A stretch of DNA of 37,109 nucleotides from Nitrososphaerota archaeon (lineage in GTDB: Archaea > Thermoproteota > Nitrososphaeria > Nitrososphaerales > Nitrosopumilaceae), in the NCBI GenBank assembly GCA_016215465.1, contig JACRJT010000044.1, forward strand, positions 1 to 37,109, in the 5' to 3' direction. This document shows positions 1 to 37,109 of the stretch, piece by piece; the stretch's first letter is position 1; each line of letters begins with the position of its first letter. The notes below the pieces were generated by a model. That model made no database searches and was not told the DNA's origin. It saw nothing but the letters and a program-made list of their open reading frames with translations. A program made the translations under genes and the position numbers.

Positions 1-1
1 A

Positions 2-208
2 GTACTGGACGAGAGCATCGATAAGGTAGTTTTAATCAAACTCAAAGGCGGCAAGACCATCAGAGGCAATCTTCGTGGTTTTGACCAACACATGAACCTG
101 CTACTTGACAACTCAGAGGAGATCCCTGCTGACGGTCAAGCGAAAAGCATTGGAACCATTGTTGTGAGAGGGGACAACGTAGTTATGATTTCCCCACCAC
201 CTGCGTGA
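2..208 (+). CDS. Sm-like archaeal protein (LSm), 5'-truncated
   Basis: An open frame runs in from the window edge and ends at a TGA; the visible 68 residues read as an Sm fold. The Sm1 motif is seen as [20 protein letters not shown] and the Sm2-like end as [14 protein letters not shown]. Archaeal LSm proteins form ring-shaped heptamers or hexamers that bind U-rich RNA and are linked to RNA processing; that is family knowledge. Only a few N-terminal residues should be missing, because family members are about 75-80 aa. The stop is 6 nt from the eL37 start, an LSm-eL37 pairing common in archaea that supports both calls. Confidence 0.88.
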
Positions 209-214
209 TGATGT

Positions 215-382
215 ATGACTAGAGGAACTCCTTCGATGGGGTTGATGTCAAGAAAGCATCCCCATATACGATGTAGAAGATGTGGAAAGAACTCCTATCA
301 CAAGCGTCAGCACAGATGCTCAAGTTGTGGTTTCCCAGATGCAAGAATTCGAAAGTACTCTTGGATCAAATGGTACGCGTAG
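215..382 (+). CDS. rpl37e: 50S ribosomal protein eL37 (L37e)
   Basis: This short ORF of 55 codons begins at ATG and is highly basic. It carries the four-cysteine zinc ribbon of eL37: CRRCG in the middle and CSSCGF about 15 residues later, preceded by an N-terminal TRGTPSMG typical of the family. It ends WIKWYA. eL37 binds 23S rRNA in the large subunit. It lies just after the LSm gene, and its stop TAG directly abuts the ATG of the next gene, so co-transcription is likely. Confidence 0.93.
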
Positions 383-1342
383 ATGCAAGAAATTGCTCTA
401 GTTATTAGTTCTATTGCAGGTGCATGCACCGCAGCAACAGTTAGCAAATTCCCAAGAAACAAAATTTCTCTTTTAGGCGCAAACGCTCACATTAAAGGTC
501 AAATCGAAACACTACGAATCGAAAAAGACATTCTGACAAAAACCATATCAAGATTATATCAGGACAGCTCCGATTTAACGAGAATTCAGCGAGACAAGCT
601 ACTCTCAAGGTATCAACACCAGCTTGGAATTATTCTAGCCAAAATTGAAAAACTAGAAGATGCAAGCAAGTATCCAGATCTTGGCCCTCTCGGAGATGGT
701 TTGATTACCCTAATGGATCAAAAGCTTTCTGCGCTGGATAGAAGACTAACAGAGATATCGTCAAAGATTTCCATTACAAATGTCCAGATAGAAAAGGAGC
801 CCAAAAAAGAAGAGGTTGTCAAGGTAGAGGCAAGGCCAGCCGAAATAAAACCAGTCGAAAAACCAGTGATTCAAAAACAGGAAATCATCACATCACCAAC
901 AATTGAGGAGTTAATCCAGTCATTTGTTAAACCAACCAAGAGATTAGAGATCACAACGCTAACGGAAATTCCAAGAAACTTTACTGCCGCTCCGCAAATC
1001 ACACCTACAGTTGAAATCCCAGTACAGACATTTGTTCCGCAAATTCAGCCAGAAATTGTACAGCCTCAAATAATTCAACCTGAGTCAAAACATGAAATCA
1101 TTGCAGAATCAATTCCACAAAAACTAGAAGAACAAAAGTCAGTGCTTGAGCCAATTGATATTGAAAAGAAAATAAGAGAAGAGCCTCCAAAGCTTGAATT
1201 CAAAGAAGAGGAGAGAAAGAAAAAGCCAACTGTCAACATACCAGAGCCTGAGGAAGTTGAAGACGACGAAGATGATCTTGATTCCATTAAACGCGAAATA
1301 ATGAAAACGCTGTCAAAATTAGAGCAAGCTGAGGTAGAATAA
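383..1342 (+). CDS. Coiled-coil, Pro/Glu-rich hypothetical protein
   Basis: No function is recognised. The 319-aa product has a short hydrophobic N-terminus (residues 3-20), a helical coiled-coil-like part (about 30-140, rich in K/E/L/I) and a low-complexity middle rich in Pro, Glu, Ile and Gln (about 145-275, repeated PQI/QPEIV-like patches). A very acidic stretch follows (EDDEDDLDS near 300) and then a short C-terminal helix. The ATG abuts the stop of eL37 and the TAA abuts the TTG of rpiA, so it sits in a tight four-gene run. The N-terminus could be a weak membrane anchor. It looks like a scaffold or tether, but that is only inference. Confidence 0.7.
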   Translation: MQEIALVISSIAGACTAATVSKFPRNKISLLGANAHIKGQIETLRIEKDILTKTISRLYQDSSDLTRIQRDKLLSRYQHQLGIILAKIEKLEDASKYPDLGPLGDGLITLMDQKLSALDRRLTEISSKISITNVQIEKEPKKEEVVKVEARPAEIKPVEKPVIQKQEIITSPTIEELIQSFVKPTKRLEITTLTEIPRNFTAAPQITPTVEIPVQTFVPQIQPEIVQPQIIQPESKHEIIAESIPQKLEEQKSVLEPIDIEKKIREEPPKLEFKEEERKKKPTVNIPEPEEVEDDEDDLDSIKREIMKTLSKLEQAEVE

Positions 1343-2020
1343 TTGTCATTTGATGATGCCATTTCGGCATTGTCTAAAGATGCATTAAAATTCGTAAAGA
1401 ACAACTCTGTGCTAGGATTAGGCAGTGGAAGAGCGGCAACGGCATTTGTAAAGGAATTGGGAAGATACGTCAAAGAAAAAAATCTTGCAATAAGGGCAGT
1501 TCCAACGTCTTTGCAGATCAAGATAGTTGCAGAGCAAGGCGGAATTCACATCATTGGGGCAGATCAGATTGACAAAATTGACGCAGTGTTTGACGGGGCA
1601 GATCAGATTGATTCTCAAAAAAATCTAATCAAGGGTGGTGGAGGCGCGTTACTGAGAGAAAATATTTTGATTTCATCTGCAAAGTACGTAATAATTATGG
1701 CAGACTCGACAAAATTTGTAAAATACTTTAACAGAACCGTTCCAGTCGAGGTTCATCCATTTGCAAGAAGCACTGTAAAAAAATTTATTGAAAAAATTGG
1801 CGGCAAACCAGACCTTCGGACAATAGACAGGGGATACCCATTCATTACGGAGAACGGCAACATCATCTATGATTGTGATTTTGGCACAATCAAGGCTCCA
1901 AAACCGCTCTCTCAAAAAATAAAGCAGATTCCAGGAGTAGTTGAAGTTGGAATCTTTACCAGAAAGCCAGACGTGATATACAAGGCAAAAGAGAACGGAA
2001 AATTCGATATCCTAGCCTAG
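1343..2020 (+). CDS. rpiA: Ribose-5-phosphate isomerase A
   Basis: Interconverts ribose 5-phosphate and ribulose 5-phosphate for nucleotide and pentose metabolism. The 225-aa length is normal for RpiA. Motifs in order are GLGSGRAA (25-32, phosphate binding), DGADQID (84-90, holding the two catalytic-loop Asp) and KGGGGALLRE (97-106, with the Lys and the Glu base). The start is TTG, set directly against the TAA of the preceding gene. The 3' end overlaps the convergent amidohydrolase gene by 9 nt. Confidence 0.95.
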   Translation: MSFDDAISALSKDALKFVKNNSVLGLGSGRAATAFVKELGRYVKEKNLAIRAVPTSLQIKIVAEQGGIHIIGADQIDKIDAVFDGADQIDSQKNLIKGGGGALLRENILISSAKYVIIMADSTKFVKYFNRTVPVEVHPFARSTVKKFIEKIGGKPDLRTIDRGYPFITENGNIIYDCDFGTIKAPKPLSQKIKQIPGVVEVGIFTRKPDVIYKAKENGKFDILA

Positions 2021-3400
2021 GTTTCGCTTGACTAGTTGCCCATAGCCTGGCTTTCCTACAATTTGCATGTTTTCTGTGACCAGATTTCCTCTAACCAACG
2101 TGGTTTGAGGCCAGCCCTTTAGGCTCCAGCCTTCATATACGATGTAATCTGAAAAGGCGCCAAAAAAATTTGCGCTTACCTTTTGTTCTTTTTTTAGGTC
2201 GATTAATGTTATATCTGCATCTGAATCTTTTTGGAGTGTACCCTTTTGAGGAAACATTCCAAATATTTTTGCCGCATTTGTGCTGGTCAGTTCGACTAAT
2301 TGTGAAAGGTTGATTCTGTTTTTATTTACACCTTCAGATAACAAAATTGGAAGTAGTGTGCCAATTCCAGGAAATCCTGCCAAAGACGACCAGACATCAT
2401 CTCGGACTTTGAGCTTCAATTGGTTCGCAACGTGATCTGTTCCAATCGTGTTGATTTGTTTTTGTGATATGGCATTCCAGATTTTCTCCTTGTCTGATGA
2501 AGTTCTAATTGGTGGCATCACTTTTGCCAAATATCCTGACTGCTTTTCGTAAGATAGTGTTAGATAATGTGGACATGTCTCGACAAAGACTTTGGTTCCC
2601 TTTTTTCTTTCTTGCTCAATTGCATCTAGTGCTATAGCTGAGCCAATGTGTACAAAATAGATAGTTGTTCCATATTCCCTTGCAATTTCGCAAATCTTTT
2701 TGATGCTTTTTGCCTCGGAATCAGGTGGCCTGCTCTCAGACCAGGCCGGCAATCCGTCTTTTTTGCTTTCCTTTGCTTTCTTTATTCCACATTCACACAT
2801 TTGATAGTCTTCGGCATGGACTAGAACAGGGCAGTCAAGATGTGCTGCATTTGCCAATACCTTTCTAATTGTATCTGTTTCCAGTTGCACGTGAGATTCA
2901 AACAAATCTGATGAGCCGGGATCCATGTCCATGTAGACATGCCCAACTTCACCTCCAAGATTCATGTACAACTTGAATGACGTGATTCCGTTTTCTGTAA
3001 TGTATTTCATTTCATCTGCCTGATTTACATCAAATATTGTCGCGTGTATGGAATAATCCACATAATGTGACAGTCTGGATGCTACAAGTTGTGCTTGAAG
3101 ATGTGTCTTATACGGGTGACCAAGTCTTAACATTCTCATCATTGTTGTAACACCACCCAATGCTGCGGCACGGGATTCTGTTTTTGCGGCCTCTTCAATT
3201 GGAGAATAAACCCCATAGTGTACATGTGTGTCAATTAGTCCAGGAATTGCAACCAGCCCTCTAGCATTGATTTTTTTATCACATTGTGGCGTATCAGTAG
3301 TAAAATCTACGATTTTTCCGTCATTGATTATGATATTTCTTTCCAAAACCCCTTTCGGAGTCATGATGTGAGAATCTAGTATGATACAATCTACAGTCAA
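2012..3400 (-). CDS. pyrC: Dihydroorotase-like cyclic amidohydrolase
   Basis: A 462-aa metal-dependent amidohydrolase of the dihydroorotase/hydantoinase/allantoinase group. Visible metal-site residues are HVH (59-61), the carboxylated-lysine position in SFKLYM (K143), H195 in VLVHAED, H251 in FVHIGS and D322 in GTDH, a complete binuclear site. In an autotroph the likely role is pyrimidine synthesis (carbamoyl-aspartate to dihydroorotate), but the sequence alone does not exclude a hydantoinase. The start is TTG at 3400. The gene is followed on the same strand from SAH hydrolase with a 27-nt gap and converges on rpiA. Confidence 0.85.
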   Translation of the reverse strand: MTVDCIILDSHIMTPKGVLERNIIINDGKIVDFTTDTPQCDKKINARGLVAIPGLIDTHVHYGVYSPIEEAAKTESRAAALGGVTTMMRMLRLGHPYKTHLQAQLVASRLSHYVDYSIHATIFDVNQADEMKYITENGITSFKLYMNLGGEVGHVYMDMDPGSSDLFESHVQLETDTIRKVLANAAHLDCPVLVHAEDYQMCECGIKKAKESKKDGLPAWSESRPPDSEAKSIKKICEIAREYGTTIYFVHIGSAIALDAIEQERKKGTKVFVETCPHYLTLSYEKQSGYLAKVMPPIRTSSDKEKIWNAISQKQINTIGTDHVANQLKLKVRDDVWSSLAGFPGIGTLLPILLSEGVNKNRINLSQLVELTSTNAAKIFGMFPQKGTLQKDSDADITLIDLKKEQKVSANFFGAFSDYIVYEGWSLKGWPQTTLVRGNLVTENMQIVGKPGYGQLVKRNLG

Positions 3401-3427
3401 ACTATCTTTTATGCAAAAATCCTGCTA

Positions 3428-4675
3428 TTATGCTTTGACAGATTTACCATCGGGTTTGATATGTAATCTGTTTTTTGAGAGATTGTCTATTTTGACATTC
3501 ATTGAATTTAATGTGTCCGTAGCTACTTGGTTGTCGATTTGTTTTGGCACATCATAGACTAGATTTTGCATTTTTTTGTGGTTTTTTAGAATGTAAAGGA
3601 CGGAGTACAGTTGATTTGAAAACGATAATGCCATGATTTCCGGGGGATGTCCTTCTGACGCAATCAGATTAGCTACTCTTCCCTTACTGATAAGGTAGAT
3701 TTTCTTTCCGTTTGACAAAACACATTCATCGAGATTTGGTCTCACCTGTCTTACTACTTGATTTAGCAAAAACTTGCTGTCAATTTCGACATCAAAATGT
3801 CCTACGTTTCCAACTATTGCACCGTTTTTCATGGAAAGCAGGTGTTGCTTTTGAACTACATCTCTCATGCCAGTGCAGGTGATGAAAACATCTCCAATTT
3901 TTGCAGCCTGACTTATAGGCATCACATTAAATCCATCCATGTGTGCTTCTAGTGCCTTTATTGGATCAACCTCAGTTACGATAACTTTGGAGCCCATCCC
4001 TGCGCATTTTTGGGCAACGCCTTTGCCAAGCCAGCCATATCCGCATACCACTATTCTTTTTGAGGCAAAAAGAAGATTCATTGCGCGCAAGTATCCAGCT
4101 ATCGTGGATTGGCCGGTTCCGTACTTGTTGTCAAATATCATTTTTGTTTTCGCGTTATTTACTGCAATGATTGGATAACGTAGTTTTCCTTTCTTTTGCA
4201 TTGAATAGTACCTAGTGAGCCCAGTAGTGGTCTCTTCAGTCGCACCAATAATTTTGAGTGATTGGAATCTTCTGTCAAAGTGGGCCTTTGTGTTAAGGTC
4301 TCCCCCGTCGTCAATTATGATATCTGGTTTGCACGATAAAACTTTGCTTTGGCACCAATCGTATTCTGATTTTGTTTGGTTCGACCATGCAAATATTTCA
4401 ATTCCTTTTGATGCAAGAAAAGCGGCAATGCTATCTTGGGTGGTAAGCGGATTTCCACTGCATGCCACTACTTTTGCTCCTAGTTCTTTTGCACCAATCA
4501 ACAGAACCGACGTTTCCTTTGTTATTTGGAGGCAAAACCCCAAAGTAATTCCCTTGAGCGGTTTTGATTCTTTTAGTACATCAATAGAATGAGTAAGAAT
4601 TTGCATGTGGGATTTTGCCCAGTTATATGAAAGATTTCCTGTATCGTACATGGTAGGATCTTTGATTTTGCCCAA
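3428..4675 (-). CDS. ahcY: S-adenosyl-L-homocysteine hydrolase
   Basis: Splits S-adenosylhomocysteine into adenosine and homocysteine, removing the product that inhibits methyltransferases. The 415-aa length fits the family. Visible are the substrate motif DDGGDL (122-127), EETTTG (147-152), the K178/D182 pair in KTKMIFDN, the NAD-binding CGYGWLGKG (211-219) and the C-terminal EGHPPEIMALSF. The start shown is TTG at 4675; an ATG at 4651 (MYDTG) would lose 8 residues and is the alternative. ArsM in this window is one local source of SAH. Confidence 0.95.
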   Translation of the reverse strand: MGKIKDPTMYDTGNLSYNWAKSHMQILTHSIDVLKESKPLKGITLGFCLQITKETSVLLIGAKELGAKVVACSGNPLTTQDSIAAFLASKGIEIFAWSNQTKSEYDWCQSKVLSCKPDIIIDDGGDLNTKAHFDRRFQSLKIIGATEETTTGLTRYYSMQKKGKLRYPIIAVNNAKTKMIFDNKYGTGQSTIAGYLRAMNLLFASKRIVVCGYGWLGKGVAQKCAGMGSKVIVTEVDPIKALEAHMDGFNVMPISQAAKIGDVFITCTGMRDVVQKQHLLSMKNGAIVGNVGHFDVEIDSKFLLNQVVRQVRPNLDECVLSNGKKIYLISKGRVANLIASEGHPPEIMALSFSNQLYSVLYILKNHKKMQNLVYDVPKQIDNQVATDTLNSMNVKIDNLSKNRLHIKPDGKSVKA

Positions 4676-4755
4676 TGATGTAGAGTGTCTTGTCTGTAAA
4701 ATAACGATTTACCAAGTAGATGAGTAAAATAGAGGCATAATCTGTTCCAATACAA

Positions 4756-4830
4756 GGGCTGGTGGTTTAGTGGTATAATGCTGCATTCGCAATGCAGAAG
4801 TCGAGGGTTCAATTCCCTCCCAGTCCACCA
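4756..4830 (+). tRNA. tRNA-Ala (anticodon CGC), CCA encoded
   Basis: A full cloverleaf is readable. The acceptor GGGCTGG pairs with CCAGTCC and contains the G3:U70 wobble that is the alanine identity element. The anticodon stem CTGCA/TGCAG encloses the loop TTCGCAA, giving anticodon CGC. The T arm is GAGGG-TTCAATT-CCCTC. The discriminator A is followed by a genomic CCA. No intron is seen. A TATA-like GTAAAATAG lies about 28 nt upstream. Confidence 0.96.
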
Positions 4831-5168
4831 CTATTAAACAAAAATCAGATTTCTAACGGTCATTGACCATATTTTGATGTATTTAGGCGCATGATGGTTT
4901 CAGGAATCTAATCCACGATTTAAGATAACAAAAGAACCTTCAGATGTGGTTAAGATTAGGTGTGACAATTGCAATATTAGTAATATTTGTAACATATAGA
5001 AATTCTATTCGTGTAAATAGTCATAATACTATACATTGTAAAATCTAACGTGGACGATTGCTGGACTTTTTACATCATGTAGAAAATGTTCTTGTAATCA
5101 GATCTAGAGATATAGTCATTGGATCAGCCAATTCTGGCATTATGTTTCAGAACTGACATTGCTTCGTG
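4831..5168. other. Gene-poor, AT-rich spacer
   Basis: No conventional gene is visible in this 338-nt stretch. It contains a small imperfect-spacer palindrome (GGTCA-T-TGACC, 4859-4869), a TATA-like ATTTAAG (4918-4924) and one microprotein candidate, listed separately. Otherwise it is AT-rich without clear repeats. Confidence 0.6.
4944..5048 (+). CDS. Possible 34-aa single-span membrane microprotein
   Basis: A 34-codon ORF from ATG to TAA. It begins MWLRLG and has one hydrophobic segment (residues 5-17, VTIAILVIFV core), followed by a basic tail with one Cys. A TATA-like ATTTAAG is centred about 23 nt upstream of the ATG, the spacing expected for a leaderless archaeal transcript, and this is the main reason to list it. 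The size is too small for confidence and the composition could be chance in AT-rich DNA. Confidence 0.3.
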   Translation: MWLRLGVTIAILVIFVTYRNSIRVNSHNTIHCKI

Positions 5169-5279
5169 TTACTTGAATGGTACCCATCCGCCACAAGAAC
5201 GGCAGATGTTTACCCCATCTTCGTTTTCGTAGCTTTCAGATCCTGGAGGGCATTGACACTGTGGGATTTGATCTTCCAT
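5169..5279 (-). CDS. 36-aa zinc-ribbon-like mini-protein
   Basis: A short ORF (ATG at 5279, TAA) with Cys pairs arranged like a minimal treble-clef or zinc ribbon: CQC near residue 8-10 and CRSCGGW near residue 25-31, between acidic linkers. Such tiny two-pair Cys proteins are frequent in thaumarchaeal genomes and are often missed. The function is unknown. The Cys spacing, the GGW after the second pair and a clean start and stop argue that it is real. Confidence 0.6.
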   Translation of the reverse strand: MEDQIPQCQCPPGSESYENEDGVNICRSCGGWVPFK

Positions 5280-5351
5280 CGATATGATACGTCGTTGAAC
5301 CTTTTAAGATTTTCAGTAATGATTTGTGTTTAGAATGAATAATTACTTGAG

Positions 5352-5362
5352 TATTTTAAAAT
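5352..5362 (+). promoter_or_regulatory. TATA-like box upstream of candidate RNA
   Basis: TATTTTAAAAT is an archaeal TATA-like box. A start about 25 nt downstream would fall near 5383, a little before the closing stem of the candidate RNA at 5398. It supports, but does not prove, transcription of that element on the plus strand. Confidence 0.35.
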
Positions 5363-5397
5363 CCAACTTATTGGAACCATTTTCATGAGATAGGACT

Positions 5398-5500
5398 GAA
5401 GCTGACTCGCTGAAAGGCATCTTTTGCTTTGGGCAGACGGGGAGTGTCCACCGGCAAACTGGTGCCACAACAACACAGGCCTCTATGTCGTGTCAGCTTC
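5398..5500 (+). ncRNA. Candidate structured RNA closed by a 9-bp stem
   Basis: GAAGCTGAC (5398-5406) is perfectly complementary to GTCAGCTTC (5492-5500), enclosing 85 nt. Inside is a 6-bp hairpin with a CAAA loop, CACCGG (5449-5454) against CTGGTG (5459-5464), and a possible smaller hairpin AAAGGCA/TGCTTT just after the 5' arm. The element is more GC-rich than its AT-rich surroundings and no frame through it looks coding. It matches no RNA family that I can identify; H/ACA-like guide RNA and a degenerate RNase P RNA were considered and not supported. The strand is inferred from an upstream TATA-like box. Confidence 0.4.
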
Positions 5501-5713
5501 TTGTTGCATGATACGTCGCCAAAGAAGATAAGGGTGTGTTTGTATTTTCTGATAATCTGTTCAGGCGTGAATGCGATCACTTTGCAAGTGTTTAATTTTG
5601 TTGAGAATTAATTGAAAATAATTAACATTTGTATGGTATTATATTATTCAATCAAATAAATTAATGGATTTTTGATAATTCACCATATATATGTAAATGT
5701 ACTATACCAAACC

Positions 5714-5857
5714 ATGAGCTATTGTATAGAATGTGGAGACGAGGCAGAAGTCTGCTTTTGCGACTACGAGAAAAAACCAATGGACGAATACATAAAAGCG
5801 CTCAAAGAGTGCACAGACCTAAAGTGCTATTGCAAAAAGCACATGCCGGAGAGATGA
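5714..5857 (+). CDS. 47-aa Cys-rich mini-protein
   Basis: ATG at 5714 gives MSYCIECGDEAEVCFCDYEK and a tail ending CYCKKHMPER. The Cys pairs CxxC, CxC and CxC, plus a His, suggest a small zinc-binding fold. An in-frame ATG at 5672 would add 14 hydrophobic residues, but the Cys fold starts naturally at 5714. The TGA overlaps the ATG of the next gene (ATGA), so it is translationally coupled to the Lrp-type effector domain and the roadblock-like protein. The function is unknown. Confidence 0.65.
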   Translation: MSYCIECGDEAEVCFCDYEKKPMDEYIKALKECTDLKCYCKKHMPER

Positions 5858-6099
5858 TTTTGTCATCGGCATATGTTTTGATAAACTGTGATCTTGGAGC
5901 TGAGGAAAAAGTAATCAGCGAACTAAAGTCAGTTGGAAGAGTAAAGGAAATGCACGGAGTCTTTGGGGCATATGACATCATTGCCAAAGTGGAAGCTCCA
6001 TCAAGTGAGATGGTACGGGATATCATCACATCAAGAATTCGAAGAATTGACCGAATTCGATCTACCCTGACTTTGATGGGAATAGAGGGGCAGGAATGA
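5854..6099 (+). CDS. Stand-alone Lrp/AsnC effector (RAM) domain protein
   Basis: An 81-aa protein made only of the ligand-binding alpha-beta domain of Lrp/AsnC regulators: SAYVLINCDLGAE (strand 1 and helix), VKEMHGVFGAYDIIAKVEA (the GxYD effector loop) and RIDRIRSTLTLM (last strand). There is no HTH. Stand-alone RAM proteins can pair with full-length Lrp proteins or sense amino acids; that is family knowledge. The start at 5854 overlaps the preceding stop (ATGA), and its own TGA overlaps the next ATG (ATGA at 6096), so the three genes form an operon. Longer upstream frames are not credible. Confidence 0.85.
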   Translation: MILSSAYVLINCDLGAEEKVISELKSVGRVKEMHGVFGAYDIIAKVEAPSSEMVRDIITSRIRRIDRIRSTLTLMGIEGQE

Positions 6100-6500
6100 A
6101 GCCCCTACTCCACAAAATCATTTATCCAGGATATGATGCCAAGTGTAAACAATTAACAAAAGAAAACGAAATTAGATTTGCCGCAATAATTGACAAGGAG
6201 GGTGCAATAGTTGCAGGTGGATTCAAAAAGGGAATCATTCCACTTGAAAAAGACAAGTTGAGGCTTGAGGAGTTCATGGAGTTTGTGTATGAGATTTCGC
6301 AGAGAAAGTCATTTGACGGTTCACTAGGCCCAATAAACTATCTTGCTGCAAGAAGGGACAAGGTTGTTTTGGTTAGCTTTCCACTAACAGATCTGACATT
6401 GCTGATTTCAGCGGATCATACACTTGACATTGAAAAACTGGCAAGCCACGTAGTGAGCGTGTTTGATTCTGAGCAGTCGCGATTCTCTGACGGCACGTAA
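6096..6500 (+). CDS. Roadblock-like thaumarchaeal protein
   Basis: A 134-aa soluble protein. The core IRFAAIIDKEGAIVAGG (about residues 28-44) and a later hydrophobic strand pattern (VVLVSFPLTDLTLLISAD) look like a roadblock/LC7 or profilin-like fold. Similar proteins recur in thaumarchaea without assigned function. Its ATG overlaps the preceding stop by 4 nt. A regulatory or signalling role beside the RAM-domain protein is inference. Confidence 0.65.
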   Translation: MKPLLHKIIYPGYDAKCKQLTKENEIRFAAIIDKEGAIVAGGFKKGIIPLEKDKLRLEEFMEFVYEISQRKSFDGSLGPINYLAARRDKVVLVSFPLTDLTLLISADHTLDIEKLASHVVSVFDSEQSRFSDGT

Positions 6501-6595
6501 TTAGTAATTTTGTGCTTAAAAACATCTCATTTTTTGGTTTTAGACTAGCGAAAAACAATCTGTTCCCAGTCAGTTGTAGTGCAAATCCTAACATA

Positions 6596-8995
6596 TTATT
6601 CAGAATGTCGTTTAGGATTCCATCTTTTCAGTGCCAAAGAGCTTCCAGTCACAGAAACAGAGCTAGCAGCCATTGCCATTCCTGCTACAGTTGGATAAAG
6701 CAATCCAAGTCCGGCAACTGGAATTAATGCCACATTATATGCAAATGCGTAAAAAAGATTCTGCTTTATTTTTTCTACTGTCTTTTTGCTTATCTCAAAT
6801 GCAGACAAGACGTCATTTAGATTGTTTCGTACTAAAATGATTTTTCCCGCATCTATGGCAATATCAGTTCCACTAGACATAGCAATTCCAACATCAGATA
6901 TAGTCAGAGCAGCTGCATCATTTATTCCATCTCCAACCATTGCAACCTTGTTTCCCTTTTCTTGCAGTTTTCTTATTTCGTCTGCCTTTTGACCTGGCAA
7001 GACATTTGCAATTACTCTATCGATCCCGATTTCCTTAGCTACAGTATTTGCAGTTTTCTGATTATCTCCAGTCAGCATTATTACCTGGATTTTCATTTTC
7101 TTTAAATGATTCACGACCGTAGATGCTTCCTTTCGCGGCACATCAAGTATCCCTATGATTCCAACTGGTTTTTTACCTAGCCCGACCATGATTCCAGTTT
7201 TTCCCTCTTGTTGTAACTGTAGTAGAAATTCAGAGTCATATTCCAAACCTTCGTCTGAAAAAAACTTGGAACTTCCAGCAAGAATCCTAGAACCATTATA
7301 TTCTGCGATGATTCCTTTTCCAGGCACAGCCACAAAGTCAGATGCACTAGAAATTACAATTCCATCATCTTGTGCCCTTTGCAAAATTGCTTTCCCTAAA
7401 GGATGTTCAGAGTTTTTTTCAGCAATTGCTGCAAGTTCTAGAATTTTCCTTTCATCAAATGAATTATCAAGTGATACAACATCAGTTACATGAGGATTCC
7501 CTGCAGTTAGAGTGCCAGTCTTGTCAAATACTATGGTATTGACTTTTCCCAGTACTTCTAGTGCTTCGCCACTCTTGAACAAGACTCCGTTTTGTGCACC
7601 TTTCCCAATTCCAACCATAACAGCAGTAGGTGTAGCAAGTCCCAGTGCACAGGGACATGCAACTACTAATATTGCAACTGCAGGAATCAATGATGCTGCA
7701 AAGTGATGCTCCCCGTTAGTAGTAAAAAAATACCATCCAAAAAAAGTTCCAACAGATATTGCGATAACAATAAACGCAAAATATCCCGCTATCTTGTCAA
7801 CCATCTTTTGCATTGGAGGCTTTTTGCCCATTGCGTCCTCAACTAATCTGATAATTTGTGAAAGGAGGGTATCGCTTCCAACTTTTTCTGCCCTAATTTG
7901 TAGTACTCCTTCCCTGTTAACCGTACTTCCAATGACCAGATCCCCAATTTTTTTTTCAACTGGAATGGATTCGCCAGTAATCATTGACTCGTCCACTGCA
8001 GAGTGCCCATCTATTACAATACTGTCCACTGGGATCTTTTCGCCGGGCCTTACAACCATGATGTCGCCTGGCTTTATTAGTTCGATCGATACTTCGATTT
8101 CATCATTATTTCTTTTTACTCTAGCAGTCTTGGGGGAAAGCTCTAGCATTTTTTTAATTACAGATGAGACTTTTCCCTTTGTCTTGTTTTCAAGATATTT
8201 TCCTAATATGATGAATGTTATGACAGTAGCACCTGCATCATAGTACAGATTATGCCAGAGAGGTACAGGAAACGTATTGTATACACTAAACAGATAGGCT
8301 GCCGTAGTTCCCACAACAACTAGTGTATCCATGTTTGCAGACCTCAGTTTGGCAATTCTGTATGCGCCAACATAGAACCTATTTCCTGCAACAAACTGAA
8401 CCACGCTTGCACATAAAAACAAAACATATGCGGAATAGCTAGTTATAGAAATTGGAATGAATGTAAAAAAGTCATACATCCCAAGCAAAATGATCGGAAT
8501 TGTGAAAACAAGCGCTATTACGAATAGTTTTTTGAGTTTTTTTGCTTCCATTTCCTCTGCAGATGCAGACAGGTCTTCACTTAGGATCTGATAACCACTT
8601 TTTGCTAAGAATTGTCGTATATCAGATAATGAAATCAGTGCAGAATTATATTGTATTATGGCCTGACTGTTCCCATAGTTTACTGACGCATCCTTGATTC
8701 CATCCATGTTTTGGAGTTTTCTTTCCAAATTATCTGCGTCAGAAGAATCAGTGATTCCACCAACCTTCATTGTGAGATTTTCATAAACCACGGAATAGCC
8801 AGATGTTCTTACCGCGCTTTCTATTTTGGACAAATCAACCACGTTTGGATCAAACTCCAAGAGTGCCTTTTGCGATGCCAAGTTTACCTCGCATTTTTTC
8901 ACACCATCAAGTTTGGAAACATAATTCTGGATCGAATTTACACATCCGGCACAATGCATGCCCCCAATTTTCAGTACAGTTTGCTTTGTTTTCAT
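6596..8995 (-). CDS. copA: Copper-translocating P1B-type ATPase
   Basis: A 799-aa heavy-metal P-type ATPase. An N-terminal HMA domain carries GGMHCAGC (11-18, metal-binding C15/C18). A second HMA-like domain (about 75-140) has lost its CxxC. Membrane helices follow, then TGES (340-343), the transmembrane CPC (447-449) that marks Cu/Ag transport, the phosphorylation motif DKTGTLT (491-497), the SEHP nucleotide-site motif (about 529-532) and a GDGIND hinge. It exports Cu(I) at the cytoplasmic membrane. Copper handling matters in ammonia oxidisers, whose electron transport is copper-rich. It is divergent from the HTH-TRASH regulator. Confidence 0.96.
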
Positions 8996-9020
8996 TACAC
9001 CATAGAATGGTTTTATTATG

Positions 9021-9030
9021 TACTTAAAAT
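9021..9030 (-). promoter_or_regulatory. Predicted copA TATA box
   Basis: Read on the minus strand this is ATTTTAAGTA, an archaeal TATA-like sequence. Its centre is about 30 nt upstream of the copA ATG, so the transcript would be leaderless or nearly so. The palindrome at 9037-9050 lies directly upstream of it. Confidence 0.5.
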
Positions 9031-9036
9031 CCGTAC

Positions 9037-9050
9037 TTTACAATTGTAAA
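9037..9050. promoter_or_regulatory. Palindromic operator between copA and its regulator
   Basis: TTTACAATTGTAAA is a perfect 14-bp palindrome in the 88-nt gap between two divergent genes, and it sits between their two TATA-like boxes. A dimeric Lrp-type HTH protein, the product of the gene to its right, is the obvious candidate to bind it. Both promoters could then be controlled from one site. Confidence 0.6.
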
Positions 9051-9051
9051 A

Positions 9052-9060
9052 TCTATAAAA
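9052..9060 (+). promoter_or_regulatory. Predicted TATA box of the HTH-TRASH regulator
   Basis: TCTATAAAA is a strong TATA box centred about 27 nt before the GTG start at 9084, so this gene is probably leaderless. It is immediately adjacent to the palindrome at 9037-9050. Confidence 0.55.
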
Positions 9061-9083
9061 GCTAATCAGACTAGACAGATACT

Positions 9084-9512
9084 GTGCCATTCAAGCTAGA
9101 TGACATCGATTATGCAATACTTGAATCCCTAAACAAGGATGGAAGGAAGTCATTCAGACAGATTTCAAGGGAGATCAAAATAAGCACACCTACCGTAAAG
9201 GCACGATATGAAAGACTAGTAAACATCGGCTTGATAAAAGCGGTTTTGCCAATCATAGACTTTGGAAAACTCGAGAACAAAGACAGCATAAAGCTAGACA
9301 CAATACGCTCAAAGGCCATCAAAAATCATGATGTAAAGATCACAAAGGGTTTGCTTGTCAAGATGTCTTGCGATTATTGTGAGGGACCGGTTCCTGAAAA
9401 ACCAAGCATTTTAAAATTTGCAAATTTTGAGAGGTTTTTTTGCTGCACATCGTGTAGAAGTTTGTATAAAGAAAAGTACAAGGGACGAATTGGAAAGTTA
9501 TCAGGCAAATAG
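9084..9512 (+). CDS. Lrp-type HTH + TRASH domain metal-responsive regulator
   Basis: A 142-aa protein. Residues 5-60 form an AsnC/Lrp winged HTH (DIDYAILESLNKDGRKSFRQ, then STPTVKARYERL). Residues 93-130 form a TRASH-type metal-binding domain with C96, C99, C120, C121 and C124 (CDYC and FCCTSC). TRASH-HTH proteins regulate copper efflux in archaea such as Sulfolobus (CopT/CopR-type); that is family knowledge. The position opposite copA and the shared palindrome fit that role. The start is GTG, chosen because a TATA box lies at leaderless spacing. Confidence 0.88.
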   Translation: MPFKLDDIDYAILESLNKDGRKSFRQISREIKISTPTVKARYERLVNIGLIKAVLPIIDFGKLENKDSIKLDTIRSKAIKNHDVKITKGLLVKMSCDYCEGPVPEKPSILKFANFERFFCCTSCRSLYKEKYKGRIGKLSGK

Positions 9513-9579
9513 ATACGAATTAAATGTACACTAAACAGTTTTGTAATTTGGCAAAATTAGTTGATGCGTGAGAGTGAAA

Positions 9580-9792
9580 CTATTTTCTCATCGCGTCAAT
9601 CTGGCAGGTCATAATCCAATCAAGTAATTCGTGGGCCGTTGGATTAAGATCTGGCTTGTTATGCATCAGGTTACTAACCCAGATAAAATTAATTTGGTTT
9701 AGCAACGGCTTGTTTTGTTCGTCGCCATTTCTGACTTTGTTTCGCAGATCTTCTGGAATTGTATTCCACCATTCTGCAAAGGTTCTTGCCAT
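9580..9792 (-). CDS. Small hypothetical protein (70 aa)
   Basis: A 70-aa soluble ORF with W/P/H-rich helices (TFAEWWNTIPEDLRNKV near the N-terminus, HELLDWIMTCQIDAMRK at the end). No family is recognised. It follows the YCII-like gene on the same strand with an 11-nt gap, which suggests co-transcription and raises confidence that it is real. Confidence 0.55.
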   Translation of the reverse strand: MARTFAEWWNTIPEDLRNKVRNGDEQNKPLLNQINFIWVSNLMHNKPDLNPTAHELLDWIMTCQIDAMRK

Positions 9793-9803
9793 CTTTTACT
9801 TTT

Positions 9804-10118
9804 TTATTTACCAAGGAATGATAGAATTGGCATTGCATCCCATTGATACAGATAGTAATCCAGCACGTTTGAGCAGATCTTGTCATAATTGTCGTAAATT
9901 GAGTTTGCTTCTTCGTCTGTAGCCTCAAATATCGCTATTCCTGTCTTGTTGTCACTTAATGCGCCAGACCACATTATTCGTCCTTGGGACTGCCAATCAT
10001 CGATCAAGTTACTTATTTGAGGTCGCACTCTTTCTATGTCCTGCTCACTTGTGAATTCTTTTAGTGTACTTACAAGAATCCATGGTTTTCTTTGAGAAAT
10101 TAATTCTGTTTGACTCAT
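9804..10118 (-). CDS. YCII-like small protein
   Basis: A 104-aa protein with a ferredoxin-like alpha/beta pattern: WILVSTLKEF as strand 1, then GRIMWSGALSDNKTGIAIFEA resembling the GRILxSGP...GxxIxEA core of YCII-related proteins, then a helix and a final aromatic strand. YCII-type proteins are small putative enzymes or degradation-associated domains without a firm general function. It is first in a two-gene unit with the 70-aa ORF. Confidence 0.6.
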   Translation of the reverse strand: MSQTELISQRKPWILVSTLKEFTSEQDIERVRPQISNLIDDWQSQGRIMWSGALSDNKTGIAIFEATDEEANSIYDNYDKICSNVLDYYLYQWDAMPILSFLGK

Positions 10119-10458
10119 GAGATAAAGATCAATATGGAATGAATTAAGAATGATGCTGATTTCGGCTTGTTGTTCTTTGATTTTGTACTAGTCTGATGAA
10201 ATTACATGTTATAATGTTCAACATTTTTAATAATTCCAAATGCATTATTATTTTGATCTTGCAGCAAACAGCCATTGCAGTTAAGATCAAAGAGAGTCAC
10301 CAATGCAAGGATATACAGTTAATCATCCATCAAATCTGGAAAATTGCTATTGGCAGATTTTGATCATTGGACTGGTGACTATTTCATTTAAGTGAAAAAA
10401 TCTTTGAAGACTTCGTCACATAACGATTATCACAAAACATAATTTCTTGTGAAGACTG
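10119..10458. other. AT-rich spacer, no clear gene
   Basis: This 340-nt stretch has no convincing gene. It holds a 30-codon ORF at 10303-10395 (listed separately at low confidence) and AT-rich tracts, including a patch at about 10210-10255 that could contain promoters for the leftward YCII-like gene. No repeat or strong hairpin was seen. Confidence 0.5.
10303..10395 (+). CDS. Doubtful 30-aa ORF
   Basis: ATG to TGA, 30 codons, with a hydrophobic half (CYWQILIIGLVTISFK) after a polar N-terminus. It could be a single-span membrane peptide. There is no convincing TATA box at leaderless spacing and no neighbour to support it, so it may well be chance. Confidence 0.15.
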   Translation: MQGYTVNHPSNLENCYWQILIIGLVTISFK

Positions 10459-10821
10459 TCAGTCTTGAGTTGCGCCGCATTCTGAGCAAAATTTGGCAGA
10501 CAGAGAAATTTTAGAGCCGCATTCTGAGCAAAATTTTGCGTCAGAGTCAGTTATCTTGTTCACGTTTCCATACATGCTTGTGTTTCTGACAGCGCCTGTT
10601 GGTTCGTACTTGTCATCGTCGATTATGTTTACTGGTGCAAAGTCTTTTTCCTCAACGTATGCCATGATTCTTGGAATGGTATTGTCCTTGTTCTTTGGAT
10701 CAGGGATGATATCTGCAAGCCAAAAGGAATACCTCATAAGCGTAAGCTCTGGTGTGGAAAAGGCAAGTGTGTGAGCAGACATGTAGTCTTCTGCTGCGGC
10801 CTTTCCATTGAAAACTCGCAT
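10459..10821 (-). CDS. Hypothetical protein with C-terminal zinc ribbon
   Basis: A 120-aa protein. The N-terminal 95 residues are alpha/beta without a recognised family. The C-terminus carries a zinc ribbon made of CSECG (98-102) and CSECG (112-116), identical five-residue knuckles 14 residues apart. Zinc-ribbon tails of this sort are repeatedly attached to unrelated thaumarchaeal proteins, including two others in this window, and probably mediate protein contacts. The start ATG at 10821 is clear. Confidence 0.7.
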   Translation of the reverse strand: MRVFNGKAAAEDYMSAHTLAFSTPELTLMRYSFWLADIIPDPKNKDNTIPRIMAYVEEKDFAPVNIIDDDKYEPTGAVRNTSMYGNVNKITDSDAKFCSECGSKISLSAKFCSECGATQD

Positions 10822-10935
10822 GAGAATGCTGATCCATATTAGATGTATATTGTTTACTAGAGTTTTAATGGTAAACTGATTTGATTCTTTGTCATATACA
10901 TAACGTGCTAGCAGGAAAGTGTACTCTTAAGAGAC

Positions 10936-12045
10936 TTATTTTTTGATTAGTTTAGAGCCTTTGATTTTGGTTATAGCAATAACTACTCCCAAAATAGATG
11001 TCATTGCAATCAAGGCACCAAATGGAAATTCTGGCACAATTTTTGCAACATCGTTCATCTTGAGAAGTATTGCATCAACATGTGCATCTACTTCAGAGAC
11101 GGGTGCACCGTTCTTAATCATATCACGCAATTCTTCACGCATCATACGTTCTATGTCATGATTTAGCTCAGGATTTTGCTGGCCAATTGGAGATTCTAAA
11201 AATTCAAAGTTATCCAAGTATGCCTTTGTAGCGAGACTTAGTGCCTCATCCGTGTTTCCAGCGGCATATTCTTCTTTTGTCTCTTTCAGTAGAGATCTTA
11301 TATTTTCAACATAGTCCAAAAGATCGGTATCTTCACTTTCAACACCCATAACTTCATCAAGCTCGTGAATCACTCCATCTGCCATAATTGTAATGTCTGC
11401 GGGGTTTGCTCTTGAGTCATAACCTGCCCACAAGTCATCATAGAATTCTTCAATTTCTTCCGCTTCATGTTGTGGCAATTCTGACTTTATTTCGTTAAAG
11501 ATTTGTTGGGAGCGCCAGACAAATGCGGAGCCGTCTTGGAATTCTGCCATCATGCTTATCTCGCCATTTGTTATTGCCTCCTCATATTCGCCTTTTGATG
11601 TCTCTAACAGTCCTTGCATTAGTTTCATTTTGAAATTCGGATCCTGACTAAGAGTGTCGCCAACTATTGCGGTTCTTGCAATTTCAACTACCTCTTTTGC
11701 ACCATCTATTGCCTCTTGAGCATCTTGACGGGTCACATCCTTACCAGTCTTTTTGCCAAGATCTAAAAGAATTTGTTTTACTTGGGTATCCAAGTCGGGG
11801 CTGCTTTTTTGCAGCACTGGTTTCATCATATCATATAATTCGGCAATTGGATGAGTGGCATGCACCAGTACAAGTTCGGTATTGTCATCATCAAGATTCT
11901 GTTCGATTGCCCAGAAGTGGCCTAATGACTCCTCAAGTGATCCTGCGAATGCAAGTTTTTCATCATAATCAGTATCGGCAAATGCAAGTGAAGTAGAAGA
12001 TGCAACTGCAATCAGCGTAAGAACAGCAATAAGTGATTTCAACAA
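10936..12045 (-). CDS. Secreted PEFG-CTERM protein
   Basis: A 369-aa exported protein with a signal peptide (1-23, ending SLAFA), a long acidic helical ectodomain and a C-terminal tripartite sorting tail. The tail has VPEFPFG at 337-343, a hydrophobic helix (ALIAMTSILGVVIAI) and a basic end (KIKGSKLIKK). This is the thaumarchaeal PEFG-CTERM form of exosortase/archaeosortase signals. The ectodomain (for example AYLDNFEFLE near 275) faintly recalls the extracytoplasmic helical part of FTR1-type iron permeases, which is a weak similarity. The protein is probably processed at the cell surface by an archaeosortase not seen here. Confidence 0.78.
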   Translation of the reverse strand: MLKSLIAVLTLIAVASSTSLAFADTDYDEKLAFAGSLEESLGHFWAIEQNLDDDNTELVLVHATHPIAELYDMMKPVLQKSSPDLDTQVKQILLDLGKKTGKDVTRQDAQEAIDGAKEVVEIARTAIVGDTLSQDPNFKMKLMQGLLETSKGEYEEAITNGEISMMAEFQDGSAFVWRSQQIFNEIKSELPQHEAEEIEEFYDDLWAGYDSRANPADITIMADGVIHELDEVMGVESEDTDLLDYVENIRSLLKETKEEYAAGNTDEALSLATKAYLDNFEFLESPIGQQNPELNHDIERMMREELRDMIKNGAPVSEVDAHVDAILLKMNDVAKIVPEFPFGALIAMTSILGVVIAITKIKGSKLIKK

Positions 12046-12257
12046 AATGAGTAAATTTTACTGGTCGCTTTAAACCGATGTATGATTCCACAATCTTGAA
12101 ACGAAATTCCATAATGAGATTTATTTTATGGGATGTGTTTTCATATTCTAATTTTCTTTCAATAAGAACTCGGTAATATTTTGTAGACTGTTAAAAGGTC
12201 AAACCATTTTTTATTTATGATTTTTATTTTGAATGAATTTCTTAGGGTTGTGATGGT

Positions 12258-12773
12258 CTAAGTTTTGGTTCCGCACTTGGTGCAGAATTTTGCACCCGCC
12301 CTAAGATCTGCGCCGCAAGACTTGCATCCGCTTTGCGAGGATCGTGGCATCATTGAGGGATCCGGTGAAGGCAGTGTCCCCGGCGAAGAAAACGCTTCAC
12401 CTGCTGAAACAATGGATGGCGGCCTCCCAGGCGTCTGAGCAGGCATAACTGGTACTCGCCCCATACCCGGCATCATCCCCCCTCCCATACCAGGCATTAA
12501 TCCTGGGGATTGTGTTGTTCCAAGGTTTCCTGCACCAACTCTGTCTATTGCTTTTTTCATCTCAAAGAGCACTTTTACTGCCAAAAATTCTAGCGCAGAA
12601 TATGCGACGATATAATCGCCCATCTTTTCAAAAAATTCTTTATCAGATATCTTTCCATGCTTGTACATTGTATTTGCATCTAAAAACGACTCGTAATATC
12701 CCTGTGAGTCCTTGAACAAATTATCTAATTTTTCTGCTAAAAGGTTTAGTGTGTCTACTTCACCAAGCGACAT
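12258..12773 (-). CDS. Helical protein with Gly/Met/Pro linker and zinc-ribbon tail
   Basis: A 171-aa protein with three parts. The N-terminal helical domain (1-95) is charged and contains a repeated F/Y-E pattern. The linker (about 95-145) is rich in Gly, Met, Pro and Ser (PGMGGGMMPGM). The C-terminal zinc ribbon has CKSCG and CTKCG. No function is recognised. The architecture, a soluble domain with a flexible linker and zinc ribbon, resembles the PRC-barrel protein at 13257. A 50-nt gap separates it from the upstream thioredoxin gene on the same strand. Confidence 0.7.
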   Translation of the reverse strand: MSLGEVDTLNLLAEKLDNLFKDSQGYYESFLDANTMYKHGKISDKEFFEKMGDYIVAYSALEFLAVKVLFEMKKAIDRVGAGNLGTTQSPGLMPGMGGGMMPGMGRVPVMPAQTPGRPPSIVSAGEAFSSPGTLPSPDPSMMPRSSQSGCKSCGADLRAGAKFCTKCGTKT

Positions 12774-12823
12774 GTCACAAATTCATTGGACGCTTATTAA
12801 TTACTTTAGGATAAAAAGAAGAT

Positions 12824-13156
12824 TTAGGTTTTAGAGAGCGCTCTGTCAATCATGCCCTTGTAGGATTCCTTTGATGCTGCGCCAACTTGTTGAGCCAAGA
12901 CCTGACCCTTGTGCATAAGCATTAGAGTTGGAATGCTAAAGATGTTGTATTTTGCGGCTAGTTCGTTTGCCTCATCGACGTTTACTTTGACAAAGTTTAC
13001 CTTGCCTTCATAATCTTTGGCAAGCTCTTCTACTACAGGACCGACCATTCTGCACGGACCACACCATTCTGCCCAGAAATCTACGAATACTGGGTTTGGG
13101 GAATCCACGACTTGTGATTGCCAGTCCTTTGCGTTTGTTATGTGTGCTAAAGCCAT
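12824..13156 (-). CDS. trxA: Thioredoxin
   Basis: A 110-aa thioredoxin with the active site WCGPC, the conserved FVDFWAEWCGPCR context, the cis-Pro motif SIPTLML and the usual length. It reduces protein disulfides and could recycle the ArsC-type arsenate reductase in this window. The ATG at 13156 (MALAHIT) is chosen over an upstream TTG at 13180 because it matches normal family length. It is divergent from the PRC-barrel gene. Confidence 0.95.
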   Translation of the reverse strand: MALAHITNAKDWQSQVVDSPNPVFVDFWAEWCGPCRMVGPVVEELAKDYEGKVNFVKVNVDEANELAAKYNIFSIPTLMLMHKGQVLAQQVGAASKESYKGMIDRALSKT

Positions 13157-13223
13157 CTTTATCAAAATCGTTCTAGGCAAACGTATCTAAATATGTTAAG
13201 GAGGAATCTGGACAAATCAACAT

Positions 13224-13232
13224 ATACTTAAA
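13224..13232 (+). promoter_or_regulatory. TATA-like box of the PRC-barrel/signal peptidase unit
   Basis: ATACTTAAA is an archaeal TATA-like sequence centred about 29 nt before the ATG at 13257, at near-leaderless spacing. It supports the first ATG over the internal one at codon 18. Confidence 0.4.
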
Positions 13233-13256
13233 TGTCCTCTGGCTATTTTTCAAAAT

Positions 13257-13997
13257 ATGAGCTCAGAGCTGCGTTTGAAAAAGCTTAGAGGTTCAGGCGG
13301 ATTCGTCATGGCCCAAGTCTCAGATGATCAGCAACGAAGGGGCAACTTGGGTGGACCTGACTTGTTTTTAGCTCCAATTGGAAGACTAGATCAGGAAAAA
13401 ATTTCAAAATATTACTGTAATACGTGTGAGAAGGATTACGAGGGAAGTCCAAAAATCGAATATGAAAATCCAAATGAAGAAGTCGCGCAAAATTTGATTC
13501 TTCTAGAACGAGGACAGTACATGTGCACCACTTGCGGCTCTACCATAGCAGAATACAGGGAATTCCAGAAGCAAAACCAACAAGCAGATGTAGGTCTCGC
13601 AAAACCAATTTCCCCATCATTTGACCAGCCAGCCGCTTCTGAATCAACCATTCAGCCACTTACACCGTCAGAAGATCAGACATTTTCCTCTCCATCAGAT
13701 CCACAGAACTCGTTTAGCTCAATAGTCGGAATGTCAGTCTATGACTCTGATGCAAAAAAGGTAGGAGTCGCGAAACAAGTAGGAGTAAACTCATCACATC
13801 AAGTAGTCTTGATTGTGACAAAAAACAATGGCTCTGATGAGACCATTGAATGGGGCAAGATCAAAAAAATTGGCGAGATAATTCTGTTAGGGGATGGAAC
13901 TCAGTCTGGAACATCGTCAGCAGTGAGATGTGCAAGCTGTAATTTTGAAAATAAGGTAGGCTCCAAGTTTTGTGAGAGTTGCGGAAGCAAGCTGTAA
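13257..13997 (+). CDS. PRC-barrel protein with two zinc-binding modules
   Basis: A 246-aa protein with an unusual order of parts. An N-terminal zinc module has C54, C57, C90 and C93. A Ser/Pro/Gln-rich linker (about 105-152) follows. A PRC-barrel-like domain (about 154-212, GMSVYDSDAKKVGVAKQVGV) is followed by a C-terminal zinc ribbon (CASC at 225-228, CESCG at 239-243). PRC barrels occur in RimM, photosynthetic reaction centre H subunits and many archaeal proteins of unknown role. The stop is 1 nt before the signal peptidase ATG, so the two are coupled. The function is not known. Confidence 0.75.
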   Translation: MSSELRLKKLRGSGGFVMAQVSDDQQRRGNLGGPDLFLAPIGRLDQEKISKYYCNTCEKDYEGSPKIEYENPNEEVAQNLILLERGQYMCTTCGSTIAEYREFQKQNQQADVGLAKPISPSFDQPAASESTIQPLTPSEDQTFSSPSDPQNSFSSIVGMSVYDSDAKKVGVAKQVGVNSSHQVVLIVTKNNGSDETIEWGKIKKIGEIILLGDGTQSGTSSAVRCASCNFENKVGSKFCESCGSKL

Positions 13998-13998
13998 C

Positions 13999-14703
13999 AT
14001 GGCCTCAAGTTCCACAGTAAAGACAATCGTAAAGGACATTATCATAGTTGGAGTGGGAGTTGCTGCAATCTGGTTTGGACTCCAGTTAGCGTTTGGAACA
14101 CAAAATCCATTTTATGTTGTATCTAGTGGAAGCATGATTCCAGTCTTAGAAGTGTACGATGTACTAGTCGTCCAAGGTCATGTGCCTTTTGCAGATATCC
14201 AAGTAGGCGACATCATTGTGTTTAACAGACCAAATGGGCACGACAGGGTAATCGTCCACCGTGTTGCAGATATTTTAGATGATAATCCAAAGACGATTAG
14301 AACAAAGGGCGATGCAAATCCCAGCTCGATTCCTGGAACTGACTATCCACTCACAGAAGAGGAATACATTGGCAAAGTTGTCTATGTCGTACCGCAACTA
14401 GGATATATAACAAGGGTTCTGACGCCTCCAATCAACTACATCATAATTGCAGTAATAATTGGCATAATGATCGTAAAACAGTATTATGGGAAGGGCAAAA
14501 AGGAATCACCCAAATTTGAAACTACCCAGGCAGAATCTGCCACAAATGAAGAATTTACAAAATCGCCTGACATAGAATACAGTAATTCTGTCTCGGATTT
14601 GCCTAGAGAGGAATTTACAAAATCGCCTGACATAGAGCGCATTGACTCCATAGTGGATTCAAAGCAGGACAGCAAGAATCAAAACGATGAGAATAGAACC
14701 TAG
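13999..14703 (+). CDS. Signal peptidase I (archaeal/Sec11 type)
   Basis: Removes signal peptides from exported proteins at the cytoplasmic membrane. The 234-aa protein has an N-terminal membrane helix (10-32), the nucleophile Ser45 in SGSM and His87 in VIVHRV in place of the bacterial Lys. TKGDAN (102-107) supplies the Asp of the Ser-His-Asp arrangement, and a second membrane helix lies at about 146-160. The cytosolic tail is long and carries a tandem repeat, EEFTKSPDIE twice. The ATG at 13999 is chosen; a longer frame from 13972 overlaps the upstream gene. Substrates in this window would include the secreted proteins at 10936, 30427 and 30897. Confidence 0.9.
   Translation: MASSSTVKTIVKDIIIVGVGVAAIWFGLQLAFGTQNPFYVVSSGSMIPVLEVYDVLVVQGHVPFADIQVGDIIVFNRPNGHDRVIVHRVADILDDNPKTIRTKGDANPSSIPGTDYPLTEEEYIGKVVYVVPQLGYITRVLTPPINYIIIAVIIGIMIVKQYYGKGKKESPKFETTQAESATNEEFTKSPDIEYSNSVSDLPREEFTKSPDIERIDSIVDSKQDSKNQNDENRT
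14549..14640 (+). repeat. Tandem in-frame repeat in the signal peptidase tail
   Basis: A 26-nt sequence beginning GAATTTACAAAATCGCC at 14551 recurs exactly at 14611, 60 bp later. It encodes EEFTKSPDIE twice. The 60-bp period is a whole number of codons, so the repeat probably arose by in-frame duplication. Confidence 0.85.
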
Positions 14704-14773
14704 TGATCCAGATTTACTCAAAAAAAGTCATAAAACATTAAAGCATGCAGAAGACCCTTAAACATTCTCAATT

Positions 14774-15925
14774 ATGACCACGGCAAAAAAAGCAATATCA
14801 CTTCACAGAAGACTAAAAGGCAAAATAACAATCGAGAGTAAAATTCGCAACCTAAGGCAAGACGATATCAAGCTGATTTACACGCCAGGTGTTGCTTTTG
14901 TTTGCGAGGCAATTTACAAAAAGCCCTCTGAAAAATACAACCTTACCTCAAAAGGAGATAACGTTGCGATAGTAACTGACGGAACAAGAATTCTCGGCTT
15001 GGGAAACATTGGCCCTTATGCTGCACTTCCAGTCATGGAGGGAAAGGCAGTACTGTACAAAAAATTTGGCAATGTAAACGCATTTCCCATATGTCTTAAC
15101 ACTACAGATAGAGACCAAATCACAAGTACGATTAAAGCGATTGAGCCAGCTTTTGGTGCAATAAATCTCGAAGATATCGAGTCTCCAAAGGTGTTAGAAA
15201 TTTCTGCCGAGCTTGAAAAAACGCTTTCAATTCCAGTATTTCATGACGACAGACATGGGACTGCAGTTGTGGCCCTAGCGGCCCTGCTTAATTCACTCAA
15301 GATTGTCAAAAAGCCGCTGTCATCTAAGATCATACTGGCCGGGGCAGGTTCAGCAGGTTATGGAATCTGCAAGCTTCTAAGATTTGCAGGATGTCGCAAC
15401 TTGATCGTGGTAGACTCGAGAGGTGCAATTTACAAAGGGCGAACAAGAAACATGAACAAATACAAAAAGGAAATTGCCGAAATTACAAATCCAAAAAGAC
15501 AGAAAGGAACACTAGAAGACATTATAAAAAATGCAGATGTTTTCATCGGGGTTTCCGGAATCAAGGGACTTCTTTTACCTAAAATGATACAAAGTATGAA
15601 CAAGGATCCAATAATTTTTGCACTTACAAATCCTGATCCAGAAATAGATCCAATGACTGCAAAGAAGTCCGGGGCGAGAATCATCGCCACTGGCAGTTAT
15701 ATGTATGAAAATAAAATCAACAACGCACTTGTATTTCCATATCTGATGAGAGTAATCCTGGATAGAAAGATAAGAAAAATCACTCTTGATTTGCTATATG
15801 CTGCTGCAAAAGCAGTGGCAGATACGATTCCCAGTACACAACTTGCCTACAATCACATAATGCCTGAAATTGGCAATAGGCAAATACAGAATAACATTAT
15901 CAGAGCATTAAAGAAATTCAAATGA
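14774..15925 (+). CDS. maeA: NAD(P)-dependent malic enzyme (oxaloacetate-decarboxylating)
   Basis: Converts malate to pyruvate and CO2 with NAD(P) reduction. The 383-aa short prokaryotic form has the catalytic Tyr in IYTPGV (Y36), Lys91 in MEGKAVL, metal ligands in NLEDIE (E133/D134) and HDDRHGTA (D158/D159), and the Rossmann motif GAGSAGYG (190-197). In a 3HP/4HB autotroph it would link succinyl-CoA/malate carbon to pyruvate. It follows signal peptidase with a 70-nt gap and converges with the 4HB-CoA dehydratase gene. Confidence 0.94.
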   Translation: MTTAKKAISLHRRLKGKITIESKIRNLRQDDIKLIYTPGVAFVCEAIYKKPSEKYNLTSKGDNVAIVTDGTRILGLGNIGPYAALPVMEGKAVLYKKFGNVNAFPICLNTTDRDQITSTIKAIEPAFGAINLEDIESPKVLEISAELEKTLSIPVFHDDRHGTAVVALAALLNSLKIVKKPLSSKIILAGAGSAGYGICKLLRFAGCRNLIVVDSRGAIYKGRTRNMNKYKKEIAEITNPKRQKGTLEDIIKNADVFIGVSGIKGLLLPKMIQSMNKDPIIFALTNPDPEIDPMTAKKSGARIIATGSYMYENKINNALVFPYLMRVILDRKIRKITLDLLYAAAKAVADTIPSTQLAYNHIMPEIGNRQIQNNIIRALKKFK

Positions 15926-15999
15926 TTCGATTCCTACAAATGCATCCTAAAGTCTTGATGGTGAAAGTACAGAAACGCGCGGTAAATTAAAAAGTATAA

Positions 16000-17514
16000 T
16001 TATTTTTGTGGAATTTTGAATACCCGCTTAAAATAATCAGAGTTCTCTGGTGCGTCATCTGCGTTTTCTTTGACGTTTGCAAGGTTCTTTGCAAGCTTTT
16101 TCTTGTATCCAAGCTGCATCTGTCGTGCAATCTGAATTCTTTGGGCCTGGGGGGAGCCTGCGCCGTGCATTGATTCAGTCAAATATCCCACTGCATTTCG
16201 TCCAAGCGTCATGTTTTCAATTAATCTTAAAACCCGTATTCTGTTTTCAACGTCTACTCCCTTTCTTCCAACAAGATATTTTTTGAGTAGCGGTCCTGCC
16301 ACTGGATGCTTAAAGTCTTGTTCGGACGGTATTGTAACTACAAGTCCACCAGCAATATCCTGTGCAAGTCTAGAGATTTCGTATGGGAATCTAGTCACGT
16401 TGTGTTTGCATACGTTTGCAAGCATGTCGTCGTTTAGCCACACACCTGATTTCATTTCTTGTGCTTGATATGAAGAAGCAATTCCTGTTGCATAGATAGA
16501 CTCGTTTAGATGCGTCATCTCTACAAGCTTGTCTCGAATATGAGAAACATCTGGTATGCCATTGTAATCGGAAACAGCAGCTGATGCACCAATTAATACA
16601 TCACCAAGCCCCGTCTTGCAGACATAGCTTCTTCTATGATAGCATGTGAATCGTTCAACTAGCATTGCTGCGAATTCATACTCGCCATCCATGAAAATTT
16701 TATCATTTGGAATGAAAACATCGTCAAGAATCATCAAAGCCTCCTGTCCTGCAAATTTTGAGTTCCCCGCATCAATGTCTCCTTCTTCCATGCTTCTTGT
16801 ATCACAGGATTGGCGCCCATAGATGTAGGTGATTCCAGGTGCGTCTGCCGGAATTGCGCCCACTATGGCATAGTCCTTGTCTTTTTCCGTTAGTCTCACA
16901 GTAGGCATTACAATTATCCAATGTGAATTGATGCAGCCTGTCTGGTGAGCCTTTGCCCCCTTGACATAGACACCGTCTTTGGTTCTTTTTGTTATTCTAA
17001 GAAACAGATCAGGATCTGCCTGCTCGTGCGGGGCTCTGCTTCTGTCTCCTTTGACATCAGTCATTGCTCCACCTATGACAAAATTTTCTTCTTGCATTTG
17101 TTTGATAAATTCTAGTAATCTTTTGTGATAACTGGTATGATGTTTTTCATCTATTTCAAATGTGGTTGAGTGAAGTGAGTTTATTGCATCCATACCTACG
17201 CATCTCTGGAAGCACGTTCCGGTAAGCTGCCCTAGTTTCCTTTGCATCTTGTTTTGCAGAACCAAGTCCTGTGCAGATTCTGCAATATGCAAAAACCTGT
17301 TTACGTGCTTTCCTGAAATCTTTGACATCGGTGATGCTAGTTGCTCCTCCCTTGCTGCCAGATCATATGTTTCGGCAACTGCGTTAATTGAAGGACGAAT
17401 CATAGGGTGATCCACTGGATCTTTTACTAGTTCTCCAAAAAGATACACTGTAAGTTTTCTGCCCCTTAAGCTTTGGATATATTCCTGCCCAGTTCTAATT
17501 GGCATATTCGTCAT
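16000..17514 (-). CDS. abfD: 4-hydroxybutyryl-CoA dehydratase
   Basis: A 504-aa flavin/iron-sulfur radical enzyme of the 4-hydroxyphenylacetate 3-hydroxylase/vinylacetyl-CoA isomerase superfamily. It dehydrates 4-hydroxybutyryl-CoA to crotonyl-CoA, a signature step of the 3HP/4HB CO2-fixation cycle. Cluster-ligand candidates are C101 and C105 (CFQRC), H293 and C299 in CYHRRSYVCK, matching the three-Cys-one-His pattern of the characterised clostridial enzyme. Length and motifs separate it from the hydroxylases. The ATG at 17514 is used; an ATG at 17505 (MPIRTG) is possible, since TATA-like sequences at 17526-17545 allow either. Confidence 0.92.
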   Translation of the reverse strand: MTNMPIRTGQEYIQSLRGRKLTVYLFGELVKDPVDHPMIRPSINAVAETYDLAAREEQLASPMSKISGKHVNRFLHIAESAQDLVLQNKMQRKLGQLTGTCFQRCVGMDAINSLHSTTFEIDEKHHTSYHKRLLEFIKQMQEENFVIGGAMTDVKGDRSRAPHEQADPDLFLRITKRTKDGVYVKGAKAHQTGCINSHWIIVMPTVRLTEKDKDYAIVGAIPADAPGITYIYGRQSCDTRSMEEGDIDAGNSKFAGQEALMILDDVFIPNDKIFMDGEYEFAAMLVERFTCYHRRSYVCKTGLGDVLIGASAAVSDYNGIPDVSHIRDKLVEMTHLNESIYATGIASSYQAQEMKSGVWLNDDMLANVCKHNVTRFPYEISRLAQDIAGGLVVTIPSEQDFKHPVAGPLLKKYLVGRKGVDVENRIRVLRLIENMTLGRNAVGYLTESMHGAGSPQAQRIQIARQMQLGYKKKLAKNLANVKENADDAPENSDYFKRVFKIPQK

Positions 17515-17594
17515 TCCCCGAACTGTTATAAATATTCAATATTTCTCGGCGAGATCACAGATAAAATGGGCTAATTTGAGAACATTAGGATAAA

Positions 17595-18152
17595 CTAATT
17601 TTTGGATTTATACCTAAAGCAGTTTGTGGTGTGATCATTTGTGATTCCGACTGCCTGCATAAACGCATAACAGATTGTCGAACCAACAAAGTTGAATCCT
17701 CTTTTCTTGAGATCCTTACTGATTTTATCAGACAAGACTGTGGATGGAGGAATGTTATGTAATCTTTTGTAGTTGTTTTTAATTGGCTTGTTGTTGATAA
17801 AACCCCAAATGTACGCATCAAATGAGCCAAATTCCTTTTGGATTGTAAGAAATTGTTTTGCATTGTTTATTGCAGACTGAACTTTCAGCCTGTTTCTGAT
17901 GATTCCTTCATCTTTGAGTAGTCTGTCTACATCCTTTTGCGTGTACTTTGAAACCTTGAGCGGATCAAAATTGGAAAACGCTTTGCGATACGTGTGCCTT
18001 CTTTTTAGTATGGTAGACCATGACAGTCCTGCCTGCGCCCCCTCAAGGATTAGCATTTCAAAGAGTTTTTGATCATCGTGCACCGGAATGCCCCATTCGC
18101 TATCGTGGTATGGAATCATCAGATCGTCTTTTGCCCACTCGCATCGTTCCAT
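17595..18152 (-). CDS. tag: DNA-3-methyladenine glycosylase I
   Basis: Excises 3-methyladenine from alkylated DNA (base-excision repair). The 185-aa product has the Tag zinc ligands C4 (MERCEW), H16 (YHDSEWG) and the C-terminal His and Cys in NDHTTNCF. It also has the catalytic-site LEGAQAGLSW (E37) and the helix-hairpin-helix region KDEGIIRNRLKV. ATG at 18152 is chosen because the family starts MERC; a TTG at 18170 would add six residues. Confidence 0.94.
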   Translation of the reverse strand: MERCEWAKDDLMIPYHDSEWGIPVHDDQKLFEMLILEGAQAGLSWSTILKRRHTYRKAFSNFDPLKVSKYTQKDVDRLLKDEGIIRNRLKVQSAINNAKQFLTIQKEFGSFDAYIWGFINNKPIKNNYKRLHNIPPSTVLSDKISKDLKKRGFNFVGSTICYAFMQAVGITNDHTTNCFRYKSKN

Positions 18153-18196
18153 GTTATGAGAATTGACCAATTAGTAATTTATAGAAATACTCAGAG

Positions 18197-18499
18197 TCAG
18201 GCAAATTTTTCTGAACGGATTACTTTGGCATCTCCGACATACAGAATTATCGCAAAGTCAGAAAACATGGTTCTCATTATCTCTTCTACGATACTTTCAA
18301 GTTTATCTTTGCTCAGGAGTACTTCGATTTTTACATTTTTGTCGGTTATTCCTTTACCATGTAGGTTTTTTGAGCCGCTGCCTTCCACCTCATAAAAAGT
18401 ATAGCCAGAAACTTGATGCTTTGCAAGAATGTCAAAGACGTTTCTTTGCGCAAGAGTCTCGCAAGTTATTACAAGTAGTTTTAGATCGTAGAGTTTCAT
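18197..18499 (-). CDS. PII-like signalling protein (SbtB-type)
   Basis: A 100-aa PII-superfamily protein: strand LYDLKLLVITCETLA, a short T-loop segment with VEGSGSKN, and a second half (NVKIEVLLSKDKLESIVEEI, FAIILYVGDAKVIR) that completes the double ferredoxin-like fold. Its ATG overlaps the stop of the SbtA-type transporter (ATGA). That is the gene order of cyanobacterial SbtA-SbtB, in which the PII-like partner binds adenine nucleotides and restrains the transporter. The C-terminal CGPxGC redox loop found in many SbtB proteins is absent. Control of the neighbouring transporter is inference from context. Confidence 0.78.
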   Translation of the reverse strand: MKLYDLKLLVITCETLAQRNVFDILAKHQVSGYTFYEVEGSGSKNLHGKGITDKNVKIEVLLSKDKLESIVEEIMRTMFSDFAIILYVGDAKVIRSEKFA

Positions 18500-19599
18500 T
18501 GTAAATTATATCCCAAGTAATTGAATAAGTCTATCGTTCCAGGATTATGGACTAATGAGGACACTGTCAACATTATTGGTAGCAGTATGATTATGTTGTA
18601 TGGAAATGTTATTCCAAGTGCAGATGTGATGTACAAGCTTGGTTTTGCTTGAGGTATTGCAGCTCTCAATACTGCAGGCGCTGCAATAAATGATGCACTT
18701 GCAAGAAGAAGGCCAAACATTACTGCACCACCTACGCTCAATCCAAGATAACTGGCTACCAAGACACCCACTATGCCATTTACTGTCGGTATTACGAGTG
18801 CAAATCCTATCAAAAAGGCACCTACTTTTCTGACATCATCCAGTCTCTGTCCTGCAATGATTCCCATTTCTATTAAAAAGATGACAATAGCTCCAGCAAA
18901 AAGATCCTCGAAAAGAAGTTTAATCGGAATAAATCCTTCCTTTCCTATAACATAGCCAATTACGATGCTTCCAATTAGAATCACGATTGCCTTGCCTGTG
19001 ATTGATTCGCGTAAAACTTGGAACAGTTTTGTTTTGGTTTGTCCAACTTCAAGTGTGTCAAGACTGTCATCTATGGAAACCTCCTTTCCAGTATTTTTTG
19101 TAAATGCCTGTTTTTTTGCCCGTACTTGCTTTGCGACTGCCATGTTTGTCAAAAATATTGCAAGTATGAATGCAAGTGGCTCCAACACGGCAAGTATTGC
19201 AGTGATGTATCCTTCTGATTCTATTCCTCGATTTTTCAAAAAGGATAGACCAACAGAAAACGTTACTGCTCCCACTGCACCATATGTAGATGCCAATGCA
19301 TACGAGTCAAATACGTTGAATTTGCCTAGTTTTCTTAGTATTTGGTAGTGATTAAGTGTCATGACAAGAGACAGTGCAATTGCGGTAAGCATCGGAATAA
19401 GCATACTTTCAAAGCCAGTCTTTCTCATCTCCAATCCACCATGCAAACCGATTGCGGCAAGAAGGTAAATTGGTAAAAACTCCGATATTGCATCTGGAAT
19501 TTTTAGATCTGACTTTATGCGTGCCGCTACCATCCCCAAAATGAAAAACAGAACGACGGGTGTCAAAATATTTGCTTGTATTAACTCTATAATTTCCAT
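18496..19599 (-). CDS. sbtA: SbtA-type sodium-dependent bicarbonate transporter
   Basis: A 367-aa integral membrane protein with about ten hydrophobic segments arranged as two inverted halves around a hydrophilic cytosolic loop (about 168-205). Family-like sequences are the first half's SDLKIPDAISEFLPIYLLAAIGLHGG, in order SDLKIP, EFLPIYLL and GLHGG. Also present are ALASTYGAVGAVTF in the middle and the mirrored LLASASFIAAPAVLRAA with ITFPYN near the C-terminus. SbtA proteins import bicarbonate with Na+ in cyanobacteria. In this autotroph imported bicarbonate would supply the acetyl-/propionyl-CoA carboxylase. The 4-nt overlap with a PII-like gene strengthens the call. Confidence 0.85.
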   Translation of the reverse strand: MEIIELIQANILTPVVLFFILGMVAARIKSDLKIPDAISEFLPIYLLAAIGLHGGLEMRKTGFESMLIPMLTAIALSLVMTLNHYQILRKLGKFNVFDSYALASTYGAVGAVTFSVGLSFLKNRGIESEGYITAILAVLEPLAFILAIFLTNMAVAKQVRAKKQAFTKNTGKEVSIDDSLDTLEVGQTKTKLFQVLRESITGKAIVILIGSIVIGYVIGKEGFIPIKLLFEDLFAGAIVIFLIEMGIIAGQRLDDVRKVGAFLIGFALVIPTVNGIVGVLVASYLGLSVGGAVMFGLLLASASFIAAPAVLRAAIPQAKPSLYITSALGITFPYNIIILLPIMLTVSSLVHNPGTIDLFNYLGYNLQ

Positions 19600-19728
19600 T
19601 GAATCAACTCAAAACTTTATGGTGTTACGAAAACCAAGATGCTGATGAATTCTTTACTAGAAAATACAAATGATTTTTCTTTTGTTGCCAGCACGACGTT
19701 TTGCATTTTATTGTCAATATAAGTATGT

Positions 19729-20028
19729 TCATTCATAGACAGGGGAGTGGCCTTGTAGTGATTTTATGTTTTTGTTATTGAATTTGTGTCGATTCTGATT
19801 TTTCAAATCCTTAATTGACTTCTTGGCAAAATCTTTTTTTCTCGTAAATTCTTGCCTTTCTTGCTTATTGTTTGTTGGAGTTGGTTTAGAGATATTGTTT
19901 GAGAACGTATAGTTTACACTTGATTTATCCACCACCCTTACCATTTTTTTTCTTTTCATATTCTTAATCAGGACACGCGTGAGATTATTTGTGAACAAAA
20001 CGATGTAAAATGTAAAACTCAGTGTCAT
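19729..20028 (-). CDS. Doubtful Asn/Lys-rich ORF (99 aa)
   Basis: A 99-codon frame with a short hydrophobic N-terminus (SFTFYIVLF) and a very basic, Asn/Lys/Gln-rich remainder without recognisable motifs. No other gene occupies this stretch. Composition could be a real disordered basic protein or simply AT-rich non-coding DNA. An internal ATG (MKRKKMVRVV) would give about 76 aa. No supporting promoter or neighbour was identified. If it is not real, 19600-20162 is a 563-nt spacer. Confidence 0.3.
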   Translation of the reverse strand: MTLSFTFYIVLFTNNLTRVLIKNMKRKKMVRVVDKSSVNYTFSNNISKPTPTNNKQERQEFTRKKDFAKKSIKDLKNQNRHKFNNKNIKSLQGHSPVYE

Positions 20029-20162
20029 AAAATATCTAAAATATTATTTTTGCTTATGTGGAATATCTTATCGTAGACACTACTTCGTTATTATTTTAAT
20101 AAAATTTAAGTATTTTTGTAATGAGGGGAATTTTGAAGGCTGATCCAAAATTTGATCGTGAT

Positions 20163-20831
20163 TTATTGACTGACAAATTTTTGTCTATAGATAAATCCGA
20201 CAAGTGTAGTGCCCACAAATGTCGCACTCCAATATAACCACAAATCACCAAACATTCCTGAGAACAGTGCAGGTGCAAGGGAGCGTATTGGATTCATTGA
20301 CGCGCCAGAAATGAATGCAAAAAAGAAAATGTCAAGTCCGATTATGCCACCGATTGCCACTCCACTAAATCCTCTAAGACCCTTGGTGTGAACAACGCAC
20401 ATGATCACGGCCATCAAAAGAAAACTTGCCAAAGACTCCACCCCAAAGATCATCCATATGGGAAAGGAATGATTTGGCGCATTTACTCCAAGATTGCCTT
20501 CAGTGCCAATCACGTTTTTTACAAACAGTGTTGCTAAAATGGCGCCAATTGCTTCCGCTGCAAAATAAATCAACAGTTGTTTTTTTGTGATGTGCTTTGA
20601 AATAAAATACGAGACGGTTACTGCAGGGTTAAAGTGAGCCATTGACGTCTTGCCAAAGGCATAAACCGTCAAGGCTACACCGATGAAAGGTGCAAAGGCT
20701 TCAAACCAAAGACCTATTGCACCTGCATACTTTGCATTAAGAACAACAGATCCTGTGGCACAAACTACAACTACAAAAGTTCCAACAAGTTCGGCAAAAA
20801 AGATCTTTTGATTTACATCTAATTTCCTCAT
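20163..20831 (-). CDS. MIP-family channel (aquaglyceroporin) in arsenic operon
   Basis: A 222-aa six-helix MIP channel. The first pore motif is a canonical NPA (68-70, AHFNPAV). The second is NPI (180-182, GASMNPIRSLAPAL), with the conserved Arg183 of the selectivity filter. ATG at 20831 overlaps the arsC stop (ATGA), making it the third gene of arsM-arsC-aqp; an upstream TTG would overlap further. In some bacteria an aquaglyceroporin replaces ArsB and lets arsenite leave down its gradient (AqpS type). The context supports arsenite or methylarsenite efflux rather than water transport. Confidence 0.85.
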   Translation of the reverse strand: MRKLDVNQKIFFAELVGTFVVVVCATGSVVLNAKYAGAIGLWFEAFAPFIGVALTVYAFGKTSMAHFNPAVTVSYFISKHITKKQLLIYFAAEAIGAILATLFVKNVIGTEGNLGVNAPNHSFPIWMIFGVESLASFLLMAVIMCVVHTKGLRGFSGVAIGGIIGLDIFFFAFISGASMNPIRSLAPALFSGMFGDLWLYWSATFVGTTLVGFIYRQKFVSQ

Positions 20832-21226
20832 GCCAGCGTCTTGCAAAACTCTAGCACCATTATCTCTATCATATCTCTAATCTTTCGCACGTCATCGAGC
20901 GGTTTTCCTTTCGGGTCTGGAATTGCCCAGTCCAAAACATTTTGAATAAACATGGCAGGACATGATTCTTTGTCCATGCACCCCATGTTTACTATTCTAG
21001 ATGACTGTTGGATCATGGAATCGGAGATTATCTTTGGCTGCTGGCTGGAAATGTCAATCCCAACTTCCTTCATAACCTCTATGGCAAGCGGATTTATCGT
21101 GCTAACTGGCTTTGTGCCCGCACTTTGTGGCTCGTATCCGCTAGGCGCATATTTTCGAAAAAAGCCCTCTGCCATCTGGCTTCGGCCGGCGTTTTCCACA
21201 CATATGAAGAGGATTTTTTTCAGCAT
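20828..21226 (-). CDS. arsC: Arsenate reductase (LMW-phosphatase fold)
   Basis: Reduces arsenate to arsenite. The 132-aa protein has the P-loop CVENAGRS (9-16), further Cys at 83 and 89 (GCMDKESC) and the general-acid Asp in IPDPKG (D104). The C9/C83/C89 triad matches the thioredoxin-coupled ArsC class, so electrons would come from thioredoxin. ATG at 21226 (MLKKILF) is preferred to a GTG at 21235. It lies 18 nt after arsM and overlaps the MIP channel gene by 4 nt. Confidence 0.93.
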   Translation of the reverse strand: MLKKILFICVENAGRSQMAEGFFRKYAPSGYEPQSAGTKPVSTINPLAIEVMKEVGIDISSQQPKIISDSMIQQSSRIVNMGCMDKESCPAMFIQNVLDWAIPDPKGKPLDDVRKIRDMIEIMVLEFCKTLA

Positions 21227-21244
21227 TTGGTTCACGTGAAATTG

Positions 21245-22000
21245 TTACTCTTTGATTGCTTTGATAACAAGGCTTGTAATTTTCCTGTCGGCATCATCTT
21301 CCATGTATGTTCTCTCATCTAAGACGCTGATGTCTTTGAATCCTGCCTTGTTTATCGCATCAAGATAATTTTCTTTTGTAAGGGCTCCATCGATGCAGGC
21401 GCACCACTGCTCAGAGTTTGTTTCGTGCATTTGCAGCTCTTTACTGGTGATGAGATCCGAGATTACCATCCTGCCGCCCTTTTTCAAAACTCTGTGAATC
21501 TCCTTGAACGCCTTGGTTTTGTCTATTGCCAGATTAATCACACAGTTGCTAATGACAGCGTCTGCTGAATGGTCAGACAGTGGAATGTTGTCCTCTACAT
21601 CGCCTTTTTTAAATTCAACATTATCATACTTTCCATCCACGGCATTTTTTCGTGCCTTTTCTAGCATTTCGTCAGTCATGTCAATGCCGATTACTCTTCC
21701 TGATTTTCCAACTATGTTTGCTGCCAAAAACGCGTCAATGCCTGCACCTGAGCCGATATCTACTATCACTTCGCCCTCCTTGAGGTCGGCCAGTTTTATT
21801 GGTGCGCCGCATCCGACTCCAAGAATTGAAGATTGCGGAATTGACTCTAGATCTTTTGCATCGTATCCAATCAAGCCGGCAGCTTTGATTGGCGAGGCAT
21901 TGGCGCCACATTCACCAGGCATGCAACAACGATCAGAATTTCCAGATAATGCTATCTTGCCGTATCTTTGTTTTATTTCCTTTTTAATTTCTACAGTCAT
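21245..22000 (-). CDS. arsM: Arsenite S-adenosylmethionine methyltransferase
   Basis: Methylates As(III) using SAM. The 251-aa protein has the N-terminal CCMPGECG (C25, C26, C31), C64 in GVGCGAP, the SAM-binding DIGSGAGID (81-89), C153 in SNCVINL and the CxC of WCACIDGAL (C200/C202), covering the As-binding Cys positions of ArsM. It is first in an operon with arsC and the MIP channel and divergent from an HxlR-type regulator. The ATG lies just downstream of an inverted repeat, so the gene is probably leaderless and repressed by that regulator. SAH formed here would be removed by the SAH hydrolase at 3428. Confidence 0.95.
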   Translation of the reverse strand: MTVEIKKEIKQRYGKIALSGNSDRCCMPGECGANASPIKAAGLIGYDAKDLESIPQSSILGVGCGAPIKLADLKEGEVIVDIGSGAGIDAFLAANIVGKSGRVIGIDMTDEMLEKARKNAVDGKYDNVEFKKGDVEDNIPLSDHSADAVISNCVINLAIDKTKAFKEIHRVLKKGGRMVISDLITSKELQMHETNSEQWCACIDGALTKENYLDAINKAGFKDISVLDERTYMEDDADRKITSLVIKAIKE

Positions 22001-22005
22001 GTTAC

Positions 22006-22022
22006 GGTTTACCTAGTAAACC
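22006..22022. promoter_or_regulatory. Inverted-repeat operator of the ars module
   Basis: GGTTTAC-CTA-GTAAACC is a perfect 7-bp inverted repeat with a 3-nt spacer in the 63-nt gap between arsM and the HxlR-type regulator. It covers the likely arsM transcription start, between a TATA-like TTTAAG (about 22024-22029) and the arsM ATG, so a bound dimer would block initiation. Confidence 0.65.
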
Positions 22023-22031
22023 ATTTAAGTT
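22023..22031. promoter_or_regulatory. Possible bidirectional TATA element of the ars module
   Basis: ATTTAAGTT is TATA-like on both strands. Its centre is about 27 nt from the arsM ATG on the left and about 37 nt from the regulator ATG on the right, so one element could serve both divergent genes. It abuts the operator at 22006-22022. Confidence 0.4.
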
Positions 22032-22063
22032 GTCAAGGACAGACTATTGCAGTTAGTGTAAAA

Positions 22064-22444
22064 ATGGAAACTAAAAGAAAACCATTACCAATAATACGGA
22101 ATGCCTGCGGTTTTGAAGGCTACGATGCGTCATCATTGATGAGTGAGACTGCCAAGCTTAGAAGGATCATAACAAAGCGTGGCACGCTAGAGATCCTAAT
22201 CCCGCTTTGTTGCACCACAGAGCCAGTGAGATACAAGCAGTTCAGGCAAGCCCTGAAAGGAATCAGCAGTAGGACCCTGTCCACCAGATTAAAAGAACTC
22301 GAGAAGAGTGGGATCTTGGAGAGACAGTCGTTTAATGAAATTCCCCCTCGAGTAGAATACAAGTTGACTAGCAAAGGGCAGGAGCTTGTCGAATCCATGA
22401 TCAATCTTTTGCAGTGGATGAAGAAATGGTCAAGATCAAAGTAA
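22064..22444 (+). CDS. HxlR-family winged-helix regulator, probable arsenic sensor
   Basis: A 126-aa HxlR-type wHTH: GTLEILIPLCCTTEPVRYKQF, then GISSRTLSTRLKELEKSGILERQSF and a wing PPRVEYKLTSKG. It carries a vicinal Cys pair (C49-C50) in the helix before the recognition region and C15 near the N-terminus, a plausible thiol site for As(III). ATG at 22064 is chosen; the longer frame from 21968 overlaps arsM and the operator. It is divergent from arsM-arsC-aqp with the inverted repeat between them, so it is the likely repressor. The metal response is inference. Confidence 0.82.
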   Translation: METKRKPLPIIRNACGFEGYDASSLMSETAKLRRIITKRGTLEILIPLCCTTEPVRYKQFRQALKGISSRTLSTRLKELEKSGILERQSFNEIPPRVEYKLTSKGQELVESMINLLQWMKKWSRSK

Positions 22445-22487
22445 GTTTGATTTTTTATGTGCCCGAATTGATTTTTGTATGTGTATG

Positions 22488-22907
22488 TTATTTTGATTTC
22501 AAATGCTTTGAGGCCTTTTTTGCCTTTTGAAATACTTTGAATCCAGACTTTGATGCCTTTAGTGTCTTGACTAAGCTTACAGATACCTTTATGATTTTGA
22601 ACAGGGTGAGAAACGGAATCAGTGCAAGCATTACGATGTCGTGCCAGTGTTTTTTCAGAAATATTTTCCAGTTGTCTATTTCGCGGTACTTGAAATAAAG
22701 ATCAACTATCAGCAGGCCAAATATCGCCCAAAGTAGAACTTCAAAATAAATCTCGTATTCGTGTGGAATCTCAAGTAGCGGATCTGCCAAGAAAAGAGAC
22801 TGCGGATGGAACGACAAAAACCCAATAAAATACACAGACACCATGCAGAGCAGTGAAAAATCAAATACTTGCCCAAGTGCGCTTTTTTGTCCCATCTTAT
22901 TTCCCAT
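22488..22907 (-). CDS. Pore-less voltage-sensor-like membrane protein
   Basis: A 139-aa membrane protein with segments at about 14-34, 52-73 and 88-107, then a basic amphipathic tail. The pattern resembles S1-S4 of voltage-gated cation channels. Segment 2 has an acidic pattern (YFEVLLWAIFGLLIVDLYFKY, read E54 and D68), segment 3 begins WHDIVMLALIPF, and segment 4 (KIIKVSVSLVKTLKASKSGF) has Lys every three to four residues. There is no pore domain after it. It could be a small sensor, a proton-channel-like protein, or a subunit. The start may be ATG at 22907 or four codons later. Confidence 0.6.
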   Translation of the reverse strand: MGNKMGQKSALGQVFDFSLLCMVSVYFIGFLSFHPQSLFLADPLLEIPHEYEIYFEVLLWAIFGLLIVDLYFKYREIDNWKIFLKKHWHDIVMLALIPFLTLFKIIKVSVSLVKTLKASKSGFKVFQKAKKASKHLKSK

Positions 22908-22930
22908 GTTTAAAAAAAATTAAAGCATTC

Positions 22931-23071
22931 CTATGCAGTGGCTAGGAATGCCTCGATTCCTGCGCCCACACCAATGCCAAGAACAAAGAAAAGAACGTCC
23001 CAGGCAATGACCTTTTTGAATGGAGCGCAAACCTCATAGTCCCAATGGGTTGACTTTGGTGTTTGTTCCAT
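22931..23071 (-). CDS. 46-aa single-span membrane microprotein
   Basis: ATG at 23071 to TAG. The N-terminal half is polar (MEQTPKSTHWDYEVCAPF) and the C-terminal half is one transmembrane helix (VLFFVLGIGVGAGIEAFLA) with Gly-zipper spacing. No family is recognised. It precedes the voltage-sensor-like gene on the same strand by 23 nt, so they may be co-transcribed. The clean hydrophobic segment with a Gly pattern makes chance less likely. Confidence 0.55.
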   Translation of the reverse strand: MEQTPKSTHWDYEVCAPFKKVIAWDVLFFVLGIGVGAGIEAFLATA

Positions 23072-23185
23072 AATCGATGTTATACTAGGGATCTCATAGA
23101 GTGTTGTAAGCTGGCATTATGATTAATCAGCTAAGTTGTTGAATCTAGCTAATATCGCCTGGCTCCCAACAAGTAATGAAGAAAA

Positions 23186-23365
23186 ATGCGAATTGACTTG
23201 TGTAGGAAATGCGGCGACGAGATGAGAAAATACGAACAGGTAGAATCATGCAATGGATGTGGTAGGGATTTTGAGCAGTTCATCTGTCGCAAATGTAATT
23301 TTGTCACAGAACCACAATACCACATACACCAAACCAAGCTAGAGGCAATGGCCTTAAGATCATAG
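23186..23365 (+). CDS. 59-aa zinc-ribbon mini-protein
   Basis: ATG at 23186 to TAG. Three Cys knuckles are visible: CRKCGD (6-11), CNGCGR and CRKCNF, followed by His residues in QYHIHQ. It is a compact multi-zinc-ribbon protein, perhaps nucleic-acid or protein binding. The long minus-strand frame opposite it lacks any such pattern and is a shadow. A membrane microprotein follows on the same strand after 11 nt. Confidence 0.65.
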   Translation: MRIDLCRKCGDEMRKYEQVESCNGCGRDFEQFICRKCNFVTEPQYHIHQTKLEAMALRS

Positions 23366-23376
23366 GGAGACCAGAA

Positions 23377-23499
23377 ATGATTCAAAAAATTATTCAGGGT
23401 GCGCAAGCAAAGAACAACAATCTCCCAAGGCATAGATTTGGGTTCTACGGATTTGTTATTGCCGCATCGGCATTAGCTGTAATTCTTTCAGTATTTTAG
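23377..23499 (+). CDS. 40-aa membrane microprotein
   Basis: ATG at 23377 to TAG. The N-terminus is basic and Asn-rich (AQAKNNNLPRHR), then one transmembrane helix runs to the end (FVIAASALAVILSVF). It directly follows the zinc-ribbon mini-gene, suggesting a two-gene unit, and overlaps the end of the convergent acyl-CoA synthetase gene by 4 nt. The function is unknown. Confidence 0.5.
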   Translation: MIQKIIQGAQAKNNNLPRHRFGFYGFVIAASALAVILSVF

Positions 23500-25592
23500 A
23501 GCCCTATCCTGATATCAAGTATCTTGCAGCCCTTTCCTTGTTCCATCACAAGTACGGGGTTCATGTCAAGCTCTTTTATTTCCTTAAAGTCAGTCACAAG
23601 TGCAGAAAGTTTCTGAATCAGTTCTGAGAGTTTTTTCAGATCAGATGGCTTTTCTCCCCTTACTCCCTCTAGTAGTTTTTTTGTCTTGATTGAGTTTATC
23701 ATGTCATCTGCTTCCTTGTTTGTTACTGGTGCCAATCGGAACGTGACGTCTTTTAGCACTTCTACATAGATTCCGCCCATTCCAAGCATTATGACGGGGC
23801 CAAACCCCGGTTCTAGCTTTGAGCCAATGATCAGCTCTTTGCCGCCCTTTACCATCTCTTGGACTAGAATTCCTTTGATTGTGGCTTTTTGGTTGTATTT
23901 TTTGGCGTTTTTGATTATGGTGTTAAATGCATCACGTACGTCTTTTTCATTTGACATCCCTACCTTTACCCCCCCCGCATCTGACTTGTGAATTATCTGA
24001 GGCGATGCAATCTTCATTACGACTGGAAATCCAATTTTCTTTGCCGCTTTTACTGCCTCCTCTTCGGTTTTTGCAAGTATGCTTTGTGGGAGAGGGAACC
24101 CGTATGCCCGCAAGACTTCTTGGCCTTCTTCTTCTAACAGATTGGTCCTCCCTTGTTTTTTGACTGCATCAAAAACTTTCTTTACTTTTACCTTGTCTGC
24201 CTTGAATTTTGTAATTGTTCCTTCTGTGGATTGTTGCCAGGCAGTAAACTTCAACATTGCACGCAGTGCACGAATCGCCCCCTCAGCATAGGTGTAGTAT
24301 GGAACATCTCCCGCTGCCAGAATTTCCCTGTTTTTGATTCCCTCGTCCAGCCCCATCAGACTGGCAAGCATTGTTTTCTTGTATTTTTTTGACATTCTTA
24401 CTATGACTTCGGCAAGCTTGTCATAGTCCAAAGTAGCGGATGGTGTGCACATTGCAATGACAGAACCGACGTTTTTGTGTCCCAGTACGTTTTCTAGTAC
24501 ATTGTTAAATCGGTTGTAATCAGCATCGCCAACTATGTCGACTGGGTTTCTTGAGCTTCCCCATGGCGGAATTACGGCATTTATTTTTGGTCTAATGTCC
24601 TCAATGCCTGCCATCTTTATTCCCATTTTGGAGCAAGCGTCAGTTGAAATGATTGCAGGTCCCCCCGCGTTTGATACTATAACGAGATCTCCCTTTGATG
24701 GGAGCGGTTGTTTTGAAAACGCTGTAGCATAGTCAAATAATTCCTCCATTGTGTCCACTCGAATTGCGCCAGCCTGGTGCAGTACTGCGTCATAAATTTC
24801 GTCAGAGCCCATCAGTGCGCCAGTATGTGACATGGCAGCCTTTGCACCCTCTGGGCTTCGTCCTGACTTTAACACAAGTACTGGCTTTTTGAGTTTCCTT
24901 GTTATCTGCTTGCAAATCCTAAGGAATTCCTGGCCATCGCCCATGTCTTCCAAGTACATTACAATGACCTTGGTTTGCTCGTGTTCAGCGAGTATTTTGA
25001 GGACATCAACTTCGCTCATCTCTGCCTTGTTTCCAAGGCTGATTACTGCTGAAAATCCAATGCCCTGTGCGCTTGCATCCTCTACGAGGGCTGCACAGAT
25101 TGCCCCGCTTTGCGACACCAGTGCAATTTGTCCTGACTTTGGGGTTACTTTGAGAAATGTAGAGTTCATCATAGTCTTTGGATCAAGGTTCATCACCCCA
25201 AGGCAGTTTGGCCCGATTAGCTTGATTCCGTATTTTTTGACAATGTCTTTTAGTTTTTGTTCTAGTTTGCGTCCTTCCTCGTTTACTTCCTTGAATCCAG
25301 CAGTGATTACGATTACTCCTTTGATCTTTTTCTTGCCGCACTCTTCTAGTACTGCCGGCACAATATCGTTTTTTGTGACAACCACTGCAAGGTCGATTGG
25401 TTCTTTTACGTCAAGTACCGTTTTGAATGCAGGCTTGTCAAATACTCTATCACGGGTAGGGCTGATTGGGAAAATTTTTCCCTTGTAGCCCTTCATGATG
25501 TTTGATGTGATTGCGCGTCCTACGCTTCCTTCCTTGTCAGATGCGCCAATTATTGCGATAGATTTTGGTGAAAGAAAAACAGACTCTCCCAT
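23496..25592 (-). CDS. ADP-forming acyl-CoA synthetase (probable 4-hydroxybutyryl-CoA or 3-hydroxypropionyl-CoA synthetase)
   Basis: A 698-aa fused NDP-forming acyl-CoA synthetase. A CoA-binding Rossmann domain (IAIIGASDKEGSVG, 12-25) is followed by the ligase domain with the phosphorylated His in MSHTGAL (H256) and by a C-terminal ATP-grasp domain (from about 480; KIASPQIIHKSDAGGV, GMGGIYVEVL). In Nitrosopumilus such enzymes activate 4-hydroxybutyrate and 3-hydroxypropionate at the cost of only one high-energy bond, and the 4HB enzyme gene is next to the dehydratase gene. Here the dehydratase is 6 kb away on the same strand, so 4HB is the first guess. Substrate choice cannot be read from the sequence. 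Confidence 0.82.
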   Translation of the reverse strand: MGESVFLSPKSIAIIGASDKEGSVGRAITSNIMKGYKGKIFPISPTRDRVFDKPAFKTVLDVKEPIDLAVVVTKNDIVPAVLEECGKKKIKGVIVITAGFKEVNEEGRKLEQKLKDIVKKYGIKLIGPNCLGVMNLDPKTMMNSTFLKVTPKSGQIALVSQSGAICAALVEDASAQGIGFSAVISLGNKAEMSEVDVLKILAEHEQTKVIVMYLEDMGDGQEFLRICKQITRKLKKPVLVLKSGRSPEGAKAAMSHTGALMGSDEIYDAVLHQAGAIRVDTMEELFDYATAFSKQPLPSKGDLVIVSNAGGPAIISTDACSKMGIKMAGIEDIRPKINAVIPPWGSSRNPVDIVGDADYNRFNNVLENVLGHKNVGSVIAMCTPSATLDYDKLAEVIVRMSKKYKKTMLASLMGLDEGIKNREILAAGDVPYYTYAEGAIRALRAMLKFTAWQQSTEGTITKFKADKVKVKKVFDAVKKQGRTNLLEEEGQEVLRAYGFPLPQSILAKTEEEAVKAAKKIGFPVVMKIASPQIIHKSDAGGVKVGMSNEKDVRDAFNTIIKNAKKYNQKATIKGILVQEMVKGGKELIIGSKLEPGFGPVIMLGMGGIYVEVLKDVTFRLAPVTNKEADDMINSIKTKKLLEGVRGEKPSDLKKLSELIQKLSALVTDFKEIKELDMNPVLVMEQGKGCKILDIRIGL

Positions 25593-25648
25593 ATCAAATT
25601 TGGCGCATTATTTTCCATAATAAAGCTATTCACGTAGAGTTTTGATCG

Positions 25649-26005
25649 CTAACTTCCAAGCATTTTTCCGGCCAAGTTTTGTGCACGCGGGATCCACACT
25701 ATTTTCAGATTTGGTATGGTCTTCATTAGAGTCCAAGATTCTCTTGCAAGCTCGCGTAACGGCTCACTGTTTATTGCAAATTCGTGATTAAGCTGAGATA
25801 CGGTGTTTTTTGAGTCAGAGTAAATTGTGATGTCATCATTTGATTTGGAAAATTTTTTCAAGACCGAGAGGATTCCAAGATATTCTGCCTGGTTGTTTGT
25901 TATTCCTTGCTTTTTTTCATAGGACGATTCTCCAGTTTCCTTTACAAAATACCCGTATCCCGAGTTTTCCCCGCCAGAGCCGTCAACGTAGATGCTAAGT
26001 GTCAT
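25649..26005 (-). CDS. rnhA: Ribonuclease HI-family protein
   Basis: A 118-aa RNase H fold. Three catalytic acids are visible: D8 in YVDGSGG, E41 in NNQAEYLG and D64 in IYSDS. The end, WIPRAQNLAGKML, aligns with the RxxNxxAD helix of RNase HI but lacks the fourth Asp, a trait that may affect metal use. Expected activity is cleavage of RNA in RNA:DNA hybrids. ATG at 26005 (MTLSIYVDG) is preferred to an upstream start at 26032. It overlaps the end of the upstream membrane-protein gene by 11 nt and is last in a four-gene operon. Confidence 0.85.
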   Translation of the reverse strand: MTLSIYVDGSGGENSGYGYFVKETGESSYEKKQGITNNQAEYLGILSVLKKFSKSNDDITIYSDSKNTVSQLNHEFAINSEPLRELARESWTLMKTIPNLKIVWIPRAQNLAGKMLGS

Positions 26006-26468
26006 CTTTGTACAACCTTGTGAATTTGACACTCAGATTTACACATATCAGATAGACTGCAGTTGAGGCCAAGTGCGCTACAACCGAGGCCAGATATGGC
26101 TCGTATTGTATGGTCAGAAAATAATACTGCAAAAACCATCTAACGCTGGTGTAGATTATCTCTCCAATTCCAAGCGATGAGATTATTTTTATCAGATCTT
26201 TTTTTAGGCGATTGTTGCCTACACCTGATTCGGAGAGATATTTTTTCCTATTATCTAAATAAAACAAACTTCCAAAGGTAGAATAAAACACGACAAAATC
26301 TACAATTACAGTATAACTGGAATTTAGATAATTTTCCTGCCCTGCCAAAAGTTGTGCGGTAATTGCAGATATGGTTATTGCTGCTACAAATGCAATTAGT
26401 AGATTTTTGTTAAGCTTGATGTATTCGCGATATTTCTTCTGCACAAGAACTGGAAAAATTCTCTGCAA
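25995..26468 (-). CDS. Polytopic membrane protein (157 aa)
   Basis: The product has about four hydrophobic segments (about 23-42, 52-70, 97-116 and 122-145), separated by basic loops (DNRKKYLSES). No family is recognised. It lies 9 nt after the 94-aa membrane protein and overlaps rnhA, so both probably belong to the operon started by the wHTH gene. Confidence 0.6.
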   Translation of the reverse strand: MQRIFPVLVQKKYREYIKLNKNLLIAFVAAITISAITAQLLAGQENYLNSSYTVIVDFVVFYSTFGSLFYLDNRKKYLSESGVGNNRLKKDLIKIISSLGIGEIIYTSVRWFLQYYFLTIQYEPYLASVVAHLASTAVYLICVNLSVKFTRLYKDDT

Positions 26469-26477
26469 TAAATCATT

Positions 26478-26762
26478 TTAATCCAGTGTGATTTTAAGAA
26501 ATATTAGAATTCCTGCAAGCTCTGCGATGTGCACTCCAAGCAAGTATGGAAATATTTCTTGTGAGAATAATTCTGCCATTGAGAAATAAGCATAGGCGCC
26601 AATTGTGTTGTGCAAAAACAGCATCACGGAAAACACGATCATGCCAAGCGGCATCTGCGCCCTTGTTCTGACATACATTTTGCCAAATATGAACATCAAA
26701 ACGCCAAGTATTATCATGTTAATTATTGAGACGCCTGACAAAACTGCAGAAGTTGGTTCCAT
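26478..26762 (-). CDS. Small polytopic membrane protein (94 aa)
   Basis: Three hydrophobic helices (about 10-28, 38-56 and 68-92) with short polar turns such as YVRTRAQMP. No family is recognised. Thaumarchaeal and haloarchaeal genomes often pair such small membrane proteins with an ArsR-type wHTH gene upstream, as here (24-nt gap). A membrane stress or signalling role is inference. Confidence 0.6.
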   Translation of the reverse strand: MEPTSAVLSGVSIINMIILGVLMFIFGKMYVRTRAQMPLGMIVFSVMLFLHNTIGAYAYFSMAELFSQEIFPYLLGVHIAELAGILIFLKITLD

Positions 26763-26786
26763 TTAGAAAAGACCTCGTGCCATAGC

Positions 26787-27089
26787 TTATTTACTTTTTT
26801 CCAGTTTGCCAGCAATCTCGTTAAATGACTCTATATTAGCCTCAAGGAAAGTTGATATGAAATAAGTGACATTGTATTTTTCTCCAACTTTGGTTACGAT
26901 GTTGTTTTTCTCAAGAACGCGCACATGGTGCTGTATTGCCTTGTAGTCAAGGTCTAGTTCCTTTGCAAGTTGGTTTGCATTAAGCGGTGTGTTTTTCAGT
27001 ATGGAGACAAGCTTTAATCGATTCAGGCCGCCCCTTGAGCCAGCAAATACGAACCATAAAAGCCGCTTTGCATAGGGGTCGTTTGCCAT
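26787..27089 (-). CDS. ArsR-like winged-helix regulator
   Basis: A 100-aa wHTH: RLKLVSILKNTPLNANQL, then LDLDYKAIQHHVRVLEKN as the recognition helix and a wing around VTKVGEKYNVTYFIS. There are no Cys residues, so it does not sense metals through thiols. It is first gene of the unit with two membrane proteins and RNase HI, and divergent from the radical SAM gene across a 76-nt gap that must hold both promoters. Confidence 0.8.
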   Translation of the reverse strand: MANDPYAKRLLWFVFAGSRGGLNRLKLVSILKNTPLNANQLAKELDLDYKAIQHHVRVLEKNNIVTKVGEKYNVTYFISTFLEANIESFNEIAGKLEKSK

Positions 27090-27165
27090 TATGAATCAAG
27101 TTTTTGTGTGACTAGAAAAAGATGTTGTAACTGCAAAAATAATATAGCAAATTGACGAAGATGTA

Positions 27166-28059
27166 ATGTACAAAATCATGATGCTAAACTATTCCTATCC
27201 ATTGTATAGGCCCCCATCTGAGGCAGATTCGCTGATATTTCAGGTAACGCTCGGATGCTCGTTTAACGAGTGTTCATTTTGCGACATGTACAGATCAAAG
27301 GAATATTCGGAGAGACCATGGGATGAGATAAAAGCAGAAATTGACATCATGTCAGAGACACTTCCAGAAACTCGTAGAATTTTTCTTGCAGACGGCGATG
27401 CACTAAATCTGCAAACTGACTATATGAAAAACATTGTAAAGTATCTTTATGAAAAATTTCCAAATTTGGAGAGAATCTCATGTTATGCAATGCCGATGAA
27501 CGTTCTCAAAAAAACTCCAGAGGAGCTCAAAATGCTAAGAGATGCAGGATTGAGTATGTTTTATTTGGGAATTGAGAGCGGCTCTGATGTAATTCTAAAA
27601 AAAGTGACAAAGGGTGCTACCGCTGCAACCATAATTCGGGCCTGTAAAAAGGCAAAGGATGCAGGATACGTTCTTTCATGTATGATAATTTTGGGACTGG
27701 GAGGCAAGACACACTCCAAGGAACATATCAGAGGAACGGCTGAGGTGATAAATGCGTCAGAGCCGCATTATGTTGGCGCGCTGACACTGTATTTGGAAAA
27801 TGGGATTAAGGATGAATTTAAGACAAAGTTTGGAGAGCAGTTCATTCCAGTAAATGATGCAGAATCGCTGGATGAGCTTGAGGATTTGATAGGACAAATT
27901 GATGTGAAAAACGAGGTGATTTTTAGGGCAAACCACGGCTCCAATGCATATACCATCAAGGGAACGTTCCCACAAGACAAGCAGATGATGTTAGATAAAA
28001 TATCGTGGATGAAGCAGCATCCAGAAGTAGTGAGACCAGCAGGTCTCAGAGGATTCTAA
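27166..28059 (+). CDS. Radical SAM protein with CX4CX2C cluster motif
   Basis: A 297-aa radical SAM enzyme. The [4Fe-4S] motif is C31-X4-C36-X2-C39 (GCSFNECSFCDMY), a variant of the usual CX3CX2C. The same spacing is found in a group of archaeal and bacterial radical SAM proteins that carry a GCSHNKCTFC-type motif. DGDALN (about 86), GIESGSD (about 136) and the ILGLGG strand (about 183) are the SAM-contact regions. The substrate is unknown. It converges with the nickel/cobalt permease gene with a 4-nt overlap. Confidence 0.85.
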   Translation: MYKIMMLNYSYPLYRPPSEADSLIFQVTLGCSFNECSFCDMYRSKEYSERPWDEIKAEIDIMSETLPETRRIFLADGDALNLQTDYMKNIVKYLYEKFPNLERISCYAMPMNVLKKTPEELKMLRDAGLSMFYLGIESGSDVILKKVTKGATAATIIRACKKAKDAGYVLSCMIILGLGGKTHSKEHIRGTAEVINASEPHYVGALTLYLENGIKDEFKTKFGEQFIPVNDAESLDELEDLIGQIDVKNEVIFRANHGSNAYTIKGTFPQDKQMMLDKISWMKQHPEVVRPAGLRGF

Positions 28060-28805
28060 AATCTAAATAGGTTTTGCACAATACCAATCTGATATATGAT
28101 ATTTGCACCTATAATTAGGCTAAAGGCTCCAGCTACATAACGGAAAATTTTATTTATTCTTGCAGCCTTTGCTGAAAAAATAAATGGTAATCCTAAGAGT
28201 CCAGAAATTAATGTCATTCCAACAATAGAGCCAATTCCAAAGATGAGAATAAAGCTGAGAACCGCCTCAACATTTGCAAGTGTTGCTGCAGTTAGGACTA
28301 CCAGACTGCCACTGCCTGCAAGTCCATGTATGCACCCAATTATGTATGATTTGTGTCCGTGCCTATGATCTGAGTCTTTGTGATTGTGTGCATCATAATG
28401 AATTGTTCCATCCTGGTGAGGATGTGGATGTCTGTGGATTAGACGTAATTTTTTGTTTAGTATTGTTGTTACTGCCAAAAAGACAAGCATTAGTCCGACA
28501 ATTAATTCAAGGCTTGAAAACATTTGTTGTTCAATTTTTACTGCCAAAACATACACCAAGAGACCCATCAGAACAAGTGTTGTTGTGTGTCCTGCACCCC
28601 AAAATGCTCCAAGAATTGACGATCTGACAGTGCCATTCTTGATCACTTGTTTTAGAGATCTTTGTTGCAACCTGCCTTGTGATACTTGGGTGCCAACTGC
28701 TGCCATATGATCAGGCTCAAATGCGTGCTCCAATCCTAAAGAAAGTCCAAGCCCCATAACCAGTAAAGGCGATAGTTCTCCAATTTGTCCTAGAATTTCT
28801 TCCAT
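28056..28805 (-). CDS. NicO/UreH-type nickel or cobalt permease
   Basis: A 249-aa membrane protein with about six helices. The family signature HX4DH is present (H27, D32, H33 in LEHAFEPDH), and a GHTTTL motif follows near residue 73. A His-rich cytosolic loop (about 124-151, with HPHPHQ and HNHKDSDHRHGH) should bind metal. The family transports Ni2+ or Co2+. Thaumarchaea make cobalamin, which needs Co, and some have urease, which needs Ni; the sequence does not decide between them. Confidence 0.82.
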   Translation of the reverse strand: MEEILGQIGELSPLLVMGLGLSLGLEHAFEPDHMAAVGTQVSQGRLQQRSLKQVIKNGTVRSSILGAFWGAGHTTTLVLMGLLVYVLAVKIEQQMFSSLELIVGLMLVFLAVTTILNKKLRLIHRHPHPHQDGTIHYDAHNHKDSDHRHGHKSYIIGCIHGLAGSGSLVVLTAATLANVEAVLSFILIFGIGSIVGMTLISGLLGLPFIFSAKAARINKIFRYVAGAFSLIIGANIIYQIGIVQNLFRF

Positions 28806-28870
28806 ACTTCACAATTGCTGTTTTAAGGTTGTTTAAAAAATTTGTTCGTATGCAGAAATTAGAAAAATTT

Positions 28871-29122
28871 CTAAAGATCGTTTACTAATTGTTTTAGATG
28901 ATCAGGAAGATCGGGTAGTTCTGTATGACTGATGTTGTTTTCCAAAATTTCAGGTCCGATTCTTCTCACTCGTTGTGTCCCAATTAGCATGTCAATGCTT
29001 CGTTGTGCATCTTTTTCTGACAAGACGGCCTTTAGTTTTTCAATCAATATTGCTTCGTTTTCATACTTTTGAATTGCAAATTGGACCAAAATCATCTTGT
29101 CGTTAAATGTCAAGTCAGCCAT
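28871..29122 (-). CDS. Small hypothetical protein (83 aa)
   Basis: A soluble, mainly helical 83-aa protein (MADLTFNDKMILVQFAIQ, KLKAVLSEKDAQRSIDMLI), ending in a Pro/Asp/Leu segment. No family is recognised. Start and stop are clear. It lies between the permease and thioesterase genes and is divergent from the latter. Confidence 0.55.
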   Translation of the reverse strand: MADLTFNDKMILVQFAIQKYENEAILIEKLKAVLSEKDAQRSIDMLIGTQRVRRIGPEILENNISHTELPDLPDHLKQLVNDL

Positions 29123-29247
29123 TTTCTTTTGTTCGTTTTTTGGCTGTAAAAAAGATTTTCAGAGGAATAATAACGAACACGTATCAATTTTACACCGACC
29201 AGAATCACAGAATAGTAGATATTACTTGGAAGAAACATACAGATTGC

Positions 29248-29727
29248 TTGAGTTCAAAAAGCGCAACTGAGTCCAAAGTCGAAGTAATCACCCGCATGTT
29301 TCCATCCGATGCAAATCCGGCAGGAAACGTATTCGGTGGTGAGATTCTAAAGCAGATTGACATTGTTGCAGGAATTGTTGCCCAAAGACACTGCGGTACA
29401 AACGCAGTAACAGCAAGTATAGACAGGGTTGATTTTCTCAAGCCGGTTTTTGTTGGGGATTTGCTAATTCTTAATGCAAGATTAAACTGCATCAAGAACT
29501 CATCTATGGAAATCGAAGTTAAAGTCGAATCAGAGAATTTGAGAAGCGGTTTGAGAACTGTGACTGGGACTGCCTTGGTGACATCTGTCGCACTTGATGA
29601 TAACGGTAAACCTACAACTGTTCCAAAACTATCACTTCAAACTGAAGAGGACAAGAAAAAATTTGCAGATGGATTGGCAAGAATGGAGCAAAGATCCAAA
29701 GAAAGGCGCAGGGAAAAGGCACACTAA
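29248..29727 (+). CDS. Hotdog-fold acyl-CoA thioesterase
   Basis: A YciA/acyl-CoA hydrolase-type protein. RMFPSDANPAGNVFGGEILKQID matches the family's active-site segment (with the Asp/Asn, FGG and following helix), then ASIDRVDFLKPVFVGDLL. The C-terminus is a charged helix (MEQRSKERRREKAH). It hydrolyses acyl-CoA thioesters; the substrate is unknown. A TTG at 29248 gives 159 aa, normal for the family. The longer open frame from 29107 would add 47 residues that look non-coding and overlap the divergent gene, so the start is uncertain. Confidence 0.85.
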   Translation: MSSKSATESKVEVITRMFPSDANPAGNVFGGEILKQIDIVAGIVAQRHCGTNAVTASIDRVDFLKPVFVGDLLILNARLNCIKNSSMEIEVKVESENLRSGLRTVTGTALVTSVALDDNGKPTTVPKLSLQTEEDKKKFADGLARMEQRSKERRREKAH

Positions 29728-29829
29728 CTTTCTATGAATATATTTGCTACAAATAACAAAATACAGTCCTAGAATTATGCTGCAGTTTTATCGGAAATTG
29801 GTTTAATACTTTGAATTGCAATATAGAAT

Positions 29830-30279
29830 ATGAAGAACATCAGAATCAGAAAAGCAAACAAAAAAGACATTAATGAAATTTTAAATCTTTTATATCAATT
29901 ACAAAGGCCAAGACCAAAAACCGATGCAGAAGGTCTCGCATTTAGAAAACGAATTCATCGATATCTTGATGAAAAAGACAAGAGAATTCTAGTAGCTGAG
30001 CAGAATTCAAAGGTCATCGGTCTTGTAAGCATGATGTTTCTTCTAAGACTAAATCGCACCAAATTGGAATTATATATTCCAGAGCTGATCGTATCAGAAA
30101 ATCACAGAGGATTAGGAATAGGAAAATTACTCATAGAGTCATGTATCAGTATGGCTAAAAAGAAAAAATGTTTCAGAATTAGACTAGAATCAGGAAATCA
30201 GAGAGAAGGCGCTCATCGATTTTACAAAAAAATTGGCTTTGAACAATCGGCATTGAGTTATACCAGAACAATTGAATAA
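29830..30279 (+). CDS. GNAT-family N-acetyltransferase
   Basis: A 149-aa GNAT fold: IRIRKANKKDINEILNLL (strand 1 and helix 1), ILVAEQNSKVIGLVSM, the acetyl-CoA loop ENHRGLGIGKLLIESC (motif A, R/QxxGxG/A form) and the end RFYKKIGFEQ. The substrate is unknown; RimI-like or small-molecule acetylation are both possible. It is transcribed alone. Confidence 0.88.
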   Translation: MKNIRIRKANKKDINEILNLLYQLQRPRPKTDAEGLAFRKRIHRYLDEKDKRILVAEQNSKVIGLVSMMFLLRLNRTKLELYIPELIVSENHRGLGIGKLLIESCISMAKKKKCFRIRLESGNQREGAHRFYKKIGFEQSALSYTRTIE

Positions 30280-30426
30280 CAATAGAAATCGATTAGTTTC
30301 TTGCCCCGCTTCTCGAATGATTAGTGTCTGCGCGTTGCCTAAACTTGGTTATTTTTCCATTTTTGATCGCATGCACATGGACAAAAATTCGTATCAATCA
30401 AGAAAAAAACATTGTTGTAAAAACGA

Positions 30427-30615
30427 TTATTTTGCTAGCTTGCACTGAAATTCTATAATCTCCAAATTCTTTCCATTAGTTTTCTCTTTTGTGACTTTTG
30501 CATGAAAGTTTGGCTGATCTTTTGGTTGTACTTTAGAGTCGGTTGCGGCATGTGCATCAGCAATTGTGAATATAGTCATGGTCAACATTACTGCAAGTAT
30601 CACGTATGCTTTCAT
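30427..30615 (-). CDS. Small secreted protein (62 aa)
   Basis: A 62-aa ORF with a clear signal peptide (MKAYVILAVMLTMTIFTIAD, cleavage likely after DAHA). The mature part is basic, about 39 aa, with one Cys near the end (EFQCKLAK). No family is recognised. The signal peptide is strong evidence that it is expressed and exported. Confidence 0.6.
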   Translation of the reverse strand: MKAYVILAVMLTMTIFTIADAHAATDSKVQPKDQPNFHAKVTKEKTNGKNLEIIEFQCKLAK

Positions 30616-30740
30616 GTGGGTAACCAGTCATTTTATCATTAAAACAAGCTGGAATTATTTTGAAAATCATGCTTCCAATAAGGAAATTTCAGAATAGAGT
30701 CAGGCCAGACTGGTAGAATCACTAGGCATTGGAATATCGC

Positions 30741-30748
30741 AATTTAGG
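30741..30748 (+). promoter_or_regulatory. TATA-like box upstream of candidate RNA
   Basis: AATTTAGG is a weak archaeal TATA-like sequence centred about 23 nt before the first paired base of the RNA element at 30767. A second, better match (ATATTTTAAA, 30754-30763) would place the start inside the 5' arm, so the first is preferred for the full structure. Confidence 0.3.
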
Positions 30749-30766
30749 TTTCAATATTTTAAACAA

Positions 30767-30860
30767 GGGTGTATGGGCCCACAGGAGCCCCGAAATGCAT
30801 GGTTTCGGGAAACCATACCAAAAACAGGCAGAGAGCCATCGGTGGGCTTACAATACACCT
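30767..30860 (+). ncRNA. Candidate structured RNA with 15-bp stem and internal hairpins
   Basis: A long-range stem joins GGTGTATGGGCCCAC (30768-30782) to GTGGGCTT-ACA-ATACACC (30842-30859): 15 pairs, two of them G-U, with one 3-nt bulge. Inside is a perfect 7-bp hairpin, ATGGTTT-CGGG-AAACCAT (30799-30816), and a small GGC-AGAGA-GCC hairpin. A competing stem, CCCGAAA (about 30789) with TTTCGGG (30803-30809), uses the same bases as the hairpin, so two folds are possible. A T-rich tract (TATTTTTTG) follows at 30864. It fits no family that I recognise. A 72-codon frame through it is not gene-like. Confidence 0.5.
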
Positions 30861-30896
30861 ACCTATTTTTTGTTGCAGAATAGTAAGACTATTTTA

Positions 30897-31901
30897 TTAT
30901 GGCAATATTCTAATTTTATGAATTGGGCCATGATAATTCTGCCATAGCCCAAACTCGTAGAAATGATCAGCTTTTATTTGATATGAATCGGCTTCAATTT
31001 TGTAAAGACCCCCATTAACTAAATCCCTACATCCATCGTCAAGTGTTTCGGTCAATGTTTCCTTAGTGGCAAATGACCCAACTTGCAGGTTTACTCCGTT
31101 CCAAGTACAGACTCTTTTATCATTTTCATCATATATCGAAAATCCAACTGGTGTAGAAGAGGTCTTTAATGTGTCGTGCCCAATATTCTTCATAGTGATT
31201 TTTATTAATTCTCCAAATTTGTATTCATATCTGTCCGTCTCAAAAACAATAGGAAATTCATACTCTATCCAACCCCTCTCAATTAATTTTGGAATAGTTT
31301 CAGGTTTCACACATGCTGGCGAACTGTTTTTTGATTTGAATGTCAATTCCAACCCTTTTTTACACACTAGATTAATTGGTTCAATTCCCTTCTGTATCTG
31401 TTTTTTTGGTTGGTAGGGAATCGCATTTTCAAATAATTCTATAGGACAGCCCATCGGAAATGCCCACGAGCCCATATCAGCTGAAAATATTATTTCGAGT
31501 TCTGTTGTCTCCTTCGTAATTGGGATTTCTAATGAGATAGTTTTCTTACCAGAATTCTCGGACATTGTAAACTCTGTCTCTCTTCCGTTTACTAGTATGT
31601 ATGGTCTATCGCCATCTCTTGAAGGTACACATTTGTATCTATATTGCGTGAGTGCCGAAGGAATATCTAGGGAAACACTTCCATCACTTTCTGTTACTAA
31701 TAAAAGCAGAATCGATGATTGCCCTTCGATGGAGGAAAGGGAATTTACTGTGATTCCATCTGTAACGTTATAGCTAATGTTGTAGTAAAAATTCTTGTAG
31801 CGTAATGGAAAGTTTCCTGACGCTTCAACCAAAAGAAATGATGTTCCCAGTAGAGAGATTGAAATGGCTACAACAATTACTTCTAAAGTATTCATACGCA
31901 T
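30897..31901 (-). CDS. Secreted or membrane-anchored thaumarchaeal surface protein
   Basis: A 334-aa protein with an N-terminal signal or anchor (5-27). It has two beta-rich parts. Residues 30-165 are Ig/jelly-roll-like with Cys91 and Cys152. Residues 215-334 resemble BsuPI-type beta domains (KFGELIKITMKNIG, then VGFSIYDENDKRVCTW). Between them is a compact module (180-211), CKKGLEL...SPACVKP...LIERGW, which recurs in many thaumarchaeal secreted proteins. The function is unknown; a surface adhesion or structural role is inference. Confidence 0.7.
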   Translation of the reverse strand: MRMNTLEVIVVAISISLLGTSFLLVEASGNFPLRYKNFYYNISYNVTDGITVNSLSSIEGQSSILLLLVTESDGSVSLDIPSALTQYRYKCVPSRDGDRPYILVNGRETEFTMSENSGKKTISLEIPITKETTELEIIFSADMGSWAFPMGCPIELFENAIPYQPKKQIQKGIEPINLVCKKGLELTFKSKNSSPACVKPETIPKLIERGWIEYEFPIVFETDRYEYKFGELIKITMKNIGHDTLKTSSTPVGFSIYDENDKRVCTWNGVNLQVGSFATKETLTETLDDGCRDLVNGGLYKIEADSYQIKADHFYEFGLWQNYHGPIHKIRILP

Positions 31902-32101
31902 GTTGCTTTTGTACTCATCTTAAACTATTCCAACAATTTATCGCATGATATACTTAATGCGTTTTTTTATGAATATGCATCTAAACCATATTTAGAAATG
32001 AAAGTGCGAAACTCAAAGTACTGTTATCCCTAGAAATTGTATTGACAGTCAAATGTGAACTAATTTTGAGCGTGAAAAGGGCTTGCACATACGTGATATA
32101 A

Positions 32102-32176
32102 TGGGCCCACAGGGATTTGAACCCTGGATTTTCGCCGTGTAAGGGCGACGTCATAACCGATCTGGACCATGAGCCC
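32102..32176 (-). tRNA. tRNA-Val (anticodon TAC), CCA not encoded
   Basis: Read on the minus strand: acceptor GGGCTCA pairs with TGGGCCC (one T-G wobble), the anticodon stem TCGCC/GGCGA encloses CTTACAC with anticodon TAC, and the T arm is CAGGG-TTCAAAT-CCCTG. The discriminator is A. The next genomic bases are TTA, so CCA must be added by the nucleotidyltransferase, unlike tRNA-Ala in this window. A TATA box lies at 32201-32207. Confidence 0.95.
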
Positions 32177-32200
32177 AGCAAAATTCCTTCTCAGAAACCA

Positions 32201-32207
32201 TTTAAAC
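32201..32207. promoter_or_regulatory. TATA element between tRNA-Val and the glycosyltransferase
   Basis: TTTAAAC is TATA-like on both strands. It is centred about 28 nt from the tRNA-Val 5' end on the left and 30 nt from the TTG start of the glycosyltransferase on the right, so it may serve as a shared bidirectional core promoter. Confidence 0.45.
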
Positions 32208-32233
32208 TTTGAGAAGACAGACAAAAAGAATCA

Positions 32234-33259
32234 TTGACTGACAAGGTAGACGTCGGCTTTTTCTGCAGTCCCATTGGATTGGGCCATGCGACACGAGACA
32301 TTGCCATTGCCCAGCATTTTGATGGCATTTTAGCAAAATTTGTAACTGGAAATGGTGCTGCCAAATTGTTTTCAGAGTACGGATTTTTAGTAAATGACTC
32401 CTATGTGCCTCCAAAGTTCAAAGTCAAAAATGGATCGCTTCAGAAATCACTCAAATGGCTTTTCACGTATTATCAGTACTACAAAGAATGTAGCGTTATT
32501 GCGAACAAGTTTGTAAAAAATGAAAAACCCAAAGTGATCGTAAGTGACGAGGACTTTGCCTCCCTCACCATAGCACAACAAAACAAAATTCCGTCCATTC
32601 TAATCACAGATATCTTAGAAACAAGATTCACAAAAGGAATTAGCTCATTTGTTGAAAAGAAGATGAACCAGTCCATGAAAAACATCATACAAAAATGCAA
32701 CGTTGTAATAATGCCAGAATTTGGCCAAGATCAGGATAACATCAAAAGAGTAGGACCGATAGTACGGGCCACAAAACACAGCAGGGATGAATTAAGGAAA
32801 AAGTTCTCATTTTCCAAAAAAACAATCACGATAAGTGTTGGTGGAACGGATGCAGACAAGTTTCTAGTTGAGAAAGCAATCGGCGTATTTTCAAAGCTAA
32901 AGATTGACGCAGACTTGGTGGTTGTGTCAGGACCATCTCTGAAACTAGACATGCAAGACATCAGAAATCTTGGGTTTGTCAACAATCTCCATGAGATAAT
33001 TTATGCATCGGATCTCATCATTTCACTTGCGGGAAAATCTACCATCGATGAGTCAAAAGCATACGGAACGCCAGGAATTTTCATTCCAATCAAGAACCAT
33101 TTTGAGCAAGAGGACAACGCAAGCCAAGTCGGATGCCAATATGAGGATATTTTTCAGCTTGATACGCTAATTCCCCAAAAACTAGAATTACCTAGAACCC
33201 CTGTTGAGACAAACGGTGCAAGCCGTGCCTATGAAATCATCAGGGAATATCTGATATAA
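32234..33259 (+). CDS. GT-B glycosyltransferase (family 28/MurG-like)
   Basis: A 341-aa protein with the two-domain GT-B layout. The N-terminal GFFCSPIGLGHATRD (7-21) carries the GxGHxxR acceptor loop, and the C-terminal half has ISVGGTDADK and the donor-site SLAGKSTIDESKAYGTP, with a terminal helix. Such enzymes transfer a sugar from a nucleotide sugar to a lipid or glycan, so a surface-glycan or glycolipid role is probable. The start is TTG at 32234, consistent with the TATA element 30 nt upstream. The acceptor is unknown. Confidence 0.85.
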   Translation: MTDKVDVGFFCSPIGLGHATRDIAIAQHFDGILAKFVTGNGAAKLFSEYGFLVNDSYVPPKFKVKNGSLQKSLKWLFTYYQYYKECSVIANKFVKNEKPKVIVSDEDFASLTIAQQNKIPSILITDILETRFTKGISSFVEKKMNQSMKNIIQKCNVVIMPEFGQDQDNIKRVGPIVRATKHSRDELRKKFSFSKKTITISVGGTDADKFLVEKAIGVFSKLKIDADLVVVSGPSLKLDMQDIRNLGFVNNLHEIIYASDLIISLAGKSTIDESKAYGTPGIFIPIKNHFEQEDNASQVGCQYEDIFQLDTLIPQKLELPRTPVETNGASRAYEIIREYLI

Positions 33260-33303
33260 TCACTAATGCTTAAAAGAGGATTTAGGTTTTTGAAAACCAC
33301 GAA

Positions 33304-34719
33304 TTGGAAAAACTAGTTGTTGCAAAATTTGGAGGCAGTGCAAGTGGAATTGATGGCGAACACGTATCAGATATAGTCAACCGCATCAAGGAATTAAAAA
33401 AAGATGCCAAGGTAATTACGGTTTTTTCCGCTCCTCTTACCATACATGATGGAAAGAGAAAATCACTAACTGACTTGGCATTGCTCCTTGGAAGAAAAGC
33501 AGAGGAGGGAATCATGCCTGATATCAATGAGATAAAAAAACCGTATGAGAAAATTCTCAACTTTGTATCAGAGTCATATAGGACAGAATGCAAAAAAATA
33601 ATCGATTCGTTTTTGGAAAAAACCCAACAGGTATACAACGAGGCAATGCAGAGACACTCATTTGCAGACGAGATACGCTCAAGGGCACTTGCATTTTCAG
33701 GCGAAATTCTCATGTCATACATGATGAACTACATCATGAAAAGCAACGGCATAAAATCAGATGTAGTCTCGTATGATATTTGGCCAATCATAACAGACAA
33801 CAACATTGAATCAACGAACTTTCTTGCCTCAGAGTCCATAAAGAGAATAGAACCAGTGGAGCAACTCCTAAAGGAAAACGATGTTCTGTCAATTGGCGGC
33901 TTTATTGGAAAAACAATAGACGGTGCAGAAACCACGTATGAGCGCGGAGGCTCAGACAGAACTGCAGCAGATCTAGGCATACTGTTTCATAAAAAATACG
34001 ATACCAGAATTGATTTTGAAAAGGACAGTGCTGTCGTGTCAGCCGATCCAAGGGTTGTTTCAGAAGAACTGGAGGACATTTCTCAGCTTTCATACAACGA
34101 GGCAAGGCTTGCGGGAATGTTTGGAATGAAAATCCTAGACCCAATTGCGATCAAAGAGATTTTGGAAAATGGAGTAGACATGTCAATCATGATAACAAAC
34201 ATGAAAAACCCGCAGAAAATAACGACCATAAAAAGAAGATCAGACAACCAAAATGGTCATCCGCTAAAAATTGTGACCGGCAAAAAACATTGCGCCATAC
34301 TCAAAATTGAAAGCGAGTCTGCACATAAACTGCTTGAATCGCTGGAAAAAGAGAAAAGGTACAGCGAGTTTGTCATACTTTCTCCTTTTACAAAAGACGA
34401 TATCGAGTTTACAAGAATTTTGTTTTTGGATTCTGACTATGTCAAGCGAAACGAAAGATATGTTTTGGGATTTGACTCCCTTGCCACAATCACGTATAAT
34501 CGCGGAGTAATTACATTAATTGGAGATGAAATGTGGCGAGTTCACCAAATTGTATCAAAGGCAAGCTCGCGAATAGGTGACGCAGGCCTTAACATCTTGA
34601 ACATGGATGCACAGGAAGAGACATCACGAGTCATCATAGTGACCGATGATTCTGATGACAACATCGAGAAAGCGATTCGCGCAGTACACTCAGAAAGATC
34701 AAAAATAACGTTTACTTGA
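33304..34719 (+). CDS. lysC: Aspartate kinase
   Basis: Phosphorylates aspartate, the first step towards lysine, threonine and methionine. The 471-aa protein begins with the amino-acid-kinase motif VAKFGGSASG (6-15), contains ERGGSDRTAADLG (the substrate/ATP segment, about 217) and ends with two ACT-type domains (from about 315), presumably for feedback control. The start is TTG. The aspartokinase and the ilvE-type aminotransferase nearby place amino-acid synthesis genes in this area. A 44-nt gap separates it from the glycosyltransferase. Confidence 0.93.
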   Translation: MEKLVVAKFGGSASGIDGEHVSDIVNRIKELKKDAKVITVFSAPLTIHDGKRKSLTDLALLLGRKAEEGIMPDINEIKKPYEKILNFVSESYRTECKKIIDSFLEKTQQVYNEAMQRHSFADEIRSRALAFSGEILMSYMMNYIMKSNGIKSDVVSYDIWPIITDNNIESTNFLASESIKRIEPVEQLLKENDVLSIGGFIGKTIDGAETTYERGGSDRTAADLGILFHKKYDTRIDFEKDSAVVSADPRVVSEELEDISQLSYNEARLAGMFGMKILDPIAIKEILENGVDMSIMITNMKNPQKITTIKRRSDNQNGHPLKIVTGKKHCAILKIESESAHKLLESLEKEKRYSEFVILSPFTKDDIEFTRILFLDSDYVKRNERYVLGFDSLATITYNRGVITLIGDEMWRVHQIVSKASSRIGDAGLNILNMDAQEETSRVIIVTDDSDDNIEKAIRAVHSERSKITFT

Positions 34720-34962
34720 ATTTGAAAACAAAATCGCAAATGGCCCTTCAGGGTTGTCCCGTCAGAGCCACGCTGGGTTTATTCTTGGACCATTTATCTA
34801 GATTCAGTCCGGCGTTACCCAAAACACGCACTGTTTAGTGTTAGTTGAAGCGATATTTAGACCTGATCTATATAGTCTATCAAGTTCGTGCCTGACTTTG
34901 CACAATCGCCAGATGCAAATGCAACAACAGTCAAAAATAATCTAGATCATGCAACGAGTAAT

Positions 34963-35175
34963 TTATTGGCCGAATTTTCCGCCTGCAATATACCAGAGTA
35001 CAAGGCCTGTTCCAATCATCACATACCACTTGATGTTTCTCTTGTCGATAAACACGTTTTTTGGATTTAGTTCTTCGACATTAATCGACTTGCGTATTTT
35101 TCTCATTTCAAATCCCTGGCCAACAAGACCACCGACAAGAAGTGCCACTGCTACAAACGGAATAATTGATTCCAT
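34963..35175 (-). CDS. Small two-span membrane protein (70 aa)
   Basis: ATG at 35175 gives a 70-aa protein with two transmembrane helices (residues 4-20, IIPFVAVALLVGGLVG; about 50-64, WYVMIGTGLVLWYIAGG) joined by a charged loop (MRKIRKSINVEELNPKN). A longer frame from 35322 would overlap the ilvE coding region and is rejected. A TATA-like CTAAATAT lies about 25 nt upstream at 35197-35204. No family is recognised. Confidence 0.65.
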   Translation of the reverse strand: MESIIPFVAVALLVGGLVGQGFEMRKIRKSINVEELNPKNVFIDKRNIKWYVMIGTGLVLWYIAGGKFGQ

Positions 35176-35231
35176 GGATATGGTGTATATTTTCACATAT
35201 TTAGTCCTGTGCCTGAATAATTCAAGATAAC

Positions 35232-35240
35232 TCTTTAAAT
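35232..35240 (+). promoter_or_regulatory. TATA box of ilvE
   Basis: CTTTAAATT is a strong archaeal TATA box centred about 28 nt before the ATG at 35264. This favours the internal ATG (MKEVGKIW) over the one at 35246 and implies a leaderless mRNA. Confidence 0.55.
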
Positions 35241-35263
35241 TACGAATGTTTATGCATCGTTCT

Positions 35264-36178
35264 ATGAAGGAAGTAGGCAAGATCTGGATGAACGGTAAGC
35301 TGGTTCCATTCAAGGATGCCAAGGTTCATGTCTTGACTCATGCATTGCATTATTCAACTGCCGTCTTTGAGGGAATAAGATGCTATAACACACCAAAGGG
35401 TTCTGCCATTTTTAGGTTGCCAGAACACGTGGACAGGTTATTCAGATCAGCAAAAATGTATTCAATGAAGATGCAGTTTTCAAAGGATCAGATCACAGAT
35501 GGAATAATAAAAACAGTAAAGGCAAGCGGTCTTAAGGAATGCTACATTAGGCCACTTGCGTATTATGGATATGGTACGATGGGATTGACTCCGACTCCAA
35601 ACAAGGTAGACGTTTCAATAGCATGTTGGGAGTGGAAGATTGGTGAGTCAAATGCAGGAAAACTGACAGGTGCAAGGTGTAAAATTTCAAGCTGGCTTCG
35701 AATAGATTCCAGATCACAGCCAATGCAGGCAAAGGCTGCATCGAACTATGCAAATGCGGCACTAGCAAGAGTGGAGGCCCTAAACAACGGATACGATGAG
35801 GCAATAATGCTAAACTATCATGGAAAAATTACAGAAGGCAGTGCAGAAAACATCTTTGTGATAAGGAATGGTGAAATTTTCACGCCGCCGCTTACATCTG
35901 GAATACTGGAAGGAATCACACGAGATAGTGCAATTCAGATACTTCGTGCAGACGGACAGAACATAATTGAAAAAGAGATTGACAGAGACGATCTTTATTC
36001 TGCAGACGAGATATTCATGACAGGTACTGCTGCAGAGGTAAAGTCAGTATCCCAAGTAGACGGCATAACTATCGGAGATGGAAAAATCGGCAAGACCACA
36101 AAACAACTGCAAAAATCGTTCATGGGTGTGGCGATGGGTCAAGACGAACGATTCGTTCACTGGCTAAAATACATCTAG
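35264..36178 (+). CDS. ilvE: Branched-chain amino-acid aminotransferase
   Basis: Transaminates Leu, Ile and Val with 2-oxoglutarate using PLP (fold type IV). The 304-aa protein has the N-terminal GKIWMNGKLVPFKDAKVHVL, THALHYSTAVFEGIRCY, the PLP-lysine segment QAKAASNYANA, the Glu-containing EGSAENIFV and TSGILEGITRDS. The 35264 ATG is chosen from the TATA spacing and because it fits normal family length; 35246 would add six residues. Confidence 0.94.
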   Translation: MKEVGKIWMNGKLVPFKDAKVHVLTHALHYSTAVFEGIRCYNTPKGSAIFRLPEHVDRLFRSAKMYSMKMQFSKDQITDGIIKTVKASGLKECYIRPLAYYGYGTMGLTPTPNKVDVSIACWEWKIGESNAGKLTGARCKISSWLRIDSRSQPMQAKAASNYANAALARVEALNNGYDEAIMLNYHGKITEGSAENIFVIRNGEIFTPPLTSGILEGITRDSAIQILRADGQNIIEKEIDRDDLYSADEIFMTGTAAEVKSVSQVDGITIGDGKIGKTTKQLQKSFMGVAMGQDERFVHWLKYI

Positions 36179-36215
36179 AACACAGGTTTTTTAGAGATTT
36201 TACTGTACCAAAACC

Positions 36216-36380
36216 ATGGATTCTTGTTCGGTCGGAGGAAAGAGCGATGAAATTTGCTGGTTTTGCAAAAAGGGAAGACATTCAGAATGCATGAAAGAAA
36301 TCCCAATTGATGCAAAATCAGAAGGCCCCCATGACTGTACATTTGATACCAAGATGATACCGTGCAAATGCGCCCACTGA
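36216..36380 (+). CDS. 54-aa Cys-rich mini-protein
   Basis: ATG at 36216 to TGA. It has seven Cys: C4, CWFC near 14-17, C25, C41 and the terminal CKCAH (two). The N-terminal Cys and final CxCxH suggest zinc or iron-sulfur binding. The frame on the opposite strand is a shadow with no such pattern. It follows ilvE by 37 nt on the same strand. No family is recognised. Confidence 0.6.
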   Translation: MDSCSVGGKSDEICWFCKKGRHSECMKEIPIDAKSEGPHDCTFDTKMIPCKCAH

Positions 36381-36413
36381 AATATCAAATACTGCATTCT
36401 TTGAGACCCTACA

Positions 36414-36983
36414 ATGAGTCACATGGAATATTGGAACCAGTACACAGAAAATTCTGATTCAAATTATAATGGAGAGATGGCAAAGTTCATCCGAGATCTC
36501 GCCATATCATTGAGGGTTCAAAATGTACTTGAGGTTGGTTGCAATTCTGGAAACGATCTGAAATTATTCCCGCAAGAGTTTGATGTTTCTGGAATTGATC
36601 CTAATGAATTTGCTATTAGGAAGGCTAGTCAGAATCTACCTTATTTCAAGTTCAAAGTAGACGCAATTACGGAACTGCCGTTTGAAGATTCTTCCTTTGA
36701 TTTTGTATTTACAAGAAATGTTCTAAACTATATTGACGATTCAAACATGGAAAAATCAGTTAACGAGTTGTTCAGGGTTTCTCGAAAATATGTTTTAAAT
36801 GTTGAATATTTTTCGGATAATGAAAGTCAGATACAAGATGTTTCCATTCCGACACGGGGAAGAAACATGTACAAACGCTGGCTCAATTTCAAGGTAAAGA
36901 TAATTAGTAATGTGGACATGCATGAAGAAATTGATCCAAAAAAATCCAAATTTACTCTAATAAGAAAAATTGTAACTGTCTAG
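36414..36983 (+). CDS. SAM-dependent methyltransferase (class I)
   Basis: A 189-aa methyltransferase with motif I NVLEVGCNSGNDLKLF (37-52), the acidic SAM-ribose residue in SGIDPNE (about 60) and DAITELPFEDSSFDFVFTRN (motifs II/III). The protein ends soon after the core, so it is a minimal form. Sequences of this type methylate small molecules, sugars or lipids; the substrate is unknown. The ATG at 36414 is preceded by a TATA-like AATATCAAATACT about 30 nt upstream. Confidence 0.86.
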   Translation: MSHMEYWNQYTENSDSNYNGEMAKFIRDLAISLRVQNVLEVGCNSGNDLKLFPQEFDVSGIDPNEFAIRKASQNLPYFKFKVDAITELPFEDSSFDFVFTRNVLNYIDDSNMEKSVNELFRVSRKYVLNVEYFSDNESQIQDVSIPTRGRNMYKRWLNFKVKIISNVDMHEEIDPKKSKFTLIRKIVTV

Positions 36984-37072
36984 AGTTTTGAAGTTCCCAA
37001 ACCATCAGATCTGTTATTTTTGACAGACAGCTTTTCTGATCAGTACAATACCATTACTGTCATTGCGAGGAA

Positions 37073-37109
37073 ATGATGACCTTGAGTATTTACGTAATCG
37101 TTGCAGTAT
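37073..37109 (+). CDS. Possible start of a membrane or secreted protein (3'-truncated)
   Basis: The last bases contain ATG ATG followed by an open hydrophobic frame (MMTLSIYVIVAV) that runs off the window. This could be a signal peptide or first transmembrane helix. Only 12 codons are visible, so the call is tentative. Confidence 0.25.
   Translation, partial: MMTLSIYVIVAV

What the first reader, a model, noticed from the sequence alone, without database searches (positions are those of the whole stretch)
30767..30860. Unassigned structured RNA with two competing folds
Seen directly: a 15-bp stem (one 3-nt bulge, two G-U pairs) closes a 94-nt element that contains a perfect 7-bp hairpin (30799-30816). 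The strand TTTCGGG (30803-30809) can instead pair with CCCGAAA just upstream (about 30789), so two mutually exclusive local structures exist. TATA-like boxes precede it and a T-rich tract follows. It lies between genes and no frame through it looks coding. I know no thaumarchaeal RNA family that it fits, so this could be a new sRNA, or the leader of an unrecognised transcript. The competing pairings make a switch-like RNA worth considering.
Basis: partly seen in the sequence, partly recalled or inferred. Interest (0 to 1): 0.65.

Follow-up and report, generated by a model that had tools for sequence, protein, structure and literature searches.

The report
Pseudoknotted end of tRNA-integrated gene cassettes
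The odd structured stretch is one copy of a previously unlisted, repeatedly copied element of ammonia-oxidising archaea: a scrap of a tRNA gene's end joined to a strongly conserved RNA-like knot, marking where small gene cassettes, often carrying toxin-antitoxin genes, have been inserted next to tRNA genes.

Summary
The described stem and hairpins exist but are private to this copy. The interval is one of at least 11 related copies in this genome (genus Nitrosotenuis) and about 100 in 44 of 250 Nitrosopumilaceae genomes. The shared part is a 51-nt 3' module (30823-30873): an H-type pseudoknot (S1 GAGCC/GGCTT, S2 GGTG/CACC) followed by T6. Covariation is strong: 62 double-change cells against 27 in shuffles, 11 different perfect S2 helices, GU over AC 47:11. 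It excludes the reported 15-bp stem; the 'competing folds' are not conserved. Upstream lies ATGGGCCCACAGG (30773-30785), a direct copy of the tRNA-Val 3' end at 32101-32113. Other copies carry ends of tRNA-Met, tRNA-Lys or another tRNA-Val. In three relatives synteny resumes exactly at the tRNA-Val end; the 1.3 kb between holds one secreted-protein gene. Elsewhere copies form arrays, all in one orientation (26/26 neighbouring pairs), with toxin-antitoxin and other accessory genes between. Best reading: the distal end of small tRNA-targeting integrative gene cassettes, carrying a conserved RNA pseudoknot. Transcription, the recombinase and the knot's function are not shown. No Rfam match.

The parts
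30773..30785 (+). att-like box ATGGGCCCACAGG, direct copy of the tRNA-Val 3' end
   Evidence: exact repeat at 32101-32113, no other occurrence in the window
30786..30822 (+). variable linker with copy-specific hairpins (CCCGAAA/TTTCGGG, ATGGTTT/AAACCAT)
   Evidence: not generally structured in the family
30823..30873 (+). conserved 51-nt module (covariance models R1, R2)
30833..30837 (+). pseudoknot S1, 5' strand GAGCC
30841..30844 (+). pseudoknot S2, 5' strand GGTG
30845..30849 (+). pseudoknot S1, 3' strand GGCTT
30850..30855 (+). conserved A-rich loop ACAATA
30856..30859 (+). pseudoknot S2, 3' strand CACC
30866..30871 (+). T6 tract, conserved in the family, terminator-like
30897..31901 (-). 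cargo gene of the cassette: 334-aa predicted secreted protein with a WING-49 domain, 3' end facing the element
   Evidence: not conserved at this locus in relatives
32101..32113 (+). second copy of ATGGGCCCACAGG = 3' end of the tRNA-Val gene; point where synteny with relatives resumes
32101..32177 (-). tRNA-Val(TAC) gene, the insertion target
30773..32100 (.). inferred integrated cassette

Best explanation
The element is the distal attachment-site end of a small, non-autonomous integrative gene cassette inserted at the 3' end of the tRNA-Val(UAC) gene. It consists of a 13-bp copy of the tRNA 3' end (30773-30785), a variable linker, and a conserved 51-nt module that folds on the + strand as an H-type pseudoknot followed by a T6 tract (30823-30873). 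Cassettes of this class insert by site-specific recombination next to tRNA genes. New insertions at the tRNA push older ends outward, leaving same-orientation arrays of such ends with accessory genes between. Shown here: the pseudoknot and its covariation, the tRNA-end repeats, synteny resuming at the tRNA end, a gene-cassette insertion at an element, and the co-orientation. Inferred: that a recombinase acting in trans makes the insertions, and that the pseudoknot is selected as RNA. The most likely RNA role is the 3' end or terminator of a short transcript made across the attachment site, for example from the circular cassette, which either insulates the cargo gene or takes part in recombination.
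For: Multicopy and conserved: R1 finds 11 copies in the own genome and matches in 12 of 17 congeners; R2 finds matches in 44 of 250 family genomes, 12 of 22 genera. Pseudoknot: 86.8% of cells paired, 62 double-change cells against 26.9 +/- 3.6 shuffled (0/500), covariation score 0.382, slid controls at most 0.139. S2, never part of the search model, alone scores 0.516 against 0.233. GU:AC 47:11. Eleven distinct perfect S2 helices. tRNA ends: matches of 12 nt or more to the reverse complement of tRNA 3' ends in 15 of 60 upstream regions, against 1 of 300 shuffles and 0 of 120 comparisons with tRNA 5' ends. The window's 13-bp repeat occurs only at 30773 and 32101. Synteny of the window against G007, G008 and G010 resumes at 32100-32101, the tRNA-Val end; the same holds at tRNA-Met in G008 against G010. 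G010 has one element where its close relative G008 has element, two small genes, element, with conserved outer flanks. Adjacent copies are co-oriented in 26 of 26 pairs in 13 clusters while neighbouring genes point either way. Cargo includes HicA, ParE and HEPN/nucleotidyltransferase genes.
Against: No recombinase is tied to the element: an integrase found in one element-bearing island is absent from several genomes with copies. Only 26 of 61 copies have a recognisable upstream box and some consist of the 3' module alone. In the tRNA-Arg(GCG) case the tRNA lies on the other side of the element. No transcript data exist, and no constant promoter was found. No copy was found in viral contigs. 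S1 was part of the search model, so its covariation is less independent than that of S2.
Confidence: 0.66

Rival explanations
1. Integron-like site: the folded + strand acts as single-stranded DNA recognised by a recombinase, as attC sites do, and the T tract and GU preference are incidental.
For: Same-orientation arrays of elements with gene cassettes between them, 26/26 pairs; structure kept while sequence varies; cargo with toxin-antitoxin genes.
Against: None of 61 copies has the attC box pair RYYYAAC..GTTRRRY on either strand; the presumed core is a tRNA 3' end; an H-type pseudoknot with a conserved A-rich third loop and a following T6 tract is typical of RNA (general knowledge).
Confidence: 0.15
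2. Independent small RNA gene family with a pseudoknotted terminator that happens to be spread by neighbouring mobile elements, with no part in integration.
For: RNA-strand covariation and conserved T6 tract; the window copy and the copy at G007:C22 are 89% alike at non-orthologous sites.
Against: No promoter at a constant distance; upstream boxes match tRNA 3' ends and synteny breaks at them; co-oriented arrays.
Confidence: 0.12
3. A decaying MITE or REP-like repeat: structure inherited from an active ancestor, no current function.
For: Several copies are partial or mutated; some lack the upstream domain.
Against: Eleven different perfect S2 helices across copies and genera need selection after divergence; a decaying repeat would show broken pairs rather than paired changes.
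Confidence: 0.05
4. The first reader's bistable, switch-like RNA with a 15-bp closing stem.
For: The window sequence can form it, z -3.6.
Against: Outer stem private to this copy, inner stem lost in copies that keep the pseudoknot; alternative hairpin broken in G006; upstream domain not generally structured.
Confidence: 0.02

Closest known systems
Integrated mobile genetic elements of Thaumarchaeota at tRNA 3' ends (PMC6563490)
   Same: Short att repeats (median 17 bp there, 13 bp here) made of tRNA 3' ends; insertion next to tRNA genes; re-use of one site; Nitrosotenuis among the hosts.
   Different: Those are mostly large elements with an integrase. The cassettes here are about 0.4-7 kb, no integrase was recognised among the cargo genes examined, and they end in a conserved pseudoknotted module; a word search of that paper for palindromes, inverted repeats and non-coding RNA showed no mention of such a module.
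Integron gene cassettes and attC sites, including archaeal clusters without an integrase (PMC9668308)
   Same: Arrays of same-orientation structured sites with accessory and toxin-antitoxin genes between them and no adjacent integrase.
   Different: No attC box pair; the box is a tRNA 3' end; the fold is an H-type pseudoknot, not an imperfect palindrome.
IS110 bridge RNA (PMC11208160)
   Same: A structured non-coding stretch next to the recombination core at one element end; in IS110 the circle rebuilds a promoter across the core.
   Different: No IS110 recombinase was found beside the copies examined, there is no evidence of guide loops, and the fold is different. Analogy only.
H-type pseudoknot RNAs (for example preQ1-I riboswitch, type III antitoxin RNAs)
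   Same: Two interleaved short helices with an A-rich loop (from general knowledge).
   Different: No Rfam model matches the element even at E 10; the only hit is a chance CRISPR-repeat match upstream. Not a 5' leader; not tandem RNA repeats before a toxin gene.

Membership tests
tRNA-targeting integrated mobile element (thaumarchaeal iMGE) | Direct repeat of the tRNA 3' end at the far boundary | tested here: met
   ATGGGCCCACAGG at 30773-30785 and 32101-32113 only; 15 of 60 copies with matches of 12 nt or more to tRNA 3' ends
tRNA-targeting integrated mobile element (thaumarchaeal iMGE) | Conserved synteny resumes at the tRNA end | tested here: met
tRNA-targeting integrated mobile element (thaumarchaeal iMGE) | Encodes an integrase | tested here: not met
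   The window cassette holds only the 334-aa protein with a WING-49 domain; hence described as non-autonomous. One larger element-bearing island at tRNA-Arg in G008 does encode one
tRNA-targeting integrated mobile element (thaumarchaeal iMGE) | Excises as a circle | not testable with these tools
   needs PCR or reads
Integron attC | RYYYAAC..GTTRRRY box pair | tested here: not met
   0 of 61 copies, both strands
Integron attC | Co-oriented arrays of sites with gene cassettes | tested here: met
   26/26 adjacent pairs
Integron | IntI integrase with attI | not tested
   No integrase was identified beside the arrays whose genes were examined, but IntI was not searched for specifically
Known Rfam RNA family | Reaches a gathering score | tested here: not met
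cis-regulatory leader or riboswitch | Constant position upstream of same-strand genes | tested here: not met
   downstream gene same strand 24, opposite 34; upstream gene same 29, opposite 31
IS110 bridge RNA | DEDD recombinase in the same element | tested here: not met
   No DEDD recombinase among the cargo and island proteins scanned against Pfam; a trans-acting one was not searched for

The most novel reading that the evidence does not exclude
The pseudoknot is a working RNA part of a site-specific recombination system: a short transcript made across the tRNA-derived core of the circular cassette, bound by a trans-acting recombinase, by which integrase-less gene cassettes of ammonia-oxidising archaea are moved between tRNA genes.
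Probability: 0.15. Interest if true: 0.92.

Novelty: new variant of a known kind. Interest (0 to 1): 0.66.

Why it matters
It gives a sequence-and-structure tag for a class of small mobile gene cassettes in ammonia-oxidising archaea, visible with a 51-nt covariance model in 12 genera. It could explain how integrase-less toxin-antitoxin and surface-protein genes collect next to tRNA genes. It also raises a directly testable question: why should the end of an integrative element keep an RNA pseudoknot?

Tried and rejected
Searching for one conserved stem in the first alignments gave only weak hairpins; the pseudoknot appeared only after more divergent copies were collected. 3' UTR, terminator-of-a-gene and leader readings were rejected by random gene orientation. 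A fixed promoter upstream of the box was not found. Integron attC membership was rejected. Viral contigs gave no copy with five patterns. Of the genome-contig hits, the Nitrosarchaeum one is a real copy; the Bacteroidota and Lachnospiraceae hits were not examined and are about as many as chance predicts for an 18-base pattern. One integrase tested as the trans-acting partner does not follow the distribution of the elements. An order-wide search gave matches only in this family.

Full report
Observation. The sequence at 30767-30860 contains the stem, the 7-bp hairpin and the alternative hairpin described; the 94 nt fold well above chance as a single sequence. Nothing in Rfam matches.

A multicopy family. 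BLAST of 151 bases found further partial copies in the own genome and in congeners, and a pattern search whose records bear names placed the genus as Candidatus Nitrosotenuis. A covariance model of the 3' part (R1) found 11 copies in the own genome and matches in 12 of 17 genomes of the genus, and seven copies in genome G158, whose contig matches a Nitrosarchaeum record. A model from all copies (R2) found matches in 44 of 250 family genomes, 12 of 22 genera. Outside the family no match appeared among 350 genomes of the order (stricter filters).

The conserved fold. Lining up 61 copies shows S1 AAGC[C/G]/[G/C]GCTT, whose loop holds GGTG, GTGG, GGGA, GAGA, GGAA and other tetramers that pair with the tetramer after a conserved A[C/G]AATA linker. 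This is an H-type pseudoknot. On a sequence-only alignment of 58 copies both helices covary far beyond shuffled and slid controls. S2, which was never part of the search model, does so on its own. Eleven different perfect S2 helices occur. GU pairs outnumber AC 47:11, so the window's + strand is the folded one. In the window S1 is 30833-30837 with 30845-30849, S2 is 30841-30844 with 30856-30859, T6 is 30866-30871. The reported 15-bp stem uses the same bases and is not conserved; the upstream domain has no consistent fold. A folded single DNA strand is not excluded by the GU count alone.

What stands upstream. In G008 and G010 an array ends at tRNA-Met, and the 3' end of that tRNA, read on the element strand, is the element's upstream box. 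The window's box ATGGGCCCACAGG equals the end of tRNA-Val(TAC) at 32101-32113 and occurs nowhere else in the window. Other copies carry ends of tRNA-Met, tRNA-Lys(CTT) and tRNA-Val(CAC); 15 of 60 match by 12 nt or more against 1 of 300 shuffles (the tRNA set came from one genome, G008). At the window locus, conserved synteny with G007, G008 and G010 resumes exactly at the tRNA-Val end; G006 shares the element at the same left position, its contig ending inside it.

Cassettes and arrays. G010 has one element where G008 has element, 124-aa and 73-aa genes, element, with outer flanks 92% and 97% conserved. A HicBA cassette is shared by G000 and G016 from one element's tail to the next box, with different sequence outside. 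An insertion of about 6.7 kb in G008 begins within about 50 nt of the start of an element. Adjacent copies closer than 10 kb are co-oriented in 26 of 26 pairs (a few are tandem duplications) while neighbouring genes point either way (simple ORF calls). Cargo includes HicA, ParE, HEPN with nucleotidyltransferase, UPF0060 pairs, a subtilase and cadherin-like surface proteins. The window cassette holds a 334-aa protein with a WING-49 domain.

Mechanism and limits. Tandem integration at tRNA 3' ends explains the tRNA-end boxes, the co-orientation and the synteny breaks, and follows what is reported for thaumarchaeal integrated elements (PMC6563490). What is not explained by that alone is the pseudoknot with its T tract. 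Its constraint suggests an RNA function, perhaps the end of a transcript crossing the core, as in IS110 circles (PMC11208160), but no promoter, transcript or recombinase was found. The integrase of an island of about 29 kb that carries an element at tRNA-Arg is missing from several genomes with copies.

Novelty. tRNA-integrated elements and cassette arrays are known kinds; a conserved pseudoknotted end module on integrase-less tRNA-targeting cassettes was not found in the papers read or in Rfam. Most subscription-journal papers could not be searched.

Noticed in passing
L039 5519-5782 (G000:C30), directly after the element at 5891: Orphan four-repeat CRISPR array (Rfam CRISPR-DR7) inside the element array.
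   Followed up: partly
L043 7871-7920 (G005:C9): The 3' arm of this copy is exactly inverted: GGTGTATTGTAAGCCCACC instead of GGTGGGCTTACAATACACC, with the T tract kept.
   Followed up: no
G008:C1 about 502.9-532 kb (L205, L246): Integrated island of about 29 kb at tRNA-Arg(GCG) with tyrosine integrase, Cdc6-like ATPase, HerA-like helicase, two GmrSD-like genes and an N6-methylase; it bears an element directly after the tRNA.
   Followed up: partly
L204/L247 (G010:C15), positions 14620, 15988 and 18342 of the joined stretch: Three direct copies of CTTCGGGCCCGTTTTAACTGTCAGTCCGA near the same tRNA-Arg: another family of att-like repeats.
   Followed up: no
window 32088-32100 and linkers of many elements: ATACGTRAT recurs both beside the tRNA-Val end and inside the variable linker of many copies; possible second recombinase site.
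   Followed up: no
window 30765-30785: The flank AAGGGTGTATGGGCCCAC is complementary to the element's own 3' arm although most of it is chromosomal or tRNA-derived; origin unexplained.
   Followed up: no
window 30427-30615: Small conserved secreted protein gene (62 aa) left of the insertion, kept at the same locus in several congeners, no Pfam match.
   Followed up: partly
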